Positions 1-64,000 of a stretch of 64,000 bases of DNA are shown piece by piece. Location of the stretch: assembly GCA_903921455.1 (NCBI GenBank), contig CAIXPZ010000076.1, forward strand, positions 1 to 64,000, read 5' to 3'. The notes below the pieces were generated by a model. That model worked only from the letters and a program-made list of their open reading frames with translations, was not told where the DNA came from and did not search any database. Within the stretch, counting starts at the first letter, position 1, and each line of letters starts with the position of its first letter. This stretch comes from an uncultured Verrucomicrobia subdivision 3 bacterium (lineage in GTDB: Bacteria; Verrucomicrobiota; Verrucomicrobiae; Limisphaerales; UBA11358). The position numbers and the translations under genes are program-made.

Positions 1-592
1 AATGGCGGCGGGCCGGCCGGGCGTCTTCACGCTCCTCGTCGGCATCGGGCGCGCGAACGCGGAGAAGTCCGTGCGCAACATGCTGGTCGCCTGTTCGCCC
101 CAGTGGGTGCTGACGTGCGGTTTCGCCGGCGGCCTGAACCCAGATTTGAAACTGGGCGAAGTGGCGTTTGCCACGGCGGACGAAACCTTACAAGCCAAGC
201 TGCTCGCGGCCGGCGCCCGGCCCGCAAAGTTTTTCTGCGCCGACCGCATCGCCACGACGGCCATGGAAAAGTGGAAAATCTGGAACGATACCAACGCGGA
301 TGCGGTGGAGATGGAGTCGGCGGTGATCCAGGCGGTCTGCGCGGAGAAAAACATTCCGTGCGCCACGGTGCGCGTGATCTCGGACACGGCGCACGAGGAT
401 TTGCCGCTAGATTTTAACGCGCTGGCCAAGCCGGACAAGAGCATTGATTTTAGCAAGCTGGCCTGGGCGATCGCGAAGTCGCCGGGAAAGATCGGCGCGT
501 TGATGGCCTTGCAGAAGCAGACGCGTTTCGCGGCCGGAGAGCTGGCGAAAGTGCTGGCGAAATTGGTGGCCCCGGAAACCGATCAGCCGTAG
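1..592 (+). CDS. hpnG: Phosphorylase-family nucleosidase, HpnG-like (5' end cut by window)
   Basis: The visible 196 residues match the nucleoside phosphorylase / MTA-SAH nucleosidase fold. There is a VGIGRANAEKS-type segment near the visible start, a GFAGGL loop, and the EMESA motif (about residue 103) that binds the ribose of the nucleoside. The first visible ATG lies in the middle of the domain, so the real start is upstream of the window. In hopanoid clusters HpnG releases adenine from adenosylhopane during bacteriohopanetetrol formation. The convergent neighbour is a HpnD-type squalene synthase, which supports that role over a general methylthioadenosine nucleosidase. The two genes overlap tail to tail by 10 nt. 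Confidence 0.75.
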   Translation, partial: MAAGRPGVFTLLVGIGRANAEKSVRNMLVACSPQWVLTCGFAGGLNPDLKLGEVAFATADETLQAKLLAAGARPAKFFCADRIATTAMEKWKIWNDTNADAVEMESAVIQAVCAEKNIPCATVRVISDTAHEDLPLDFNALAKPDKSIDFSKLAWAIAKSPGKIGALMALQKQTRFAAGELAKVLAKLVAPETDQP

Positions 593-1446
593 CTCGCACT
601 CTGCGTGCCGGTGGCGTGGCGCACCCAGGAGCGTAAGATGAGCGCGAGCTTGTGCGGCTTGCCCAGCTTCAAGGCCTGGGGACCAAAGACGTCGAACTTC
701 CCCTGCTCCAGCTTCAACAGCAGCCGCCAATAGACGCTGCCCATAAGTTCGGCGGCGACCATGGCACGGCGGTCTTCGGGCGGCAGGGTCTTTTGGGCGA
801 GGGCGTAAAAATGTCTGGCGCGCGCCGCCACGCTGCTCGCAAGGGCGCAGTAGCGGTCGGAGTATTTGCCGGCCAAAATCTCGGCTTCGCTGACGCCAAA
901 CTTGTTCAGCTCGCTTAGCGGCAGATAAATCCGGCCGCGCGCGGCATCGTTCTTTACGTCGCGCAGGATGTTGGTGAGCTGCAGCGCCTGGCCGAGAGCG
1001 ACGGCGTAGTCATGGCAGGCGGGATTCTGGTAGCCGAAAATCTCGATGCTCAACAGCCCCACCACGGAAGCGACGCGGTAGCAGTAGCGTTCCAGCTGGT
1101 CGTAGTTTTCGTAACGGAGCGTGTCGAGATCCATCTCGCAGCCTTGGATGAGTTCATCAAACAACCGGAAGGGCAGCTGGAACTGCCGGACGATGGGCGC
1201 AAATTCCTGATTGAGGATGAATGCCGGTTTTGCATTTTCACAGGCCCGGCGGATGTCCGCGCGCCAGGCGGCCAGTTCGGCGCGGCGCTGGTCCGTCGGG
1301 ACGGAGTCTTCATCCGCCACATCGTCCACGGCCCGGCAAAAGGCGTAGAGGGCGGACATGGCATCGCGTTTTTCGCGGGGAAGCAGGACAAACGCCAGCG
1401 CGAGGTTGGAAGCGCTTTTCCGGGTGAGCGCGCGACTGTGCTGCAT
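583..1446 (-). CDS. hpnD: Squalene/phytoene synthase family, presqualene diphosphate synthase HpnD
   Basis: This 287-aa head-to-head prenyl synthase condenses two farnesyl diphosphates in hopanoid synthesis. Both aspartate-rich motifs that bind Mg-diphosphate are visible: DDVADE after ALYAFCRAV near residue 40, and the LTNILRDVKNDAARGRIYLP segment in the C-terminal half. I chose the ATG at 1446 because the reading frame upstream has no family similarity and belongs to the preceding small gene. That start follows the upstream gene's stop codon by one nucleotide, suggesting translational coupling. HpnD is preferred over HpnC from the LLPREKRDAMSALYAFCR signature and the adjacent HpnG. A general CrtB-like phytoene synthase is the alternative. 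Confidence 0.8.
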   Translation of the reverse strand: MQHSRALTRKSASNLALAFVLLPREKRDAMSALYAFCRAVDDVADEDSVPTDQRRAELAAWRADIRRACENAKPAFILNQEFAPIVRQFQLPFRLFDELIQGCEMDLDTLRYENYDQLERYCYRVASVVGLLSIEIFGYQNPACHDYAVALGQALQLTNILRDVKNDAARGRIYLPLSELNKFGVSEAEILAGKYSDRYCALASSVAARARHFYALAQKTLPPEDRRAMVAAELMGSVYWRLLLKLEQGKFDVFGPQALKLGKPHKLALILRSWVRHATGTQSASYG

Positions 1447-1447
1447 A

Positions 1448-1690
1448 TCAGGCACCGCGCGGCGGCTGGTCGGGTTCCCGCAGCGGCGGCAAGCCGCCGG
1501 TCTCGGCGAGCGTGGGGTTGTGCTTGCGGTGATGCCGGTGATCACGACGGCGGCGTTTCTTCTTGGTCTTGCGAAACATGAAGAGCCAGATGATGAAACA
1601 GGCAATGCCGATGCCCACCGCGAGCAGGATGGCGACAAAAACCAGCCAGTCGGCGGAAGCACTATTGGATGGCAAATCAAAGGGATTCAT
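1448..1690 (-). CDS. Small single-span membrane protein with basic tail
   Basis: An 80-aa protein with one hydrophobic segment (about residues 14-38, WLVFVAILLAVGIGIACF) followed by a very basic stretch rich in Lys, Arg and His (about 40-57). By the positive-inside rule the tail should be cytoplasmic. Its ATG overlaps the TGA stop of the response regulator gene by one base, and its own stop is one base from the hpnD start, so the three genes look like one translationally coupled transcript. I do not recognise the family. Confidence 0.6.
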   Translation of the reverse strand: MNPFDLPSNSASADWLVFVAILLAVGIGIACFIIWLFMFRKTKKKRRRRDHRHHRKHNPTLAETGGLPPLREPDQPPRGA

Positions 1691-3084
1691 CAGTCAGTAT
1701 CACCAGCGTCGGTCTTCATATTTAATCGTTGCATCCGGTAACGCAAGGAATGTCTGGTCAGCTTAAGCAGTCCGGCGGCGCGTGTCAGGCTGAAATTATT
1801 CTGCTCCAAGGCACTTTGGATCAACTCGCGCTCCATCCGTTCCAGCGCGGCCTCCAAAGATTCATCCAGCTTGGCCGCCGCCGGCCCGCTCTTCTGCAAG
1901 CGCGCTTCCAGGGCGAAATCCGGCAGACTGGCAGGCTGGACTTCACGGCCGGTTTCCAGAATCAGCGCCCGCTCCACCACGTTCCGCAGTTCGCGCACGT
2001 TGCCGGGCCAGCGGTGGGTGAGCAGCTTGTGATGCGCCGCCGGCGTGAAGGCGGTGATGTTCTTATTCAGATTGGCGCGGAAGATTTTCAGGAAATGTTC
2101 CGCCAGCAGGACAACGTCGCCGCCACGCTCACGCAATGGCGGCAGGTGAAACTGAACCACGTTCAACCGGTGAAACAAATCCTCGCGGAACTCCCCGGCG
2201 TCAATGGCCTGCACGATATCCCGATTGGTGGCGGCAATAAACCGGACGTTGACGCGCAATTCCTCCGTGCCGCCGACCCGCGTGAATGAGCCGTCTTCGA
2301 GAAACCGCAGCAGCTTCGCCTGGAGCGGCTTGCCCATGTCGGCGATCTCATCCAGAAAAATCGTCCCGCCATCGGCTTCCTCGACGCGGCCCAGCTTCTG
2401 TTTCAACGCACCGGTGAACGAGCCTTTTTCGTGGCCGAACAATTCGCTTTCCAGCAGCGCCTCGGGAATCGCCGCGCAGTTGATGCGGACGTAGTTTTCA
2501 TTCCGCCGCTTGCTGTAGGCATGCAGGGAACCGGCGACGAGCTCCTTGCCCGTGCCGCTTTCGCCGAGCACCAGCACCCGCGCATCCGTCGGGGCCACCG
2601 TGCGGATGAGCTGACGCAGCTCGCGCACCTTGGGCGAGTCGCCGACAATCTGGTCGAGGCTGAAGGACTCGCCGGCGCGCGAACGCAGGGCGGCATTTTC
2701 GGCCAGCAGCCGGAAACGCTCGGCGCACCGGGCGACGGCATGAAATAATTCCTCCGGCTCAAACGGCTTGGACAGATAATCCATCGCCCCCGCCTTGATG
2801 GCCTCGACCGCCAGCTTCGGCGTGGCGTAGGCGGTGATCATCAGCGACGGCAGCTCGGGATACTGGTTGTGGATCTTGACCAGAAAATCATAACCGCTCA
2901 TACCGCCCAGGCGCGCGTCGGTGACGACCATGAAGAAATTTTCCTGCGCGAGTAATCCCAGCGCTTCCTCGGCGGATTCCGCCGCGCGCACGGCATAGCC
3001 TTCGTCGGCGAGCATGGTCGAGAGGGAACGACGCATGTTTTTCTCGTCGTCCACAATCAGCACCGGTGGCAGGGGCAGGTTCAT
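1690..3084 (-). CDS. Sigma-54-dependent response regulator, NtrC family
   Basis: A 464-aa protein with a receiver domain (residues about 7-120; acidic pair DDE at 12-14, phosphoacceptor Asp 56, Lys 106 in SKPFEP), an AAA+ domain (about 142-380; Walker A GESGTGKE near 174-181, Walker B TIFLDEI) and a C-terminal Fis-type helix-turn-helix (about 425-460). The sigma-54 contact loop reads GSFTGA (221-226) instead of the usual GAFTGA. When phosphorylated such proteins hydrolyse ATP to open sigma-54 promoters. The start overlaps the stop of the sensor kinase by 4 nt, so the two are a cognate pair. I found no clear -24/-12 promoter nearby, so the target is unknown. Confidence 0.93.
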   Translation of the reverse strand: MNLPLPPVLIVDDEKNMRRSLSTMLADEGYAVRAAESAEEALGLLAQENFFMVVTDARLGGMSGYDFLVKIHNQYPELPSLMITAYATPKLAVEAIKAGAMDYLSKPFEPEELFHAVARCAERFRLLAENAALRSRAGESFSLDQIVGDSPKVRELRQLIRTVAPTDARVLVLGESGTGKELVAGSLHAYSKRRNENYVRINCAAIPEALLESELFGHEKGSFTGALKQKLGRVEEADGGTIFLDEIADMGKPLQAKLLRFLEDGSFTRVGGTEELRVNVRFIAATNRDIVQAIDAGEFREDLFHRLNVVQFHLPPLRERGGDVVLLAEHFLKIFRANLNKNITAFTPAAHHKLLTHRWPGNVRELRNVVERALILETGREVQPASLPDFALEARLQKSGPAAAKLDESLEAALERMERELIQSALEQNNFSLTRAAGLLKLTRHSLRYRMQRLNMKTDAGDTD

Positions 3085-4475
3085 TTCGAAAAGGGTCGCG
3101 GTAACGCTTTGGCCGGAAAGACTACTGTAAATTTGGCCCCTTTTCCAAGCGCGGATTCCACACGCACGTTGCCGCCGTATAATTCCACGTTGTGTTTAAC
3201 AATGGCCAGACCTAGGCCGGTGCCTTTTTCCTTGGTGGTGAAATACGCCTCAAAAATCCGCCCCACCTTGTCCGGCGCAACGCCCGGCCCGTCGTCCGCC
3301 ACGGAAATCTCAATCGAATGATCCCGCAAGGAAACCGCCGCCACGGAAACATTCCCCTGCCCGCCCAAGGCTTCGCGGGCGTTAAGCAAAAGGTTCACCA
3401 AAATTTCCGAGAGATGCGCGCGCTGCATCAGCAAGGGGGGAAAGTGGCCGGCAATATTCTTGATCACCGTGATTTCCGTCGGCACGGCGGCGGGAAACAC
3501 CTGCTCGATGGCCTGATTAATTTTGCGGACCACGTCCAGTTTTTCCACGCGGCCCTCGCTCAACTGCGCATACCCCATCACCTGCGTGATGACACGGTCC
3601 GCCCGCGAAACCTCCTCCTGAATGATTTCAATCTGCTGCTCGGCCGCAGCGGTATTGGCCTGGCGCAGCGAGCGCCGGAGGGAATAGGCGGCGTTATTGA
3701 TCACGGCCAGTGGATTTTTAATCTGGTGCGCAAATTCGGCGGCCAGCCGGCCAGCGGAATGCAACTGGTTCTCCCGCGCGGAAAATTCGCCCGCCTCCTC
3801 CATGGCCAGCCGCTGCCGCTCCAGAAAGGCCTGCGCGCCGTAGCAACTCATCGTCGTCAGCCACAGCACCACCATCCGCAGCACAAACGGTTCGCCAATG
3901 TCCTCGCGCGGAGCCAGGTCCAGCGCCCGGCTCGTGGTATCATCCAGATTGGTCGAAATCACCATATCCATCGCAGCCACCAGCGCGTAACAGAGGCTGG
4001 TCGCAACGTTCAAAATAATCTGCGAGAACCCCGGCGGCACGCTCACCGCATTCCGCAAAATCAACCCGATAAACAGCCAGAACAAAATGCTGTCCATCCC
4101 GCCCGTGATCAGCGTCATCGCCGCCAGCACCAGTCCATCCACCAGCGCCGTCGTGACCACGATCCATTGCAGCAACGCCAGCGGCAGCCGGCCGGCGGCA
4201 AACAGCGGCACCGCCAGCACCACGCTGAATAAAATGTAAAACCAGAAGAGCAGCTGCACCGTCTCGACCGTCACATCCAGCGCGCTGGAAATCTGCCGGA
4301 CCCACGGCGAGAAATTGAACGAATAATAAATCACCCCGACGAAAAACAGCTTCACCGGCAGCATGAGGTTGCGCTCCATCACCTCGATGCGTCGCCGCGC
4401 CCGATCCGCATCCGGCGCAGGGATCTCAAACAAGGCCGGCAGGCGCTGCCACAGAGTCGGGCGGCTCGGGTTCAT
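3081..4475 (-). CDS. Membrane sensor histidine kinase
   Basis: A 464-aa kinase. Residues about 38-215 hold roughly six hydrophobic segments with only short loops, so the input is probably sensed within or close to the membrane. The dimerisation/phosphoacceptor region has an H-box FAHQIKNPL with His near 250. The catalytic domain shows an N-box (NLLLNAREAL), a G1 box (ADDGPGV) and a G2 box (GTGLGLAI). It is the first gene of the pair and overlaps the NtrC-type regulator by 4 nt, so it very likely phosphorylates it. The architecture resembles NtrB/ZraS-type kinases without a periplasmic domain. The signal is unknown. Confidence 0.9.
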   Translation of the reverse strand: MNPSRPTLWQRLPALFEIPAPDADRARRRIEVMERNLMLPVKLFFVGVIYYSFNFSPWVRQISSALDVTVETVQLLFWFYILFSVVLAVPLFAAGRLPLALLQWIVVTTALVDGLVLAAMTLITGGMDSILFWLFIGLILRNAVSVPPGFSQIILNVATSLCYALVAAMDMVISTNLDDTTSRALDLAPREDIGEPFVLRMVVLWLTTMSCYGAQAFLERQRLAMEEAGEFSARENQLHSAGRLAAEFAHQIKNPLAVINNAAYSLRRSLRQANTAAAEQQIEIIQEEVSRADRVITQVMGYAQLSEGRVEKLDVVRKINQAIEQVFPAAVPTEITVIKNIAGHFPPLLMQRAHLSEILVNLLLNAREALGGQGNVSVAAVSLRDHSIEISVADDGPGVAPDKVGRIFEAYFTTKEKGTGLGLAIVKHNVELYGGNVRVESALGKGAKFTVVFPAKALPRPFSK

Positions 4476-4481
4476 GAAAAC

Positions 4482-5030
4482 TTAACGAAGTAATTTTAAG
4501 ACGCGTTCGGATATCTGCTCCACGGGCCACAAGCGGCCGACCCCTGCGTAACCGCACGATAACATCCCCTCGTCCGGTCCGATGAATTCCGCGCCGCGTG
4601 ATTTCAACACCTTAACATTGGCTTGCGTTGCCACATGCTGCCACATCTTCCCGTTCATCGCCGGCGCGATCAGAATTTTAGCCTTGGGATTCAAAGCCAG
4701 CGCAATGCAGGTCAGCGCATCATCCGCGAGCCCATGGGCGAGTTTAGCCAGGACGTTGGCCGTGGCCGGCGCGATGACCAGCAAATCCGCCGCGTCGGCC
4801 AGCTCGATATGCGTCGGCTTCCAACCCTCATCCTCATCGTAGAGATTCGTCACCACCGGATTGCGCGTCAGCGTCTTGAACGGCAGCGGTGTGATAAAAT
4901 GCTGCGCGTCCGCCGTCATCACGACGCGCACGTCGCACTTCGCCTTCGTCAGGAGCGACGCCAGGTCGGCCGCCTTATGCGCGGCAATGGAGCCGGTGAC
5001 GCCCAGAATGATTTTTTTTGCAGCGCTCAT
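4482..5030 (-). CDS. coaC: Phosphopantothenoylcysteine decarboxylase (stand-alone CoaC flavoprotein)
   Basis: A 182-aa FMN flavoprotein of the HFCD family that decarboxylates 4'-phosphopantothenoylcysteine in coenzyme A synthesis. Visible are the N-terminal GVTGSIAAHKA nucleotide-binding turn, the catalytic-His segment THIELADAADL, the substrate clamp PAMNGKMW, and the active-site cysteine region MLSCGYAGVGRL. Most bacteria fuse this domain to the CoaB synthetase. Here the protein ends after the decarboxylase and no CoaB domain follows in the window, so a separate CoaB gene is expected elsewhere. It lies 49 nt after gmk on the same strand. The rpoZ gene often found between gmk and coaBC is absent. 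Confidence 0.88.
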   Translation of the reverse strand: MSAAKKIILGVTGSIAAHKAADLASLLTKAKCDVRVVMTADAQHFITPLPFKTLTRNPVVTNLYDEDEGWKPTHIELADAADLLVIAPATANVLAKLAHGLADDALTCIALALNPKAKILIAPAMNGKMWQHVATQANVKVLKSRGAEFIGPDEGMLSCGYAGVGRLWPVEQISERVLKLLR

Positions 5031-5079
5031 GGTTGAATCTTAACTTAAATCTTCAATCCGCAATCCTAAATCTGAAAAA

Positions 5080-5733
5080 TCAAAGCTCCGGGGCCGCCGA
5101 ACGCGCCGAACGCATCTTCTCCGCCTCGATGATCGCCAGCGCCCGGCGCAAATCCTCTGGTTTGTCGCCGCTGATGAGCAGGTAATCGAAATTTTTCCAC
5201 TGCGAAATCTCCTGACGCGCCACGGCCAGCCGCTTTTGAATCACCGCCGCCGCGTCGGCTCCGCGCTTCTTCAAACGCTGCTCCAGCACCGCCACCGACG
5301 GCGGCGTGAGAAAAATGGTGATCAGCGCACGTTTCAATTCCGGCTCGGATTGCGCCTGCTCGCGAATGGTTGCCGCGCCCTGCACGTCCACATTCAACAG
5401 CACGTCCTTGCCATCGCGCAGCTTGCCGAGCAGTTCTGATTTCAAGATGCCGTAGCTGTTACCGTAAACCGTCGCGTGCTCCAGAAAATTGCCCGCGTGC
5501 AGGCGCTTCAAAAATTCTTCCGCTGTGAAAAAATGATAATCCACGCCGTCCTTTTCACCGGGCCGCGGCGGGCGCGTCGTGCAGGTGATGGCCCGGGTCA
5601 TTTGCGGCTGGGCGGCCAGCAGCAAATCGCACAGCGTCGTCTTGCCCGCGCCCGACGGCGCGGAAATCAGAATGAGCAGCGGCGCAGAATTTTTCTCCGG
5701 CGCGGGTTTGGTCTGCGGGCTTCGTTTTTTCAT
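5080..5733 (-). CDS. gmk: Guanylate kinase
   Basis: A 217-aa enzyme phosphorylating GMP to GDP in purine salvage. The P-loop SAPSGAGKTTL is at about residues 24-34, the GMP-binding segment TTRPPRPGEKDGVDYHF follows at about 52-68, and the lid/closure helices complete a normal-length kinase. About 18 polar residues precede the P-loop strand. The ATG overlaps the stop of yicC by 4 nt. The yicC-gmk arrangement is conserved in many bacteria, which supports both calls. Confidence 0.96.
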   Translation of the reverse strand: MKKRSPQTKPAPEKNSAPLLILISAPSGAGKTTLCDLLLAAQPQMTRAITCTTRPPRPGEKDGVDYHFFTAEEFLKRLHAGNFLEHATVYGNSYGILKSELLGKLRDGKDVLLNVDVQGAATIREQAQSEPELKRALITIFLTPPSVAVLEQRLKKRGADAAAVIQKRLAVARQEISQWKNFDYLLISGDKPEDLRRALAIIEAEKMRSARSAAPEL

Positions 5734-6611
5734 TCGACATTCATGGCTTGCTCGCGGAATTTTTCCAGTTCCGCCTTCAGCGTCACGACCTCGCGCGAGA
5801 TGACGGCGTCATTCGCCTTTGAGCCGATGGTGTTGATTTCACGGTTCATTTCCTGGGCGAGAAAATCCAGTGTGCGGCCGACCGGCTCCTTCGCCTTGCA
5901 GCAATCCGCGAACTGTTGGAAGTGGCTTTGGAGTCGCGTCAGCTCCTCCGAGATATCCGAACGGTCGGCGAAGAGCACAATCTCCTTCAATAAACGCTCG
6001 TCATCCGGCGCAATGTTTTCGATGCCTGCCGCCTGGATGCGTTCCAGCAGGTTCTGGCGGTAATTCTCCGCCGTCGTCGGCGCCTGCTTCTGGACCTTGT
6101 TCACCGCCGCGTGCATCACGCCGATGCGCGAGGATAAATCTTTCGCCAGATGCGCCCCTTCCCGCTCGCGCATCTTCACCAGCGCGGTGAGCGCTTGCGT
6201 CAAAGCCTTTTCCACGGCGGGCCAGAGGTTTTCCGACTCGGCCAGCTGTTCATCCGTCTGAAATACGCCGGGGGCGCGCAGCAACTGGTCCAGCGTCACC
6301 TCGCCGGAAATCTTCAACTGCTTGGCCAGCCGCGCGAACTCGGCGGCATAATCCTTGGCGAGCGCGTGGTTGATGTGCTTGCGGGCGGAAAGTTTGTCCT
6401 CGGCGGCGTGCAGGGTGATGCGGGCGTTAACGCGCCCGCGCGCGACCTGGCGGTGGATGGCATCGCGGATCTGCGCCTCCAGCATTTCCATCTCCCGCGG
6501 CAGCGCGACCGAGACCTCGGCCTGCTTGCGGTTGACCGAGCTCAGCTCGACCGTGACCTTGAAGCCGTCCTGCGCGCATTCGCCGCGTCCGTAACCCGTC
6601 ATGGATTTCAT
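5730..6611 (-). CDS. yicC: YicC-family endoribonuclease
   Basis: A 293-aa protein starting with the family hallmark MKSMTGYGRG and ending with the conserved tail EINTIGSKANDAVISREVV. E. coli YicC is reported to act as an endoribonuclease in RNA decay; no catalytic residue is assigned here. Full length compared with the family. It is the first gene of the yicC-gmk unit and overlaps gmk by 4 nt. The 206-nt gap to the divergent enolase gene should hold its promoter, but I could not assign one with confidence. Confidence 0.92.
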   Translation of the reverse strand: MKSMTGYGRGECAQDGFKVTVELSSVNRKQAEVSVALPREMEMLEAQIRDAIHRQVARGRVNARITLHAAEDKLSARKHINHALAKDYAAEFARLAKQLKISGEVTLDQLLRAPGVFQTDEQLAESENLWPAVEKALTQALTALVKMREREGAHLAKDLSSRIGVMHAAVNKVQKQAPTTAENYRQNLLERIQAAGIENIAPDDERLLKEIVLFADRSDISEELTRLQSHFQQFADCCKAKEPVGRTLDFLAQEMNREINTIGSKANDAVISREVVTLKAELEKFREQAMNVE

Positions 6612-6750
6612 CCCGCGTAATATGCAAAAATCCCGCCAGACAGGCGAATCAATTTTCCGAAACGCACCAACACCGCCGCATTCCCGGCCAACGGATCGTT
6701 AATCTTCAGCTTCACTTCCGGTTAATACTGCGGATGGCGCAACCCCTTTC

Positions 6751-8107
<1,357 letters not shown>

Positions 8108-8122
8108 GCCGTAACTTAATTC

Positions 8123-8157
8123 AAAAACCGGAGGCCGCTCGCGGCTTCCGGTTTTTT
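8123..8157 (+). terminator. Rho-independent terminator of eno
   Basis: A run of A, a 10-bp GC-rich stem (ccggaggccg pairing with cggcttccgg, one G-U pair) with a CTCG loop, and six T. The same terminator sequence recurs after the second repeat-protein gene at 9387-9420. Confidence 0.9.
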
Positions 8158-8193
8158 CTTTAAGCAACCCTTCAAGACGGATAAGGTGTTTAC

Positions 8194-8213
8194 CCCATTG
8201 AAAAAACAATGGG
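8194..8213. repeat. Short inverted repeat upstream of secreted repeat-protein gene
   Basis: Two perfect 7-nt arms (cccattg and caatggg) are separated by six A. It lies between the eno terminator and the start of the next gene, so it could be part of that gene's control region or leader. There is no further evidence for function. Confidence 0.3.
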
Positions 8214-8244
8214 AAAAGGCAAACTAGCCATTGAAAATAAATAT

Positions 8245-8793
8245 ATGAAAAAACTACTCATTATCACCGCCCTCGCCATCAGCGCCGTCGGCTTGCAGGC
8301 GGAAGAACACGGCTTTCAGGCGTCGCTCACGCCGGACATCGCCGTTCATCCGAAGACCGACCAGATCAACGGCCTCCTATTAAGTATCTGGGGTGAGAAC
8401 CCGCAGTCCGGCGTGGCGCTGGGCTTCGTCAACGGCAGCACGGGCAACAGCAAGGGTTTCACCTGGAGCTTGTTCAACTATGCGGATGCCTACACCGGCG
8501 TCGCGTGGGGCTTGGCGAATTACAGCACGACGAGCTTCACCGGCTGGCAGGGCGGCATCTTTTTTTGTCCGTGCCTCGTCAACGTCTCGAAGGGCACGTT
8601 CACCGGTTTTCAGGAAGGCATCGTCAACGTCGCCCAGGAATTCCACGGCTTCCAGCTCGCGCTGGTGAACTACACGGAAAACCTCCATGGCGTGCAAATC
8701 GGCCTCATCAATATCGCGATCAACAACCCCTGGTTCCACGAGTTTCCGGATAAACTCGCGACGGGCTTTCCCATCGTCAACTGGTCGTTCTAA
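8245..8793 (+). CDS. Secreted repeat protein, LA_2272-like surface repeats (intact copy)
   Basis: A 182-aa protein. I chose the ATG at 8245 over the one at 8209 because it begins a clean signal peptide (MKKLLIITALAISAVGLQA). The mature part contains repeated units of about 20-24 residues of the form G-x-Q-x-G-x-x-N, for example FTGFQEGIVNVA, FHGFQLALVNYT and LHGVQIGLINIA. These resemble the Leptospira LA_2272-type surface repeats, which may form a beta-solenoid or surface sheet. It ends NWSF with a terminal aromatic residue. The next gene is a close paralogue. Function unknown. Confidence 0.7.
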   Translation: MKKLLIITALAISAVGLQAEEHGFQASLTPDIAVHPKTDQINGLLLSIWGENPQSGVALGFVNGSTGNSKGFTWSLFNYADAYTGVAWGLANYSTTSFTGWQGGIFFCPCLVNVSKGTFTGFQEGIVNVAQEFHGFQLALVNYTENLHGVQIGLINIAINNPWFHEFPDKLATGFPIVNWSF

Positions 8794-8877
8794 AACCGTT
8801 TTTAGCGGAAAAAATGATTGCCTTCATTAGGGGGTTGCTCTAATAAGGACACGCAGTTCAACCAAAAAAAACAACAC

Positions 8878-9369
8878 ATGAAAAAACTAATCCTCCTCTC
8901 CGCCCTTGTGGCCAGCGTAGCCAGCGTGAAAGCGGCCGACATGCCCTTCTTTCAGGCTTCGTTGACGCCGGACATCGCCGTCCAATCCAAGACCACCGAA
9001 ACCAGCGGTCTCGCCCTGAACATCTGGGGTGAAAACCCGCACCACGGTTGCGCCCTCGGCTTCGTCAACGGCAGCACCGGCCAGAGCAGCGGTTTTACCT
9101 GGGGTTTCTTTGCCAACTACGATGAATCCTACACCGGCGTCGCCTGGGCGATGGTGAACTATAGCAAGGTGAAATTTGTGGGCTGGCAGAGCGGCATGGT
9201 CAATGTTGCGAAGGAATTCCATGGCCTCTAGTGGGGTTTTGTGAATTACTCGGAAAGCCTCCGCGGCGTTCAGTTGGGCTTCATCAACGTCGCTATGAAT
9301 AACCCGTGGTTCAAGGAATTCCCGGACAAACTCGCCACCGGCTTCCCGTTCGTGAACTGGTCGTTCTAA
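8878..9369 (+). pseudogene. Second LA_2272-like secreted repeat protein, interrupted by in-frame TAG
   Basis: A tandem paralogue of the gene just upstream, with its own signal peptide (MKKLILLSALVASVASVKA). It shares segments such as ASLTPDIAV, GFVNGSTG, PDKLATGFP and the C-terminal NWSF. An amber codon at 9229-9231 follows FHGL. The intact copy has CAG (Gln) at this position, so a single C-to-T change explains it. Reading continues in the same frame for 45 more codons to TAA at 9367, still closely matching the paralogue. The result is a 117-aa truncated product unless the stop is read through. TAG ends other genes here (for example rnhB), so recoding is unlikely. Confidence 0.8.
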
Positions 9370-9386
9370 GAATTACGTTCCCTTTC

Positions 9387-9420
9387 AAAACCGGAGGCCG
9401 CTCGCGGCTTCCGGTTTTTT
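9387..9420 (+). terminator. Rho-independent terminator after the second repeat-protein gene
   Basis: The hairpin and T-run match the enolase terminator in sequence, beginning 17 nt after the TAA that would end the full-length paralogue. Preservation of a terminator here shows the original 3' end of the broken gene. Confidence 0.88.
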
Positions 9421-9423
9421 GTT

Positions 9424-9642
9424 TCAATACCCCTGCTGGCACAGCCACCACACGGCGAACATGATTGCCACCGCCGCCAGCGACATCCACAGGGCCGGCA
9501 GGAAAAACGACGCCGCCGTCATCGCCGCGCCGCCGGCGAAGGGAATGCCCGCCCGCTGCCGCCAGCCGTAGATCAGATAACCGCTGCCGACCGCGCCCCA
9601 GAACATCGAGGCCCAGATGAAATTTTGGTTGGTTAAATCCAT
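9424..9642 (-). CDS. Small hydrophobic membrane protein
   Basis: A 72-aa protein from the ATG at 9642 (the frame extends further to 9678 but lacks a better start). It has three hydrophobic stretches: FIWASMFWGAVGSGYLIYGW, an Ala-rich middle segment, and a C-terminal segment. The GSGYLIYGWRQR region resembles short uncharacterised proteins annotated as amino-acid-transport-like. It converges with the repeat-protein terminator. Function unknown. Confidence 0.5.
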   Translation of the reverse strand: MDLTNQNFIWASMFWGAVGSGYLIYGWRQRAGIPFAGGAAMTAASFFLPALWMSLAAVAIMFAVWWLCQQGY

Positions 9643-9699
9643 GCCCTCAATCTGCCGCATCACCCGCCGGCTTGCCACGGAAAATCCCTGTGCTAGATT

Positions 9700-9918
9700 T
9701 TGGCTGTGAGCGATTTCTTCCGCCCCAACCTCAAGCGCACCGGTCGCATCGCCCGCGGCGTCATCGGCGCGCTGTGCCTCCTCGCCGGCATCGTCCTCTG
9801 CGTGGATTGCGGGTATTGGTTTGGCTGGCTGTTCATCGCCGCCGGTCTGTTCGCCATCTACGAAGCCTTGAGCGGCTGGTGCATCGCCCGCGCCTGCGGC
9901 CTCAAGACGAAGATCTGA
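9700..9918 (+). CDS. DUF2892/YgaP-like small membrane protein
   Basis: A 72-aa protein with two hydrophobic segments (about residues 17-35 and 40-58) and a Cys-rich end, GWCIARACGLKTKI. This resembles DUF2892, the membrane part of YgaP, which often has a C-terminal cysteine motif. The start is either TTG at 9700 or GTG at 9706; no ATG is available. No partner gene suggests a specific role. Confidence 0.6.
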   Translation: MAVSDFFRPNLKRTGRIARGVIGALCLLAGIVLCVDCGYWFGWLFIAAGLFAIYEALSGWCIARACGLKTKI

Positions 9919-9930
9919 TCCCGCCAGCGG

Positions 9931-11601
9931 TTAATGTCCCGCGTTCCGGCTCGTGCCGAGAAGCGAAAGGTTTTCCAGTTTGAACGGCGCTTCAAACACC
10001 TGCACTTTGTCGTAAACCTCCGCGACCAGCCGGCCATTCGCGGGGAAGTTCGTCTTGCATTCGTAGGTGAAGTTGTAGGAGTTCATCCCGCCGCCGTAAC
10101 CGTTCTGGCGCAGTTCCGTCCTGGTGCCGTCCACGACGAGGTTCATCGCCTTGAGGCCGTCGGGATTGGTCTTCAAATGCAACACCATCATCTGCGAACT
10201 GTTCTTCTGCCAGCCTTCCTTGATGGATTCGATCCGCGCGTCCAGATTCGTGCCGGTCGCGCCAGCCGTCAATCCGTCCAGCCCGAGATCCACCTCCTTG
10301 GTGCCGCTGGACACACGGTATTGCACGTGCCCGGAAAGTTCCTTCAAGCCGTTCACGCCCTTGCCGGGCAGGTTCAATTTGAATTCCAGGATCGCCGCCG
10401 TCTTGTCCTTCGCGAGCTGCGGGAAATGGACTTTGCGGTCCCACTCCGAATCCGGCAGCAGGCTGGTGCCGTCGTCGGCCGCAGCCGTCTCGATCACGGT
10501 CTTGTCGGTGACGGATTGCACCGCGCCCGGAAATTCCACCAGCAGCGAGACGGTGTAGCCGGTGTCATAATTGAAGGGCCGCAGATTCCGCTTGTCGTCT
10601 GATTCCGTGACCAGCCGCGCACCCACCACCTTGATGCTCTTCACGCCGCCGTCTGCAGGCGCCGCGAGCACTTCCGGCGACTCATCCGCGGACGAACCGA
10701 CCGCGAGAGCTTTTTTCAACGGCGCGTATTCCTTCTTCGCCGCCGCCACTTCCGCCGCGTAATTGAACAGCAGCACGGTGCCCGGCGCGAGGACGGCCTG
10801 CACCGGCGCCTTCTCGCCGAAGATGAACTGGTTCATCTCCGCGTCCATCACCGGCTTTTCCTGCATGTCGTCAAAGCCCGTGCCGCTATGCTGCCGGCAC
10901 CACGCGTCGTCGTTCACCAGCTGGTCCATGACTTCCAGCATTCTGGCGCCCGAAAATCGGAGCGCCAGGTTCCCGCCGGCGTCGTTGGTGAAATTGGCGT
11001 GGCTGACCAGCTTGCCCGGCAGATGCAACACGATGACATGCTTCATCGGCCCGAAGATGCCGGCGATCATCGGCTTGGCCTGCTGATACTGCACGCGCTG
11101 CTGCTTGATGCGCTTGTCCAGCTCCTCCGGCGTCATGTTCTTGGGCGGCGACTTCTTCTGCCGGTGGATGCTCACGCCTTCGGGCGATTCGGCTTTGTTC
11201 GTGCGCAAGGTGAGCAGCGCGTTGCCGTCCGATGTTTTCGTCCAATCCAGTTCCAGCATCGTCTGGTTCTGGATGTCCAGCTTGGACAGATTCTTGAAAT
11301 ACGCCGTGCCGCGAAAATACAGCCGTCCGTCGTCCAGCGTCTTGAATGTCACGTCGCGCCACGCGTCCACGCCCTGCGATTTTTCCAGCACCTCGCGCAC
11401 CGCGTTCGTCAGCGCCTTGCCGGGATCCTCGTTCTCGTTGCCGGCGGTGAGGTTCAACGCCTGAAACGTGCAGGCATGGACCACCTTGCCGGAGCCGTCG
11501 GGATTGAGCGTGTAATCTTCCTGCGTGTCAAAACAGCCGCCCGCGAACAGCAGCAGGCCGAGGCTGGCGGACAAGGTTGTTTTCTTGGCGATGGGATTCA
11601 T
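9931..11601 (-). CDS. Large secreted lipoprotein of unknown function
   Basis: A 556-aa protein. The ATG at 11601 is chosen because it starts a lipoprotein signal peptide whose lipobox reads LFAGGC, followed by FDTQEDYTLNPDGSGKV. The YTLNPDGSGKV stretch resembles the opening strand of bacterial secreted proteins that carry several beta-sandwich domains. The rest is mixed alpha/beta with no catalytic motif I can identify. It probably sits on the inner face of the outer membrane or in the periplasm. The beta-propeller gene ends about 85 nt upstream on the same strand. Function unknown. Confidence 0.7.
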   Translation of the reverse strand: MNPIAKKTTLSASLGLLLFAGGCFDTQEDYTLNPDGSGKVVHACTFQALNLTAGNENEDPGKALTNAVREVLEKSQGVDAWRDVTFKTLDDGRLYFRGTAYFKNLSKLDIQNQTMLELDWTKTSDGNALLTLRTNKAESPEGVSIHRQKKSPPKNMTPEELDKRIKQQRVQYQQAKPMIAGIFGPMKHVIVLHLPGKLVSHANFTNDAGGNLALRFSGARMLEVMDQLVNDDAWCRQHSGTGFDDMQEKPVMDAEMNQFIFGEKAPVQAVLAPGTVLLFNYAAEVAAAKKEYAPLKKALAVGSSADESPEVLAAPADGGVKSIKVVGARLVTESDDKRNLRPFNYDTGYTVSLLVEFPGAVQSVTDKTVIETAAADDGTSLLPDSEWDRKVHFPQLAKDKTAAILEFKLNLPGKGVNGLKELSGHVQYRVSSGTKEVDLGLDGLTAGATGTNLDARIESIKEGWQKNSSQMMVLHLKTNPDGLKAMNLVVDGTRTELRQNGYGGGMNSYNFTYECKTNFPANGRLVAEVYDKVQVFEAPFKLENLSLLGTSRNAGH

Positions 11602-11684
11602 GCGCGTAGTAGAACGCACCCCGGCCGAGGTTGACAATGATAATTTGGCCGGACCATCACCAGCACCCGCGGCCGTCGGAAAAG

Positions 11685-12698
11685 TTATTTCGCCCGCGCC
11701 CACGCCAGACCGTCCGCGCCCGCGCCCGCATCGATCAATTGCTTGACCTGCCAGGCGCCGGTGTCAATCACCGCAATCTTCCGGCTCGCATCGCACGACA
11801 CATACGCCGCGCCGCCATCGGGACGTACCAGCACTTCCTGCGGCGCGCGCGGCACGTCGAGCACGTGCGCGACCGTCATGGTGGCGAGATCGATCACCGC
11901 CACCTGGTTTGTGTGAATCAAGGCCACGACGAGCCAGCGGCCATCCGGCGTCGGCGCGGTGCCGTAGCCGATGCCCGGCAGCTCAATCCAGCGGGCCACG
12001 CCGTTCGTCCGGGTGTCGATGACCGCGAGCCGCGGCTGTGTTTGGTCGGACGTGAACACCCAGCGGTCATCCACCGAGAGCGCGATGCGCTGCGTGTTCC
12101 GGCACACGGGAATCACCGCGATCACTTTCCGCGCCGCGAGGTCGAGCACCGAGACCGTCCCCGGCTTGACGTTCGCCGTGTAGCCGCGCTGACCGTCCCG
12201 CGTGATGGCCAGCATGTGCGATTCCGCCTGGCCCGTCGGCACCGTCGCGACCACCGCCAACGTCCGCGGATCAATCACCGTCACGGTGTTCTCCAGCTCC
12301 GTCGTGACGTAGAGCAAGCCATCCTTCGGCCCCATCACCGCGCAATGCGGCCGCAGTCCCCGGCCCAGATCAATCGTCCCGCACACCGCGCGCTTCGCCA
12401 GATCGATCACGCGGATCAATTGTCCGTCCGTGCCCGGCCTCCCCACGCCCGCGTTGCCGTAAATGGGCACGAAGGCCAATCGCCCGTCCGGGGACGCCAC
12501 GACTTCGTGCCCCGTCACGCCGTCCTCCGGCACCGTGGCAATCATCTTGCCCGCGCCGGGATCAATCAGCCCGAGCGTGTGGTCGCCCTTGTTGGCCACG
12601 AGCAACAGGCCTTGCGCAGACCCGTCGCCCGCCAACCCGGCGAAGACGGCGGCGAAGGTCAGCAGCAGCACGGGGAAAATCAATCGGGGTGGCATCAT
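11685..12698 (-). CDS. YVTN-repeat beta-propeller protein
   Basis: A 337-aa protein with an N-terminal signal segment (hydrophobic residues about 6-22, ending GSAQ). It has about seven blade repeats of the YncE/YVTN type, for example GLLLVANKGDHTLGLIDP, LLYVTTELENTVTVIDP, GYTANVKPGTVSVLDL and AAYVSCDASRKIAVIDT. Such propellers are secreted and act as protein-binding scaffolds or surface proteins; catalytic residues are not apparent. The protein is exported, probably periplasmic or extracellular. Confidence 0.82.
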   Translation of the reverse strand: MMPPRLIFPVLLLTFAAVFAGLAGDGSAQGLLLVANKGDHTLGLIDPGAGKMIATVPEDGVTGHEVVASPDGRLAFVPIYGNAGVGRPGTDGQLIRVIDLAKRAVCGTIDLGRGLRPHCAVMGPKDGLLYVTTELENTVTVIDPRTLAVVATVPTGQAESHMLAITRDGQRGYTANVKPGTVSVLDLAARKVIAVIPVCRNTQRIALSVDDRWVFTSDQTQPRLAVIDTRTNGVARWIELPGIGYGTAPTPDGRWLVVALIHTNQVAVIDLATMTVAHVLDVPRAPQEVLVRPDGGAAYVSCDASRKIAVIDTGAWQVKQLIDAGAGADGLAWARAK

Positions 12699-12737
12699 GG
12701 CGGCATCATGGATAGATTCCGGCGGCCGCGCAATCCT

Positions 12738-13481
12738 TCAAGCGCCGAATGCGCCGAACAGCACCCGCAGTTCCTCGTCCACCATCGCCGCGTCGCTCAG
12801 CGTATGCGCAATCTCGTCCCGCAGCAGCACGCGATACCGCTTGCGCAGCCGGTGGATCGCCACGCGCACCGCGCCCTCCTCCAGGCCAAGCGATTTGGCC
12901 ACGTCCGCTTGCGCCGAGTCGCCGCCGCCCGCCATGAGAAACGCTTTCAACTGCTCGAAAACCTTCGCCTTGCCCTCCGCCGCGCATTCCGCCTGCAAGC
13001 GCTCAATCACTTTCGCGAGCAGGGCCAGCGCCCATTCGCGGTCGAATGCCTGGTCGGGACTCGGCTCGCCCGCGGCCGCCACCTGAAACTTCGTGTCCGC
13101 CGTCTGCCAGTCCAGCGAGAGATGCGCCGCGCCGCCGCCACGCTTTTGCGCCTGCGCCTTGTCCCATTCGTTCGCGAGGAAATGTTTCAGCGCCGCCAGC
13201 AGAAAGGCGCGGAACTTGCCTTTCTCACTGGCCACGTCCGCGAGATAGTTCTTCGCCAGCAGCCGCGCGAAGAATGCCTGCACCAGATCCTCCGCGTCCG
13301 CCTTCGCGCGACCGCGCCGCCGGACATAGGCGTAGAGCGGGAACCAATAGGTGCGGCACAACTCCTCCAGCGCACCGTCCGCCTGCGGCGTGTGCCGCCG
13401 GCCCGCCGCGAGCACGACCGTCCAATGCGTCGTGGCAAAGACGTCGGCCGGCGCGGCGGAGGAGGAATCGTTCGTCGTCAT
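12738..13481 (-). CDS. ECF-type RNA polymerase sigma factor
   Basis: A 247-aa sigma factor. Region 2 is visible around LCRTYWFPLYAYVRRRG and AEDLVQAFFARLL (about residues 43-75), and region 4 as a helix-turn-helix near DVAKSLGLEEGAVRVAIHRL (about 197-216). The opening FATTHWTVVLAAG is typical of large ECF families in Planctomycetes and Verrucomicrobia that often accompany Ser/Thr kinases; a kinase of that type lies about 7 kb away. The ATG overlaps the end of the upstream membrane protein by 4 nt, so that protein may regulate it, as anti-sigma factors do. That link is inference. Confidence 0.88.
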   Translation of the reverse strand: MTTNDSSSAAPADVFATTHWTVVLAAGRRHTPQADGALEELCRTYWFPLYAYVRRRGRAKADAEDLVQAFFARLLAKNYLADVASEKGKFRAFLLAALKHFLANEWDKAQAQKRGGGAAHLSLDWQTADTKFQVAAAGEPSPDQAFDREWALALLAKVIERLQAECAAEGKAKVFEQLKAFLMAGGGDSAQADVAKSLGLEEGAVRVAIHRLRKRYRVLLRDEIAHTLSDAAMVDEELRVLFGAFGA

Positions 13482-13885
13482 GCGCGAATCATGGCCAGCA
13501 ACAACGCCGCGCCGGCCGCGAACGCCAGCGCCGACAGCGCGAACACCGGCCAGCGCCAACGCGACCAGCGCCGCAGCGCGGCGGCCACCCCGGCCAGCGC
13601 CAGCAGTGTAAGCGCGACATCCGACGTCAAGATGACCGCATCGCTGAACGGGTGGTTTCGGAACTTGAACAGCCAGGACGTGAATATCGACAGCTCCACA
13701 CCCGGCGCGATGACCATGACCATCGCGATGGCTCCCCGGCAATGCTGGCAGGCAACGAAGGCGAGCGTGAACAAACCCATCAGCAGTTGCGGCCCATAAA
13801 CCGCGCCCGTCGCCGCGAGGACGGCGCGCCGCCACGACCAGCGCGGCAGCGCGGGCAAAGTCGGCATGGCAGGTTCGTCGGTCAT
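13478..13885 (-). CDS. Membrane protein coupled to ECF sigma factor
   Basis: A 135-aa protein with three to four hydrophobic segments (about residues 20-62, 85-105 and 112-133). The C-terminus overlaps the sigma factor start by 4 nt, which implies translational coupling. There is no zinc anti-sigma motif (HxxxCxxC); a single CQHC occurs in the first membrane region. It might control the sigma factor or share its stimulus. I do not recognise the family. Confidence 0.6.
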   Translation of the reverse strand: MTDEPAMPTLPALPRWSWRRAVLAATGAVYGPQLLMGLFTLAFVACQHCRGAIAMVMVIAPGVELSIFTSWLFKFRNHPFSDAVILTSDVALTLLALAGVAAALRRWSRWRWPVFALSALAFAAGAALLLAMIRA

Positions 13886-14250
13886 TGCACGTGTCCAGTA
13901 TGTTTAACGCAAAGCGGCCACGAGGCAAAGTCGCAAGGAAAGGATTCCCCACTTGGCGCCTTGGCACCTTTGCGCCTTGGCGTTGAATTCCCCTCCCGCA
14001 GTGCTGCCCGATACAGAAGCGAAACGGAGGAAATGTTACCAACTATTTAGCGCGGCGAATCACGCCCCCGCCGCGACCGTGAGCGACGCCAGCGGGTCGC
14101 AACCAGAAACGCGCGGACTCGTCCGCGGTAAATCATGTTTTCACGGCTACCCAATTTAATGAGGAATCGGCGTTGCCGGTCACAGATATATTCCCTGCCC
14201 GTTGCTTCCGGATTCCCTGCGACCAACATCAAGGCCGGCTCATTGTTGCC
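13886..14250. other. Intergenic region with an imperfect palindrome and a decayed gene fragment
   Basis: No intact gene. At 13906-13984 there is an imperfect inverted repeat whose arms are variants of AACGCCAAGGCGCAAAGG, a form common to intergenic palindromes of this kind. At about 14051-14120 the minus strand encodes a remnant matching the last residues (RASGCDPLASLTVAA) of the 208-aa protein gene at 18212-18838, with two extra T shifting the frame. Confidence 0.55.
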
Positions 14251-15446
14251 TCACCGCATCGCAAGTATCACTCGCTGCACCGTCCAGAACAATCCCGTGG
14301 CCGCGATCAACGCCGAGGCCGGGATGACAATGGCCTTGCGATACCAATGTCGTCGCCGCCACCCGCCGACCACGAGAAACGCCGCTGCGATGACCGTTAG
14401 CTGGCCGAGTTCCACGCCGCCGTTAAAGGCCACCAGCGCCGTCGCAAAATCCTGGCGCGGCAGGCCGAGTGATAACAGAACGCTGGAGAAGCCCAGCCCA
14501 TGCACCAGCCCAAAGCCAAATACGACGAACGGACGCCATGGCTTCAGCTCCGACGTGCAGATGTTTTCCACCGCCACGAACACGATGGACGCGGCGATGA
14601 GCGGTTCGACCACCGACGGCGGGAGCCGGATCACCCCATACATTGCCAGCCCGAGCGTGATGGAATGCGCCACCGTGAACGCCGTCACCTGCCACAGCAG
14701 CGGCTTCAGGCGGCAGCTCAACAAAAACAACCCCAGCACGAACAGGATGTGGTCCGTCCCTTTCGGCAATATGTGTTCAAAGCCGAGCGCGAGATATTGC
14801 CGCGCCACCAGCCAGCGGCCCGGTTCGGCGACCGGCGCCGCGGTTGGCGGCATGGCATTGGTGTCGGCAAGCTGGATGGGAATCGGCGGCGGCGCTTCGC
14901 CGGAATCGGCGGCGGCGCTTCGCCGGAATTGGCGACCAGCGTGGCCGGCGGCTGGCCCGGACGATTCACCGTGATAGCGACAATGCCCATGACCGCGGGA
15001 AAACGAAACGAGACCGAGCGCGCTCCCGCCGGCAACCGTCCTTCCAGCGAGAGGGCCAACATCACCGGCAATTGGACCATCGGCACGGATTCCTTGTAGC
15101 GCTCCAGGTCGGCAAGGCGCGGGAACATGATCTTGTCCGCGCGGCCGGCGCCTTTGTCCGTCACCACAGAAAATTCTCTTTGAAAACGCGACTGCGCCAC
15201 ATCCAGACTTTGGGCCAGCGCATTGGTCGGACCGTCGAGCCAGGCGTTCATGGCGTCGTCGGTTGCGGCCGGCGGCGTCAGGTCCAGCACGAAGGGCGGC
15301 ACGTCAAACGTCAGATCCAGCGTGAAATTTCCGGCCGGCGCGATGACCACCCGCGCCGCCGCCAGGGACGGGATGTGCGCCCCGGCGCCAAAGCCGCCGG
15401 CGAACAGGACGGCGGCGGCCAGCAACCGGATTGCGAACCGGGGCAT
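14251..15446 (-). pseudogene. HupE/UreJ-type membrane protein gene, frameshifted by a 23-bp duplication
   Basis: Two frames together make one protein. The 5' part (from 15446) has a signal peptide and an extracellular beta-rich domain. The 3' part (to 14251) has the HupE/UreJ membrane region, with HILPKGTDHILFVLGLF, a His-rich metal-transport-like motif, about six hydrophobic segments and FGFGLVHGLGFSSVL. The frames are separated by a perfect 23-bp tandem duplication at 14880-14925. Deleting one copy fuses them seamlessly through EAPPPIPIQLADTNAM. An internal ATG at 14853 could still express the membrane domain alone. Members are thought to move Ni/Co or other small cargo; the substrate here is unknown. 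Confidence 0.85.
14880..14925. repeat. Perfect 23-bp tandem duplication inside the HupE-like gene
   Basis: Two identical 23-nt units lie head to tail (14880-14902 and 14903-14925), and the next four bases repeat the unit's start. Twenty-three is not a multiple of three, so the extra copy shifts the reading frame. Confidence 0.97.
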
Positions 15447-15458
15447 CAGGCGGGGAGG

Positions 15459-18101
15459 TTATTCCAGCCGGAAACTCGCCGGGACAAACGCCGCGAGTTT
15501 GAAACTGAACGCGCCGTTGCGGATTTTTATCGCGCCGCCCGCCGGTTCGCCGCGCAGGTTCACCGGCACGGCTTGGGCCGCTTTGAAATCCGCCGGCAGG
15601 TTCACCGTCAGCGAACCGGATTGGCCGGCTTGTTCCCAAACCCGCAGCAGCGTCTTGTCGCTATAGGGGTCCGGACCGAACAGCGTCACCAGCACGCCGC
15701 GCCGCGACAGTTTCAAGCCGGTTTTCGTCACCGGCAATTTTCCGCGCGTTCCGTCACTGTAACTCGCCACCAGCGGTTCGCGCGCCTCCCACGACGGCGT
15801 GATGAGGTTTTTCCCCGCATCGCCGCCGCGCACCACCCACAGGCGCACGCGCGAATGCCATGAGCCATCCTGCCAGAGCGGGAAGTTCGTGTCCCATTGG
15901 TTGTTGTAGAGGTTGATGAAGACGCGGCCGCGCCTCGGGAAGTCGTGCAGGGAGAACTGCCACAGGCCCGGCTCGCCGAGGCTCACCAGCGGCGAGTCGA
16001 GCGGGCACAGGCCCACGCCGAAACCGTCCGGGCCGGTGACGGTCAGGCCGGAGTTGAGGCAGAGCAGATGGCGGTTGCCGCCGTCAACGATGTCCTTGGC
16101 CGGATCCATCAGCGAGCCGAGCCGGGCGAGTTCAAATTTCGGCTGTTCCAGGTTGAAGGGCAGGCAGAGCCAGCCGCCTTCGGGCAGCGGATTGGCCGTC
16201 TTGTCGGTAATGGTCCATTCCAGGTCGAGATAAGGCTGGCCGGCGGCAAGCGTGTATTTCAGCGTGACGGATTTGGCGAGCGGCGCGGCGTCGGCGGATT
16301 GGAGGATGATCGTTTGCGCCAGCGGACTGGACTGGACGGCGATCGTCCAATTGGTCAGCGTCAGCACCGCATAGGGCAACTGCTCCGATGCCGGTATGGG
16401 CTTGTCGAAGTCGCTCCCATGGGTGAGCGCCCAGCCACGGCAATACGCCTGCACGAACGCGTTGACATTCGTCTTGGCAAACCGTTCCTGCAGGTAGGAA
16501 CCAAAACCGTTTTCGTCTTTCACCGAAACGAGTTCGCGGCCGGTCGGCAAATCCACCAGCGAAACCGCCCCGCCGCGCGCGGCGTCCGCCTTGAGCCGGA
16601 AGAATTCATTTTCGATGACGCCGGCGTTGCCGGCGGCGACCGCCGCGACGGCTTTTCCGGCGACCGGCTGGAATGTCTTATAGCCGCCGGGCGGAACATC
16701 GGCCGCGAAAAAGTGCAGCGTGGTTCCGTCCACCGTCACCGCTTCCGACCCGGTGCCGCCGGCCAGATCGCGCACGCCGGAACAGCCGCCCTCCGGCAAG
16801 CGCACGGCCACTTCGCCGCTGCGCGCCCACGGCAGCGGATTGTAAACCACGATGCGCGGGCCGTCCGCGGCCACGTTGCGCGCGAGCAGTTGCATCCGGT
16901 CCGCAAGCGCGTTGGTGACGAGGTTCTCCGTGGTGTGGATGTAAGCGCGCTTGTCGTCGAACGATTGCAGGAAGCGCGCATATTTGCCTTCGGCGAGTCT
17001 TTGTTTCCACGCCTCGCCATACCAGAAGCCGCCGGGTTCGCTGCCGTAATAGCCGAAGGTGTGTTCGCTGTAGAGCAGGCTGTTTTCGTAGGCGCTGGCC
17101 AACGCCGGGGCGAGCGGCGCGGGGCTCATGCCGGCGGCGCGCAGTTCGGTGTCGAGCGTCGCCACCGCCGCCTCGAGCGGGCGCACGTTGCAGCCGGTCT
17201 TGGTTTCCACGGGCATGGATTCAAAACCGTGGATCCAGGTGTCCGGCATGTCGCCGCGCACGACGGGAATGTTCCGGTTTTTCTCCGCCGTGAAGGCATC
17301 GTAAAAATCCTCGAGCTTGCCGAACTTGAGTTTGACGCCCGGCATGGTCTTGGCGGCCTGCGCGACCAGCTTGTTGACCTGCGCGGTGGAGGGCGGACCC
17401 TGGTTGTCGCTGGTCATGATCACGGCCAGCCAGGTGTGATACGGCCAGTCTTTCGGCGGCAGCAAATCGGTGCCGTATTCCGGCGAGTAGGCCGTGAGCA
17501 GGCGCGAGCCGTCCGGACCTTCCCACCAAAACAGCGGCGGCACCTGCATGGGCTTGCTGCCGCCGTTGCACCCGACGTGCAGGAAATTCACGCCCGCGTG
17601 TTTCAGCAGCGTGGGCAACACCCAGGTGTGCTCCGGCACGTCCGTCATTTTCGCCGCGCGCGGCAGCGGCAAGCCAAGGTCGCGCGTGAGGTTGGCGGAA
17701 TAGCTCATACCCTCCACCAGGTCCTCCAGATCGAGCGTCTCCGTCTCGATGCTGAACGGCATCGCATGGACCGCGAGCCGGCCCTCCTTCACCGCCTGCA
17801 ACAATTTTTCGCGCCGCTCCGGCGTCTGCCCCGGCCACAGCATCTCCTTCAGCGGCCAGCCCGGCACCGTCCAGGTGAACTGCTGCTCCGGCGGCAGCGA
17901 CCGTGACTGGTCAATCACCGCCAGCGCCTTGTCCGCGAACTGCGTGCGGTAGCGGGTGAGGATGTTCGTGACGAGGTCCGTGTAGCCGATGTCATAATGC
18001 GTCTTGAATACGACGATGATTTCCCGGACTTGGTTTTCGGCCTGCATCGGCAGCGGCGACAGCAGCAGGACACCCAACGTTATGAGGATGCGTGGATTCA
18101 T
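15459..18101 (-). CDS. Secreted glycoside hydrolase family 38-like protein (DUF5054-like)
   Basis: An 880-aa protein with a signal peptide (ITLGVLLLSPLPMQA). The N-terminal catalytic domain carries FKTHYDIGYTD, matching the metal-binding HxD of GH38 alpha-mannosidases, and TDVPEHTWVLPTLLKHAG. A middle helical domain and C-terminal beta-sandwich domains follow, as in GH38. The ATG at 18101 is chosen because the longer frame to 18848 runs antisense through another gene. The likely role is cleavage of alpha-linked sugars from polysaccharides or glycans outside the cytoplasm. The exact substrate cannot be read from sequence. It is separated from the HupE-like gene by 12 nt. Confidence 0.8.
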   Translation of the reverse strand: MNPRILITLGVLLLSPLPMQAENQVREIIVVFKTHYDIGYTDLVTNILTRYRTQFADKALAVIDQSRSLPPEQQFTWTVPGWPLKEMLWPGQTPERREKLLQAVKEGRLAVHAMPFSIETETLDLEDLVEGMSYSANLTRDLGLPLPRAAKMTDVPEHTWVLPTLLKHAGVNFLHVGCNGGSKPMQVPPLFWWEGPDGSRLLTAYSPEYGTDLLPPKDWPYHTWLAVIMTSDNQGPPSTAQVNKLVAQAAKTMPGVKLKFGKLEDFYDAFTAEKNRNIPVVRGDMPDTWIHGFESMPVETKTGCNVRPLEAAVATLDTELRAAGMSPAPLAPALASAYENSLLYSEHTFGYYGSEPGGFWYGEAWKQRLAEGKYARFLQSFDDKRAYIHTTENLVTNALADRMQLLARNVAADGPRIVVYNPLPWARSGEVAVRLPEGGCSGVRDLAGGTGSEAVTVDGTTLHFFAADVPPGGYKTFQPVAGKAVAAVAAGNAGVIENEFFRLKADAARGGAVSLVDLPTGRELVSVKDENGFGSYLQERFAKTNVNAFVQAYCRGWALTHGSDFDKPIPASEQLPYAVLTLTNWTIAVQSSPLAQTIILQSADAAPLAKSVTLKYTLAAGQPYLDLEWTITDKTANPLPEGGWLCLPFNLEQPKFELARLGSLMDPAKDIVDGGNRHLLCLNSGLTVTGPDGFGVGLCPLDSPLVSLGEPGLWQFSLHDFPRRGRVFINLYNNQWDTNFPLWQDGSWHSRVRLWVVRGGDAGKNLITPSWEAREPLVASYSDGTRGKLPVTKTGLKLSRRGVLVTLFGPDPYSDKTLLRVWEQAGQSGSLTVNLPADFKAAQAVPVNLRGEPAGGAIKIRNGAFSFKLAAFVPASFRLE

Positions 18102-18211
18102 GCGCCAAGAATAGAAACGAAACTCCGGAGAAAAAAGCGGATTCAGTTCCCACATTCGGGGGAGAAGTCCCGCCGCCACCCGCAAGCTGATCCGCGCCCG
18201 CGCCTGCCTCC

Positions 18212-18838
18212 TCACGCCGCCACCGTCAGCGACGCCAGCGGATCGCAACCGGATGCGCGCAGATAAATTCCCGCCGGATCGTTGCCGCCCGCCTTCGCAC
18301 CCGTCCAGACATTGACAACCGCGTTCGTGACAAACAGCGTCGCCTCGATGACCAGCATCCACTGGTTCGCCCCTGAGTCGAAGTAAAGCCGCGGCGACGC
18401 GCCTGCGAGCAATTGCGCGGGGTCGTCGTTCGCGAGATGCGACCAGCCGGAACCGAAGTTGAGCCAGAAACCGTTCTTCAAGCCGGGCGCCGAACCGGGT
18501 TTCAGATACGCGCTCCAGAACAGCGGGCCGCTTCCGGTGTAGCGCGCCAAGTCGCGGTAAAACGTCCCGTCCCACGTCACGCCCGCGCGCACGCCGCCGT
18601 CTAAGAGCCAGTCGTCGGGCTGGGGATTGTTGGCGTCCGCCCAGCGCAGGCCGCTGTCGAAGTGCGGGAGCAAGATATCGCAATCGGGCTTGGCCGCGCC
18701 CACGAGACCGTCCGCGTAGCCCGCGATGCGGTAGGCATCCGCCGTGGGGCCGGACGGCGGCTGCGGCGGAAAGTCCGCTTCGAGGATCATGCGCTTGAGC
18801 GTCTGGTCCGCATGTTTCAATTTCGTTTCGCGTTTCAT
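18212..18838 (-). CDS. Conserved small protein, unknown (tract-1 cassette member)
   Basis: A 208-aa protein without a signal peptide. It is rich in Gly, Trp and Asp (DGGVRAGVTWDGTFYRDLAR, NGFWLNFGSGWSH), and its second half alternates like a beta-sandwich. It ends RASGCDPLASLTVAA. A decayed copy of this ending is found at about 14051-14120, so the family is or was multicopy here. It lies 77 nt after the 121-aa gene on the same strand, with a 15-bp perfect inverted repeat between them. I do not recognise a function. The composition would fit a surface or virion-like structural protein, but that is speculative. Confidence 0.6.
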   Translation of the reverse strand: MKRETKLKHADQTLKRMILEADFPPQPPSGPTADAYRIAGYADGLVGAAKPDCDILLPHFDSGLRWADANNPQPDDWLLDGGVRAGVTWDGTFYRDLARYTGSGPLFWSAYLKPGSAPGLKNGFWLNFGSGWSHLANDDPAQLLAGASPRLYFDSGANQWMLVIEATLFVTNAVVNVWTGAKAGGNDPAGIYLRASGCDPLASLTVAA

Positions 18839-18859
18839 AGGAAATCATTTTAGGAGATA

Positions 18860-18910
18860 GCAGATGGGAGTTGGAGTTTCCCTATCTCCCATCTACCAAC
18901 TCCCATCTGC
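18860..18910. repeat. 15-bp perfect inverted repeat between the cassette genes
   Basis: Arms gcagatgggagttgg (18860-18874) and its exact complement (18896-18910) enclose a 21-nt loop that partly repeats the arm sequence (ctatctcccatct). There is no T-run on the minus strand. It could stabilise the upstream mRNA end or be a mobile palindrome of the kind seen elsewhere in this window. Confidence 0.75.
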
Positions 18911-18915
18911 TTATT

Positions 18916-19281
18916 TCACGGCGTGGGCGGCGTGGGTTTCTTTTTGTTCGTCTTGCCGGTGGCGCGTTCGCTCTTGCGGACGTAGCCCATGGCGTCATAC
19001 AACTCGCCGTCTTCGCCCTCGGCGGGGTCGCCCTTGACGGCGTTCACCACGAGGAGCAGTTGCTTGTTGCTCTCCACGTCGGCGATGTCCCGCTCATCCA
19101 TCGCGGCGGTCATCTGGTTGTCCAGTGTGTCAATCTGGCCGCGCGCGTCGAGGCTGGGCTGCACCTTGGTCGTGAACTGCGCGAGCGTCATGCCCGCGAA
19201 GGTCTTGGCCGGGCGCAGGTCTTTCCAGGCTTTCATCACGGAGGCGAGTCTCTCGCCCGTTAACTTTGGATTGTTTGGCAT
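18916..19281 (-). CDS. Small helical-domain protein downstream of 21-bp repeat tract 1
   Basis: A 121-aa, mostly helical protein with a Lys/Pro-rich tail. The middle (about residues 40-105) follows a pattern shared with the N-terminal domains of the FN3 proteins at 33 kb and 56 kb: two helices with an LLLxV core, then a turn such as GEDGELYDAMGYVRKSER. The FN3 proteins have GDISKIYTSGFDVASR and NGAVMLSTGFSLMR at the same place. A strong Shine-Dalgarno (GGGAGGTG) lies about 8 nt before the ATG. The gene follows tract 1 by 110 bp and precedes the 208-aa gene. Function unknown. Confidence 0.65.
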   Translation of the reverse strand: MPNNPKLTGERLASVMKAWKDLRPAKTFAGMTLAQFTTKVQPSLDARGQIDTLDNQMTAAMDERDIADVESNKQLLLVVNAVKGDPAEGEDGELYDAMGYVRKSERATGKTNKKKPTPPTP

Positions 19282-19391
19282 GTCGTTTCACCTCCCTTCG
19301 TTTGAACTCGGGTTCAAAAATGACAAATCCGAATCCTCGGCTGCCCGCGGCCGGCGAAGGCGGCCGACCACCCGCTGCCACAAGACGACCC

Positions 19392-19580
19392 GGAACGCGC
19401 GGATTCCTCATCGGAACCGGCAGATGCCTCGTGGGAACGGAGACGTTCCTCATGGGAACGCATGGATTCCTGACGGGAACGCGGACGTTCCTGACGGGAA
19501 TTGGCAGGTTCCTCGTCGGAACGCGTCCATTCCTCATCGGAACGCTGGGGTACCAAGTGGGAACGCGTGGATTCCGGCTC
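19392..19580. repeat. 21-bp degenerate tandem repeat tract 1 (9 units)
   Basis: Nine consecutive units of exactly 21 nt, each starting GGAA and most with TTCC at position 13-16, for example ggaacgcggacgttcctgacg. Each unit thus has its own small dyad (GGAA...TTCC). The spacing is exact while the inner bases vary. All three frames on the minus strand stay open through it. One gives heptads of the form x-x-R-S-x-E-E, another N-x-x-V-P-x-R. Reading on the plus strand gives G-T-x-x-F-L-x. No start with a convincing ribosome site decides between them. Confidence 0.92.
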
Positions 19581-19692
19581 CGCTTTGGGGAATTCCGAAG
19601 CCCATCCTGCCGACCCGCAGCCCGCATTATTGCTTGAAAATGCCGTATTTACTGGGGTTTCGGCGAAAACAAAAGAATTCGCCGGACGGCGC

Positions 19693-20058
19693 TCAACGTT
19701 TTGGACGGAAACATTCACCGTGGTCATTTAACCACTTCAGCCGGCCATGGGATATGCAACAATAATTGCACCCCAGGCACTGCTCCGGCCAGCCCGCCAC
19801 GCGCTGTTCCGCCCGCGCGGTCAAGACACTGCCCTTGAGGCCGAACGCGCGCCCGATGCGTTGGGCGGTTTCGACGCGGGCCAGCGACCGGTTCGTTTCG
19901 AGGGCGGCGATGCCCTGACGCCGGAGGCCGGAGATTTTCGCCAATTTGGTTTGCGACCAACCGCGTCGGAGCCGTTCCTCGCGGATGATGCCGCCCAAAG
20001 CGAAACAGACCGGCTCGCGAATACCCCGCGGCAGCGGTTCGAATTTTCCCTTGGCCAT
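19693..20058 (-). CDS. XRE-family DNA-binding regulator with Cys-rich tail
   Basis: A 121-aa protein. Residues about 22-80 form a HTH_3/XRE helix-turn-helix: GGIIREERLRRGWSQTKLAK, then ISGLRRQGIAALE. The C-terminal part has CLGCNYCCISHGRLKWLN followed by one more Cys in GECFRP, a C-x2-C-x2-CC...C pattern that could bind a metal. A good ribosome site (GGAGGGA) precedes the ATG. It is the first gene of a same-strand set: xre, repeat tract 1, 121-aa gene, 208-aa gene. It is a natural candidate to regulate that set, perhaps by binding the repeats; this is inference. Confidence 0.82.
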   Translation of the reverse strand: MAKGKFEPLPRGIREPVCFALGGIIREERLRRGWSQTKLAKISGLRRQGIAALETNRSLARVETAQRIGRAFGLKGSVLTARAEQRVAGWPEQCLGCNYCCISHGRLKWLNDHGECFRPKR

Positions 20059-20085
20059 AAAGTCCCTCCCGTTCAGTTCAAGGTT

Positions 20086-23000
20086 TTAGTTATTTGGTAA
20101 GACCACATCTTTCCATTCGTGCACCCGAATGGAGCGCGTGCCGATGATGAATTTCGCCACGTCGGCCAGCGGAACGGGAAAGATAAATTGCACCACACGC
20201 ACGCCGGTCGCGCGCACCACGCCTGTGCCATCACTCTGTCCGCCAGCTACAATGCCGCGCCAAACCAACGTCCGCCCGTCACGGGTGACGGCCACGGCGG
20301 ACATTTGGCGGTCAGGCAAGGCGGCGGCATCGTAGGAAAATCCGATAAATGCCCAACCGTATTTGGGGTCCTCCCCGACAATGTTGAGCATACCCTCGCC
20401 CTCCAAAGGCATCATCCCCCGGAAATCAGACGGCACCTCCTTGGTGTTTTCCAGCGGGCCGAGGCTATAGCGCATCCGCACCGTGACACGACCAGGCGGG
20501 TTAGACCCGCTTAAGTCATAGGCTTTGCTGAAGGTCTTGGTGCGCCAGGCCAATTGCCCGTGTCCCGTGCGCGCGAAACCGCTCCCCTCATTTCCGCGTG
20601 CGCTGGGCGGAATAACGTGGCCATTCACGTCCAGCAACGCCACGTCGTCCAGACTGTCTTCATCAAAGAGCGGATGCGAGAACCACAGGTGCAAGAAACG
20701 CGGTTCGGGCGAGAGCGCAGGGCTGCCAACCTTGCAACCGCCAGGGAAAACGGTCTTGAGCCATTTCAATTCCGTCGCATCCGTCACCCGCGAGCCGTCG
20801 GGATGCCGCGGTGCGCCAGAGTGGTCGTTTTGCCATTCATCCTGCCACGCGAGAAATTGCAGCTTGGGCGGCTCGGCTAGCAATGCAGGCGCGATGGCGG
20901 GATTGGTTTTGGCTGTGCCACCGTTTTGCACCAGCTTGTAGCGGAGTTTCACGCCGCGCGGGTTCTCGGTGAAGCCGGTGATTTGCAGAATTCCCATGCC
21001 GCCTTCGCGGGTTTTGAAAATATACGTTTTGGGCAATTCACCCACGCCACTGATTAATCGATTTTCAAATGCAGGCTTTAAATTGGCGCAGTGCTGTATC
21101 ACCTGTTTGGTATCTGCCTCATTCCAATCAGAACTAGTTACCTCGTATGCCCATGTTCCATACGAGCAGAAAAGACCGTTTAGAGTCACCTGGTGGCTAT
21201 TGGTGCCGTCTGAATTCATCGTTATCCAGTTCCTAATTCTGTCTCCGATGACATCTACCCCCATTTTATTATAAAACTTGTCACAAGTTCCCCCGGATAA
21301 TTCGTCCCAGTTTGTGGTTAACGAGGCAATCGGAGCTAGCGACACAAATCGTCCCGAATCTAAATCCAGAGCCGAGTTTGTGCCGGGTGATTCCAGATTC
21401 ACCACCCGTTCCATTACCGGGCCGAAGGAAAGATTTTGGCTGGCTGGCCTGGACACTGCCGGAGGCGCGGTTTTTACCTGATCACGCAGCGTAAACATCG
21501 GGAGATAAAGTGAAATCAAGGAAAACACCAGCAGGAGAATGAGGGCTAGGAAAACAAACACGCCCCACGCAGCAAACAGGATTCGACTGGCGAATTTATG
21601 CAGCGCCCAGCAGAGGACCGCATCCAGCACCAGCACCACCGGCACCAGCAAATAGCCACCAGACTGAATCAATTGCGCCAAGTGAAGGATAAACAGCGTT
21701 GCTCCCGGCAACTTGACGCCAAAGCCGGCGAATATCTCTTTAAAGTGCGGCACAATGGTCATGCAGAAAACCACCAGCGCTAAAAACCCGATGCCGTGCA
21801 GCACAATGACCACCGCCAACCAGCCACGCGATTTTTGTTTAGTAGGAGCCGACGTGCGGAGGCTCTGACTTCCAGCCTTTTCAGTTTGAGAATCGTCACT
21901 TCGGCTGGTGTTTGGATTGGCTAGGCGTTTTTTACGCAAGTGGAGAAGGAAATCCACCGAGGTGACAAGCGGGAGCACAATAAACAGCGACACCCAGAAA
22001 TTCCATTCAGGACTGCCTACCTTTTCTAAAAGCACCAAAAGAACGAGGACGAATATCCAAAGTCCCCAAATCGCATTAAGGACTCGCCCAGGACGATACG
22101 ATGGCAACGATGTGAGTTTTGACTGGCCTCCTTTGGCCTGGATTTGAGCCTCCTCACGTCGGCTGCTACCGGGCGGCGTTATGCCAGCAATTCCTGCTTT
22201 GCGGTAGCGGAAAAGTATTTCCACCAACAAAAGCAGTGGAAGCTGGGGTAAAACCGACATGCAGAAATTCCATGCTGGACTACCGATATTTTTGGTGACC
22301 ACCAAAGCCAGAACGACGAAAGCCCAAATCCGAATGGCAATTAGCCAAACCGGCCCTGGCATGAAGCGGGTGTCCAACCCCGGCGCTCCAGGAGAAAATA
22401 ATCCTCTGAACCAGCTTTCCGCCTTCTGCTTTCCGTTTTCAGTTTGAGCGGACTCATGTCGGCTCCTACCCGGTGGAGTTGCCACAATCGTTTCCACCAG
22501 CGTCTTCACGTCGCTGACTTGCTGGTAGCGGAGGGCGGGGTTCTTTTCCAGGGCGCGCAGGACGATTTCGTCGAGGCGCACGTCAATCTGGACTTTGGCC
22601 GAGGGCGGCAACAGCCGCTTGCCGGGGAGTTCGCCGGTGAGCATCTGGTAAAACACCACGCCCAGCGCGTAGATGTCCGCGCGGTGATCCACCTCGCCCG
22701 GCGCTTGGATTTGTTCGGGCGACATGTATTGCGGCGTGCCCATGACTTTGCCCGCGTCGGTGAGAACCGGAGACCCCACACCCGGCTTCGCCACCCTCTC
22801 CCCGTCGGACGGGGTGAGGGACGGGGTGAGGGGCGCGTCATTGGCAATTATCTTCGCCAATCCGAAATCCGCCACCTTGACGCGCCCGCGCCGGTCCAGG
22901 AGGAGGTTCTCCGGCTTGATGTCGCGGTGGACGATGCCCTGGTCGTGCGCATATTGCAGCGCGTCGCAGATCTGCGGCACGATGGCCAGCGCCTCGCGCG

Positions 23001-23574
23001 CGGACACGCGGCTGCCGGCGAGCAGCTGCCGCAGGTTCACGCCGTCCACAAATTCCATGAGGAAGAAATAGAGGCTGCCCTCACCCGGCCTGCGGCCACC
23101 CTCTCCCATCGGATGGGAGAGGGACGGGGTGATGGTTGTTGTCGCGCCAAGGGTATTTTGCACCTGACCGAACTCATACAGGGTGACGATGCCGGGGTGG
23201 TTGAGTTTGGCGAGCGCCTTGGCCTCGCGGGCGAAACGCTCGGCGAACGCCAGATCGTCGCCGATGCCGGGCGGCAGGATTTTCAGCGCGACGATGCGGT
23301 CGAGCTGTTTCTGCCGCGCCCGGTAAACCGCGCCCATGCCGCCCTTGCCGATGAGCTCGAGGATTTCCAGCTGGGGAAAGAGCGGGGCGAGTTCGGCGAT
23401 GGCTGGCGGCACGAACGTCTTTTGCCGGGCGTCGGTGACGGTGTCCGCCGCCGCGCCGGCCTGCAGCAGGCAGGCGGGGCAAAGCCCGGCGAGCGCGCCG
23501 CTGGGAAGGGGCGTGCCGCAGTGCGGGCAGTGATTGGCGTCAGGCATCGGCGGGTCCATTTTTACCGGGTCCAT
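20086..23574 (-). CDS. Membrane Ser/Thr protein kinase with zinc ribbon and embedded repeats
   Basis: A 1162-aa Hanks-type kinase. A zinc ribbon (CPHCG...CPAC, about residues 16-36) precedes the kinase domain (about 70-370): P-loop GKGGMGAVY, Lys in VALKIL, catalytic HRDIKPEN (about 216-223), DFG (about 236-238), and substrate-binding segment GTPQYMSPEQ. Several hydrophobic segments follow (about 400-740), including two similar units sharing GSPxWNF, then a large extracytoplasmic C-terminal region. Palindromic DNA elements are inserted in frame in the N-lobe and the activation segment, and a different dispersed element occurs in the linkers. The ligand and targets are unknown. ATG 23574 is used; GTG 23580 is the alternative. 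Confidence 0.88.
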   Translation of the reverse strand: MDPVKMDPPMPDANHCPHCGTPLPSGALAGLCPACLLQAGAAADTVTDARQKTFVPPAIAELAPLFPQLEILELIGKGGMGAVYRARQKQLDRIVALKILPPGIGDDLAFAERFAREAKALAKLNHPGIVTLYEFGQVQNTLGATTTITPSLSHPMGEGGRRPGEGSLYFFLMEFVDGVNLRQLLAGSRVSAREALAIVPQICDALQYAHDQGIVHRDIKPENLLLDRRGRVKVADFGLAKIIANDAPLTPSLTPSDGERVAKPGVGSPVLTDAGKVMGTPQYMSPEQIQAPGEVDHRADIYALGVVFYQMLTGELPGKRLLPPSAKVQIDVRLDEIVLRALEKNPALRYQQVSDVKTLVETIVATPPGRSRHESAQTENGKQKAESWFRGLFSPGAPGLDTRFMPGPVWLIAIRIWAFVVLALVVTKNIGSPAWNFCMSVLPQLPLLLLVEILFRYRKAGIAGITPPGSSRREEAQIQAKGGQSKLTSLPSYRPGRVLNAIWGLWIFVLVLLVLLEKVGSPEWNFWVSLFIVLPLVTSVDFLLHLRKKRLANPNTSRSDDSQTEKAGSQSLRTSAPTKQKSRGWLAVVIVLHGIGFLALVVFCMTIVPHFKEIFAGFGVKLPGATLFILHLAQLIQSGGYLLVPVVLVLDAVLCWALHKFASRILFAAWGVFVFLALILLLVFSLISLYLPMFTLRDQVKTAPPAVSRPASQNLSFGPVMERVVNLESPGTNSALDLDSGRFVSLAPIASLTTNWDELSGGTCDKFYNKMGVDVIGDRIRNWITMNSDGTNSHQVTLNGLFCSYGTWAYEVTSSDWNEADTKQVIQHCANLKPAFENRLISGVGELPKTYIFKTREGGMGILQITGFTENPRGVKLRYKLVQNGGTAKTNPAIAPALLAEPPKLQFLAWQDEWQNDHSGAPRHPDGSRVTDATELKWLKTVFPGGCKVGSPALSPEPRFLHLWFSHPLFDEDSLDDVALLDVNGHVIPPSARGNEGSGFARTGHGQLAWRTKTFSKAYDLSGSNPPGRVTVRMRYSLGPLENTKEVPSDFRGMMPLEGEGMLNIVGEDPKYGWAFIGFSYDAAALPDRQMSAVAVTRDGRTLVWRGIVAGGQSDGTGVVRATGVRVVQFIFPVPLADVAKFIIGTRSIRVHEWKDVVLPNN
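22794..22820. repeat. Palindromic element inside kinase activation segment
   Basis: Arms ccctctccccgtc and gacggggtgaggg around a central G, with one internal mismatch. The flanks (CACCCGGCTTCGCCA before, ACGGGGTGAGG after) match the second element at 23099-23123, so both belong to one family. It adds in-frame codons between the DFG and SPE motifs. Confidence 0.88.
23099..23123. repeat. Palindromic element inside kinase N-lobe
   Basis: A perfect palindrome of two 12-nt arms (ccctctcccatc / gatgggagaggg) around one G, with conserved flanks (CACCCGGCCTGCGGCCA before, ACGGGGTGATGG after). In the protein it adds a Gly/Arg/Pro-rich loop just before the hinge segment YFFLMEFVDG. Confidence 0.9.
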
Positions 23575-23640
23575 GCCCACTTCAGAAGCAAATCCGGCGG
23601 GACGTTACCGGAAAAATGCTGAAACCACGAAAACGCGCGC

Positions 23641-24009
23641 TCAACTCACGAGCCGCAGGCAAAGCGGATACCGGTAGAACCCGCCTTCGGAGGCTTTGAC
23701 GGCGGCGACAATGGGCAACACCAGGGCCATGACCATCAACGCCAATAGCAGCGGGAACCCGATGATGATCATGGTCAAAACGACGGCGCAGATGCCGTAA
23801 ATAAACAACGACAGGTGAAAGTTCAGCGATTCGCGGGCGTGGGCGGCGATTTTTTCCGACTCCCCCTTTTTCACCAGATAAATGATGAGCGGAAAAATCA
23901 GCCCCACCCCGAGAAACAGCGACAGGTGGCAAAGGATGATCAGCAATTTTTCGTTATTGTCCGGCGGGGCGACCGGCGGCGGGGCGATCAAGGGCGGCGG
24001 GTTTTCCAT
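23641..24009 (-). CDS. DUF4870/Tic20-like small membrane protein
   Basis: A 122-aa protein with a Pro-rich start and three hydrophobic segments (about residues 23-45, 58-80 and 84-105). The segments KLLIILCHLSLFLG and HARESLNFHLSLFIYGI match the DUF4870 family, a Tic20-like fold. The ATG at 24009 is preferred; the frame extends to a TTG at 24021. Function is unknown in bacteria. Confidence 0.8.
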   Translation of the reverse strand: MENPPPLIAPPPVAPPDNNEKLLIILCHLSLFLGVGLIFPLIIYLVKKGESEKIAAHARESLNFHLSLFIYGICAVVLTMIIIGFPLLLALMVMALVLPIVAAVKASEGGFYRYPLCLRLVS

Positions 24010-24069
24010 CGGCGAAGGCAAGCAAAGCCGTCCGCTTTCGGCAAGTATTATTCCGCGCGACGGCCAAAT

Positions 24070-24966
24070 TCAGCGCAGCTTGAAGCCGCCTTGAAAAATC
24101 ACTTCCGCCGCCACGACGATGAGGAACACCGCCCCCACCAGCGCGTTCAGGCGGAAGAAGGCGTTGTTGATCCAGTTCAAGCTGCGGCGGCGCGCGATCC
24201 AGTGCTCCAGCACGAGGCAGCCGACGATGATCAGCCAGCCGATGACATACGCGATACGGAACCGGCACAGCAGCCCGAAGCCGAGCAGCACGCCGCACAT
24301 CGCCATGTGCGAGAGAAACGCGGCGGCCAGCGCATTCTGCGGGCCCCACGCCACGACGAGCGAGCGCAGGCCGTGCGACTTGTCGAACTCGTAATCCTGC
24401 AGCGCGTAAATGATGTCGAACCCGATGAGCCACAGCACAACGGCGAGCGCGAGCAGGGTCATCTGCAGGATTTCCCAGCCGGAAACCTCCGTGCCGCGCA
24501 CCGCCAGCCACGCCCCGATGGGCGCGAGCGCCAGGGCGATGCCGAGAAAGACATGCGTGTAATCCGTGAACCGCTTCGTCAGCGAATAGAAACACACCAG
24601 CACCAGCACCACCGGCGAAAAATAAAAGCAGACCGGATTCAAGAACCAGCTCGCCGCGACAAAGCCCGCGCCGGAAAGCCCGCACAGCAGGATGGCGCTC
24701 GCCAGCGAGATCTGCCCGCTCGGCAGGTGCCGGTTTTTCGTGCGCGGATTCAGCGCATCAAACTTGCGGTCGACGATGCGGTTGAACGCCATCGCGCACG
24801 TCCGCGCCCCGACCATCGCCGCCAGGATCAGCCCGAACACGCGCCAACCCGGCCAGCCGCGATGGTCCCGCGCGGCCACGAGCATCGCCGCCAGCGCGAA
24901 CGGCAGCGCAAACACCGTGTGCGAGAAGCGCACGAAGGAACCCCATTTCTTAAGCGTTGAAATCAT
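24070..24966 (-). CDS. ubiA: UbiA-family prenyltransferase
   Basis: A 298-aa integral membrane enzyme that attaches a polyprenyl chain to an aromatic acid in quinone synthesis. Both Asp-rich motifs are visible: NRIVDRKFDALNPRTKNR (NxxxDxxxD) and DIIYALQDYEFDKSHGLRSL. About eight hydrophobic segments are present. The next gene on the same strand is UbiX. In organisms with menaquinone made by the futalosine route, UbiA- and UbiX-like proteins serve as MqnP and a prenyl-FMN supplier. Whether the product is ubiquinone or menaquinone cannot be told here. Confidence 0.9.
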   Translation of the reverse strand: MISTLKKWGSFVRFSHTVFALPFALAAMLVAARDHRGWPGWRVFGLILAAMVGARTCAMAFNRIVDRKFDALNPRTKNRHLPSGQISLASAILLCGLSGAGFVAASWFLNPVCFYFSPVVLVLVCFYSLTKRFTDYTHVFLGIALALAPIGAWLAVRGTEVSGWEILQMTLLALAVVLWLIGFDIIYALQDYEFDKSHGLRSLVVAWGPQNALAAAFLSHMAMCGVLLGFGLLCRFRIAYVIGWLIIVGCLVLEHWIARRRSLNWINNAFFRLNALVGAVFLIVVAAEVIFQGGFKLR

Positions 24967-24976
24967 CTTTGTATTG

Positions 24977-25043
24977 GCCACAGAGCCACGGAGGGCAGAG
25001 AGAAAATAGTGTGCTGACTCTGTGTTCTCTGTGCCCCGGTGGC
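24977..25043. repeat. Imperfect intergenic palindrome between ubiX and ubiA
   Basis: Left arm begins gccacagagccacgg and right arm ends gccccggtggc; both are variants of a purine-rich CACAGAG sequence. It fills nearly the whole gap between the two genes and resembles the other CCAC...GTGG palindromes of this window. Confidence 0.5.
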
Positions 25044-25047
25044 GAAT

Positions 25048-25605
25048 CTATTCTTTTTCCTCAATCCAGCGCGGAGCCAGTTTATTTCTGACACCGAGGT
25101 GGTCCAGCACGCGGGCGACGACGGTGTCCACCAGCTCCACGACGGTTTTCGCGCCGGAATAAAAACTCGGATTCGCCGGGATCAGCGTCACGCCGGCGAG
25201 CAGCAGCAGTTCCATGTTCTTCACATGAATCAGGCTCAACGGCGTTTCGCGCGGCACCAGAATCAATTTCTTTTTCTCCTTCAGCACCACGTCGGCGGCG
25301 CGGAGCAGGACATCCTCGCTGTAACCGTGCGCGATGCGCCCCATCGTGCCCATCGTGCAGGGGATGACCACCATCACGTCCGGCGGATTCGAGCCGCTGG
25401 CGAACGGGGCGTTCATGCTTTTCAGGCCGTGCGGCTTGACGCCGGCGGGAAATTTCAACCCGTCCGGCAGTTCCTCCGCGACGACCTGCTGCGCGTAGTT
25501 GCTCAGCACGACGTGAATTTCGTGCTGCTGCGGATCGAGATTGTCCAGCAACCGCTGCGCATACAGCGCGCCGCTGGCTCCGGTGATGGCAACAAGAATT
25601 TTCAC
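25048..25605 (-). CDS. ubiX: UbiX-type flavin prenyltransferase
   Basis: A 185-aa flavoprotein that makes prenylated FMN, the cofactor of UbiD-type decarboxylases. It opens with the FMN-binding KILVAITGASGALYAQRLL, and has IPCTMGTMGRIAHGYSEDVL and the VPRETPLSLIHVKNMELL segment. The start is a GTG at 25605, since no ATG fits the family start. It lies upstream of ubiA on the same strand. A partner UbiD is not in the window. Confidence 0.92.
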   Translation of the reverse strand: MKILVAITGASGALYAQRLLDNLDPQQHEIHVVLSNYAQQVVAEELPDGLKFPAGVKPHGLKSMNAPFASGSNPPDVMVVIPCTMGTMGRIAHGYSEDVLLRAADVVLKEKKKLILVPRETPLSLIHVKNMELLLLAGVTLIPANPSFYSGAKTVVELVDTVVARVLDHLGVRNKLAPRWIEEKE

Positions 25606-25762
25606 TGGCGAAAATAATGGCTGAATCCAGCCCGGCAAACAAGCCGCACGGGAACCAAAGGCGCAAGGGGGCTCCCGGCATGCGCGGACGCCCAATCCGC
25701 CAAAATTGCCAGCGCGAATCGAAACAGCTTGAGTCCGCATTTTGCTTCCGCACAATTGGCGC

Positions 25763-26860
25763 GTGTTCAAATTTGCGGGAATCATCTGCGGCATAGGTCT
25801 GTTGCTCCTGGCCGGCTGCACCAGCACGTATCAAAATGCGGAGCCGCCGCCGCGCGAATGGTCGGTGCCCAATGCCGCGGCCCAGCCCACGCCGGCCAAA
25901 ACAAATCGGCCGGTGGTTAAAATCATCCCGGCGCCGGTATGGCACACGAATCCGCCGCCGAAGATTTCCCCGGCCGCGCCCATCCTGACCTGGACTTCGC
26001 TCGACCGCTGGGCGAAGGAAAACCAGCTCGCCGCGCCCCACAAAGTCCCGAACTCACCGGTGGCCAGCTACGCCATACACTCGCCGCGCGGCACACTGGT
26101 TTTGGAGATCGGCAGCCGCGACGCCTTCTGGCAGGGCGTGAACCTGCACCTCGGCTTTGCGCCGGAGATCATTGACGACCAGGTTTTCATCTACGGCCTC
26201 GACCTGCAAAAGAATGTGGAGCCGCTGCTGCTCGGTGAACCGACCGCGTTCGGCACCAACCGCGTCATCGTGATTGATCCCGGCCACGGCGGCATCAATG
26301 GCGGCACCATCTGTGTCCTCGACGGCCGGGCCGAAAAGGAGTTTACCCTCGACTGGGCGCGGCGCATCGGCCACCGGCTCGCCACGAATGGCTGGACAGT
26401 TTTCCTCACGCGCACCAACGACGCGGACATCGCGCTCTCGAATCGCGTGGCCTTCGCCGAAGGGCATCACGCCAGCCTGTTCATCAGCCTGCACTTCAAT
26501 TCGTCCGCCCCCGACCGCAAGCAGGCCGGCCTGGAAACCTATTGTCTCACGCCGACCGGCATGCCCTCGACGCTCACCCGCGGCTTCAGCGATCTGTGGA
26601 CGGATCATTTTCCCAACAACACTTTTGACGAGGCAAATCTAAAGCTCGCCCTCCAGTTGCAAAGCGCTTTGCTCCATGCGACCGGTGAGGAGGATCGCGG
26701 CGTCCGGCGCGCGCGGTTCATGGGCGTGCTGCAGGGCCAGCGGCGGCCGGCCATCTTGATCGAGGGCGGCTACCTCTCCAACCCGCACGAGGCGGCGAAA
26801 ATTGAAAGCGCCGAGTTCCGGGAGAAACTGGCCGAGGCCGTCGCCACGGCGTTGCGGTGA
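25763..26860 (+). CDS. N-acetylmuramoyl-L-alanine amidase, lipoprotein
   Basis: A 365-aa peptidoglycan amidase cutting the bond between N-acetylmuramate and L-Ala. The N-terminus is a lipoprotein signal ending LLLLAGC. After a Pro-rich linker comes an accessory domain, then the Amidase_3 domain with zinc ligands in VIDPGHGGINGGT, a Glu in the following helix (EKEFTLDWA), His in LFISLHFNS, and a final Glu in LIEGGYLSNP. The GTG at 25763 is preferred over the upstream TTG because it sits directly before the signal sequence. It likely acts in cell separation or wall turnover at an outer or inner membrane anchor. Confidence 0.9.
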   Translation: MFKFAGIICGIGLLLLAGCTSTYQNAEPPPREWSVPNAAAQPTPAKTNRPVVKIIPAPVWHTNPPPKISPAAPILTWTSLDRWAKENQLAAPHKVPNSPVASYAIHSPRGTLVLEIGSRDAFWQGVNLHLGFAPEIIDDQVFIYGLDLQKNVEPLLLGEPTAFGTNRVIVIDPGHGGINGGTICVLDGRAEKEFTLDWARRIGHRLATNGWTVFLTRTNDADIALSNRVAFAEGHHASLFISLHFNSSAPDRKQAGLETYCLTPTGMPSTLTRGFSDLWTDHFPNNTFDEANLKLALQLQSALLHATGEEDRGVRRARFMGVLQGQRRPAILIEGGYLSNPHEAAKIESAEFREKLAEAVATALR

Positions 26861-26895
26861 AACGAGGATGGAGCATCGAGAATGGAGGATAGCAT

Positions 26896-27282
26896 ATGCC
26901 GCTCATCAAAAGTTTTCGTGATTTAAATGTCTATCAGGCCGCACGGGCGGAGGCGCAGAAGATTTATTTGCGCAGCCGCAGTTTTCCCGCTGAAGAAAAA
27001 TATTCATTGACCGACCAGATCCGTCGCTCTTCCCGGGCGGTCAAGGCGATGCTTGCCGAAGCGTGGGCGCGCCGTCGCTACCGCGCCGTGTTCATCAACA
27101 AAATTGACGAAGCGCTCGGCGAAGCCACGGAAACGCAGTCGTGGCTTGATGACTGCCTGGATTGCGGCTACATCTCCGCCGACGAATTCAAACACATGAA
27201 CGCCGCCTGGCAAAGCATTGGAGCCATGCTCAACAAAATGATGGTCCGGGCGGATGATTTCTGCGGAAAGTCAGAAAATTAA
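26896..27282 (+). CDS. Four-helix-bundle protein (S23 / TIGR02436 family)
   Basis: A 128-aa helical protein opening FRDLNVYQAARAEAQKIY and containing LTDQIRRSSRAVKAMLAEAW, both hallmarks of the family first seen as the 23S rRNA intervening-sequence protein. Members form pentamers or tetramers of four-helix bundles; the biological role is not established. A strong ribosome site (GGAGGA) lies just before the ATG. It is here as an ordinary gene, not within an rRNA gene. Confidence 0.88.
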   Translation: MPLIKSFRDLNVYQAARAEAQKIYLRSRSFPAEEKYSLTDQIRRSSRAVKAMLAEAWARRRYRAVFINKIDEALGEATETQSWLDDCLDCGYISADEFKHMNAAWQSIGAMLNKMMVRADDFCGKSEN

Positions 27283-27291
27283 CCGACGCCC

Positions 27292-28269
27292 ATGCCCTCT
27301 TCCATCTTCAATCCGCCATCCTCGTATATCATCGTCACCGGCGGCGCCGGCTTCATCGGCGCCCATTTGGTGGAGCGCTTGTTGAAGGACGGCAAAAGCG
27401 TCGTGGTCATCGACGATCTGTCCACCGGCAGCCGCGACAATCTCCGCGCCGTGGCGCAGCACAAAAATTTCCGGTTCATCCAGAGCCGGATTTCCGCCTA
27501 CACTGAACTGCCCGGCCTCGCGGCCGAGGCGGAATTCATTTTCCATCTCGCCGCGACCGTGGGCGTGGAACTCGTCGTCAAATCCGCGCTCCACGTCCTC
27601 GAAGCCAGCTTCAATGAAACGCAGATCCTCCTGCGCGCGGCGGCGAAAAACGCCACCCCGCTGCTGCTGACCTCCAGCTCGGAGGTGTATGGCAAGAGCG
27701 CCAAGCCGGCGTTCAGCGAGGACGATGATCTGCTCATCGGGCCGCCCGGCCATTCGCGCTGGAGCTATGCGTGCGCCAAGCTGACCGATGAATTTCTCGC
27801 CCTCGCCTACGCGCGCGAGAAGGGGCTGCCCGTCACCATCGCCCGGCTGTTCAACACCGTCGGGCCGCGCCAGACCGGGCGCTACGGCATGGTGCTGCCG
27901 CGCTTCATCGCGGCGGCCAAGGTAAATGCACCGCTGCAGGTGTTCGGCGACGGCGCGCAGTCGCGCTGCTTTGGCTTCGTGCACGATGTGGTGGAGGCGC
28001 TCGTGCGCTTGCAGCGTTGCGAGCCGGCGCGCGGCGAGATTTTCAACATCGGCGGCACGGAGGAGATTTCCATGCTGGAACTGGCCCGGCTCGTCGTGGC
28101 CACGCTCGGCTCCCCATCCGCCATCGAACTGATCCCCTACGACCAGGCCTACGCGCCGGGCTTTGACGACATGCGCCGGCGCAAGCCGCAGGTGGAAAAA
28201 CTGGAACGCTTCGTGAACTTCAAACCGCAGACGGCCCTGCGCGACATCATCCGCCTGACGGCGGCGTGA
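27292..28269 (+). CDS. NAD-dependent sugar epimerase/dehydratase
   Basis: A 325-aa extended SDR enzyme. The NAD-binding GGAGFIGAHLVERLL is at about residues 18-32, the Asp that binds the adenosine ribose is in VVIDDLSTG, and the catalytic SSSEVYG and YACAKL (YxxxK) follow. NTVGPRQTGRYGMVLPRF is typical of UDP-glucuronate decarboxylases or UDP-glucose 4-epimerases. It likely makes a nucleotide sugar for polysaccharide or LPS. A 10-bp inverted repeat without a T-run follows at 28287-28316 and may end transcription. Confidence 0.88.
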   Translation: MPSSIFNPPSSYIIVTGGAGFIGAHLVERLLKDGKSVVVIDDLSTGSRDNLRAVAQHKNFRFIQSRISAYTELPGLAAEAEFIFHLAATVGVELVVKSALHVLEASFNETQILLRAAAKNATPLLLTSSSEVYGKSAKPAFSEDDDLLIGPPGHSRWSYACAKLTDEFLALAYAREKGLPVTIARLFNTVGPRQTGRYGMVLPRFIAAAKVNAPLQVFGDGAQSRCFGFVHDVVEALVRLQRCEPARGEIFNIGGTEEISMLELARLVVATLGSPSAIELIPYDQAYAPGFDDMRRRKPQVEKLERFVNFKPQTALRDIIRLTAA

Positions 28270-28347
28270 TGGCTGAGTGGCAGCGGGCGTTCACGATGAT
28301 GCTTCCTCGTGAACGCCGCAAAGAGAAACGGTTGGCCTGATTCCCCG

Positions 28348-30333
28348 TTACGCCCCGCCCACCAGCTTGGTGGTGGCGGTCGTGTCGCCGAAATGCGTCT
28401 TCACCTTGGCGACGGTGTTCTCGACGGACAAACCGTATTTGTTCCGCAGTTCGTCCTGCGTGGTGGCGTGCTCGATGAATTGATCCGGCCAGCCGATGCG
28501 CACGACCGGCGTGGTCACGGCTTTCTCGCTCAAGAGTTCCAGTACCGCCGAGCCGTAGCCGCCGATGAGCACATGGTCTTCCAGCGTCACGATCAGATCC
28601 GCCCCGCGCCCGAACTGCTCATGCACTGCCGCGTCAATCGGCTTGGTGAAGCGCGGGTTGATGACGGCGACGTCAAAGCCCTCCGCCGCGAGCTGCGCGG
28701 CGGCCTTCCGGGCGATGGCGTTCATGGGGCCGAGGCCGAAAAGCGCGACCTTGCGCTTGCCGTTATTGGCGAAATTGGCCTGCACCACGGCCTTGCCGAC
28801 CTCGATGAGCTGCGGCTCGTCCTTCACCGGCACGCCTTCCGCCGCGCCGCGCGGATAGCGGATGAACGTGGGATGATTGATGGTCGTGGCCGTGAACATC
28901 ATGTCCGCGAGTTCGTCCTCGTTCGCCGGCGCCATGGCGACGACGTTCGGGAAACAGCGCAGGTAGGAGATGTCGAAAATGCCGTGGTGCGTGGGGCCGT
29001 CGTTAGCGGAAAGGCCGGCGCGGTCCATGCAGAAAATCACCGGCAAATCCTGCAGGCAGACATCGTGATGGATGCAGTCGTAGGCGCGCTGGAGAAAGCT
29101 GGAATAGATCGCCACGATCGGCCGCAGGCCCATCGTCGCCATGCCGGCGGCGAAGATGACGCCGTGTTCCTCGGCGATGCCCACGTCGTAGTAGCGCTCC
29201 GGCATCGCCTTTTCGAGATGCTTCATACCGGTGCCGCTGGGCATCGCGGCGGTGAGACCGACGACGGCTTCGTTTTTCTTCGCGAGCTTGACGCAGGTCT
29301 GGCCCATGATGTCCTGATACATCGGCGGCGTGCCGGGCTTGGTGGCGGGCGTTTCGCCGGTGGCGGCGTTGTAGGGTCCGAGGCCGTGGAATTTTTCCGG
29401 CTGCTTGAGCGCGGCTTCGTAGCCCTTGCCCTTCTGGGTCAAAACGTGGATGACGATCGGATGGTCGCAGGTCTTGGCAAATTCCAGCGTGCTGATGAGC
29501 AGTGGCAGGTCGTGGCCATCAATCGGGCCGAGATACCTCATGCCCATTTCTTCAAACAACACGGGCGAACCGTGGCCGCCGCGGCCGTCGGATTCCACGA
29601 GGCTGGTGGTGCGATTCAAGCCGACGCCCGTGAGTGCGCCCTTGAGGCCGCCCTCGGCGCGGTGCGCGAGTTGGAGCGCGAGGTCACCCTTGGGCAGCCG
29701 CCGCACGAAATTCTCAAAATCCTTCGCCAGCTGGTTGTAGCGCGGGTTGGTGATGAGCTTGTTGAGGTAGCCGGAAATGGCGCCGACGTTCTTGGCGATG
29801 CTCCACTCGTTGTCGTTGAGGATGCCGATGAATTTCTTGGTCGTGTGCGCGACGTTGTTCATCGCCTCGAAGGAGATGCCGTTGGTCAGCGCGGCGTCGC
29901 CGAAAATCGCGACGACGTTCTCATTCGAGCCACGCTTGTCGCGGGCCGCCGCCATGCCCAGCGCGGCGGAGAGCGCCGTGCCGGCGTGCCCGGCGCCGAA
30001 GCTGTCGTGCTCGCTTTCGGTGCGGAGGGCGAAGCCGTTCAGGCCGTCCGTCTGGCGGATGGTGCGGAAGCGGTTCTTGCGGCCGGTCAAAAGCTTGTGG
30101 ACATAGACCTGATGGCTCACGTCCCAGACAAACTTGTCCTTGGGCGTGGTGAACACCTTGTGCAGCGCGATGGACAGTTCGACGACGCCCAAGTTCGGGC
30201 CGAGGTGGCCGCCGCCCTTGGCGAGGCCCTCGATCAGCTCGGTGCGGATTTCGCCGGCGAGTTCCTGCAATTGCGGCACCGTGAGCTTTTTAACATGCTC
30301 CGGTCCGTCCACCATGTCCAAGTATCGACTCAT
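28348..30333 (-). CDS. dxs: 1-deoxy-D-xylulose-5-phosphate synthase
   Basis: A 661-aa thiamine-diphosphate enzyme joining pyruvate and glyceraldehyde-3-phosphate, the first step of the MEP isoprenoid pathway; it supplies precursors for the hopanoid and quinone genes also in this window. Visible are HLGPNLGVVELSIALH, the active-site His region WDVSHQVYVHKLLTGR, the ThDP/Mg motif in FGDAALTNGISFEAMNN, and the pyrimidine-domain AEEHGVIFAAGMA. Two motifs differ slightly from common Dxs sequences (VSHQ for VGHQ, GDAALTNG for GDGALTGG). Confidence 0.94.
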   Translation of the reverse strand: MSRYLDMVDGPEHVKKLTVPQLQELAGEIRTELIEGLAKGGGHLGPNLGVVELSIALHKVFTTPKDKFVWDVSHQVYVHKLLTGRKNRFRTIRQTDGLNGFALRTESEHDSFGAGHAGTALSAALGMAAARDKRGSNENVVAIFGDAALTNGISFEAMNNVAHTTKKFIGILNDNEWSIAKNVGAISGYLNKLITNPRYNQLAKDFENFVRRLPKGDLALQLAHRAEGGLKGALTGVGLNRTTSLVESDGRGGHGSPVLFEEMGMRYLGPIDGHDLPLLISTLEFAKTCDHPIVIHVLTQKGKGYEAALKQPEKFHGLGPYNAATGETPATKPGTPPMYQDIMGQTCVKLAKKNEAVVGLTAAMPSGTGMKHLEKAMPERYYDVGIAEEHGVIFAAGMATMGLRPIVAIYSSFLQRAYDCIHHDVCLQDLPVIFCMDRAGLSANDGPTHHGIFDISYLRCFPNVVAMAPANEDELADMMFTATTINHPTFIRYPRGAAEGVPVKDEPQLIEVGKAVVQANFANNGKRKVALFGLGPMNAIARKAAAQLAAEGFDVAVINPRFTKPIDAAVHEQFGRGADLIVTLEDHVLIGGYGSAVLELLSEKAVTTPVVRIGWPDQFIEHATTQDELRNKYGLSVENTVAKVKTHFGDTTATTKLVGGA

Positions 30334-30353
30334 AAATTCTTAAAAACAGTTAA

Positions 30354-30443
30354 CCACGGACGCACAGGGATAAACCCGGATTAAAAACCTGCCGGCGCGC
30401 GCGCGCGCGCGCCCAATCCGTGTCCATCGGTGTCCATCCGTGG
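30354..30443. repeat. Intergenic palindrome with (GC)9 loop
   Basis: Two 29-nt arms (30354-30382 and 30415-30443) pair at about 22 of 29 positions. The right arm reads as variants of GTGTCCATC. The loop contains nine perfect GC dinucleotides (30395-30412), a sequence prone to Z-DNA and to length change. It lies in the gap between xseB and dxs. Confidence 0.8.
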
Positions 30444-30451
30444 CTGCAAAA

Positions 30452-30715
30452 TCATTCTTCCGCCAGATCCAGCGGTTTCAATTTGAGGTCGCCTGCCGCG
30501 GTCTTTTCCAGCTGCTGGATCTTCACTTCCGCCTCGGCCAGCTTTTCCTGGCACAGCTTCACCAGCCGCGCGCCTTCCTCGTAGCGGGCCAGCAGGGTTT
30601 CCAGCGGCAGATCGTCCGACTCCATGGCGTCCACGATGCCCTCAAGTTTCTTGAGGGCCTCTTCAAACGGCACGCCGCCCTTGGCCGCGTCCCCGGCCTT
30701 GGCTGGTTTTGACAT
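30452..30715 (-). CDS. xseB: Exodeoxyribonuclease VII small subunit
   Basis: An 87-aa protein with the XseB core FEEALKKLEGIVDAMESDDL and LETLLARYEEGARLVKLCQEKL, a helical hairpin. It binds XseA to form the exonuclease that degrades single-stranded DNA to oligonucleotides. It follows xseA by 52 nt and is followed by dxs; an xseA-xseB-dxs order is common in bacteria. Its start, MSKPAK, is identical to the start of XseA. Confidence 0.93.
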   Translation of the reverse strand: MSKPAKAGDAAKGGVPFEEALKKLEGIVDAMESDDLPLETLLARYEEGARLVKLCQEKLAEAEVKIQQLEKTAAGDLKLKPLDLAEE

Positions 30716-30767
30716 GGGGAAAACATAGGGAAAAACCCTATCCGCGTCCAGCGCGGAGAAAAACGAT

Positions 30768-32120
30768 TCACTCCCCCACGTGACTGAAAAATTCGCCCTT
30801 GGCCAGCCGGGTTTTCAGTTTCCGGCCGGGGCGGGCCTCGGCCGCATCCCGCAGGACTTCGCCCGTGACCGCGTCCCGCGTGAGGGAATAACCCCGCGCC
30901 AGCACCTGTTCCGGCCCGAGCGCGTGCAGGCGCTTCTCGAATTGGCGCAGGGTTTCCCGCCGCGCCTTCACGGCCAGGGACGGCCGGGCCCGCAGAAACC
31001 GGGCCGCCAGATTGTCGAGGACGATCCCCCGCGCCCGCGCGGCGGTCTTCAAGCCGCGCAAGAGTCCCGCCTGCAAATCGTCCAATCGCTGGAAGGAGTC
31101 ATCCAGTTTCCGGCGCGGATGCAGGCGCGCCAGCCGCCCGTGCAACTGGGCACACCGGTCCGCGGCCGCGGCCAGTCCGCGCCGGGCGGCGCGCGGCAGC
31201 CGGAGCGCGGCGTCGCCGATGAATTCGCGGCTGGCATAGGCGCCTTCCGTGATGATCTCCGCCGCGGCGCTGGGGGTAGCCGCCCGGAAATCGGCGACAA
31301 AATCCGCGATGGTGAAGTCGATCTCGTGCCCGACGGCGGACACGACGGGAACGGCGGATTCAAAGATCGCCCGCGCCACGGCCGCCTCGTTGAACGCCCA
31401 CAAGTCTTCCAGCGAACCGCCGCCGCGCGTGACCAGGATCAAATCGAGCTTCGTTGCCTCGTTGCCTCGTTGCACGGGATCCGGTCCAACGCTGTAACGA
31501 TTCAACAATTGAACGGCCTCCGCGATTTCCCGCGCCGCGCCGTCGCCCTGCACGCGGCACGGGGCGAGGATGATGTCCAGACCCGGCTGCCGCCGCTGGA
31601 TGACGTGGAGCACGTCGCGGATGGCCGCGCCCGTGGGCGAGGTGACCAGGCCGAGGCGCTGCGGATAGGCGGGCAGCGGCCGCTTGCGCTCCGGCGCGAA
31701 CAAGCCTTCGGCGGCGAGCTGCTGCTTGAGCTTTTCAAACGCCACCTGCAGCGCGCCGACGCCCTGCAATTCCACGGCGCGGACGATGAGCTGGTATTGG
31801 CCTCGCGCCTCGTAAACGGTCACGCTGCCCTGCAACAAAACCTTTTGTCCGTCGGCGAGTAAGTTGCGCTGGGCCGCCGCCGTGCCGCGGAACAGCACGC
31901 AGCTCAACTGCGCGGCGACATCCTTGAGCGTGAAATAAACGTGGCCGGAACTTTGCGCCCGCAGGTTGGTGATCTCGCCGCCGACCCAGACGGTGCCGAC
32001 CTGCTTTTCGAGCAGCCGCTTGATGTCCGTCGTGAGTTCCCCGACGGAGAGGACTTTGCGCACCGGGGCGGCGGCGAACAGTTCGCCGAAGTCCCATTGC
32101 GATTTGGCGGGTTTGCTCAT
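30768..32120 (-). CDS. xseA: Exodeoxyribonuclease VII large subunit
   Basis: A 450-aa catalytic subunit. The N-terminal OB-fold is seen in SVGELTTDIKRLLEKQ, VWVGGEITNLRAQSSGHVYF and LKDVAAQLSCVLF. The catalytic domain shows GLVTSPTGAAIRDVLHVI, LVTRGGGSLEDLWAFNEA and VSAVGHEIDFTIADFVAD. A coiled-coil region and the C-terminal GYSLTRDAVTGEVL follow. ATG 32120 is preferred over the longer frame because family similarity begins there. Confidence 0.95.
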   Translation of the reverse strand: MSKPAKSQWDFGELFAAAPVRKVLSVGELTTDIKRLLEKQVGTVWVGGEITNLRAQSSGHVYFTLKDVAAQLSCVLFRGTAAAQRNLLADGQKVLLQGSVTVYEARGQYQLIVRAVELQGVGALQVAFEKLKQQLAAEGLFAPERKRPLPAYPQRLGLVTSPTGAAIRDVLHVIQRRQPGLDIILAPCRVQGDGAAREIAEAVQLLNRYSVGPDPVQRGNEATKLDLILVTRGGGSLEDLWAFNEAAVARAIFESAVPVVSAVGHEIDFTIADFVADFRAATPSAAAEIITEGAYASREFIGDAALRLPRAARRGLAAAADRCAQLHGRLARLHPRRKLDDSFQRLDDLQAGLLRGLKTAARARGIVLDNLAARFLRARPSLAVKARRETLRQFEKRLHALGPEQVLARGYSLTRDAVTGEVLRDAAEARPGRKLKTRLAKGEFFSHVGE

Positions 32121-32237
32121 GCGCGAAAAGTTAACCACGGCGGACCCCGGCGAAGCAAGGCGCGAAGCCGCCGGATTGCCGCCGACGACACCGCTGAAAT
32201 AAAACCCTGCCGGTGCGCCGCCAACGCGGGGAATGAA

Positions 32238-32891
32238 TCAGGGAATGGCGAAATGATTGGTGGCGAGGCCGGTCCGTTGGCGTTCGCCGGCCAATTCGGA
32301 ATTGCTGATCGAATGAACACTGCCATCGGCGAGCGCAATATTGCCGCCCAGGCCATGACGTTTTCCATCCCAGGCAACCGGTGAATTGGAGGTCAGTTCC
32401 AGCAAACCGGATTTTACCGGCATGCCACTCATTTCGAAATTGGCGTCGCCGGATAGGATGGTTTGCGGTTTCTCTTCCGTGGCATCCAAGCCAACCAAGT
32501 AGCTGATGTGGCCAATCATCTGCGCGGAAAAATTCGTGGCCGCCGGTATATGGGTTTTATCTTCGGGACATAACAAAATCAATGGCGTAGAAAGTTCGTT
32601 GCTAATCACTAGACAATTGCGCCAAGCATTATCTCCAATGGTCAATTCCTTAGTGCCTCCAATGGTCACGAAAACTTCAAAGGGATATTTATCGCCATGG
32701 TCGAGCGCCCATATTCGGTAGGCGAGGCCGACTTGTTTAAGATTATTGATGCAGTTGATGCGGTTATTTTTGCGAATACGTGGGTGGGTTGGGATAAACA
32801 TTATCACCAACACCGCCACCACCGCGATGATTACCAACACTTCTACTAGCGTCAGCGCGGCATGATTGCTTGGGCCCGGGCGAACTTTCAT
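32238..32891 (-). CDS. Pseudopilin-like secreted protein
   Basis: A 217-aa protein with a type IV pilin-like N-terminus: ALTLVEVLVIIAVVAVLVIMF, with the cleavage region lacking the usual Gly-Phe pair (Ala-Leu instead). Then NNLKQVGLAYRIWALDHGDKYP, typical of Verrucomicrobia and Planctomycetes pseudopilins. The C-terminal RHGLGGNIALADGSVHSIS fits the H-x9-DG motif. It is probably exported and anchored by its N-terminal helix. Role unknown; these families are strongly multicopy. The 57-kb gene in this window is another member. Confidence 0.78.
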   Translation of the reverse strand: MKVRPGPSNHAALTLVEVLVIIAVVAVLVIMFIPTHPRIRKNNRINCINNLKQVGLAYRIWALDHGDKYPFEVFVTIGGTKELTIGDNAWRNCLVISNELSTPLILLCPEDKTHIPAATNFSAQMIGHISYLVGLDATEEKPQTILSGDANFEMSGMPVKSGLLELTSNSPVAWDGKRHGLGGNIALADGSVHSISNSELAGERQRTGLATNHFAIP

Positions 32892-32937
32892 ATTCCGACA
32901 GTGCGCCGGTCCCATCTTTTTGTCCAGCCAAAGCCGC

Positions 32938-33552
32938 CTAAGTGCTCATGTGGCTGGTCACATCGGTCCAATCGCTGTAACCGGTGCTCCCGCCCAAGGC
33001 GCGCAGGCGGATCCAATACGTCGTCCCCGGCGTGAGGTTTTTCAGGATCATCCGCCGCGTGTTCTGGAACAACTGCCACGGCCGCCAGTTTTCATCACCC
33101 GTGTGGATCCATACCTCATACATGCGCGCGTTTTTGATGGGCTTCACCTTGAGGCCGAGCTGCGTGCTGGCCACGTTGGTAGTCCGCAGCAGAACCGGCT
33201 TGGGCAGTTGCGTGGGGGTGGTGTTCCGCGAGGCCACGTCGAAGCCTGAAGTATAGATTTTGCTGATATCCCCCTTGGCGGTGAACTGCACATACGCCGC
33301 CAGCTCACGCAGGAGCCGGATCACCACTTGGCGCTGCTTCGCCCGGGCGGCAATCAGCGCCCGCCCGCGATCCTTCGCTGCAATGATGGCATCAACATAC
33401 GTCGTGCGCGCACTGTCCAGATCGGCCAAAGGAACCGGCGGTGACGGGAAATGACTGTTCCCCAAGAGGCGGTCATGTATGCGCAAGATGGTCGAAGCCA
33501 GTTGGGATTCTGACTCACGTCGAAATGAAAGTGAAACACGTATGGCTGCCAT
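32938..33552 (-). CDS. Helical-domain plus fibronectin type III protein (copy A, downstream of tract 2)
   Basis: A 204-aa protein. The first half (about residues 1-105) is a helical domain with FPSPPVPLADLDSARTTYVDAI, VIRLLRELAAYVQFTAKGD, and ISKIYTSGFDVASR. The second half is an FN3 domain with VWIHTGDENWRPWQ and LTPGTTYWIRLRALGGSTGYSDW. The gene at 55861-56475 encodes a paralogue of exactly the same length and order. I set the start at ATG 33552, which follows AAAGGA. The gene lies 88 bp downstream of a 420-bp 21-nt-periodic tract. No signal peptide is evident. Function unknown. Confidence 0.75.
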   Translation of the reverse strand: MAAIRVSLSFRRESESQLASTILRIHDRLLGNSHFPSPPVPLADLDSARTTYVDAIIAAKDRGRALIAARAKQRQVVIRLLRELAAYVQFTAKGDISKIYTSGFDVASRNTTPTQLPKPVLLRTTNVASTQLGLKVKPIKNARMYEVWIHTGDENWRPWQLFQNTRRMILKNLTPGTTYWIRLRALGGSTGYSDWTDVTSHMST

Positions 33553-33625
33553 AAGGTGATGTCCTTTCCTGAACCCACGGCTTGGCTGCCTCCAGGAAGC
33601 ATCCTCAAGCCGAGGTGAAACGACC

Positions 33626-33757
33626 TTACGCCTGTCTTTGCTGAGCGACAAGCACGTTTTTCTGAGCGGCAAGACTGGCTTGACAGCAGGCAATTTTGCC
33701 TTGCTGAACGGCAACTTCAGCTTGCTTGGCGGAAATGCTAACTTGCTTGGCGGCCAT
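33626..33757 (-). CDS. Small heptad-repeat peptide encoded by repeat tract 2
   Basis: A 43-aa ORF with a strong ribosome site (GGAGGT, 8 nt before the ATG). It consists of six heptads, beginning AAKQVSI, SAKQAEV, AVQQGKI: Ala at position 1, Gln at 4, an aliphatic residue at 7. The pattern predicts a short coiled-coil helix. The underlying DNA is part of the 21-nt tract, and upstream of its ATG the same frame continues in heptads through two stop codons, so the ORF could also be a by-product of the tract. It lies directly upstream of the FN3 gene in the same orientation. Confidence 0.5.
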   Translation of the reverse strand: MAAKQVSISAKQAEVAVQQGKIACCQASLAAQKNVLVAQQRQA

Positions 33758-34060
33758 ATAATTTTACCTCCAAGCAATGATTCTTTGCCGTTAGGCTAGA
33801 CTGTCTTGCCGCTTAGCTAGTCTGGTTTGCTCCAAAGCAATTGTGTCTTGCCGCTCAGCAAAGTGGCGCACAAGCCTGCTTGGGGAAGGCAGAAGCATCG
33901 TTCCCTGACGGAAAAGCATGCTTAAGTCACGAAAACAAGCCATTCCCAGTCGCCTAGGCATGGTTCCCGAAGCAAAACACGTCATTCTCGATTGCCTGGG
34001 CATGGTGCACGAACGGAAGCAAGTCATTCCCTGACAGAACCACATCAATGCGCATCGTTC
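33641..34060. repeat. 21-bp degenerate tandem repeat tract 2 (20 units)
   Basis: Twenty consecutive 21-nt units with no slip in spacing. The proximal half follows ctgagcggcaa-N6-cttg, for example ctgaacggcaacttcagcttg. The distal half alternates units like aggcatggttcccgaagcaaa and acacgtcattctcgattgcct. Individual units differ a lot, so the period is stronger than the sequence identity. This fills nearly all of the 436-nt gap between the 43-aa ORF start and the VOC gene. Confidence 0.92.
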
Positions 34061-34193
34061 TCATGCCTCGGCCAGAAGCGGAGACTTGGTTGACGCGGAC
34101 ACAGGCATGATTTCCTCCCGCCCACACATTGATGCCCAGCCGGGAAATTTCGGCGCGACACGTTGGGGGAAAGGCGCTAGGCTCGGACACATC

Positions 34194-34583
34194 ATGCGCC
34201 TCCGTCGCTTTCATCATGTCGCCATCATCGCCGCCGATTACGAACGCGCCAAGGCGTTTTACACGCAGATCCTCGGCTTGCGCATCGTCGCCGAGACGTA
34301 TCGCGCGGCGCGGCGTTCGCACAAGCTGGACCTAGCCATGCCGGACGGCAGCCAGATCGAGCTGTTCTCCTTTCCCGGCGCGCCGGCGCGGCCGTCCCGT
34401 CCGGAAGCCTGCGGGTTGCGGCATCTGTGTTTCGCCGTCGATGACCTCGCGGCGTGCATCGCCGAGTTGGAGGCCAAGGGCGTGGCGGTGGAGCCCGTGC
34501 GGGTGGATGAACTGACGGGCAAACGCTTCACCTTCTTCGCCGACCCCGACGGTCTGCCGCTGGAACTGTATGAAGCGGCGTAG
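34194..34583 (+). CDS. VOC-family (glyoxalase-like) protein
   Basis: A 129-aa protein of the vicinal oxygen chelate fold. Four likely metal ligands are visible: His in RFHHVAIIAADY, Glu in SQIELFSFPG, His in CGLRHLCFAVDD, and Glu in GLPLELYEA. LDLAMPDGSQIELF and the LEAKGVAVEPVRVDELTGKRFTFFADPDG region resemble the YaeR/GloA2 subgroup. The start at ATG 34194 begins exactly at the fold. Substrate unknown. Confidence 0.88.
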   Translation: MRLRRFHHVAIIAADYERAKAFYTQILGLRIVAETYRAARRSHKLDLAMPDGSQIELFSFPGAPARPSRPEACGLRHLCFAVDDLAACIAELEAKGVAVEPVRVDELTGKRFTFFADPDGLPLELYEAA

Positions 34584-34628
34584 GGCAATGGCGGTGACAC
34601 GCTTTTGGAAACTCGTTAAGCTCATCCA

Positions 34629-35093
34629 ATGAAGACGCCATTCGTATTTATTTCATCGATGCTTCTTTTGTTCGGACCAAACACTTTTGCTGCGGAGGAT
34701 TTGAATATTCCACTCTTGCAGCACGAAGCCTGGTTAAGGACTAACGTATGGATTGTTCCGGCTAGCCGCTTGGAAACCATGCCGACTTGGAAATCTGAAG
34801 CAGCAGAGCCGCCCTTGTCAGTAGGTAGGGCTGCCGCTTTAGCCAAGGACTGGGTGGTATCAAAAGGCGCGGCAACCAACGCTTTTGTTGAGCACATTGA
34901 AATTCGTTTTTTGAACAACGAAAACTCCAAATCCAAATACTTTGGCACCGCTTTTTATGTTATCCATTTTGGCAACGTTGGAAATTATGGCCATCACATG
35001 ACTGGTGTTGTGTTAATGGATGGAAGCATCGCAGAAATGAATCATCTCGGAACCCCATCGAGCAAGAAGCGATACATTGATTATCTAGATTAA
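34629..35093 (+). CDS. Secreted hypothetical protein
   Basis: A 154-aa protein with a signal peptide (FVFISSMLLLFGPNTFAA). The mature part is mixed alpha/beta with no motif I know; the end GVVLMDGSIAEMNHLGTP could be a hairpin. The gene is more AT-rich than its neighbours, which may reflect recent acquisition. Its stop codon is immediately followed by the rnhB start. Confidence 0.55.
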   Translation: MKTPFVFISSMLLLFGPNTFAAEDLNIPLLQHEAWLRTNVWIVPASRLETMPTWKSEAAEPPLSVGRAAALAKDWVVSKGAATNAFVEHIEIRFLNNENSKSKYFGTAFYVIHFGNVGNYGHHMTGVVLMDGSIAEMNHLGTPSSKKRYIDYLD

Positions 35094-35747
35094 ATGTCCG
35101 CCAAGTTCATCAACTCGTTTGAATTTGAATTACCCCTGTGGCAGGCCGGCCTCCGACGTGTGGCGGGCGTGGACGAGGCGGGCCGGGGTCCGCTCGCCGG
35201 GCCGGTGGTGGCCGCCGCCGCCATTCTGCCGCCGCACTGGGCGGAAACGGGTTTGCCCGCCGCGCTCGCCGGCCTGAACGATTCCAAACAGCTCACCGAG
35301 GCCAAGCGCGAACAGTATTTTGCCTTCCTCACGCAGTGCGCCGGGATCGAATGCGCCATCGCCGAGGTGGCGGCCGGGGTGATTGACGCCATCAACATCC
35401 TCCAGGCCACGCATCGCGCCATGAACGACGCGCTGGGGCGGCTCTCGCCCCTGCCGCCGCACGCGCTCGTGGACGGGCGCCCGGTCAAGTCCTTGCGCGT
35501 GCCGCAGACCGCCATCGTCAAGGGCGACGCGCGGAGCTATTCCATCGCCGCCGCCAGTGTGCTGGCCAAGGTCAGCCGGGATCGGCTCATGCTGCAATAT
35601 CACGCGCAGTGGCCGCAGTATGGCTTTGCCGAGCACAAAGGCTACGGCACAGCGAAACATCTGGCGGCCATTGCCCGACACGGGCCCTGCCCCATCCACC
35701 GGCTGACCTTCGCGCCGCTGAAGGCCGAAGCGCCGAAGCTCTTTTAG
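35094..35747 (+). CDS. rnhB: Ribonuclease HII
   Basis: A 217-aa enzyme that removes ribonucleotides from DNA-RNA hybrids. Visible are the catalytic DEAGRGPLAGPVVAAA (Asp-Glu), LNDSKQLTEAKRE, the catalytic Asp of ALVDGRPV, and the family signature KGDARSYSIAAASVLAKVSRD. Ends in TAG, showing that amber works as a stop here. It begins directly after the upstream stop. Confidence 0.95.
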   Translation: MSAKFINSFEFELPLWQAGLRRVAGVDEAGRGPLAGPVVAAAAILPPHWAETGLPAALAGLNDSKQLTEAKREQYFAFLTQCAGIECAIAEVAAGVIDAINILQATHRAMNDALGRLSPLPPHALVDGRPVKSLRVPQTAIVKGDARSYSIAAASVLAKVSRDRLMLQYHAQWPQYGFAEHKGYGTAKHLAAIARHGPCPIHRLTFAPLKAEAPKLF

Positions 35748-35830
35748 CCACCGATGGACACAGATGAAACACAGATGAGGCCACCGGCAATAGTTTTAAA
35801 TACCGGTGCTTCATCTGCGTCCATTGGTGG
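35748..35830. repeat. Intergenic palindrome between rnhB and yraN
   Basis: Two 21-nt arms (35748-35768, 35810-35830) match at 19 of 21 positions; the left arm reads ccaccgatggacacagatga. An inner short hairpin (accgg / ccggt) is also present. The arm sequence type (CCACNGATGGACACAGATG) recurs in the xseB-dxs gap and in partial form before sufS. Confidence 0.85.
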
Positions 35831-35838
35831 CGGATAAA

Positions 35839-36267
35839 ATGAATCTACTGGCAAAACTCAAGGCACGCTTCACCCGCAAGGAGACGCCGGAGCATCTGCG
35901 GCGCGGCGCGCTGGGCGAGCGCGCGGCCAAGGCGTATCTGCAAAAGGCGGGCTTGAAATTTCTCGCGGCCAACTACCGCTCCCCCCGCGGCGAGATCGAC
36001 CTGGTCTTCCGCGAGGCGGATTGCCTGGTGTTCGTGGAGGTGAAGACGCGGTCATCGGAGGACTGGACGCGCCCCGCGGCGGCGGTGGATGCGCGGAAGA
36101 AGAAATTGCTGTCGCAGACGGCGCTGGATTACCTGCGGCTGCTGAAGAATCCGGCGGTGAAATTCCGGTTCGACATCGTGGAGGTGCTGCTGGCCGACGG
36201 CGCGGTGCGGGAGCTCCGGCATTTGCCGAACGCGTTCGCGCTGGCCAAGCCGTATCGCTACGCATAA
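35839..36267 (+). CDS. yraN: YraN/UPF0102 family nuclease-fold protein
   Basis: A 142-aa protein with the UPF0102 core: GALGERAAKAYLQKAGLKFL, ANYRSPRGEIDLVFREAD and LVFVEVKTRSS. The Glu-Asp...Glu-x-Lys residues match the restriction-endonuclease-like fold (E-x-D ... E-V-K). The next-door position to rnhB is conserved in many bacteria. Role not firmly established; DNA uptake or repair has been suggested for relatives. The start is ATG 35839. Confidence 0.92.
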   Translation: MNLLAKLKARFTRKETPEHLRRGALGERAAKAYLQKAGLKFLAANYRSPRGEIDLVFREADCLVFVEVKTRSSEDWTRPAAAVDARKKKLLSQTALDYLRLLKNPAVKFRFDIVEVLLADGAVRELRHLPNAFALAKPYRYA

Positions 36268-36398
36268 GCCGGTGGGGCGAACTTCCCCGTGCGCCGGAAT
36301 ACCGGCGGCCGGTCGGTTCCGAGCGGCTCGCCCAGACGCCCGCACCACCAATTTTGCTTGCGTTGCCCTGGCAACGGGTTGAGCTTTTCGTCATAACC

Positions 36399-37622
36399 AT
36401 GCACACCTTTCTGATTGTGCGGAATGTGATCCTGTCACTGTTCGGGCTGGGATTTATCGGCTGGCTGTTCTGGCGGGCACTGAAACAGATCGATGAGCCG
36501 GCCAAGCTGATTTTTAAATGGGTGCTAACGGCGGTTCTGGGGTGGCTTGAATTCGCCTACTCGGTGCCGGCCTATGTCCGGGGAGGGTTTGATGCGATTT
36601 TTGTCGGGATCGGCCTGACCGGCGTACTTGCCATGGCCTTTAATATCCTGTGGCGGCACAGCATCGTTGAACTGATCACCAAGCCGCTGACCAACATCTT
36701 CGACGGCGGCAGCGAACCGCCGGAGCCCAAGCCGGTGTATTCCATCGCGTTGGCGAAACGCAAGACCAACCGCCCGCATGAAGCGGTGATGGCCATCCGC
36801 GAGCAACTCGCCAAATTTCCCACGGACTTCGAGGGCATTCTGTTATTGGCGAACATCCAGGCGGAGGACTTGAATGATTTGCCGGGCGCGGAGATCACCT
36901 TGAACCATTTCTGCGACAACCCGAAGGCCCCCGACCGGCAGGTGGTCGCGGCGCTGACCCAACTGGCGGACTGGCATTTGAAACGCTGCGCCGACGTGGA
37001 CGCGGCGCGGGCGGCCCTGCAAAAAATCGTCGCGCGGTTTCCCGACACGGAAATCGCCCTACGCGCCGAACAGCGGCTGGCGCACCTGGGCGAGACGGAA
37101 AAGATCATCCTCGGCCAGCACGACCGGCAGGCGATGGAACTGCCGGCCGGCGTGAACAACATCGGATTATTGGATTCGACGGAGTTTCTGCGGCCGAAGG
37201 AAATCGAGCCGGGCAAGCTGGCCGGCGCCTACGTAAAACATCTCGAGCAGCACCCGCACGACACCGAAGTGCGCGAGAAGCTGGCGACGATCTATGCCCG
37301 GGATTTCCAGCGGCTGGACTTGGCGACGATGGAGCTGGAACAGTTGATCAACGAGCCCAAGCACAAACCCAAGCAGTCGGCCCATTGGCTGAACCTGCTC
37401 GCCAATTTTCAGGTGGAACTCGGCGCCGACGTGGCCGCGGTGACCGAGACGCTGGGCCAGATCGTGGAGCGGTTTCCTGATTCACCCATGGCCGAGGTGG
37501 CGCAACGGCGGCTAGCGCGGATCAATCTGGAGTTCAAGGGCAGGCAGGCCGCCACGGGCGTGAAGCTCGGCGAGTATGAGCAAAACATCGGCCTGAAATA
37601 CGGCGCGCCGAAAAAATATTAA
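36399..37622 (+). CDS. Membrane-anchored TPR protein
   Basis: A 407-aa protein. Residues 1-95 have about three hydrophobic segments (the first NVILSLFGLGFIGWLFW). The remainder is tetratricopeptide-like helices, including NRPHEAVMAIREQLAKFPTDFEGILLLANIQ and later repeats ending near the C-terminus. It probably forms a cytoplasmic or periplasmic protein-binding scaffold. A longer frame upstream runs out of phase over yraN and is rejected. Function unknown. Confidence 0.72.
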   Translation: MHTFLIVRNVILSLFGLGFIGWLFWRALKQIDEPAKLIFKWVLTAVLGWLEFAYSVPAYVRGGFDAIFVGIGLTGVLAMAFNILWRHSIVELITKPLTNIFDGGSEPPEPKPVYSIALAKRKTNRPHEAVMAIREQLAKFPTDFEGILLLANIQAEDLNDLPGAEITLNHFCDNPKAPDRQVVAALTQLADWHLKRCADVDAARAALQKIVARFPDTEIALRAEQRLAHLGETEKIILGQHDRQAMELPAGVNNIGLLDSTEFLRPKEIEPGKLAGAYVKHLEQHPHDTEVREKLATIYARDFQRLDLATMELEQLINEPKHKPKQSAHWLNLLANFQVELGADVAAVTETLGQIVERFPDSPMAEVAQRRLARINLEFKGRQAATGVKLGEYEQNIGLKYGAPKKY

Positions 37623-37664
37623 GATCCGGTCCGATACGCCCGCGGGCCAAAGGCGGCCGCGATT

Positions 37665-38579
37665 TTAGAAATCCAGCTTTTCCCCCTTTGGCTTGAGGCT
37701 GAACAGATATTCCGCCAGATCGCTCAATTCGTTGGTCGTGACAATGCCACCCCACTTGGGCATGAAATGCGGCGGCTCCGGTCCGTTGGGATTTTTGCGC
37801 GGGATGACGCGTTCGCCGCGGCTGATGAACGCGAGCAGCTCTGCCTGGTTGTAGCCGTCGGCGACATAAACCAGGCTGGGAACCTGTTCGGCCGTCTTAG
37901 CGTTGGGGTTGGCCACGCCGCCTTTGCCGTCCGGCCCGTGGCATTGGAAGCAGCCGTATTTCTTGAAGACTTCGTGACCGCGTTCCGGCGGCGTCAGCTT
38001 AGCGAGATCGGCCGCGGAAGGACTGTTGCCGCTGACGGCGGCGCGGGCGGCCTTCGCATCGGCTTCGGAAACGGGGCCGCTCTTGTTGCCCCACGCGGTG
38101 CGGATATAGGTCAACACGGCGGCGAGATCCGCGTCGGACAGACCGGCGCCCATCGGGGCCATGGCGAGATTCCAATCTTTGCCGGACACTTGAATCGGGC
38201 CGTTCAATCCCATCAGCGGCACGCGGGCCAGCGCGACGACGTCCTTGGCCACCCATTCGGAACCGGCAAGCGGCGGGGCCTGGCCGGGTTTGCCCAAGCC
38301 GTCGGTGCCGTGGCAAATGCCGCAGACATTTTCGTAAACGGTTTTGCCCCGGGCCGCCAGGGCGGCGTCTCCGGATTGCGGCTGGAAGGCGGAAAGCTGC
38401 TCCGCCGAGGTGTAGGGGGAATAGACTTTCGGATCGAACCAGCCGCCCTGCTGGTCAAAGTAAGCCGCGCCCAGAAACGCCAGCACCAGCGCCAGGACGA
38501 TAATCCATATCGGAACGCTGGCGGCGACGGCGGTCGGCTCGGTCGGGGTTTGATTTTGGCTATCAGGCGATTCGTTCAT
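37665..38579 (-). CDS. Membrane-anchored diheme cytochrome c
   Basis: A 304-aa protein with an N-terminal membrane anchor (about residues 22-42, PIWIIVLALVLAFLGAAYF) and two c-type heme motifs, CGICH (about residue 88) and CFQCH (about 213), each in a separate cytochrome c fold with a downstream Met ligand candidate (LAMAPMGAG; HFMPKWGG). It should face the periplasm and carry electrons. It is the last gene of a four-gene minus-strand set with a porin and two other cytochromes. Resembles the cytochrome subunits of cbb3-type or ACIII-type chains, but no oxidase subunit is present. Confidence 0.88.
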   Translation of the reverse strand: MNESPDSQNQTPTEPTAVAASVPIWIIVLALVLAFLGAAYFDQQGGWFDPKVYSPYTSAEQLSAFQPQSGDAALAARGKTVYENVCGICHGTDGLGKPGQAPPLAGSEWVAKDVVALARVPLMGLNGPIQVSGKDWNLAMAPMGAGLSDADLAAVLTYIRTAWGNKSGPVSEADAKAARAAVSGNSPSAADLAKLTPPERGHEVFKKYGCFQCHGPDGKGGVANPNAKTAEQVPSLVYVADGYNQAELLAFISRGERVIPRKNPNGPEPPHFMPKWGGIVTTNELSDLAEYLFSLKPKGEKLDF

Positions 38580-38630
38580 CGGCACATAGGCCCGCAGCTT
38601 TGAGCCACGGCGACGGCTTGGCAAGCCGGA

Positions 38631-39104
38631 TTATTTCCCGTCGTATTTGTCGTGAACTTCCTTGATCTTGGCCTGGGCGGCGGTTTTTTCCTCCGCCGTG
38701 GCTTTGCCGAGCTTCTCGTCCAGCAGCGCTTTTTTACGCACGCTGGAATCAAAGACGAGGAATTCGTAGATCTGCTTGGCCTCGCCGGTGGAGATGCCGG
38801 AGCCGGGCTTGCGCATCATCCGCTTGACGTAGCGGGACCATTCGTCCGGCAGCACATAGTCGCAATTCACCGGCCGGCTCAGCTTGTGGCACTGGGTGCA
38901 TTTCTGGCTAAAGAGGTCGTAATTATCCTTGAGGGCCGCCGGGTATTTGGAGATGTCGATCGTGGCCGGACCTTTTTCAAACGCCTCGATGCGCGCTTTG
39001 GTGGCGGCATCCAATTCATCGGCGGCGCGAGCCGCGCCCGCCCAGACCAAAGCGAGGGCGGTGGCGGCGAACAACAACGTGCGGGCAGAAATGATTTTTT
39101 TCAT
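38631..39104 (-). CDS. Soluble monoheme c-type cytochrome
   Basis: A 157-aa exported protein (signal peptide ending AGAARA) with one heme motif CTQCH (about residue 69, in YDLFSQKCTQCHKLSRP). A Met ligand could be in YVKRMMRKPGSGIS. The PDEWSRYVKRMMRKPGS region resembles small cytochromes that bind in photosynthesis- or sulfur-linked electron transport. It lies between the porin and the diheme cytochrome and probably passes electrons between outer- and inner-membrane partners. Confidence 0.85.
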   Translation of the reverse strand: MKKIISARTLLFAATALALVWAGAARAADELDAATKARIEAFEKGPATIDISKYPAALKDNYDLFSQKCTQCHKLSRPVNCDYVLPDEWSRYVKRMMRKPGSGISTGEAKQIYEFLVFDSSVRKKALLDEKLGKATAEEKTAAQAKIKEVHDKYDGK

Positions 39105-39122
39105 AATCGTAAAGTAACTGTT

Positions 39123-40523
39123 TTAGAATCCGTAGGAGACTTGGAATACCAGAAAGTTCGGTGGCAGGGCATTCGGGCCGGTGCTGTGGATGAATTCGTA
39201 ATCGCCTTCAAACAGCAGCGTGTTGGTCAGATAATAAACGTAGCCGACGGTGTAGCGATCCGTTTTGGTGTTCAAGCCGTCGTTCTCCTGGTCGTATCGG
39301 CCAATCAATTCGATGTCGCTGATGACCGGCATATCGAGGTTCAAGCCGGCGAGCTTATAGCCCGCCTGCGACCAAAGCGCCCAGGTCCGCACGGTGCCGG
39401 CGTCAGCCGTGCCATACCAGGAACGGATATATTCCCCCTTGAGTTCAACATTCGGGCCGAGATGCAGCGAGGCATCCAGCACGCAAGCCGACCAATTGTA
39501 ATTTCCGGCGTCATCCCAGACGCCACTCTGGCCAGACAGGCCGAGTTCCAAATCCTTGTGCGTGCCCCACGGCACAAACCAACCCACCCGCCCGCCGCCG
39601 CTCGGCGAGCCGTGGAGATTGCCGGAATCGCCGCTGCTCTGGATGCCGACGTTGCCGCCGAGATCCAGATTGGAAATTTTATTACCGCCGTTGTCGTAGG
39701 TGTAGGCGTTGCCCGTGCCGTCCACGGAACTGGGGCCGTTCGCGCAGAAAACCGCGTAGGTGAAGGACTGGCCGGATTCGCCGACCGGCACCGCGCCGCG
39801 CAATTGCACACCCGCGCCGGCACCAGGGAGAAATTCGACGCCCAACGGATCATCGGGAATCTTGTTCAGCCAGCCCGCCGTGCGTTCGCTGTAAGTGCCC
39901 AACGGCAGCAGCATATAGCCGCCCACGAACGTGACGTAGTCGTTGACGATGTAATCGAGCTGACCAAAGCTCATGCTCAGCGCCGTGGAACTGCCGCTGT
40001 CATGCGTGTAAGTGGTGGAGGGACTGTGATAATAGGAGCCGTCGGCGGAATTGTTGTTCACCGTCACGTCAAAGCCGGCTTCAAACAGAATCCGGTCGTT
40101 GGCCTGATACAAAAAGATCGGGGCAAAGTCGGCCAGCATGAAGCCGCCGTGAGTATTGTTGCCAAAGGTTTTGGCGTATTGGATCTCCGCGTCGCCGACC
40201 ATCGTGAAATTATGCAGCGCATTGCGGGGCGGCGTGGCTTGGGCCAGGGCGACGGCATCGGCTTTCTGCACCGCGTTGGTGGCCAGATTCTGGGTGTCGC
40301 CGACCTGCTGTTTCAATACCTGGATTTGCTGCTGGTCCTGATCGTGCGTCTTTTTCAGATCCTCCATCTGCTGGTTCATCTGCTGCACCATGCTTTTCAG
40401 GGCGTTAAAATCCTCGTCGCTGACGACGGCAGAGGCTGACGGCGTGAAGGCCAGCCCCAGGATGAAACAGGCGGCGGCACTGCCGAGAATGCGGCGATTG
40501 GCGGTGTTAAAATTGTTTTTCAT
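39123..40523 (-). CDS. Outer-membrane porin-like beta-barrel with N-terminal coiled coil
   Basis: A 466-aa protein with a signal peptide (ACFILGLAFTPSASA). A coiled-coil segment (about residues 44-82, VQQMNQQMEDLKKTHDQDQQ) follows, then a long region of alternating strands (for example HNFTMVGDAEIQYAKTF, AGYKLAGLNLDM, FLVFQVSYGF). The last residue is Phe, as required for Bam-dependent barrel insertion. The coiled coil may reach the peptidoglycan, as in OprO/OprP-like or S-layer-type porins. Its position between c-type cytochrome genes suggests a channel for a redox substrate or for electron transfer across the outer membrane. Confidence 0.8.
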   Translation of the reverse strand: MKNNFNTANRRILGSAAACFILGLAFTPSASAVVSDEDFNALKSMVQQMNQQMEDLKKTHDQDQQQIQVLKQQVGDTQNLATNAVQKADAVALAQATPPRNALHNFTMVGDAEIQYAKTFGNNTHGGFMLADFAPIFLYQANDRILFEAGFDVTVNNNSADGSYYHSPSTTYTHDSGSSTALSMSFGQLDYIVNDYVTFVGGYMLLPLGTYSERTAGWLNKIPDDPLGVEFLPGAGAGVQLRGAVPVGESGQSFTYAVFCANGPSSVDGTGNAYTYDNGGNKISNLDLGGNVGIQSSGDSGNLHGSPSGGGRVGWFVPWGTHKDLELGLSGQSGVWDDAGNYNWSACVLDASLHLGPNVELKGEYIRSWYGTADAGTVRTWALWSQAGYKLAGLNLDMPVISDIELIGRYDQENDGLNTKTDRYTVGYVYYLTNTLLFEGDYEFIHSTGPNALPPNFLVFQVSYGF

Positions 40524-40544
40524 GATCAAAGATTGGTTCGGGGT

Positions 40545-40856
40545 TTAGTTTCCGGCTTCTTCCTTCATGTATTTCAGAATCTCCTTGGCCTGCTTAGCCG
40601 GCAGGTTGGCGCGCACCCGCATGTGCAACATGAGCGTCTGCCACTGGCCGGAAGTGAACTCCGTCGGGTAACGTTCCGGATGGCAGCGGTTGCAATTTAC
40701 GGCGTAAAGTTCCGCGCCGGTCAGTTTTTTCTTGGCCTCCGCCTTCGGTTCGGCGGAAAAAAGGCTGGTGACAAAACCGCAGCAAACAAGCGCTGCGAGC
40801 GCGAACGCAACGATGGAGCGCGTGCCGTGTTTGGGGGAAGGTTGGGGTGTTTTCAT
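40545..40856 (-). CDS. Small monoheme c-type cytochrome
   Basis: A 103-aa protein with an N-terminal hydrophobic signal/anchor (about residues 12-30) and one heme motif CNRCH (about residue 55) in ELYAVNCNRCHPERYPTEF. The C-terminal half, WQTLMLHMRVRANLP and AKEILKYMKEEAGN, has Met residues that could be the sixth ligand and resembles cytochrome-like modules called 'quinohemoprotein-like'. First gene of the cytochrome-porin set; a good promoter is immediately upstream. Confidence 0.82.
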   Translation of the reverse strand: MKTPQPSPKHGTRSIVAFALAALVCCGFVTSLFSAEPKAEAKKKLTGAELYAVNCNRCHPERYPTEFTSGQWQTLMLHMRVRANLPAKQAKEILKYMKEEAGN

Positions 40857-40878
40857 TTTTGGAATTTGGTTACTCCGG

Positions 40879-40907
40879 ATAATGGTCTACATAAGTTAGG
40901 TAGTCAA
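40879..40907 (-). promoter_or_regulatory. Predicted promoter of the cytochrome-porin gene set
   Basis: On the minus strand a TTGACT -35 box (40902-40907) and a CATTAT -10 box (40879-40884) are separated by 17 nt. Transcription would begin about 15 nt before the first ATG. Confidence 0.55.
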
Positions 40908-41032
40908 CCATGCCATGACTAACCCTATTTTGCTAAATCCTAGAACATTTTTACTCATGCAAACTTAAAGTAATTCTTCTCCATAAGACTATCCGTGGGC
41001 AGTCTTTTCGGCAGCGGCGACAAGTTTTACGC

Positions 41033-41063
41033 AAAAAAAGACGCCGGACCCAAGGTCCGGCGT
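41033..41063 (-). terminator. Rho-independent terminator of lipoprotein gene
   Basis: On the minus strand a 10-bp perfect GC-rich stem (acgccggacc / ggtccggcgt) with a 3-nt loop is followed by seven T. It is 30 nt after the stop of the lipoprotein gene. Confidence 0.92.
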
Positions 41064-41092
41064 TAGGAAAAGAGATTAAGGAAAGATTACAA

Positions 41093-41488
41093 TTACCGTG
41101 CGAGTTGCAGGGCGATTTCCTTCTCGATTTCGTGGACTAGGTCCACATCGCTGTTGCCCCAGGTGCCGCGCGCCTGCACATCCACCTGCGTGGTCTTGGG
41201 ATCCACGGCTTCCACGCGTACCCAGACCGTGCGCTGGTTGATCTTGCCTTCGAGCGAGCGCGTGGCGTTGGTGTTGTCGTGCGGAATGTATTCCTTGACC
41301 AGCACACCGTTGTTCTGGATGACGATGACAGAGGCTTGATAAACCTGGTCCAGCGTGCGCTGGTAGCGGCCGGCGACGGAGTCCTTGCTCCAGGTGCTGG
41401 CAAAGGTGTGGGTGTCGCTGACAGTTTTGACACAACCAGTGGCCACCAGGGCGGCTCCGGCGAGGACGGCGAAAAATTTCAATTTCAT
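41093..41488 (-). CDS. DUF3568-like lipoprotein
   Basis: A 131-aa protein with a lipoprotein signal peptide, lipobox LVATGC. The mature part has a mix of strand and helix with a repeated basic/hydroxyl pattern (SLEGKINQRTVWVRVEAVDPKTTQVDVQARG), similar to DUF3568 lipoproteins. It likely sits at the outer membrane. Monocistronic, with a strong terminator. The ATG at 41488 begins the signal peptide directly; upstream codons are rejected. Confidence 0.75.
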   Translation of the reverse strand: MKLKFFAVLAGAALVATGCVKTVSDTHTFASTWSKDSVAGRYQRTLDQVYQASVIVIQNNGVLVKEYIPHDNTNATRSLEGKINQRTVWVRVEAVDPKTTQVDVQARGTWGNSDVDLVHEIEKEIALQLAR

Positions 41489-41588
41489 ATCGCACCAATG
41501 CAACCGAAAACGCCCCGCGCGTCAAGCCGGATTTAGCGGGGGATAATTTGCAACTTTCATCCGGACGCGGTTTTGAATAAAAGACTTT

Positions 41589-42875
41589 ATGCCGCAGTTT
41601 TCTTACAAAGCCCGCAAACGTTCCGGCGAACTCGTCGAGGGCGTGCTGGAGGTGCCTGACCGCAGCGCCGCGCTCCAGCAAATCCAGCGTTCCGGGCTGT
41701 TCCCCCTGGCCGTGACCGACGTGAAGGCTGGGGCCGCGACTCCGGCCAAGGGCGCGGACAAGGGTGTGAACCTGATGTCATTCCTGCCGCAGTCCATGCG
41801 CGAGCAGATGTCGCAGAAGCGCAAGCCGAAGCTGCAGGAGCTGGCGACGTTCACCACGCAGCTCGCCAACCTCCTGCAATCAGGCATGCCGCTGACGGTG
41901 GCGCTGACCAGCATGACGCATCTGGAGAGCCGGGGGATTTCCGCCGACGTCAGCCGCGAGCTGAAACAGGAAGTGACGGAGGGGCGCGGGTTATCGGACG
42001 CGATGGCGCGGCAGCCGCGCATTTTCTCGGATCTGTATGTCAACATGGTCAAGGCGGGGGAGCAGAGCGGTTCGCTGGTGCAGGTGCTGCGGCGCATGGC
42101 CCAGCATTTCCAGCAGTTCGCGGAAGTGCAGTCCAAGTTCAAGTCGGCGATGATTTATCCGGTGATGGTGATCTGCGTGGGGCTGCTCATTGTGGCGTTC
42201 TTCATGTTTTTCATGATGCCGCGTTTCACCGAAATTTTCATGGGCTTCAACATCCAGCTCCCGCTGCCGACGCGGGCGCTGATCGCGGCGAGCCAGTTGT
42301 TCCTGAAATGGTGGTGGCTGCTCGGGCTGGTCATCGTCGCGCTGGTGATTTCGTTCAAACGGTATCAGACCAGCGCGACGGGCGCTCGCAAGCTGGACGA
42401 ATGGCGCATGAAGTTGCCGGTGGTGGGGAAGGTCGTGAAATTAAATCTGTTCGGCCAGTTCTCGCGGACACTGGGGACGCTGCTCCAAAACGGCGTGCCG
42501 GTGCTGACGGCGCTGAAAATCACCGAGCAGGTCATGTCCAACAGCCTCATCAAGGAGGCCGTGGCCAAGACGCGCGAGGCGGTGACGGACGGCAAGACGC
42601 TGGCGCAGCCGCTGGCGCAGAGCAAGCTGTTCCCGCAACTGATGGTGGACCTCGTGCGCATCGGCGAGGAGACCGGCGACGTGCCCGGCTCGCTGAACAA
42701 TCTCGCCGACACCTACGAGGGAGAATTGCAGATTTCGCTGCGCGTGATGACGCAGCTCATCGAGCCAGTGCTAATCATCCTGATGGCGGTAGTCGTCGGG
42801 TTCCTGCTGTTAAGCATTTTGCTGCCGATGTTCAGCCTCATCTCGCACATCAGCACCAGCGGTGGAGGCCATTGA
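41589..42875 (+). CDS. gspF: Type II secretion inner-membrane protein GspF
   Basis: A 428-aa platform protein of a type II secretion or type IV pilus-like system. It has the characteristic opening FSYKARKRSGELVEGVLE, then two homologous GspF domains, each with a helical bundle (LATFTTQLANLLQSGMPLTVAL; FSRTLGTLLQNGVPVLTALK) and three membrane segments overall. It heads a closely packed operon gspF-H-I-J-K. The ATPase GspE and the secretin GspD are not in the window. Confidence 0.93.
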   Translation: MPQFSYKARKRSGELVEGVLEVPDRSAALQQIQRSGLFPLAVTDVKAGAATPAKGADKGVNLMSFLPQSMREQMSQKRKPKLQELATFTTQLANLLQSGMPLTVALTSMTHLESRGISADVSRELKQEVTEGRGLSDAMARQPRIFSDLYVNMVKAGEQSGSLVQVLRRMAQHFQQFAEVQSKFKSAMIYPVMVICVGLLIVAFFMFFMMPRFTEIFMGFNIQLPLPTRALIAASQLFLKWWWLLGLVIVALVISFKRYQTSATGARKLDEWRMKLPVVGKVVKLNLFGQFSRTLGTLLQNGVPVLTALKITEQVMSNSLIKEAVAKTREAVTDGKTLAQPLAQSKLFPQLMVDLVRIGEETGDVPGSLNNLADTYEGELQISLRVMTQLIEPVLIILMAVVVGFLLLSILLPMFSLISHISTSGGGH

Positions 42876-42878
42876 ATC

Positions 42879-43376
42879 ATGCTGCGCCGCCGCCCCCCAT
42901 CGCTTGCCGCCGGATTCACGCTCATCGAGCTGATGGTGGTGATCGCCATCATCGGGCTGGTCGCGGCGATGGGCATGCCGTCCATCATTCATGCCGTGCA
43001 GAAAGACGGCATGCGCAAGGCATTGGGCGATGTGCAGGATGTGTGTTTCACGGCGCGGGAACGGGCCATCTTCGGCAAACAAAAAACCTCGGTGCTGATT
43101 CATCCCCAGGACGGCAGCTTCAGCGTGGATGGCGCGGCCGCAGGCAGTTCCAGCCACGGCAAGGTCGCAGCCTCCACGCTGCCGGACAGCATCAAGTTTG
43201 CGATGCTGGATATTTTCCGGCAGGACTATGTCGAATCGGACTGGGCGCGCATTTTCTTTTATCCCGACGGCACCTGTGATGAAACGGTGATGGTGCTGAT
43301 GGGCCGGGGCGAATCGAAAAAAATCACCCTGGACTACGCCACCGGCACGCCGGTGATCAGCGATGTGGACCGATGA
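42879..43376 (+). CDS. gspH: Type II secretion minor pseudopilin GspH
   Basis: A 165-aa pseudopilin with prepilin cleavage and methylation motif GFTLIELMVVIAIIGL near residue 12. The length and the C-terminal beta-strands suit GspH. It starts 4 nt after the gspF stop and overlaps the next gene by 4 nt. It forms part of the pseudopilus that drives secretion across the outer membrane. Confidence 0.85.
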   Translation: MLRRRPPSLAAGFTLIELMVVIAIIGLVAAMGMPSIIHAVQKDGMRKALGDVQDVCFTARERAIFGKQKTSVLIHPQDGSFSVDGAAAGSSSHGKVAASTLPDSIKFAMLDIFRQDYVESDWARIFFYPDGTCDETVMVLMGRGESKKITLDYATGTPVISDVDR

Positions 43377-43807
43377 ACATGAACCTCAAAACCCATCTCA
43401 TCCGCCACCGCCGGGCCTTCTCGCTGCTGGAGGTGATGATCGCCATCGGCATTTTCTTCCTGGCCGTGTTCGCGATCCTGAGCCTGGTGTCCCAGACCCT
43501 GGCCAACGCCCGCCGGCTGCAACGCCCCCTCGTGGATGCCGGCCCGGTGCTGGCGACGTATGCCGCCACCAACAAGCTGGAGGAAGGCACGTATTCCGGC
43601 AACATGGAGGAAATGCTCGGCCCGTCCTACCGCGATTATTATTGGACGGCGGAGATCCGGGAGGTGGCCTCCAATAAATTGTTCAGCGTGGAATGCGCCG
43701 TGCAGTTGCGCGGCAACCGGGAACTCGTCTCGGATTTAACCACGCTTTTGTATCGCCCGCTGTCGCCCGCCGGCAGTCTCGACGGCGGCAACTTCATTCG
43801 CCGATGA
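43373..43807 (+). CDS. gspI: Type II secretion minor pseudopilin GspI
   Basis: A 144-aa pseudopilin with prepilin motif AFSLLEVMIAIGIFFLAVF. The Phe-Ser-Leu-Leu-Glu-Val-x-x-A form is usual for GspI. It overlaps both neighbours by 4 nt, so it is translationally coupled to gspH and gspJ. Confidence 0.85.
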   Translation: MNMNLKTHLIRHRRAFSLLEVMIAIGIFFLAVFAILSLVSQTLANARRLQRPLVDAGPVLATYAATNKLEEGTYSGNMEEMLGPSYRDYYWTAEIREVASNKLFSVECAVQLRGNRELVSDLTTLLYRPLSPAGSLDGGNFIRR

Positions 43808-44547
43808 AATTTCCCCGCCCGGCGCGCCGCGCCTTCACGCTGATCGAGATGATGATCGCCATCGCGATTTTCAGCATTGTCATCGCGGCGATTTACTCCA
43901 CCTGGGGGGCGATCATGCGATCGACGGTCGTCGCGCAGGACGTCGCCGCGCAGGCGCAACGGCAGCGCATCACGCTCCGCACCATCGAGGATTCGCTGAT
44001 GGCCATCCAGTCGTTTCAGGCGTCGCCACGCTATTACAGCTTTGTGCTGGAGGGTGAAGAATCGGCGGCGGCCTTAAGTTTCACCGCCCGGGTGCCCGAG
44101 ATTTTTCCGCGCAACGGCAAATTCGTCAACCCGAACACCGGTCGCGACTTCAACCTGCGCCGGCTGAATTACACGCTGGAAGCCGGCGACGGCGGCCTGA
44201 AAAATCTTGTGCTGCGCCAGAACCCCGTGTTGATGGACCTGGACGACGATGAACTGAAATACCCCCTCGTGCTGGCGCGCAACGTCCGCAAGTTCGACGT
44301 CGAATGCTGGGATGACAAAAAACTGAAGTGGACCACGGAATGGCTGGATACCAACACCCTCCCGACCTTGCTGCGCGTGAACCTCGTCCTCGGCGGCAAC
44401 GTGGTCGCCGGCGCGTCCGCGCCGGATTTGGCGATTGCCCGGGTCTATTCTCTGCCCTCCCAGATCATGCCGGCGGGCGTGCAAATGGGCACGGCGGGCG
44501 CCGCGCCCAACCAACCCCGCGTCATGCCGCCGCCCATCAAGCGATGA
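43804..44547 (+). CDS. gspJ: Type II secretion minor pseudopilin GspJ
   Basis: A 247-aa pseudopilin with prepilin motif AFTLIEMMIAIAIFSIVIAA. The long beta-rich C-terminal domain fits GspJ, which with GspI and GspK forms the tip of the pseudopilus. I use the ATG at 43804, which overlaps the gspI stop by 4 nt; the longer frame reads out of phase over gspI. Confidence 0.87.
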   Translation: MKFPRPARRAFTLIEMMIAIAIFSIVIAAIYSTWGAIMRSTVVAQDVAAQAQRQRITLRTIEDSLMAIQSFQASPRYYSFVLEGEESAAALSFTARVPEIFPRNGKFVNPNTGRDFNLRRLNYTLEAGDGGLKNLVLRQNPVLMDLDDDELKYPLVLARNVRKFDVECWDDKKLKWTTEWLDTNTLPTLLRVNLVLGGNVVAGASAPDLAIARVYSLPSQIMPAGVQMGTAGAAPNQPRVMPPPIKR

Positions 44548-45602
44548 AAATCACCCTGCGCCAGTCCGAACGCGGCTTCGCCGTCATCATCGCATTGATC
44601 GCAGTGACGGTGCTGTCCATCCTGGCGGGCGCGCTGGCGATCTTCATGAAGGTGGAATCGCAGCTCGCCCAGAACGGCAATGACGACGAAAAATTATTGT
44701 GGGTCGGCCGCGCCGGCGTCGAGCGCGCCTGCTGGATTCTCGCGCAGGAACCGCCGGGACCGACTTCGCTGAAACAAATTTGGGCCGGCGGGCCGGGCGA
44801 TGGGCCGGAGACGAACAGCCCCATCGCCGGCATTTCGCTGGACAACTTTCCTGTCGGCGATGGCTCGGTTTCGCTGCATCTCATCGAGCAGGAAAGCAAA
44901 ATCAACGTCAACCGCGCCGACACCCCGCTGCTGAACCAAGTTCTCACCGCGATGGGCGTGGACGCAAGCTCCCTTTCGCTCGTGGCCGATTCGATCCAAG
45001 ACTGGATTGACACGGATGACGGCACCCGGCCCGCCGGCGCGGAGAGCGATTATTATCAGGGGCAAACCCCGCCGTATAACGCCAAGGATGCGCCGGTGGA
45101 TGACATTGAGGAATTGCAATTGATCAAAGGCATCACGCCCCACATGTTCAAGGGCGGCAGCGGGGCCGACCCCACTGCGCCGTTCCAGCATCACAAGCTC
45201 GGTTTCGGCAACGCGCCGGGGCAGGAGCCGGATTACGCCTTCGGCCTGCGCGACGTGTTCACACCGTTCTCCAACGGCAAAATCAATGTCAACACCGCCG
45301 ACGCGAACGTGCTGCAATGCATTCCCGGCCTGGACGCCACCTCGGCGCAAAATATTCTGACCCTGCGCAACAGCGAAGGGAGTTTCGATGGTTCCGGCGG
45401 CGTCATCCGCAGTCTGGGCCAGCTCGCGTCGGCAGTGGCCAACCCGCAGGTGCTGCAACAGATCAACAACTACTGCGCCGTCAGCGGCTCGACTTACGAA
45501 GTCCATGCCACCGCCCAGGTCGGCACCAGCCAGCGCGAATTTATCGCCATCGTTTTTCGCGCCGGCAACAATGTGCAGGTCGTCAGCTTCCACCCGAAAT
45601 GA
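44544..45602 (+). CDS. gspK: Type II secretion minor pseudopilin GspK
   Basis: A 352-aa protein whose N-terminus (RGFAVIIALIAVTVLSILAGA) is the usual GspK signal: no Glu at position +5, as in other GspKs. It contains two SAM-like helical repeats typical of GspK, marked by KINVNRADTPLLNQVL and KINVNTADANVLQCI. GspK caps the pseudopilus tip with GspI/J. Last gene of the operon; overlaps gspJ by 4 nt. Confidence 0.9.
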   Translation: MKITLRQSERGFAVIIALIAVTVLSILAGALAIFMKVESQLAQNGNDDEKLLWVGRAGVERACWILAQEPPGPTSLKQIWAGGPGDGPETNSPIAGISLDNFPVGDGSVSLHLIEQESKINVNRADTPLLNQVLTAMGVDASSLSLVADSIQDWIDTDDGTRPAGAESDYYQGQTPPYNAKDAPVDDIEELQLIKGITPHMFKGGSGADPTAPFQHHKLGFGNAPGQEPDYAFGLRDVFTPFSNGKINVNTADANVLQCIPGLDATSAQNILTLRNSEGSFDGSGGVIRSLGQLASAVANPQVLQQINNYCAVSGSTYEVHATAQVGTSQREFIAIVFRAGNNVQVVSFHPK

Positions 45603-45637
45603 GTTGAATTCACAGCGTCGCCCGCTATCGTTGCCCC

Positions 45638-46096
45638 ATGCGCGCGCTTTCGATTTTGCTGCTCACGCTCGGTCTTTTCGTCACGGCTCACGCCGCGGAA
45701 GTCACCGGCCGCGTGCTCAAAGTGCTGCCCCTCCTGGTGGACCAGAAAGGCCGCACCGCGCTGTCGCCGAGCTTGTTCGACCGCGATGCGTATCAGGTCC
45801 AGCTGCGGCTGCACACCAATCAGGTTTCCGCCATCCGTTACGACGTGCTCTGGTCCGCGAAAAATGCCGGTGAAACCAAATTTAAAATCCGGCTCGAACT
45901 GCGCGGCGTGGACACCTCCAATCTGCCCAAGCTGAAAACGCTCGAAACCACCGGCACGGCGGGCTTTTTCCGCCAATGGTCCCCGCTCACCCTCGACGGC
46001 GACGAGTATAAAAAATTCGGCGGCGTCACCGCCTGGCGCGCGACGCTGTGGGACGGCGAGCGGTTGCTGGGCGAGCAGAAATCGTTTTTGTGGTGA
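45638..46096 (+). CDS. Secreted hypothetical protein
   Basis: A 152-aa protein with a clean signal peptide (SILLLTLGLFVTAHAAE). The rest predicts a single beta-sandwich domain (YQVQLRLHTNQVSAIRYDVLW; KFKIRLELRG; WRATLWDGERLLGEQKSFLW). Probably periplasmic. It follows the gsp operon by 35 nt on the same strand and could be co-transcribed, but no functional link is visible. Confidence 0.6.
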   Translation: MRALSILLLTLGLFVTAHAAEVTGRVLKVLPLLVDQKGRTALSPSLFDRDAYQVQLRLHTNQVSAIRYDVLWSAKNAGETKFKIRLELRGVDTSNLPKLKTLETTGTAGFFRQWSPLTLDGDEYKKFGGVTAWRATLWDGERLLGEQKSFLW

Positions 46097-46108
46097 GGCC
46101 TTGGCCGC

Positions 46109-46786
46109 ATGACTTCCCTGTCCATCATCTGCACTTGCGGCCAGAAATACACCTGTGAAGTCCAGCCGCACGCCGAACACCCCCTGCCCGTCGCCTGTCC
46201 GGCCTGCCAGCGCGATGGCACGGCGGCGGTAAACCAGTTTCTCGCCAGCATCCGCCACCGGCCGTTGCCCGTCAAAATTATCTGCGCCTGCGGCCAGAAA
46301 TATTCCTTTGAAGTCCGCCCCGTTAATGGCCGGCTGCCCGCGCCTGTCGCCTGCCCCATCTGCCAGCGCGATGGCACCGACGAAGCCAACCGGATCATTT
46401 CCATGCTGCTGGCCGCCGATCCGCGCACGCTCCCGCCGCCCAGCGTCAATGCGGTGTTGCACTCCGTCCAGGCCACCCTCGCGCCGCACCTCGTAGACGC
46501 GCTCAAGTCCGCCGTCGTGCAGGAACTCGCCACGCAGCGCCGCGAACTCCTCGCCGCCCAGCAGACCGCCGCCGCCGAGCTCACCGAACTCGCGCACCGC
46601 CTCGAAGCCGTGCAGACGCCGCTGCTCGAACGCCTGCGCGCCTATGAACAACGGGTTTCCGAATTGGAAAAAGACCTCGCCGACCAGTCGAAGGAAAACC
46701 GCGAGTTGCTTAAACTGAAAATTGACCTGCTCCGCGAAAAGATCGAGACCGAGCGCAGCGCCAGCCGCATCGTGAATTTCAACTGA
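46109..46786 (+). CDS. Protein with two tandem zinc-ribbon-like repeats and a coiled coil
   Basis: A 225-aa cytoplasmic protein. Residues 1-95 hold two copies of the unit C-x-CGQKY...PVACPxCxRDGT-x2-A, each with four Cys that could bind zinc. The remainder is helical, with a long coiled coil (about 120-215, for example QQTAAAELTELAHRLEA). I do not know the family. The similarity between the two units suggests an internal duplication. It overlaps the convergent TPR gene by 8 nt. Confidence 0.62.
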   Translation: MTSLSIICTCGQKYTCEVQPHAEHPLPVACPACQRDGTAAVNQFLASIRHRPLPVKIICACGQKYSFEVRPVNGRLPAPVACPICQRDGTDEANRIISMLLAADPRTLPPPSVNAVLHSVQATLAPHLVDALKSAVVQELATQRRELLAAQQTAAAELTELAHRLEAVQTPLLERLRAYEQRVSELEKDLADQSKENRELLKLKIDLLREKIETERSASRIVNFN

Positions 46787-47699
46787 CCTTCGCCCCGGAT
46801 TTTTTCTCCTGCGCCAGCAGCGCGCGTTCGTAGCAATCCAGGGCCTCATCGTAGCGCCGCAGCCGGTTCAGCAGGCCGCCCTTGTGCAGATGGGCGATGG
46901 CCAGCGTGCCGTCCGCCGCGATCGCGCGGTCGCAAGTCGCCAGCGCCTCGTCGTTACGGCCGAGCTTTTCCAGCACTACGGCCTTCTTGACCAGAGCCTC
47001 CGCGTGCGTCGGCTGCGTCGCGAGCAGTTTTTCCACTGCCTCCAGCGCCGGTTGCGGCTGGCTCGCGTCCAGATATTTCTGAACCTCCGCCAGCGGATCC
47101 GCCGGCGCGCTGGTGAGGGTTTTGGTCGCCGTGACTTCCGGCAAAAACTTCTGGCCGCTCTCCAGTTCATGGATGCGCTTCTCCAATTGCCCCACCACAT
47201 CCAGCAGCCGCGCGTTGGAATTTTCCACCGTCGCGCGGCCCGGCGCAGCGAGCTGATGCACCGCGCTGGCGTTGGCGATGACCTCGTGCTGGCGCGAGGA
47301 AATCTCCGCCAGCTGCGTGAATGCGCGCCACTGGAAATAAACCATCAGCAGCATGATGCCCAAACCCGCCAGCCCGAACGCCCCTGCCAGGAACAGCGTC
47401 AACTGCTGCGTCTTGCGCGCCGCTTCCGCGTCCGTGACGCGCTGCGCCGCGACGGATTGTTCGAGCGATTGCAGGCGCAGCGCCAGCGCGTCGGCATTGC
47501 TCTTGGCGACGTCGAGGGCAGCCAGCCGGCTCTGCTCGATCGCAAGCTGCGCGGCGTGGATCTGCTCCTGGATCTGGAGATAATTATTGGAGACGTCATC
47601 GCGCGTGACGCTGGGGACGACGTTGGTGTCTTCCGCAAAAACAGGAAGCGCCAGCAGCAGGCCGGCGACGAGCGTTAAAGATTTCCAAGGCAAATTCAT
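46779..47699 (-). CDS. Membrane protein with coiled coil and TPR repeats
   Basis: A 306-aa protein. It has a signal peptide (LTLVAGLLLALPVFA), a coiled coil (about residues 40-98), a transmembrane segment (about 105-127, LFLAGAFGLAGLGIMLLMVYF), then two to three TPR units near the C-terminus (AEALVKKAVVLEKLGRNDEALATCDRAI, then AIAHLHKGGLLNRLRRYDEALDCYERALL). The TPR part is probably cytoplasmic. Function unknown. Confidence 0.72.
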   Translation of the reverse strand: MNLPWKSLTLVAGLLLALPVFAEDTNVVPSVTRDDVSNNYLQIQEQIHAAQLAIEQSRLAALDVAKSNADALALRLQSLEQSVAAQRVTDAEAARKTQQLTLFLAGAFGLAGLGIMLLMVYFQWRAFTQLAEISSRQHEVIANASAVHQLAAPGRATVENSNARLLDVVGQLEKRIHELESGQKFLPEVTATKTLTSAPADPLAEVQKYLDASQPQPALEAVEKLLATQPTHAEALVKKAVVLEKLGRNDEALATCDRAIAADGTLAIAHLHKGGLLNRLRRYDEALDCYERALLAQEKKSGAKVS

Positions 47700-47768
47700 A
47701 CCAGAGGAAAACAGCGTGGCAGTTGGCAAATCGAAGTCAAGTTTCCGGCGGCAGGAGTTATTCGCAGT

Positions 47769-48665
47769 TCAATCCTTCTTCAGATCAAACTCCAGCCGCG
47801 TGCGCGAGCCGGTCTGGACGTTGCGGATTTCCATCTCCTGCAATTCCCACTGGCCGTTGACCTTCTTGAACGACTTCGGCTCGAACACTTTCAACAATTT
47901 GCCCGCCGCGTCGTAGGCCTCGGCCTCCAGAATGCCGCCGCTCTCCTTGTCAATCCACGATAGCACGCGCGAGTAACCGTTCGTGGCCGGATTCGGATGG
48001 ATGCTTTCCAGTAGCGTGTATTCGCGACCGCGTTTCAGGTTCGTCGGCTTCGGCAAAATCTTCTGCGCCGACCAGTGGAGAAATTCAAGGCCAAGGTCGC
48101 ATTGCCAAAAGTCTGATTGGGCAAAAGGAATCAGATGTTCTCGCATCAATTCTTTATTCGCTAATCCAGGCCCTATGCTTTGGAAACTGTATCCGTTTGG
48201 AGTCCCAAGCGGGGTGTCTCTTAACCCGATAATATAATGCCTTGGATTGCCAACGCCGTCAGGAAAGCCATTTTCAGATTTCTGTGTTTCTAAACCAGGA
48301 AAATCACCTTCCAGCGGTTGACTTTGAAATTGATTTTGAAAAGTAAAGTGGGTGACAGTTAATGTTTCTGTGGCGTTTGTGTAAAGCGCCTTGTAAATGC
48401 TTTTCCAATTATCGGCTGCGACCAAAATTTCGCACCTGACCGGTATTTCCGAGGTGTGTCCTGTGGCATTGCGGATTTTCAAAACACCTGTCTGACTTAA
48501 CCCTTCGGCTGGACGTTGCTCAAGAAGTTGCAAAACAAGTTTCCGCCCTTGAATAAATGCTTCGACAGAATCATTCGTCGTCTCCGCCCTCGCACCCATG
48601 GCCAGCAATAAAATCACCATGGCCAGCCCGCCGGCGGCGGGGCGAAAATCAGTCCAGAACTTCAT
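47769..48665 (-). CDS. Secreted outer-membrane lipoprotein-sorting-like protein
   Basis: A 298-aa protein with a signal peptide (AMVILLLAMGARAE). The C-terminal half (VLSWIDKESGGILEAEAYDAAGKLLKVFEPKSFKKVNGQWELQEMEIRNVQTG) matches the LolA/LolB-like half-barrel family often annotated 'outer membrane lipoprotein-sorting protein' in Verrucomicrobia. It is probably periplasmic and may bind lipid or lipoprotein acyl chains. Part of the gene is AT-rich relative to its neighbours. Confidence 0.68.
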   Translation of the reverse strand: MKFWTDFRPAAGGLAMVILLLAMGARAETTNDSVEAFIQGRKLVLQLLEQRPAEGLSQTGVLKIRNATGHTSEIPVRCEILVAADNWKSIYKALYTNATETLTVTHFTFQNQFQSQPLEGDFPGLETQKSENGFPDGVGNPRHYIIGLRDTPLGTPNGYSFQSIGPGLANKELMREHLIPFAQSDFWQCDLGLEFLHWSAQKILPKPTNLKRGREYTLLESIHPNPATNGYSRVLSWIDKESGGILEAEAYDAAGKLLKVFEPKSFKKVNGQWELQEMEIRNVQTGSRTRLEFDLKKD

Positions 48666-49002
48666 GCGGCAACGCTAGGTCGCCCGCCCCAGCCTGTCCA
48701 GCAGTGATTTTGCCCCCCACGGCCAGGTCGTTGCCCCCCACCCCACTTTGGGTCCGGACTGCCGCCGCCGGCATCCAGCATGTCCAAAATTTGTGAATAT
48801 GGGCTTCCGTCGCTTTGACTCCGGCAAAAACGTTTTTTGCGTTTGAGCAATAGAGTAGACCCTTTTGATAGCTTTTTGACCTTTTGGCGGGGTTGGACGA
48901 ACCTCGTGATGCCATTAGGGATGGATAATGGGCGGCGGATGGCCGCTGTCGGGTCGTTTCTTGGTGACGCGGGACGGCCAACGCCCCGGTCGGCACGCGG
49001 GG
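48666..49002. other. Intergenic region without a recognisable gene
   Basis: No ORF with a plausible start or family. The block TTGCCCCCCAC occurs twice (near 48703 and 48730), and there is a short AT-rich palindrome around gcaaaaacgttttttgc near 48825. The minus-strand promoter of the gene starting at 48665 should be here. Confidence 0.5.
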
Positions 49003-50043
49003 TTACTTCAGGTTTTTCCGCACGGTGTCGGCGATCTGAATGAATGCCTGGCCCGCCGGATGGTTCGGGGTGGATACCACAATGGGCAGGCCGCGGTCGC
49101 CGCCTTCGCGGATAGCGGTGAAGAGGGGGATTTCGCCGAGAAAGGGAACGTTTTGCCGCGCCGCCTCTTCCTGGCCGCCGCCGTGGCCGAAGATTTCCAC
49201 GCGGTCGCCGTTCGGCGCGGTGAAGTAGCTCATGTTTTCCACGATGCCGAGGATCGGCACATTCACCTTATTGAACATGGCAATGCCCTTGCGCACGACG
49301 CCGAGCGACGCCTCCTGCGGCGTGCTGATGATGACGCCGCCGTCGAGGGGCACCGTCTGGCAGAGCGAGAGCTGGGCGTCGCCGGTGCCGGGCGGCAAAT
49401 CCACTAGCAGGAAGTCCAGGTCGCCCCATTCGACGGCGAGCAGGAATTGATTAATGGTCTTCGTGATCATGGGTCCGCGCCAGATGACGGGCTGGTCGTC
49501 CGTGAGCAGCAGGCCGATGCTCATCACTTTCACGCCGTGGTTGGACGGCGGCACGAGGCGCTCAGCCGCGTTGACGGTCGGCCGCTCGTGGACCCCCATC
49601 ATGAGCGGGATGCTGGGGCCGTAAATATCGCAATCCAGCAGGCCGACTTTCGCGCCGAGATGTTGGAGCGCGCAGGCGAGGTTCACGGAGCAGGTGGACT
49701 TGCCCACGCCGCCCTTGCCGCTGGCAATGGCGATGATGCGTTTCACGCCGGGAACGGCGGTCTGGTTGGTGAAGGTTTTGCCCGTGGCGGCCTGGCCGGC
49801 GGTGGGTTGACGCACGTCCACGTGGACATGGCTGACGCCGGGTAGTCTTTTGAGCACGCCCTCGGCTTCGGCCTTGATCTGCAGGGCGGCTTCGGGATTC
49901 GGCGAGGTCAATTGCATGACCACGCTCACCGCGCCGTTGGCGGCGGAGATTTCTTTGACGAGGCCGAAGGAAACAATGTCGCGCGAGTAGCCGGGATATT
50001 TCACCGCGGCCAGGGCGTTCTTGATGTCGTCTTGCGAAAGCAT
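49003..50043 (-). CDS. mrp: Mrp/ApbC-family P-loop iron-sulfur carrier ATPase
   Basis: A 346-aa protein with an N-terminal MIP18/DUF59 domain (about residues 1-85) and a ParA-like ATPase domain with deviant Walker A GKGGVGKS (109-116). It then has DCDIYGPSIPLMMG and LLVDLPPGTGDAQLSL. Homologues carry Fe-S clusters to target proteins. The C-terminal CxxC that bridges the cluster in many members is missing: the region reads NMSYFTAPNGDRVEIFGHGGG. Function may therefore rely on other ligands or the protein may act differently. Confidence 0.88.
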   Translation of the reverse strand: MLSQDDIKNALAAVKYPGYSRDIVSFGLVKEISAANGAVSVVMQLTSPNPEAALQIKAEAEGVLKRLPGVSHVHVDVRQPTAGQAATGKTFTNQTAVPGVKRIIAIASGKGGVGKSTCSVNLACALQHLGAKVGLLDCDIYGPSIPLMMGVHERPTVNAAERLVPPSNHGVKVMSIGLLLTDDQPVIWRGPMITKTINQFLLAVEWGDLDFLLVDLPPGTGDAQLSLCQTVPLDGGVIISTPQEASLGVVRKGIAMFNKVNVPILGIVENMSYFTAPNGDRVEIFGHGGGQEEAARQNVPFLGEIPLFTAIREGGDRGLPIVVSTPNHPAGQAFIQIADTVRKNLK

Positions 50044-50085
50044 GGCGGACAGGTTGCCAGCGACGCGGACGAAGGCAAGTGGTTC

Positions 50086-51933
50086 CTATTCGAAGATGCT
50101 CAATTCGCGGTTGGCCTTGCGGAGTTTGCCGGTCAGATCGAGGCAAAGGCGCTGCAGGATTTTGATTTTGAGCTCCGGATGGTTTTTCCCGAGTTCATTA
50201 AAATCGGCCAACGCCAGCATGTCGCACTCCACCTCCGTGTCGGCGACGATGTTGGCGGAACGCGGCGCGCCGTCGAGAAACGCCATTTCACCGAACGCCA
50301 TGCCCGGGGAGAACGTGGCGAGGCGATGGCGCTCCTCGCCGGGCAGCAGCACGCTGACGTGGCCGCGCGTGAGGAAGAACATTTCCGTGGCGGCGTCGCC
50401 GGCGCTGATGATGAACTGGCCGGCCTTGAAATTTTTCGGGTGCAGCAGCGGCTGAAGGATCTTCAGCTCGGCGGCGGACAAATCCCGGAGCAATTCGTAG
50501 TCGGCGGGCTTCGCCTTGTAATTCGGCGCGTGGGCATACCGGGTGTTTTCCAGCAGGGTTTCCTCGCACCATTCCAGCGCCAGATCGTTGCTGGGATAGG
50601 TGACAAACAAATCCGCGAACTGCCCGGCGAGCTTTTTCTTCATCATGCGGCGCAGCAGGGGCAGATGTTCACCGTGCGTGAAGATCACGGTTTTTTCGGC
50701 GGCGTGCAGTTTGTTGACGAGCGAATGCAGCAGATGCCCGGCGCTCTCGTTCAAGCTGAGGACGCGCTTCAGGTCGAGGATAAGAAACTGGATGGCCTCC
50801 GCCTGGTCCAGCACATCGCGCACGACCGTTTCGGTGGTGGCGAAGGCGAGATGGCCCTGCAATTGATAGACGTGGATCACCTTGGCCAGTTCGCGCAGCG
50901 CCTGGCCTTCCTCGGCGGTGCGCACGTGGGTGGAGTTGAATTTGGCACCGGTGAACTTGGCGCGGATGGTGGATCTGCCAACGACCGGACGATTGAACAA
51001 GTGCAGGTCGAGGTGGCGCGACAATTCCTTGCAAACGGCGATGCCGCGCACGCTATTGCCGTGCGCATCCAGCTTCGGCGAAAAAACGCCGATGCCAATC
51101 TGCCCCGGCAACACTGCCAGCACGCCGCCGGCGACGCCGCTCTTCGCGGGAATGCCGACGTGATAAAGCCACTCGCCCGCGTAGTCATACATGCCGCAGG
51201 TGCCCATCACGCTCAATACGCTCTCCACATACTCGGCACGCAAAGCTTGTTTGCCGGTGAGCGGATTGACGCCGCGATTCGCCAGCGTCGCGGCCATGAC
51301 GCCGAGGTCGCGGCAATTGACGGAGATGGAACATTGCTTGAAATAAATTTCGGTCGTCGGCGCGGGGTCGCCGGTAAGCTTGTCAAAATTGCGCAGCATG
51401 TGCCCGATGGCACGATTGCGATGGCCGGTCTCGCTTTCGGATTGATACACTTTTTCGTCCAGTCCCAATTCCCGGCCGGCATAAAGCGAGAAGGTTTCCA
51501 GAATGCGCTTGAACCGCGACGCCGGCGTTTTGCCCGCAATCAAGCCCGCCGTGGCAATGGCGCCGGCATTGATCATCGGATTGCGCGGACGGCCCGTGCC
51601 GGGATCAAGACTGATGGAGTTGAATGCGTCACCCGTCGGTTCCACGCCCACCCGGTCCAGCGTCACGTCGCGGCCGTTGTCCTCAAGGGCGAGACCATAC
51701 ACGAAGGGCTTGGAGATGGATTGAATGGTGAATTCCTGCCGCGTGTTACCGACCTCATAAACCGAGCCGTTCGCGGTGACGAGACAGATGCCGAACCAAT
51801 CAGGATTCGCCTTCGCCAGTTCGGGAATGTAAGTCGCCACGTGGCCGTCTTTATCCCCGGCATATTTCCGGTGGATTTCTTGCAGGAATTCCTCGATCGG
51901 TGAAACGAATTGGGGCACGGACTGGTTTTTCAT
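50086..51933 (-). CDS. glsA: Glutaminase fused to STAS and cyclic-nucleotide-binding domains
   Basis: A 615-aa protein. Residues about 1-310 are a beta-lactamase-fold glutaminase that turns glutamine into glutamate and ammonia: catalytic SISKPF (Ser-x-x-Lys), NPMINAGAIA, YFKQCSISVN and KSGVAGG. A STAS-like domain follows (about 325-440). The last 130 residues are a cNMP-binding domain, with FSPGMAFGEMAFLDGAPRSANIVAD as the phosphate-binding cassette. This glutaminase-STAS-cNMP fusion is known in several phyla and suggests nucleotide-controlled activity. The ATG at 51933 is preferred over 51987. Confidence 0.92.
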   Translation of the reverse strand: MKNQSVPQFVSPIEEFLQEIHRKYAGDKDGHVATYIPELAKANPDWFGICLVTANGSVYEVGNTRQEFTIQSISKPFVYGLALEDNGRDVTLDRVGVEPTGDAFNSISLDPGTGRPRNPMINAGAIATAGLIAGKTPASRFKRILETFSLYAGRELGLDEKVYQSESETGHRNRAIGHMLRNFDKLTGDPAPTTEIYFKQCSISVNCRDLGVMAATLANRGVNPLTGKQALRAEYVESVLSVMGTCGMYDYAGEWLYHVGIPAKSGVAGGVLAVLPGQIGIGVFSPKLDAHGNSVRGIAVCKELSRHLDLHLFNRPVVGRSTIRAKFTGAKFNSTHVRTAEEGQALRELAKVIHVYQLQGHLAFATTETVVRDVLDQAEAIQFLILDLKRVLSLNESAGHLLHSLVNKLHAAEKTVIFTHGEHLPLLRRMMKKKLAGQFADLFVTYPSNDLALEWCEETLLENTRYAHAPNYKAKPADYELLRDLSAAELKILQPLLHPKNFKAGQFIISAGDAATEMFFLTRGHVSVLLPGEERHRLATFSPGMAFGEMAFLDGAPRSANIVADTEVECDMLALADFNELGKNHPELKIKILQRLCLDLTGKLRKANRELSIFE

Positions 51934-52113
51934 AGTGTTTTTAACGGGCTCCTTGGCTGCGGTCTGATTACCGACAACTTTGCGCAAGATGAACTTTCAC
52001 GGCAAATCCGTCAAGCCGCCAATCATCGCCGGCCAGGCGCATAAACCACCATTTTATTGCCGAGGTTTTCAATTGCGCAACGGGCGCAAACATGGGAGAT
52101 TGTCCGCCTAATT

Positions 52114-52119
52114 TATAAT
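52114..52119 (+). promoter_or_regulatory. -10 box of the suf operon
   Basis: A perfect TATAAT. It places transcription start near 52126, about 10 nt before the ATG at 52136, so the mRNA would have almost no leader. No convincing -35 box sits at the usual spacing, which fits a promoter that needs an activator or has an extended element. Confidence 0.5.
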
Positions 52120-52133
52120 TAGAATGATTCTAA
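52119..52133. promoter_or_regulatory. Fur/PerR-type 7-1-7 palindrome in the suf promoter
   Basis: TTAGAATGATTCTAA is a perfect inverted repeat of two 7-nt arms around one base. It differs from the Bacillus PerR box (TTATAATNATTATAA) at one position per arm. It overlaps the last base of the -10 box and the predicted start of transcription, an ideal place for repression by a Fur-family regulator sensing iron or peroxide. Confidence 0.65.
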
Positions 52134-52135
52134 AT

Positions 52136-53473
52136 ATGACGCCGAACGCAAATAACGGAACGGAACTGCTGGTCGCCAAGTTTTCGCAGGTGGAAAATTC
52201 CGCGCAGCCCCAATGGCTGCTGCCCGTGCGGAAGGCCGGCCTCGCCAGCTTTGCCGAGCAGGGCTTCCCGAAATTGACCGACGAAGACTGGCGCTTCACC
52301 AATGTGGCCCCGATTGCCAAGCTGCCCTTCACCCTCGCCGGCCAAGGCTCCGTCAACGGCGCCGAGACCAAAGCGCTCGATGGATCCGTCTTTGCCGCCC
52401 TGCCCGGCCATCGCCTGGTGTTCGTGAACGGCTTTTTCTCCGCGAAACTTTCCCGCATCAAGCCCGTGACGGGCGGCGTCCGGATTGAGAATCTTTCCGC
52501 CGCGCTGGCCCGGGACGCCGCGGCCATCGAGCAACATCTCGGCAAATACGCCCACACGGCGGGCAATTCCTTCGCCGCGATGAATCAGGCGCTCTTTGCC
52601 GACGGCGCGTTCATCTTCGTGCCCAAGGGCGTCGCGGTCGCCGAACCCGTGCAGTTGATTTACATTTCATCCGCCAAGCAAAGCGGCGAGACCATCCTTC
52701 CCCGCAACCTCGTCATCGCCGAAGCGGGCAGCCAACTGACCGTGGTCGAGAGCTACATCAGCACCACCGACGTCGCCTATTTTACCAATGCCGTGACCGA
52801 AATTATCGCTGGCGACCATGCCTCGGTTGAACACGTCAAGGTGCAGGATGAAGCCGCAACGGCCTATCACATCGCCACCATCGCGGGCGAATTCGGCCGC
52901 GCGAGCAATGTCAGCGTCCATTCGTTTGCGCTCGGCGCCAAGCTCTCGCGGAACAACATCCGCACCAAGCTCGCGGGCGAAGGTCTGGAGTGCATCCTGA
53001 ACGGGCTGTATCTCACCAAGGGCGAGCAGCTCGCCGACCATCACATGATTGTCGAGCATGCCCAGCCGCATTGCGCGAGCCACGAGTATTTCAACGGCAT
53101 CCTGGACGATAAATCCAAGGGCGTGTTTCACGGCCGGATTTATGTCCATCCCATCGCCCAGAAAACCGACGCGAAGCAGACGAACAAAAACCTGCTGCTC
53201 TCCGACGACGCCTGCGCGGACACGAAGCCGCAGTTGGAGATTTACGCCGACGACGTGAAATGCACGCACGGCGCGACCATCGGGCAGTTGAATGATGAAA
53301 GCATATTTTATCTCCGCTCGCGCGGCATCGGCACGGACATGGCGCGGCAGATGTTGATTCATGCCTTTGCCGGTGAGATCATTGAGCGCATCCAATGCGA
53401 GCCGGCCCGCGAAGTCATTGACAAGCTGGTGTGGGACCGCCTCGAGGCGCATCCGCATCTGTTGGGAAAGTAA
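52136..53473 (+). CDS. sufD: Fe-S cluster assembly protein SufD
   Basis: A 445-aa SufB/SufD-family scaffold partner. It has the N-terminal FPKLTDEDWRFTNVAPI segment found in SufD, then a long beta-helix ending in the conserved C-terminal region GATIGQLNDESIFYLRSRGI, with His in DDVKCTHGA. SufD forms a complex with SufB and the ATPase SufC that builds Fe-S clusters. Neither sufB nor sufC is in this window. The ATG at 52136 is chosen because it starts after the predicted transcription start; ATG 52124 lies inside the operator. Confidence 0.92.
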   Translation: MTPNANNGTELLVAKFSQVENSAQPQWLLPVRKAGLASFAEQGFPKLTDEDWRFTNVAPIAKLPFTLAGQGSVNGAETKALDGSVFAALPGHRLVFVNGFFSAKLSRIKPVTGGVRIENLSAALARDAAAIEQHLGKYAHTAGNSFAAMNQALFADGAFIFVPKGVAVAEPVQLIYISSAKQSGETILPRNLVIAEAGSQLTVVESYISTTDVAYFTNAVTEIIAGDHASVEHVKVQDEAATAYHIATIAGEFGRASNVSVHSFALGAKLSRNNIRTKLAGEGLECILNGLYLTKGEQLADHHMIVEHAQPHCASHEYFNGILDDKSKGVFHGRIYVHPIAQKTDAKQTNKNLLLSDDACADTKPQLEIYADDVKCTHGATIGQLNDESIFYLRSRGIGTDMARQMLIHAFAGEIIERIQCEPAREVIDKLVWDRLEAHPHLLGK

Positions 53474-53475
53474 TA

Positions 53476-53931
53476 ATGTTCGACGACATCAACGACCTTT
53501 ATCAGCAGGTCATTCTTGATCACTGCAAGAAGCCGCGCAATTTCCATGAGATGCCGCAGTGCTCCTGCTCCGCGCAGGGGTTCAACCCGCTCTGCGGCGA
53601 TAATTTAAAGCTCTTTCTCACGCTCGACGGCGACATCATCAAAGACGCGAGCTTCGTCGGCTCCGGCTGCTGCATTTCCAAGGCGTCCGCCTCGTTGCTG
53701 ACGGAAAACGTCAAGGGCAAGACCCGCGCGGACGCGGAAAAGATGTTCGAACGCGTCCGCGAACTCGTCACCACCGGCAAGGCCGACGGCGATGTCGGCA
53801 AACTCGCGGTCTTTGCGGGGGTTTACAAATATCCCGCCCGCGTGAAGTGCGCCATCCTCGCGTGGCACGCGCTCATCGGCGCGCTCAAGGGCGAAGGCCA
53901 GCCCGTCAGCACCGAAAACGAGCAGACCTGA
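53476..53931 (+). CDS. sufU: SufU-type Fe-S/zinc sulfur-transfer protein
   Basis: A 151-aa protein of the IscU/SufU fold, with conserved cysteines in NPLCGDN, GSGCCISKASAS and RVKCAILAWHAL. The insertion between the second and third Cys is the SufU type. SufU accepts sulfur from SufS. The ATG follows the sufD stop by 2 nt. Confidence 0.93.
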   Translation: MFDDINDLYQQVILDHCKKPRNFHEMPQCSCSAQGFNPLCGDNLKLFLTLDGDIIKDASFVGSGCCISKASASLLTENVKGKTRADAEKMFERVRELVTTGKADGDVGKLAVFAGVYKYPARVKCAILAWHALIGALKGEGQPVSTENEQT

Positions 53932-53970
53932 TTTGATTTTGGCCGGCACAACAGCGAAGATGATTCTATT

Positions 53971-54522
53971 ATGAGTTCCGAAGCAAAGATCTTGACCCGC
54001 GACGTGGAAGCTTCCGTCGTGCCCATCGGCACGAAGGTCACGCTCCAGCAGGGTGAGACCGCCCATATCACGCAATCCCTCGGCGGCACTTACACCGTCG
54101 TCGTCAACGGCAACATGTTCCGCATCGAAGCCAAGGACGCCGACGCGCTCGGCCTCGAAGCGCCCGTGGCCGCCGCGCCCGTGGCCGCCACCGGCCCGGT
54201 GACGCAGGAACAATTGGAGAAAAAAGTCTGGGAAGCCCTGAAGACCTGCTACGACCCCGAGATTCCCGTCAACATCGTGGACCTCGGCCTGATTTACGAC
54301 TGCCACCTCACCCCCATCGGCGCGGACAACTTCAAGGCCGACGTGAAGATGACGCTGACCGCGCCCGGCTGCGGCATGGGGCCCGTCCTCGCGCAGGACG
54401 TGCAGAACAAACTGGTCTCCCTGGAGCCGATTGACGAGGCGAACGTCGAACTCGTCTGGGATCCGCCGTGGAACCAGAGCATGATGACCGAGGCGGCCAA
54501 GTTGCAACTGGGACTTTTATAA
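53971..54522 (+). CDS. sufT: SufT-like DUF59/MIP18 Fe-S assembly protein
   Basis: A 183-aa protein. The N-terminal part (about 1-68) resembles the SufT extension, which is followed by an Ala/Pro linker and a MIP18 (DUF59) domain with VWEALKTCYDPEIPVNIVDLGLIYDC and TLTAPGCGMGPVLAQDV. SufT acts in maturation of Fe-S proteins and usually resides in suf operons, as here. Also ends DPPWNQSMMTEAAK, a typical signature. Confidence 0.92.
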   Translation: MSSEAKILTRDVEASVVPIGTKVTLQQGETAHITQSLGGTYTVVVNGNMFRIEAKDADALGLEAPVAAAPVAATGPVTQEQLEKKVWEALKTCYDPEIPVNIVDLGLIYDCHLTPIGADNFKADVKMTLTAPGCGMGPVLAQDVQNKLVSLEPIDEANVELVWDPPWNQSMMTEAAKLQLGLL

Positions 54523-54602
54523 TCCGCCGATTTCGCCGATTAACTCAGATGAGTTCTTGTTTTTAATCTGCGTCCGTCTGCGTAATCTGCGGAAAAACTC
54601 CG

Positions 54603-55835
54603 ATGAATAATACTGTTGATTGGTCCGCGCTGCGGCAGGATTTCCCGATCCTCCACCAGAATGTCCACGGCAAACCGCTGGTGTATCTCGACAATGCCGC
54701 GACCTCGCAGAAGCCCCGCAGCGTGATTGACGCGCTCGTCCATTATTACGAGCACGACAACGCGAACGTCCACCGCGGCATCCATGAATTGAGCAACCGC
54801 TCCACGATCGCCTTCGAAGCCGCCCGGACCCGCGCCGCGAAATTCATCAATGCCCGGTCCGCCGACGAGATCATCTTCACGCGCGGCACGACCGAGGGCA
54901 TCAACCTCGTGGCCGCCACCTGGGGTGCCAAGAATTTGAAGGCCGGCGACGTGATCCTGCTCACCGAACTCGAGCATCACAGCAATCTCGTCCCGTGGCA
55001 GATGCTCGCCCAGCGCACCGGCGCGAAGATCGCCTACCTTCCCGTCACCGGCGACGAAGGCATTCTCGATTTAAGCAATCTGGATGCGCTCCTCAGCTCG
55101 TCGGTGAAAATACTTTCGCTGGTGCACATCTCGAACTCCATGGGCACCGTCAATCCCGTGGAGGAACTCTGCGCCCGCGCGCGGCAACGCGGCATTGTCA
55201 CGCTGGTGGACGGCGCGCAAAGCGCGGGGCACCTGCCCGTTGACGTGCAGGCCATCGGCTGCGACTTCTTTGCCTTCTCCGGTCACAAGATTTGCGGGCC
55301 GACCGGCATCGGTGTGCTCTGGGGCCGGCAGGAAATCCTCGACGCCATGCCCCCCTATCAAGGCGGCGGCGAAATGATCTTGTCCGTCGGCTATCAAAAG
55401 ACGGAATACAAACACGCCCCGCACCGCTTCGAAGCGGGCACGCCCGACATCTCCGGGCCCATCGGCTTGCACGCGGCGATGGATTACCTCGACGCCATCG
55501 GCCGCGCCAATATCTGGCGGCACGACCAGGAACTCGCGCAGTATGCGGTGGAAAAACTCAGTTCCTTGAAGAACATCCGGCTGTTCGGCCCCAGGACCAA
55601 CCGCGCCGGCCTGGTCAGCTTTCTGCTCAAGGACGTCCATGCGCACGATGTCGTGACGCTCGCCGATCAAGGCGGCGTGGCCTTGCGGGGCGGCCATCAT
55701 TGCACGCAGCCTTTGATGCACAAACTCGGGGTGGAATCCACCGCCCGGGCGAGCTTCTATTTTTACAACACGAACAGCGAAGTGGACGCCTTCATCGAAG
55801 TCATCAAAGAGATTCAGAAGTTCTTCGCCGCGTAA
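54603..55835 (+). CDS. sufS: Cysteine desulfurase SufS
   Basis: A 410-aa PLP enzyme that takes sulfur from cysteine. Visible are NVHRGIHELSNRST near the N-terminus, the PLP-binding Lys in FSGHKICGP (Lys 229), and the catalytic Cys in RGGHHCTQP (Cys 367), the SufS-type loop without insertions. It ends the sufD-U-T-S group, 80 nt after sufT; the gap carries a partial copy of the CTGCGTCCGTCTGCG-type palindrome seen elsewhere in this window. Confidence 0.96.
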   Translation: MNNTVDWSALRQDFPILHQNVHGKPLVYLDNAATSQKPRSVIDALVHYYEHDNANVHRGIHELSNRSTIAFEAARTRAAKFINARSADEIIFTRGTTEGINLVAATWGAKNLKAGDVILLTELEHHSNLVPWQMLAQRTGAKIAYLPVTGDEGILDLSNLDALLSSSVKILSLVHISNSMGTVNPVEELCARARQRGIVTLVDGAQSAGHLPVDVQAIGCDFFAFSGHKICGPTGIGVLWGRQEILDAMPPYQGGGEMILSVGYQKTEYKHAPHRFEAGTPDISGPIGLHAAMDYLDAIGRANIWRHDQELAQYAVEKLSSLKNIRLFGPRTNRAGLVSFLLKDVHAHDVVTLADQGGVALRGGHHCTQPLMHKLGVESTARASFYFYNTNSEVDAFIEVIKEIQKFFAA

Positions 55836-55860
55836 GTTCACGGCGGCGGCAACGCCGAAC

Positions 55861-56475
55861 TTAAATCGCGCGGCACGTAATCATGTCGCTCCATTCGCTA
55901 AAATCGTGGAGGCCGCCCGCCGCCCGCACGCGGAGGTAATATAACTTGCCGGGCACGAGGTTTTTCACCAGCGCCTTGCGCGTCCGGGTGGAGGTGCCGG
56001 CGGCAAACCAGTTCACCCCGTCCTCGCTGGCCTCAAATTCATAATATCGGGCGTTGCGCACCCCCTTGAACGTCAGCCGGAGCGTCGTGGTCTCCGCGTA
56101 GGCATGGGAAAGGATGCTCGGCACGTCCAGCGCGGTGCGCACATGCGTCGTGCGCATCAGCGAGAAGCCGGTGGAGAGCATCACGGCGCCATTCTGGCCG
56201 CCCTGGTCCTCGGTATGTTTGGCCAGCAGACGCAAGGCGAGCAGCAACTCGTGGCGCGCGGCGCGTTTGGCGAGCGTGGCCAACGGGCCCCCGCTTATTC
56301 GCGCGGCCAAGGCACTGCGATACGTATCATGCAAGGCGGTCAGGGCGGCAGGGCTGACCGGTGGATTCGGAAAAGCGGGATTATTCGTGAAACCGTCGGC
56401 GATACTCAGGGCAAAGGGAGCCAGAGGCGCATCCCGCATGCGCCGAAAACTTAAGCTGATCCGCAATGGTCTCAT
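55861..56475 (-). CDS. Helical-domain plus fibronectin type III protein (copy B, downstream of tract 3)
   Basis: A 204-aa paralogue of the 33-kb FN3 protein, equal in length and domain order. Helical half: NPAFPNPPVSPAALTALHDT, HELLLALRLLAKHTEDQ, then NGAVMLSTGFSLMR. FN3 half: LRLTFKGVRNARYYEFEAS and LVPGKLYYLRVRAAG, FSEWSDM. Both start with the IRVSLSFRR / LRISLSFRR motif. The start at ATG 56475 aligns exactly with copy A. It lies 130 bp downstream of tract 3. No signal peptide is evident. Function unknown. Confidence 0.75.
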   Translation of the reverse strand: MRPLRISLSFRRMRDAPLAPFALSIADGFTNNPAFPNPPVSPAALTALHDTYRSALAARISGGPLATLAKRAARHELLLALRLLAKHTEDQGGQNGAVMLSTGFSLMRTTHVRTALDVPSILSHAYAETTTLRLTFKGVRNARYYEFEASEDGVNWFAAGTSTRTRKALVKNLVPGKLYYLRVRAAGGLHDFSEWSDMITCRAI

Positions 56476-56538
56476 GATGCTGCCTTTCTGACCGGCGCGG
56501 CTGCCCAATGCCGCCGCCGCCCGGTGCTTGGATACCTT

Positions 56539-56886
56539 TTATCGGCTCAATTCTTTTTCTATCTGCTCACCTTTTGCCCCGCGTTGCGAGTCTAAAACAC
56601 AACTTCGGCTAGTTTTTAGGTTTATTTCTGCAAAAAAGTAATTTTGCTGCAAAGCCTTGGCTTCAAGCTTTGCGGCTTTGTCATTTGGCTGCACAACATT
56701 ATACCATAACCGCAGAACATTGCTTTTATACTCTAAAGCATTGAGGCGATGCTGTTCGTCATCATCATCATGTCGCAAAACTTTAATGTTTTGCTCTGGG
56801 ACAACATGGTTTTGCTTTGGAACTAAGCATTGATGTCCTGCAGCTTTAGCCTGATGCCGCAAAGCTTTACGCTCAATCGAATCCAA
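56539..56886 (-). CDS. Possible heptad-repeat protein encoded by tract 3
   Basis: A 115-aa ORF whose codons follow the 21-nt period throughout, giving heptads such as ERKALRH, QAKAAGH, KSNVLRL, NDKAAKL, EAKALQQ. A short Asp-rich stretch (RHDDDDEQH) interrupts. The start would be a TTG with a weak AGGA site. Composition is AT-rich compared with flanking genes. As with tract 2 it could be a genuine coiled-coil protein or a chance open frame in a periodic DNA tract. Confidence 0.4.
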   Translation of the reverse strand: MDSIERKALRHQAKAAGHQCLVPKQNHVVPEQNIKVLRHDDDDEQHRLNALEYKSNVLRLWYNVVQPNDKAAKLEAKALQQNYFFAEINLKTSRSCVLDSQRGAKGEQIEKELSR

Positions 56887-56940
56887 TAAATCCTGAAATC
56901 ATTCGAATAAATGCCATAAATCGTCAATAAAATGGCTGAT
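56605..56940. repeat. 21-bp degenerate tandem repeat tract 3 (16 units)
   Basis: About sixteen consecutive 21-nt units; most follow ctgcaaagcatt-N6-ttg, for example ctgcaaagccttggcttcaag and ccgcagaacattgcttttata. The layout (ct... gcaa/gcat ... ttg) resembles the proximal half of tract 2, but the sequence is clearly AT-richer. The last two or three units at the 56900-56940 end are weak. Confidence 0.85.
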
Positions 56941-57226
56941 TTACGCAAGTTACCCCTGCTCTGCCCAGGGAATTTCCGCCATTTGGCATTGGCCACGCGG
57001 CATGGATGAGTTTTGACGCTGGGTTGAGGATTTTCGCGACAGATCAGCGTGTGTTCAGAGCGGCATCGGCGGTCAACAAAACGTTGAAATGGAATTAACG
57101 CCGGTTCTTTGGCGTGCTTATCGCCGCAGCGGCCTTTCTCACGGCAAGCCATCGCCAGAATGGGGTATAGACGCCAACAGACTGGTAGGATAATTTGAAC
57201 TCAAACCTAGATTCAACTGCAACGAT
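56941..57226. other. Intergenic region between tract 3 and pseudopilin gene
   Basis: No gene recognised. It should contain the promoter of the plus-strand pseudopilin-like gene, but no -35/-10 pair is convincing. Confidence 0.5.
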
Positions 57227-58057
57227 ATGAATTCGCAACCTGTTTCCTCCCCTTCCGCGCGCCGGAATGGTTTCACCCTGATTGAATTGCTCGTGGTCAT
57301 CGCCATCATCGCGATTCTCGCGGCCATGCTGTTGCCCGCCCTGTCCGCCGCCAAGAAGAAGGCGCAGCAATCCATGTGCATCAACAACGTCAAGCAATTG
57401 GGTCTGGGCATGCTTATCTATTTAGGGGACAGCACCGACGTCTATGCGGGCGCGGCCTCGGCCAACACGTATGGTCCGCATCTGGAAGACTGGATCTACT
57501 GGCGCGGCGGGGCTTTCACGCCGACGGTCAACGGCATTTTGATGACGTTGGACAAAAGTCCGCTCATCAAGCTGCTCGGCACCGGCACCTCCACGAATAT
57601 TTTCCGCTGCCCGATGGACAAGGACGATGCCGACCGCACCAAGTATGCCCAAGCGGGGGACGGTCCGTATAATTACAGCTATGAATTCACCAGCTACAAC
57701 ATCAACAACGGGCAGAATCTGGGCTTCACCACCATCATTGACCTGACCGGGAAAGCGTATCAGTTCAAATCCACGCAAGTGGTCAATCCCACCGGCAAGA
57801 TGATGTGCGTGGAACCCGTGGCTTCGGCCAACATAAACGATGCTCCGGCCATTGATTTGCCGCCGGTGAAAGCAACCCCCTGGGTGGCTCAATGCGGGCG
57901 CTGGCAGCCGTTCAACGCTTCTCCCTATACGACGCCCATCAACTATTTGACCATCCGCCACAGCAAGAAAAGCGATGCCGTGTTTGCCGACGGCCATGTC
58001 GAGGCGGTCGGGCAGGACAAGGCCACGGACCAACAATATTCCAATCCGCTCTACTGA
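57227..58057 (+). CDS. Pseudopilin-like secreted protein with H-x9-DG motif
   Basis: A 276-aa protein with prepilin motif [20 protein letters not shown] (residues about 15-34), then [27 protein letters not shown], the standard Verrucomicrobia pseudopilin form. The C-terminal [18 protein letters not shown] fits H-x9-DG. Anchored by its N-terminal helix after prepilin peptidase cleavage. Such proteins are highly multicopy in these bacteria; specific role unknown. It converges on ychF with only 3 nt between the genes. Confidence 0.85.
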
Positions 58058-58060
58058 TGG

Positions 58061-59164
58061 CTAGACATTGAACTTGAACAATAGCACGTCGCCGTCTTTC
58101 ACGACGTATTCCTTGCCTTCCATGCGGTAGAGACCTTTCTCCCGCGCGGCGGCAACGGAGCCCAGTTTAACCAAATCATCATAGCCCACGGTCTCGGCCT
58201 TGATGAATCCGCGTTCGAAGTCGGAATGGATGACGCCGGCAGCCTTCGGCGCAGTGTCGCCATTGTGAATCGTCCAGGCCCTGACCTCTTTTTCGCCGGC
58301 GGTGAAGTAGGTGCGCAGGCCGAGGAGATGATACGTCGCCCGGATGAGCGCGCCCACGCCGGATTCGTTCACGCCCAGCTCCTTGAGAAACTCCTTCGCC
58401 TCGGCATCGGACAGATCAATCAAATCGCTCTCAATCTGCGCGCTGATGACGACGGCTTCGCAGGCGAAATGGTGCGCGGTGTATTCGCGAACCTTGAGGA
58501 CAAAGGGATTTTTGTCGGCGGTGGCCAGGTCGCTTTCCTTCACGTTGCAGGCGAAGATGGTCGGCTTGTCGGTCATGAGCCAGAACAGGCGGGAGACGGC
58601 CTTCTCCTCCGGGGTGAGCTCCAGCGTGAGCGCGGGCTTGCCGGCATTGAGGTGCGGCTCGATCTTCTTCAGCACGGCTTCCTGCGCCAGCGCTTCCTTG
58701 TCGCCGCGCTTGGCGTCCTTGGCAACGCTCGCGAGGCGCTTCTGCACGGCTTCGAGGTCGGACAGGACGAGTTCGGTGGTGATGACTTCGATGTCGCGCA
58801 CGGGATCCACGGTGCCGGCGACGTGATGGATGTCGGCATCCTCAAAACAGCGGACGACCTGCACGATCGCATCGACTTCGCGGATGTGCGTGAGGAATTT
58901 GTTGCCCAGCCCTTCGCCCTGGGACGCGCCCTTGACGAGGCCGGCGATGTCCACGAATTCAACCGCGGCGGGAATGACGACGCCGGTCTTGGCAATCCTC
59001 TGGAGGACGTAAAGCCGCTCGTCTGGAACGGTGACGATGCCGACATTCGGGTCGATGGTGCAGAAGGGATAGTTCGCGGCCTCGGCTTTGCGCGTGCGCG
59101 TGACGGCGTTGAACAGGGTTGATTTGCCCACGTTGGGGAGTCCGACGATTCCAGCTTTAAGCAT
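58061..59164 (-). CDS. ychF: Redox-regulated ATPase YchF
   Basis: A 367-aa Obg-related P-loop protein that prefers ATP. G1 [15 protein letters not shown] begins at about residue 7; [22 protein letters not shown] is G3 with flanks; the YchF-specific TGS domain at the C-terminus contains [17 protein letters not shown] and [12 protein letters not shown]. It associates with ribosomes. Last gene of the psd-pssA-lysE-ychF run. Confidence 0.96.
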
Positions 59165-59170
59165 AATAAA

Positions 59171-59914
59171 TTATTGGTTGGTCTGAACCGGCGCCGCGCC
59201 TTGTTGGACGGGGGGATGATGCCGGCTTTGTTTGGCGAGGTGATACGCGATGTTCGTGCCGTGGATCAGGCCGAAAATGATGAGGCAGATGCCGGAGAAA
59301 TGCTGCAGCCGCAGGAGGGTCTTCTCGCTGAAGCGCCCGTGCCCGCGCGACACGCCGAAACTCAGCGCCACAAACCAGGTGTTCGTGCCCAACGCCACGC
59401 CGCCGACGCACGCGGCCTTGGCGGCGAAGGAATCCGCATCCACCCATTCGCGGGCCATGAGGTTCGCCGCGAGCACAATCCAGAACAGCAGCACGCCGAG
59501 GTTGCCCATCACCCGGACAAAGCCGGTCATAAACGCGGAATGCGGGTGGAATTTCTGCTCGATGCGCGTCTCGAGCTTATCCGAGGCGGCATCGAGCTTG
59601 GTGGGGACGTTGATGGTCTTGGCCAGCAGGAATTTGAAACCGATGAACAGGATGAATACGAAGCTGAACACCTGCATGAACGCCTTGACGATGCCATGAT
59701 CCAACACGGCGGAAAAACCCGTGAAAGAAAACGCGCAGTAAATCGTCTCCATCGCCGACGCGCCGATACCGATGAGCAGCGCCCAGAGAAAGCCGCGCTG
59801 CGCGCCTTCATTGAGGATGGTGAGGTTGACCGGGCCGACGGGGATCGAGGAGAAGATCAGCCCGCAAAAAAAGCCCGCCAGCGCCGCCAGCAAAATGGGA
59901 TGCGACTCGGCCAT
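59171..59914 (-). CDS. LysE-family exporter
   Basis: A 247-aa membrane protein of the LysE/RhtB superfamily with six hydrophobic segments and the signature SSIPVGPVNLTILNEGAQRG near the N-terminus. Such proteins export amino acids or other small solutes. It starts at the base next to the pssA stop, so it is co-translated with the phospholipid genes, but the substrate cannot be inferred. Confidence 0.85.
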   Translation of the reverse strand: MAESHPILLAALAGFFCGLIFSSIPVGPVNLTILNEGAQRGFLWALLIGIGASAMETIYCAFSFTGFSAVLDHGIVKAFMQVFSFVFILFIGFKFLLAKTINVPTKLDAASDKLETRIEQKFHPHSAFMTGFVRVMGNLGVLLFWIVLAANLMAREWVDADSFAAKAACVGGVALGTNTWFVALSFGVSRGHGRFSEKTLLRLQHFSGICLIIFGLIHGTNIAYHLAKQSRHHPPVQQGAAPVQTNQ

Positions 59915-60784
59915 TTAGCTTCCCGCCTCCACCTCGTCCTCATCCTCCTCGATTTCCTTGCGCCAGGCGCGGGAAATATGCGGGCGGACAAAGCCGTATA
60001 CCAGATAGCCGGTGAAGAACAGCGGCAGGACATAATACAAAATCTTTTCGCGCAAGATGACCAGACAGCCGACGAACAGGGCCGCAATGACCACCTTCAG
60101 GAATGTCGTGGAGGAACGGATGCCCAGCGACTTGAAGCTCGGATACCGCACTTCGCTCACCATCATGGCCGAGAGAAACACCAGCACCACCGGCAGCAGA
60201 TAACCCCAGTGACCGAGATCCCGCTCCTTTTCATTCAGCTTGATGATGAACAATGTCAGCGACGCCACCAAGCCGGCGGCGGAGGGGATGGGAAAGCCGA
60301 GAAAATCCTTGCCCGCACCGGGTAGATTCATCGCCGAGAGACAATTGAATCGCGCCAAGCGGAAGGCGCCGCAGATGAGATAGATGGAGGCAATGAACCA
60401 GCCGAGTTCAGCATAATCATCGGGCAAGGCATTGTGCAGCACCACGCGGTGCACGAGGAACGCCGGGGCGACACCGAAGGAAATCAGGTCCGCCATCGAA
60501 TCGAACTCGCGGCCGAACGGGCTTTCGTGTCCGCCCATGCGCGCGACGCGGCCGTCAAACAAATCGAAGATGCACGCGAGCAGAATACAGGCGAGCGCGA
60601 ATTTGATGGGCATCCAATTGACGTGGCCGTCAATATTCGGCGTGAGATTGGCTTCGACAATCTGCGTCAGCGCCACGAAACCGCAGAACAGGTTGCCCGC
60701 CGTCAGGAGGTTCGGCAGGAAATAAATTTTCAGCTTCGTCGGTTCAGCCGAATTGCCGGGCGGAGTTGAAGGAATGGCAGCCAT
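59915..60784 (-). CDS. pssA: CDP-diacylglycerol-serine O-phosphatidyltransferase
   Basis: A 289-aa membrane enzyme that joins CDP-diacylglycerol and serine to phosphatidylserine. The CDP-alcohol phosphotransferase motif is complete: DLFDGRVARMGGHESPFGREFDSMADLISF (D-G-x2-A-R-x8-G-x3-D-x3-D). Its start is 3 nt after the psd stop; together they form the phosphatidylethanolamine pathway. Confidence 0.95.
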   Translation of the reverse strand: MAAIPSTPPGNSAEPTKLKIYFLPNLLTAGNLFCGFVALTQIVEANLTPNIDGHVNWMPIKFALACILLACIFDLFDGRVARMGGHESPFGREFDSMADLISFGVAPAFLVHRVVLHNALPDDYAELGWFIASIYLICGAFRLARFNCLSAMNLPGAGKDFLGFPIPSAAGLVASLTLFIIKLNEKERDLGHWGYLLPVVLVFLSAMMVSEVRYPSFKSLGIRSSTTFLKVVIAALFVGCLVILREKILYYVLPLFFTGYLVYGFVRPHISRAWRKEIEEDEDEVEAGS

Positions 60785-60787
60785 GAT

Positions 60788-61474
60788 TTATTCAAACGCG
60801 GCCAGCACAGTCAAGCCGCCGACCACCCGATCGCCGAGCTGGACCTTGACCTTCGCGTTTTTGGGCAGATAAACATCCACGCGCGAGCCGAACTGGATCA
60901 GACTGATACGCTCGCCGCGCAGGACGGGATCGTTCTGCGCCACAAAGGGCACGATGCGCCGCGCGATAAGACCGGCGATGAGGCGCAAGCCAACCTTGGT
61001 TTCGCGCGGGTCCACGGACTCGATGCCGATCAGGACATTCTCATTGAACTGTGCGCAGTCGGCGCGCATGGCATTAAGATACTGGCCGGGCTTGTGTTTG
61101 AAGAAAGCGATGCGGCCCGTGACCGGCGCGTTCTGGACATGCACGTCAAAGACCGAGAGGAAAATGGAGATGCGCTGGCATTCGCCGCCCATGAAGTCGG
61201 GTTCGGTGGTGATGTCAATCGTATCCACTTTGCCGTGGCCGGGCGCGATGACAAGGCCCGGCCCGGTGGGCGGCAGCGGGTCTGGATCGCGGAAGAAGTA
61301 AAACGTAAAGAGGACGAACAGCACCCACAAAACGCCGAGGGTCACGGCTTGGGTGACAATGAACGTGCCGATGTGCGCGGCCAGCCAGGCGACCACCAGC
61401 AGCAGCAACACGCCGGCGCCGGACAGGGCAATCAGTTTCATCGCGGCGGCGGAGGCTTTTCCAGAGTGTTTCAC
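60788..61474 (-). CDS. psd: Phosphatidylserine decarboxylase
   Basis: A 228-aa short-type (archaeal-like) decarboxylase. It has two N-terminal membrane segments (about residues 15-55), then APGHGKVDTID, FLSVFDVHVQNAP and the self-cleavage site QFGSRVDVYLP, where the Ser becomes the pyruvoyl group. It makes phosphatidylethanolamine. First gene of the four-gene run, with pssA immediately downstream. Confidence 0.95.
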   Translation of the reverse strand: MKHSGKASAAAMKLIALSGAGVLLLLVVAWLAAHIGTFIVTQAVTLGVLWVLFVLFTFYFFRDPDPLPPTGPGLVIAPGHGKVDTIDITTEPDFMGGECQRISIFLSVFDVHVQNAPVTGRIAFFKHKPGQYLNAMRADCAQFNENVLIGIESVDPRETKVGLRLIAGLIARRIVPFVAQNDPVLRGERISLIQFGSRVDVYLPKNAKVKVQLGDRVVGGLTVLAAFE

Positions 61475-61582
61475 CTGCCTAAAATAAAATTTTCCGGCGC
61501 CACTTGCAATTCACCATTTTCGGTGCAACTTGGTTCCCGTCGCAAAGAAAGGCGACGTGCACATCAAAATCAAAATAAAATT

Positions 61583-62026
61583 ATGTCACTCCATACACCT
61601 GACCTGACGAAATTCCCGCCGCGCAGCCCGCGCGTGCGGCTCGGCGGCTATGCCATTTTACCGCGCATGCTGGACAAGGGCCGCGCCACGCTGGCCGGCA
61701 AGAACGGCGAATATCACTATGCCTGCCCGCTCGACCAGCAGTTTCTGGAATTTGCCGGCATTGATCCGGAAGCGCTGAAGCAAGAATTGACCAAGAGCGA
61801 CACCGAAGTGCTCGCCTGGATCGAGGCGCACGCCAAACACAAGCGCACCGGGCCGGAAATCGCCACGTGGACGCAGTGGCAGGAAAACCGCGCACCGAAC
61901 AATCCCGACGGCCGCGACTATTTCAACGGCATCCATAAAGCCGTCGCTCCCGCGCGCACGGACATCTCAACGTGGTTCGACGTGCTGGACGCGGACGACT
62001 TTGCAAGCTACGGCGGCAAGGCATAA
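61583..62026 (+). CDS. DUF5069 family protein
   Basis: A 147-aa cytoplasmic protein that opens with DLTKFPPRSPRVRLGGYAIL and LDKGRATLAGKNGEYHYACP, the DUF5069 hallmarks; also TDISTWFDVLDADDFASYGG at the end. Known mainly from Verrucomicrobia, Planctomycetes and relatives; function unknown. The ATG at 61583 is chosen; the longer upstream frame is antisense to psd. Confidence 0.9.
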   Translation: MSLHTPDLTKFPPRSPRVRLGGYAILPRMLDKGRATLAGKNGEYHYACPLDQQFLEFAGIDPEALKQELTKSDTEVLAWIEAHAKHKRTGPEIATWTQWQENRAPNNPDGRDYFNGIHKAVAPARTDISTWFDVLDADDFASYGGKA

Positions 62027-62046
62027 AAACACATAGCCTAAAAATC

Positions 62047-62079
62047 AAAAGGCACGAAGCTTGAAGCTTCGTGCCTTTA
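62047..62079. terminator. Bidirectional hairpin terminator
   Basis: A perfect 14-bp stem (aaggcacgaagctt and its complement) around one G, flanked by A-run and T-run. It sits between the convergent DUF5069 and GreA-type genes and can end both. Confidence 0.88.
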
Positions 62080-62102
62080 CTATATCGATTAACTGAACTC
62101 GG

Positions 62103-63932
62103 TTAGCTCGCAGGCGCTTCCGTTTTCCACGCCGCTATGTTTTCGATGCGGTGGCGGCGCTTGCTGCCGTGCAGTTCAAATTCCACTTCGTCGCCGACCT
62201 TGCGATTGACCAGTGCCATCGCCACCGGCGTGAGGTAGCTGATGACGCCGGCGTCGGGATCGGAATCCCACGCGCCGAGAATCGTGAAGGTCTCGGCTTG
62301 GTTGGTCGCCAGGTCGGTGACCACCACAATGGTGCCCGGCCCGACAACATCCGTCTTGGCGTTGATGAAGTCCTGGCCGCGCGCGCGGTTGAGCGCGGCT
62401 TCGAGGTCTTCCTTCTGGCGCATGAGAATCTTCTGCATCTCCTTCGCGGCCTTGTATTCATGGTTCTCGCGCAAGTCACCGTAACTGCGGGCGATGGCGA
62501 TTTCCTTGGAGTTCGCCGGAATTTTCTTCTCGACGATTTCCTGATATTCCGCGCGGCGGCGTTCGAGGCTGGTCCACGATACGAGCAAGCCGGCTTCCTG
62601 CTTGGTCTGTTCGCCGCTGACGAGCGACTGCACGGCGGGGTGCGCCTTGACGAGCCGCGCCAGCAGTGAACGCTTGTCCATGTCGTCAAACACGGGCGAC
62701 AATTTCAATGCGCGGGTCAAATCCTTGACCACTTCGATGTCCGCCGTGGACGTGAGTTCCACGATCAGCGCCTGATCTTCGAGGATGAAATCGCGCAGGC
62801 GGTTCGAGCGACGCTCCTGAAACTGGTCGCGCTCCATCGCGGTAAGCATGGCGCGGAACACTTCCGGTCCGAGGATGTCCACAAAATCTTCCGTGCGCTC
62901 GCGACCGAACCAAAGCAGCAATTCGCTGCTGGCAGTGTGCTGGTTGATGAGCTTGGCCAGCGTCTCCTTGAGCAGGGCGAGTTTGCCGTCGTGGATGAGC
63001 ACGCTGACAATTTCCTTCGCGAGTTTGGCAGACACAAAGTTCAGCGCGCTGCGAAACACTTCCACCCAACGTTCCGGATAGGCGGTCTTGAACGATTCCA
63101 AGGCGCGGTGATGCTTCGCCGCCGGAATGGCCTCAATCAGCGGACCGAACTTGATGCCCTCCTGCGCCCAGACCTGGGCGACGGAAAGCTCATCCGTGCC
63201 CGCCGGCAAACCGGCGGCCGCGCGCAGTTCGTCCCGCGCAAAGATGGCCTCCAGCGCCACCGCCGGTTGCGTGCGCTGGTGCGAGGCGATGTCCGGATTC
63301 AGCGCGGCAATGACTTCATTGGCGGTCGCCGCCTTGTCTTTCAAATCGGAAACCACTTTGAGAATCTCGGAAACCACGACGACCCGCGCCTTGAGTCCTT
63401 TCGCCTTGCGAAAGTCCGCGAGCAGGCGGTCTTGCAGCGAGGTTTCCTGCGCCTGATAAACCACCGGCTCGGTCTTCTTGATGGGCACGATGAAGTGGCC
63501 GTCCTTCTTCATTTCGCGCTTGGCGGTTTCCCACCATTTCTTCCAGTCGTCGGTGATGACGTCGGCAAGCACCGATTGAATCTGATCCGTCGTCGCCTTG
63601 CCGCCAAAACTGTTCAGGACGATCTTGATCAGGTCCAGGTGATGCGCCGCGAGATGACGGACGGCGTCGATATCCGTCGCCTTGCGGGCGAGAATGTGTT
63701 CCTTCGGCACGGGCTTGAGGGATTCCGCGGCGAAGCCCAGATCCATCGGATGTCCGGCCTTGCCCGGAAAATCAATCGTGAACCGCGCGAACACGGTGTC
63801 CACCGTCTTGATGCGGCCGAAGCCCCAGCTCCGGTGCGTGCAGCAGCCGGCTTCCGCCAGTTGCGCCAGCGCCGGCACGTGCTTGCCTTCAATTTTTCCT
63901 GCGGCTGCCAATTTCTCGAATTCTTCTTTCAT
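62103..63932 (-). CDS. GreA/GreB-type transcription elongation factor with long N-terminal extension
   Basis: A 609-aa protein. Only the last 160 residues match GreA: the coiled coil (LERRRAEYQEIVEKKIPANSKEIAIARSYGDLRENHEYKAAKEMQ), with acidic tip Asp and Glu (GDLRENHEYKA), and the C-terminal FKBP-like domain with LTPVAMALVNRKVGDEVEF. The first 440 residues are a separate domain, starting HVPALAQLAEAGCCTHRSWGFGRIKTVD. This long form is characteristic of Verrucomicrobiota and some relatives. GreA cleaves the RNA in backtracked polymerase; the role of the extension is not known. Confidence 0.9.
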   Translation of the reverse strand: MKEEFEKLAAAGKIEGKHVPALAQLAEAGCCTHRSWGFGRIKTVDTVFARFTIDFPGKAGHPMDLGFAAESLKPVPKEHILARKATDIDAVRHLAAHHLDLIKIVLNSFGGKATTDQIQSVLADVITDDWKKWWETAKREMKKDGHFIVPIKKTEPVVYQAQETSLQDRLLADFRKAKGLKARVVVVSEILKVVSDLKDKAATANEVIAALNPDIASHQRTQPAVALEAIFARDELRAAAGLPAGTDELSVAQVWAQEGIKFGPLIEAIPAAKHHRALESFKTAYPERWVEVFRSALNFVSAKLAKEIVSVLIHDGKLALLKETLAKLINQHTASSELLLWFGRERTEDFVDILGPEVFRAMLTAMERDQFQERRSNRLRDFILEDQALIVELTSTADIEVVKDLTRALKLSPVFDDMDKRSLLARLVKAHPAVQSLVSGEQTKQEAGLLVSWTSLERRRAEYQEIVEKKIPANSKEIAIARSYGDLRENHEYKAAKEMQKILMRQKEDLEAALNRARGQDFINAKTDVVGPGTIVVVTDLATNQAETFTILGAWDSDPDAGVISYLTPVAMALVNRKVGDEVEFELHGSKRRHRIENIAAWKTEAPAS

Positions 63933-64000
63933 AATAAATAAAATCGTATTTCTGTCGTCACCGATTCACTATGACTCCATTAAACGTGGTGAACGAACAA
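63933..64000. other. Upstream region of the GreA-type gene
   Basis: 68 nt to the window end; AT-rich at first and no gene visible. Likely promoter region of the GreA-type gene. Confidence 0.4.

Follow-up and report, generated by a model that had tools for sequence, protein, structure and literature searches.

Helically phased arrays of operators, iterons and plasmid centromeres, ParR-parC among them, are tandem systems in which one motif goes with one known protein. Tandem repeats also lie 5' of a small protein gene in type III toxin-antitoxin systems, where they give repeat RNAs and are longer than 21 bp.

TIGR arrays, as characterised in PMC12045711, are built of 8-12-nt repeats and 9-nt spacers, yield 36-nt RNAs and are accompanied by a Nop-domain protein, and a sub-type is reported there in which the elements are variable yet consistently palindromic. 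A GTAG or CGTC tag marks REP palindromes, which occur singly, in pairs or in clusters and are described in the Verrucomicrobia for O. terrae (PMC3733652). The tandem repeats of Borgs are described as recently formed, with 43-65% inside ORFs (PMC9879509).

The DNA analysed here (the window) is a stretch of 64 kb from an uncultured Verrucomicrobia subdivision 3 bacterium. Its main feature is a phased array of about 20 units of 21 bp on the minus strand (33641..34060), located 5' of a gene with an FN3 domain. No description of such 21-bp arrays was found among the titles and abstracts that searches of open-access literature brought up.

Arrays and genes of the window

The sequence-only reading of this DNA had described a tandem tract of 20 units of 21 nt, and the periodicity is borne out by comparison with 1000 dinucleotide-preserving shuffles. 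Self-match in the tract is 0.479 at lag 21, 0.503 at lag 42 and 0.417 at lag 63, i.e., a mean of 0.466 compared with 0.249 in the shuffles (sd 0.013, maximum 0.291; z 16.9). When one and two periods are averaged, 21 gives 0.49 and the best rival period between 10 and 39 gives 0.28, and the lag-21 maximum across the 64 kb, taken in 400-base windows, starts at 33636 and thus falls on the tract. The 20 units stay in register, so that the claim of a spacing without slip over 420 bp also holds.

The tract consists of two minus-strand blocks with unlike motifs. The gene-proximal block (33637..33867) has 11 units with the half-sites TTGC and GCAA, and the gene-distal block (33889..34056) has 8 units with a different motif. 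The best dyad axes of the two blocks have equal phase modulo 10.5. Taken alone, the distal block does not reach significance for palindromy, 17 of 200 column permutations having matched its value. From the tract it is 88 bp to the start codon of the FN3 gene (32938..33552, minus strand), whose 204-aa product has an N-terminal region without family match followed by an FN3 domain that scores 24.9 bits against Pfam PF00041, marginally below the cut-off of 25. A sigma-70 scan around the tract gave no promoter-like match, though only 0.1 was expected.

Two other tracts in the window had been claimed to have a like placement. Each lies 5' of a minus-strand gene, at 109 and 164 bp from the start codon, and in this respect the claim stands, with the third tract being weak. 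The second array (19391..19584, minus strand) has the half-sites GGAA and TTCC at spacings of 9 and 12 bp, and its mean self-match (0.647, z 17.4, at 19391-19571) is stronger than that of the tract at 33641-34060. It precedes, by the shorter distance, a gene for a 121-aa protein (18916..19281, minus strand) with 329 relatives at E <= 0.001. The third array (~56640..56880, minus strand) has a mean self-match of 0.439 (z 10.0); it is absent from the Tandem Repeats Finder output and its period-21 score of 0.59 is under the 0.75 that we require to call an array, but its position, 5' of a second FN3-type gene (55861..56475, minus strand), fits nonetheless. The genes downstream of the three tracts had also been taken as related. 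This is true of the two FN3 genes, whereas the 121-aa gene shows 17-19% identity to them in alignment, a level at which kinship is not established.

Searches of Pfam, NCBIfam and PHROG with the 121-aa protein gave nothing above cut-off, and its profile has weak matches only among solved structures (E at least 0.069). The FN3-type profile matches solved structures in its FN3 part alone; the remaining parts of these proteins may be helical, as judged from their sequence. A phage origin was set aside, since the 121-aa protein has no match among phage records or viral contigs, and the FN3 protein, with matches in 17 phage records, is matched in residues 140-204 only among the matches listed.

On the 5' side of the second array lies a helix-turn-helix (HTH) gene of the XRE type (19693..20058, minus strand), whose product has a Cys cluster at its C-terminus. 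An open frame of 137 codons (19314..19727, minus strand) runs across this array and overlaps the end of the HTH gene, and a further sense frame of the array is open as well. Translation of the 137-codon frame is possible.

Occurrence and shared geometry

The sequence-only reading would have been refuted by a lack of enriched 21-nt periodicity near homologous genes in other genomes; it withstood this test, as such periodicity is indeed enriched 5' of these genes. Thirteen loci were obtained in a genome scan for the 121-aa family, 11 of them labelled as Verrucomicrobia or groups within and two merely as 'bacterium'. A strong 21-nt tract (0.75 or more) is found upstream in 9 of 18 copies of the family, the window copy included; among the copies without one, some are distant, some have short flanks, and upstream sequence is lacking for L009. 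Of 11 genomes searched for relatives of the FN3-type gene, 5 gave matches, with 6-10 each in four of these. Three of the 30 loci begin at a contig edge and were left out, and period 21 reaches 0.75 upstream in 22 of the 27 used, a strong array being missing in 5. None of the 27 reaches this value upstream for period 20 or 22 (maximum 0.43), nor does period 21 reach it within the gene and beyond its 3' end (maximum 0.58).

The same period is obtained when the scan is blind to it. With all periods from 13 to 40 scored upstream of 45 genes (of 47 regions, two being too short), 21 was best in 36, and the other 9 regions had another best period with weak scores. In 306 kb chosen around FN3-type genes, which largely cover the same loci as the FN3-relative set, there are 21 period-21 peaks, 19 of them 5' of such a gene and on its strand, and no peak for periods 19, 20, 22 or 23. 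Alongside the two remaining peaks (L064:1864 and L067:9893), no intact member of these families was seen. The first belongs to a 21-bp array (L064:1864-2190) whose motifs are CCAAA/CCTTTGG and which is close to a methylase-like gene, and the second to an array (L067:9893-10012) that is followed by an apparent remnant of such a gene, a short frame ending in LRSEGF. In 168 kb of one genome, picked by contig number, there is one array, located between an HTH gene and a gene of a 227-aa family.

Three families are found downstream of arrays, i.e., the 121-aa, FN3-type and 227-aa proteins. None of the proteins scanned has a Pfam match over cut-off, with FN3 coming close, and the distance from array to gene ranges from about 20 to 670 bp. 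The system of array and gene is patchy in distribution, since, in a set of 387 genomes from the phylum that includes the starting genome, the FN3-type profile matches 9 and the 121-aa profile matches 2, the starting genome being one. Of the 17 loci from the FN3-type scan of these genomes, 12 were examined and 11 had sufficient upstream sequence; 5 of the 11 have an array at 0.75 or more, and one more scores 0.67.

Small genes accompany the FN3-type gene on both sides. At six loci (L063, L064, L070, L067, L074 and L075), the interval from array to FN3-type gene holds a frame of about 30-45 aa with TWN or YD motifs, which might be a gene of its own. At four loci, the FN3-type gene is followed by a gene of 72-94 aa (L065:9033-9317, L067:2106-2390, L071:9171-9389 and L074:1730-1948).

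The layout of the arrays was compared in 35 blocks from 32 loci, chosen by their 21-nt lag and a length of at least 120 nt; their period is therefore given by construction, and the unselected evidence for it is the 13-40 period scan. Motifs of the consensus units are unrelated between loci, even inside one genome, and the half-site pairs include TTGC/GCAA, GGAA/TTCC, GGTT/AACC, GACA/TGTC and GTGC/GCAC, among others. Complementarity about the dyad peaks at 0.59 at 5 bp, midway between dyads, compared with 0.36 in column-permuted controls, which stay at 0.36-0.39 over dyad distances 1-10. Information content also peaks midway between dyads, reaching 1.02 bits as against 0.70 at a distance of 10 bp and 0.53 on the dyad base itself, and the columns at the dyads are both the least conserved and the least complementary. 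On average, the layout is a half-site roughly every 10.5 bp in alternating orientation, with variable linkers. The suggestion that spacing is the conserved feature agrees with these results, as 21 bp and the alternating-half-site geometry are common to the loci and the motif is not.

For 17 of the 26 blocks scored, no more than 3 of 200 column permutations equalled the observed palindromy, and the other 9, including the distal block at 33889-34056, fail this control. The register is kept over long distances: across 26 arrays, the match at one to seven units is 0.60, 0.64, 0.58, 0.61, 0.56, 0.57 and 0.54, compared with 0.27-0.29 one base off register, and lags of four units or more played no part in selecting the arrays. 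Where blocks with unlike motifs adjoin, 4 of 6 pairs have dyad phases no more than 1 bp apart, including the blocks of 33641-34060, in a comparison that has these six pairs only and some weak axes.

A relative of the FN3 gene at L042, with a protein 63% identical to that of the window, is preceded by about 42 units in three blocks. These blocks of about 15, 11 and 16 units follow each other from -963 to -21 upstream of one gene and have unlike motifs. Between the proximal block of the window and the TTGC block of L042, the ten central half-site columns agree at 0.43-0.80 per column, and most linker columns are no better than chance. The half-sites TTGC/GCAA have been retained and the linkers lost between the two arrays. 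Intrinsic curvature was rejected as a common feature, as the mean percentile relative to column-permuted arrays (0.58 ± 0.05) is not convincing and curvature is not consistently raised.

Possible roles of the arrays

Our preferred reading, held with evenly divided confidence, is that the arrays are helically phased sites on double-stranded DNA, at which a dimeric protein would bind cooperatively and control the downstream gene. A half-site recurs about once per 10.5-bp helical turn in alternating orientation, which makes 21 bp two turns and one full unit and sets the sites along one face of the helix. The proposed dimer could occupy that face cooperatively and, once bound, would act on the small gene downstream by silencing, activating or insulating it. 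The sequence of the half-site is specific to the locus and shifts over evolution, with the geometry retained. The observations on which this reading builds are the periodicity, the dyad geometry, the 5' position, the half-site retention in two related loci and the lack of an RNA-type bias. The sequence-only reading had weighed coding heptads against a set of sites on one DNA face, and the latter is better supported because there is no strand bias, the half-sites are about 10.5 bp apart and 4 of 6 block pairs are in phase.

Several points stand against sites on double-stranded DNA. Unlike motifs within one genome would need many binders or one that is unusually tolerant, and six blocks with better pairing within units would fit hairpins better. 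In addition, the distance from array to gene varies, some family copies have no strong array, and some peaks have no intact gene.

A binder might be sought in the HTH gene, which, with its C-terminal Cys cluster, lies 5' of the second array of the window and of the arrays at L002, L003 and L100. With 14 of 16 HTH places inspected, three relatives have nine such Cys-tail genes, of which 7 have an array after them, 1 has none and 1 lacks the sequence to judge; the 7 include a gene fragment (L134), and four of their loci overlap earlier sets. Six of the 7 stand directly before the array, and at L132 a 162-aa gene without Pfam match (L132:952-1440) lies in between. At L122, a 21-nt peak (0.83) was seen about 600 bp after a cupin-type HTH gene without Cys tail, at the end of the L122 sequence. 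Among the FN3-type arrays included in the clustering, none has a relative of the linked HTH within 3 kb. The idea that the linked HTH binds its array in a motif-specific manner is weakened by two loci of the same genome, L119 and L129, where the HTHs are one residue apart in the recognition segment and the array units have an AAYTK core in common but are otherwise unlike. A count by eye gives 13 differences over 227 positions between the 227-aa proteins of these loci. PADLOC gave weak matches only for 7 array-adjacent proteins, the best being 1.5e-5 (HTH), and no clear defence family.

More tentatively, we propose that the arrays and the small-protein families could form an undescribed system in which the geometry is inherited and the half-site is the address of a locus. 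This address might be rewritten by concerted change, and each copy in a genome would be addressed separately.

It is unlikely that the array is transcribed and works as an array of RNA hairpins, either as a leader regulator or as a type III-like antitoxin with the downstream protein as partner. Tandem repeats that precede a small gene, with a motif constant within and variable between loci, would suit such a role, and the arrays fold better than their column-permuted versions on average (mean z -2.78), with 7-bp stems at L047. Six blocks out of the 35 (L004, L007, L035, L040, L061 and one L042 block) also pair better within units than across them (p < 0.05). However, a stranded hairpin array is made unlikely by the fact that both strands fold equally and that G-U and A-C are equally common: the sense fold is better in only 18 of 35 blocks (Wilcoxon p 0.50), the antisense mean z is -2.92, and mismatches at stem columns comprise 306 G-U and 292 A-C, i.e., no strand bias. 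The window also has no Rfam match at gathering scores. Covariation within units is weak overall, at z 2.65 with the axis taken from column composition (the z of 9.0 obtained when axis and columns were picked on the same pairs was not used). Pairing within units that barely exceeds pairing between them is what would be expected if half-sites are read separately.

That array and gene make up a mobile or recombining cassette, with the dyads as recombinase or transposase sites, is in our view quite unlikely. The patchy spread (2 of 387 genomes for the 121-aa profile, 9 for the FN3-type), the multiple copies per genome and the two arrays without an intact gene alongside would agree with mobility, but no transposase or recombinase was recognised among the recurrent neighbour clusters listed.

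We consider it improbable that the arrays in general encode a heptad-repeat protein, with 21 nt as seven codons. A sense frame is open in 24 of 35 blocks, with about 17 expected from summed column-permuted probabilities, and in 9 of 9 arrays before 121-aa genes. In the 121-aa class, the synonymous fraction is 0.40 against 0.30, with a tie-break that favours the chosen frame, and the frames of L001 and L004 stop shortly before the start codon with tails alike. On the other hand, an open sense frame is missing from 11 of 35 blocks and an antisense frame is open in 20 of them, there is no excess of synonymous changes in FN3-type arrays (0.22 vs 0.25 in other frames, 23 loci), and coding leaves the palindromic half-sites unexplained. 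For the tract at 33641-34060, coding is ruled out by stop codons in all six frames, none of which is open throughout. For the arrays preceding 121-aa genes the evidence is mixed, and coding is possible.

Old, selectively neutral minisatellites are highly improbable: slippage can create tandem repeats, but the recurrence of a 21-bp period at dozens of loci whose motifs are unrelated, a common dyad geometry, placement 5' of particular families and two relatives that keep half-sites but not linkers all disfavour a simple minisatellite. The contrast with minisatellites drawn in the sequence-only reading calls for caution that cuts both ways, as 7-nt repeats or coding heptads (L012, L008) also give a 21-nt lag. 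At L012:1755-1880 and L012:3366-3450, it is 7-nt repeats that mimic this lag, and scans based on lag only should be read with this in mind.

The arrays provide a repeatable DNA signature tied to functionally uncharacterised gene families in several Verrucomicrobia genomes, and thereby a direct handle on these families. If protein binding is true, this would be a regulatory architecture in which the geometry is conserved and the sequence is not, and the replacement of one motif by another across all units would become a testable question.

Comparison with known systems

CRISPR arrays have near-identical repeats with spacers of similar length, in contrast to the degenerate 21-bp unit found here. 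The present arrays share their place 5' of a small protein gene with the repeats of type III toxin-antitoxin systems, and probably differ from these: they show no strand bias and no toxin-like family match.

As with the tandem repeats of Borgs, the arrays are numerous and some lie in open frames, but their period is 21 bp and their units are degenerate, which sets them apart from the repeats described in PMC9879509. REPs are likewise small palindromic repeats that at times occur in tandem; compared with the account in PMC3733652, the consensus units here have no common tag, as judged by eye, and recur with a 21-bp period 5' of particular genes.

The arrays of TIGR-Tas resemble ours in that the elements are conserved within and variable across loci and a protein gene adjoins the array, and each TIGR unit is described with two constant elements and two variable stretches (PMC12045711), as here; the palindromic elements of the sub-type are a further likeness. 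In contrast to the arrays of that report, ours have a 21-bp unit and no RNA-type strand bias. The Nop domain PF01798 was found in none of the five genomes searched, with the control positive in 4 of 14. TIGR-Tas was rejected on account of the missing Nop domain in these five genomes and the unit of 21 bp.

The arrays also show features of helical phasing, namely a regular whole-turn spacing and inverted half-sites with a conserved motif and free linkers. Phased operator, iteron and centromere arrays resemble them in the spacing of their tandem sites, which is close to a multiple of the helical repeat, and have a dimeric protein that occupies one face cooperatively, as is proposed here. The difference is that in the present arrays the motifs vary between loci of one genome, and that particular gene families follow.
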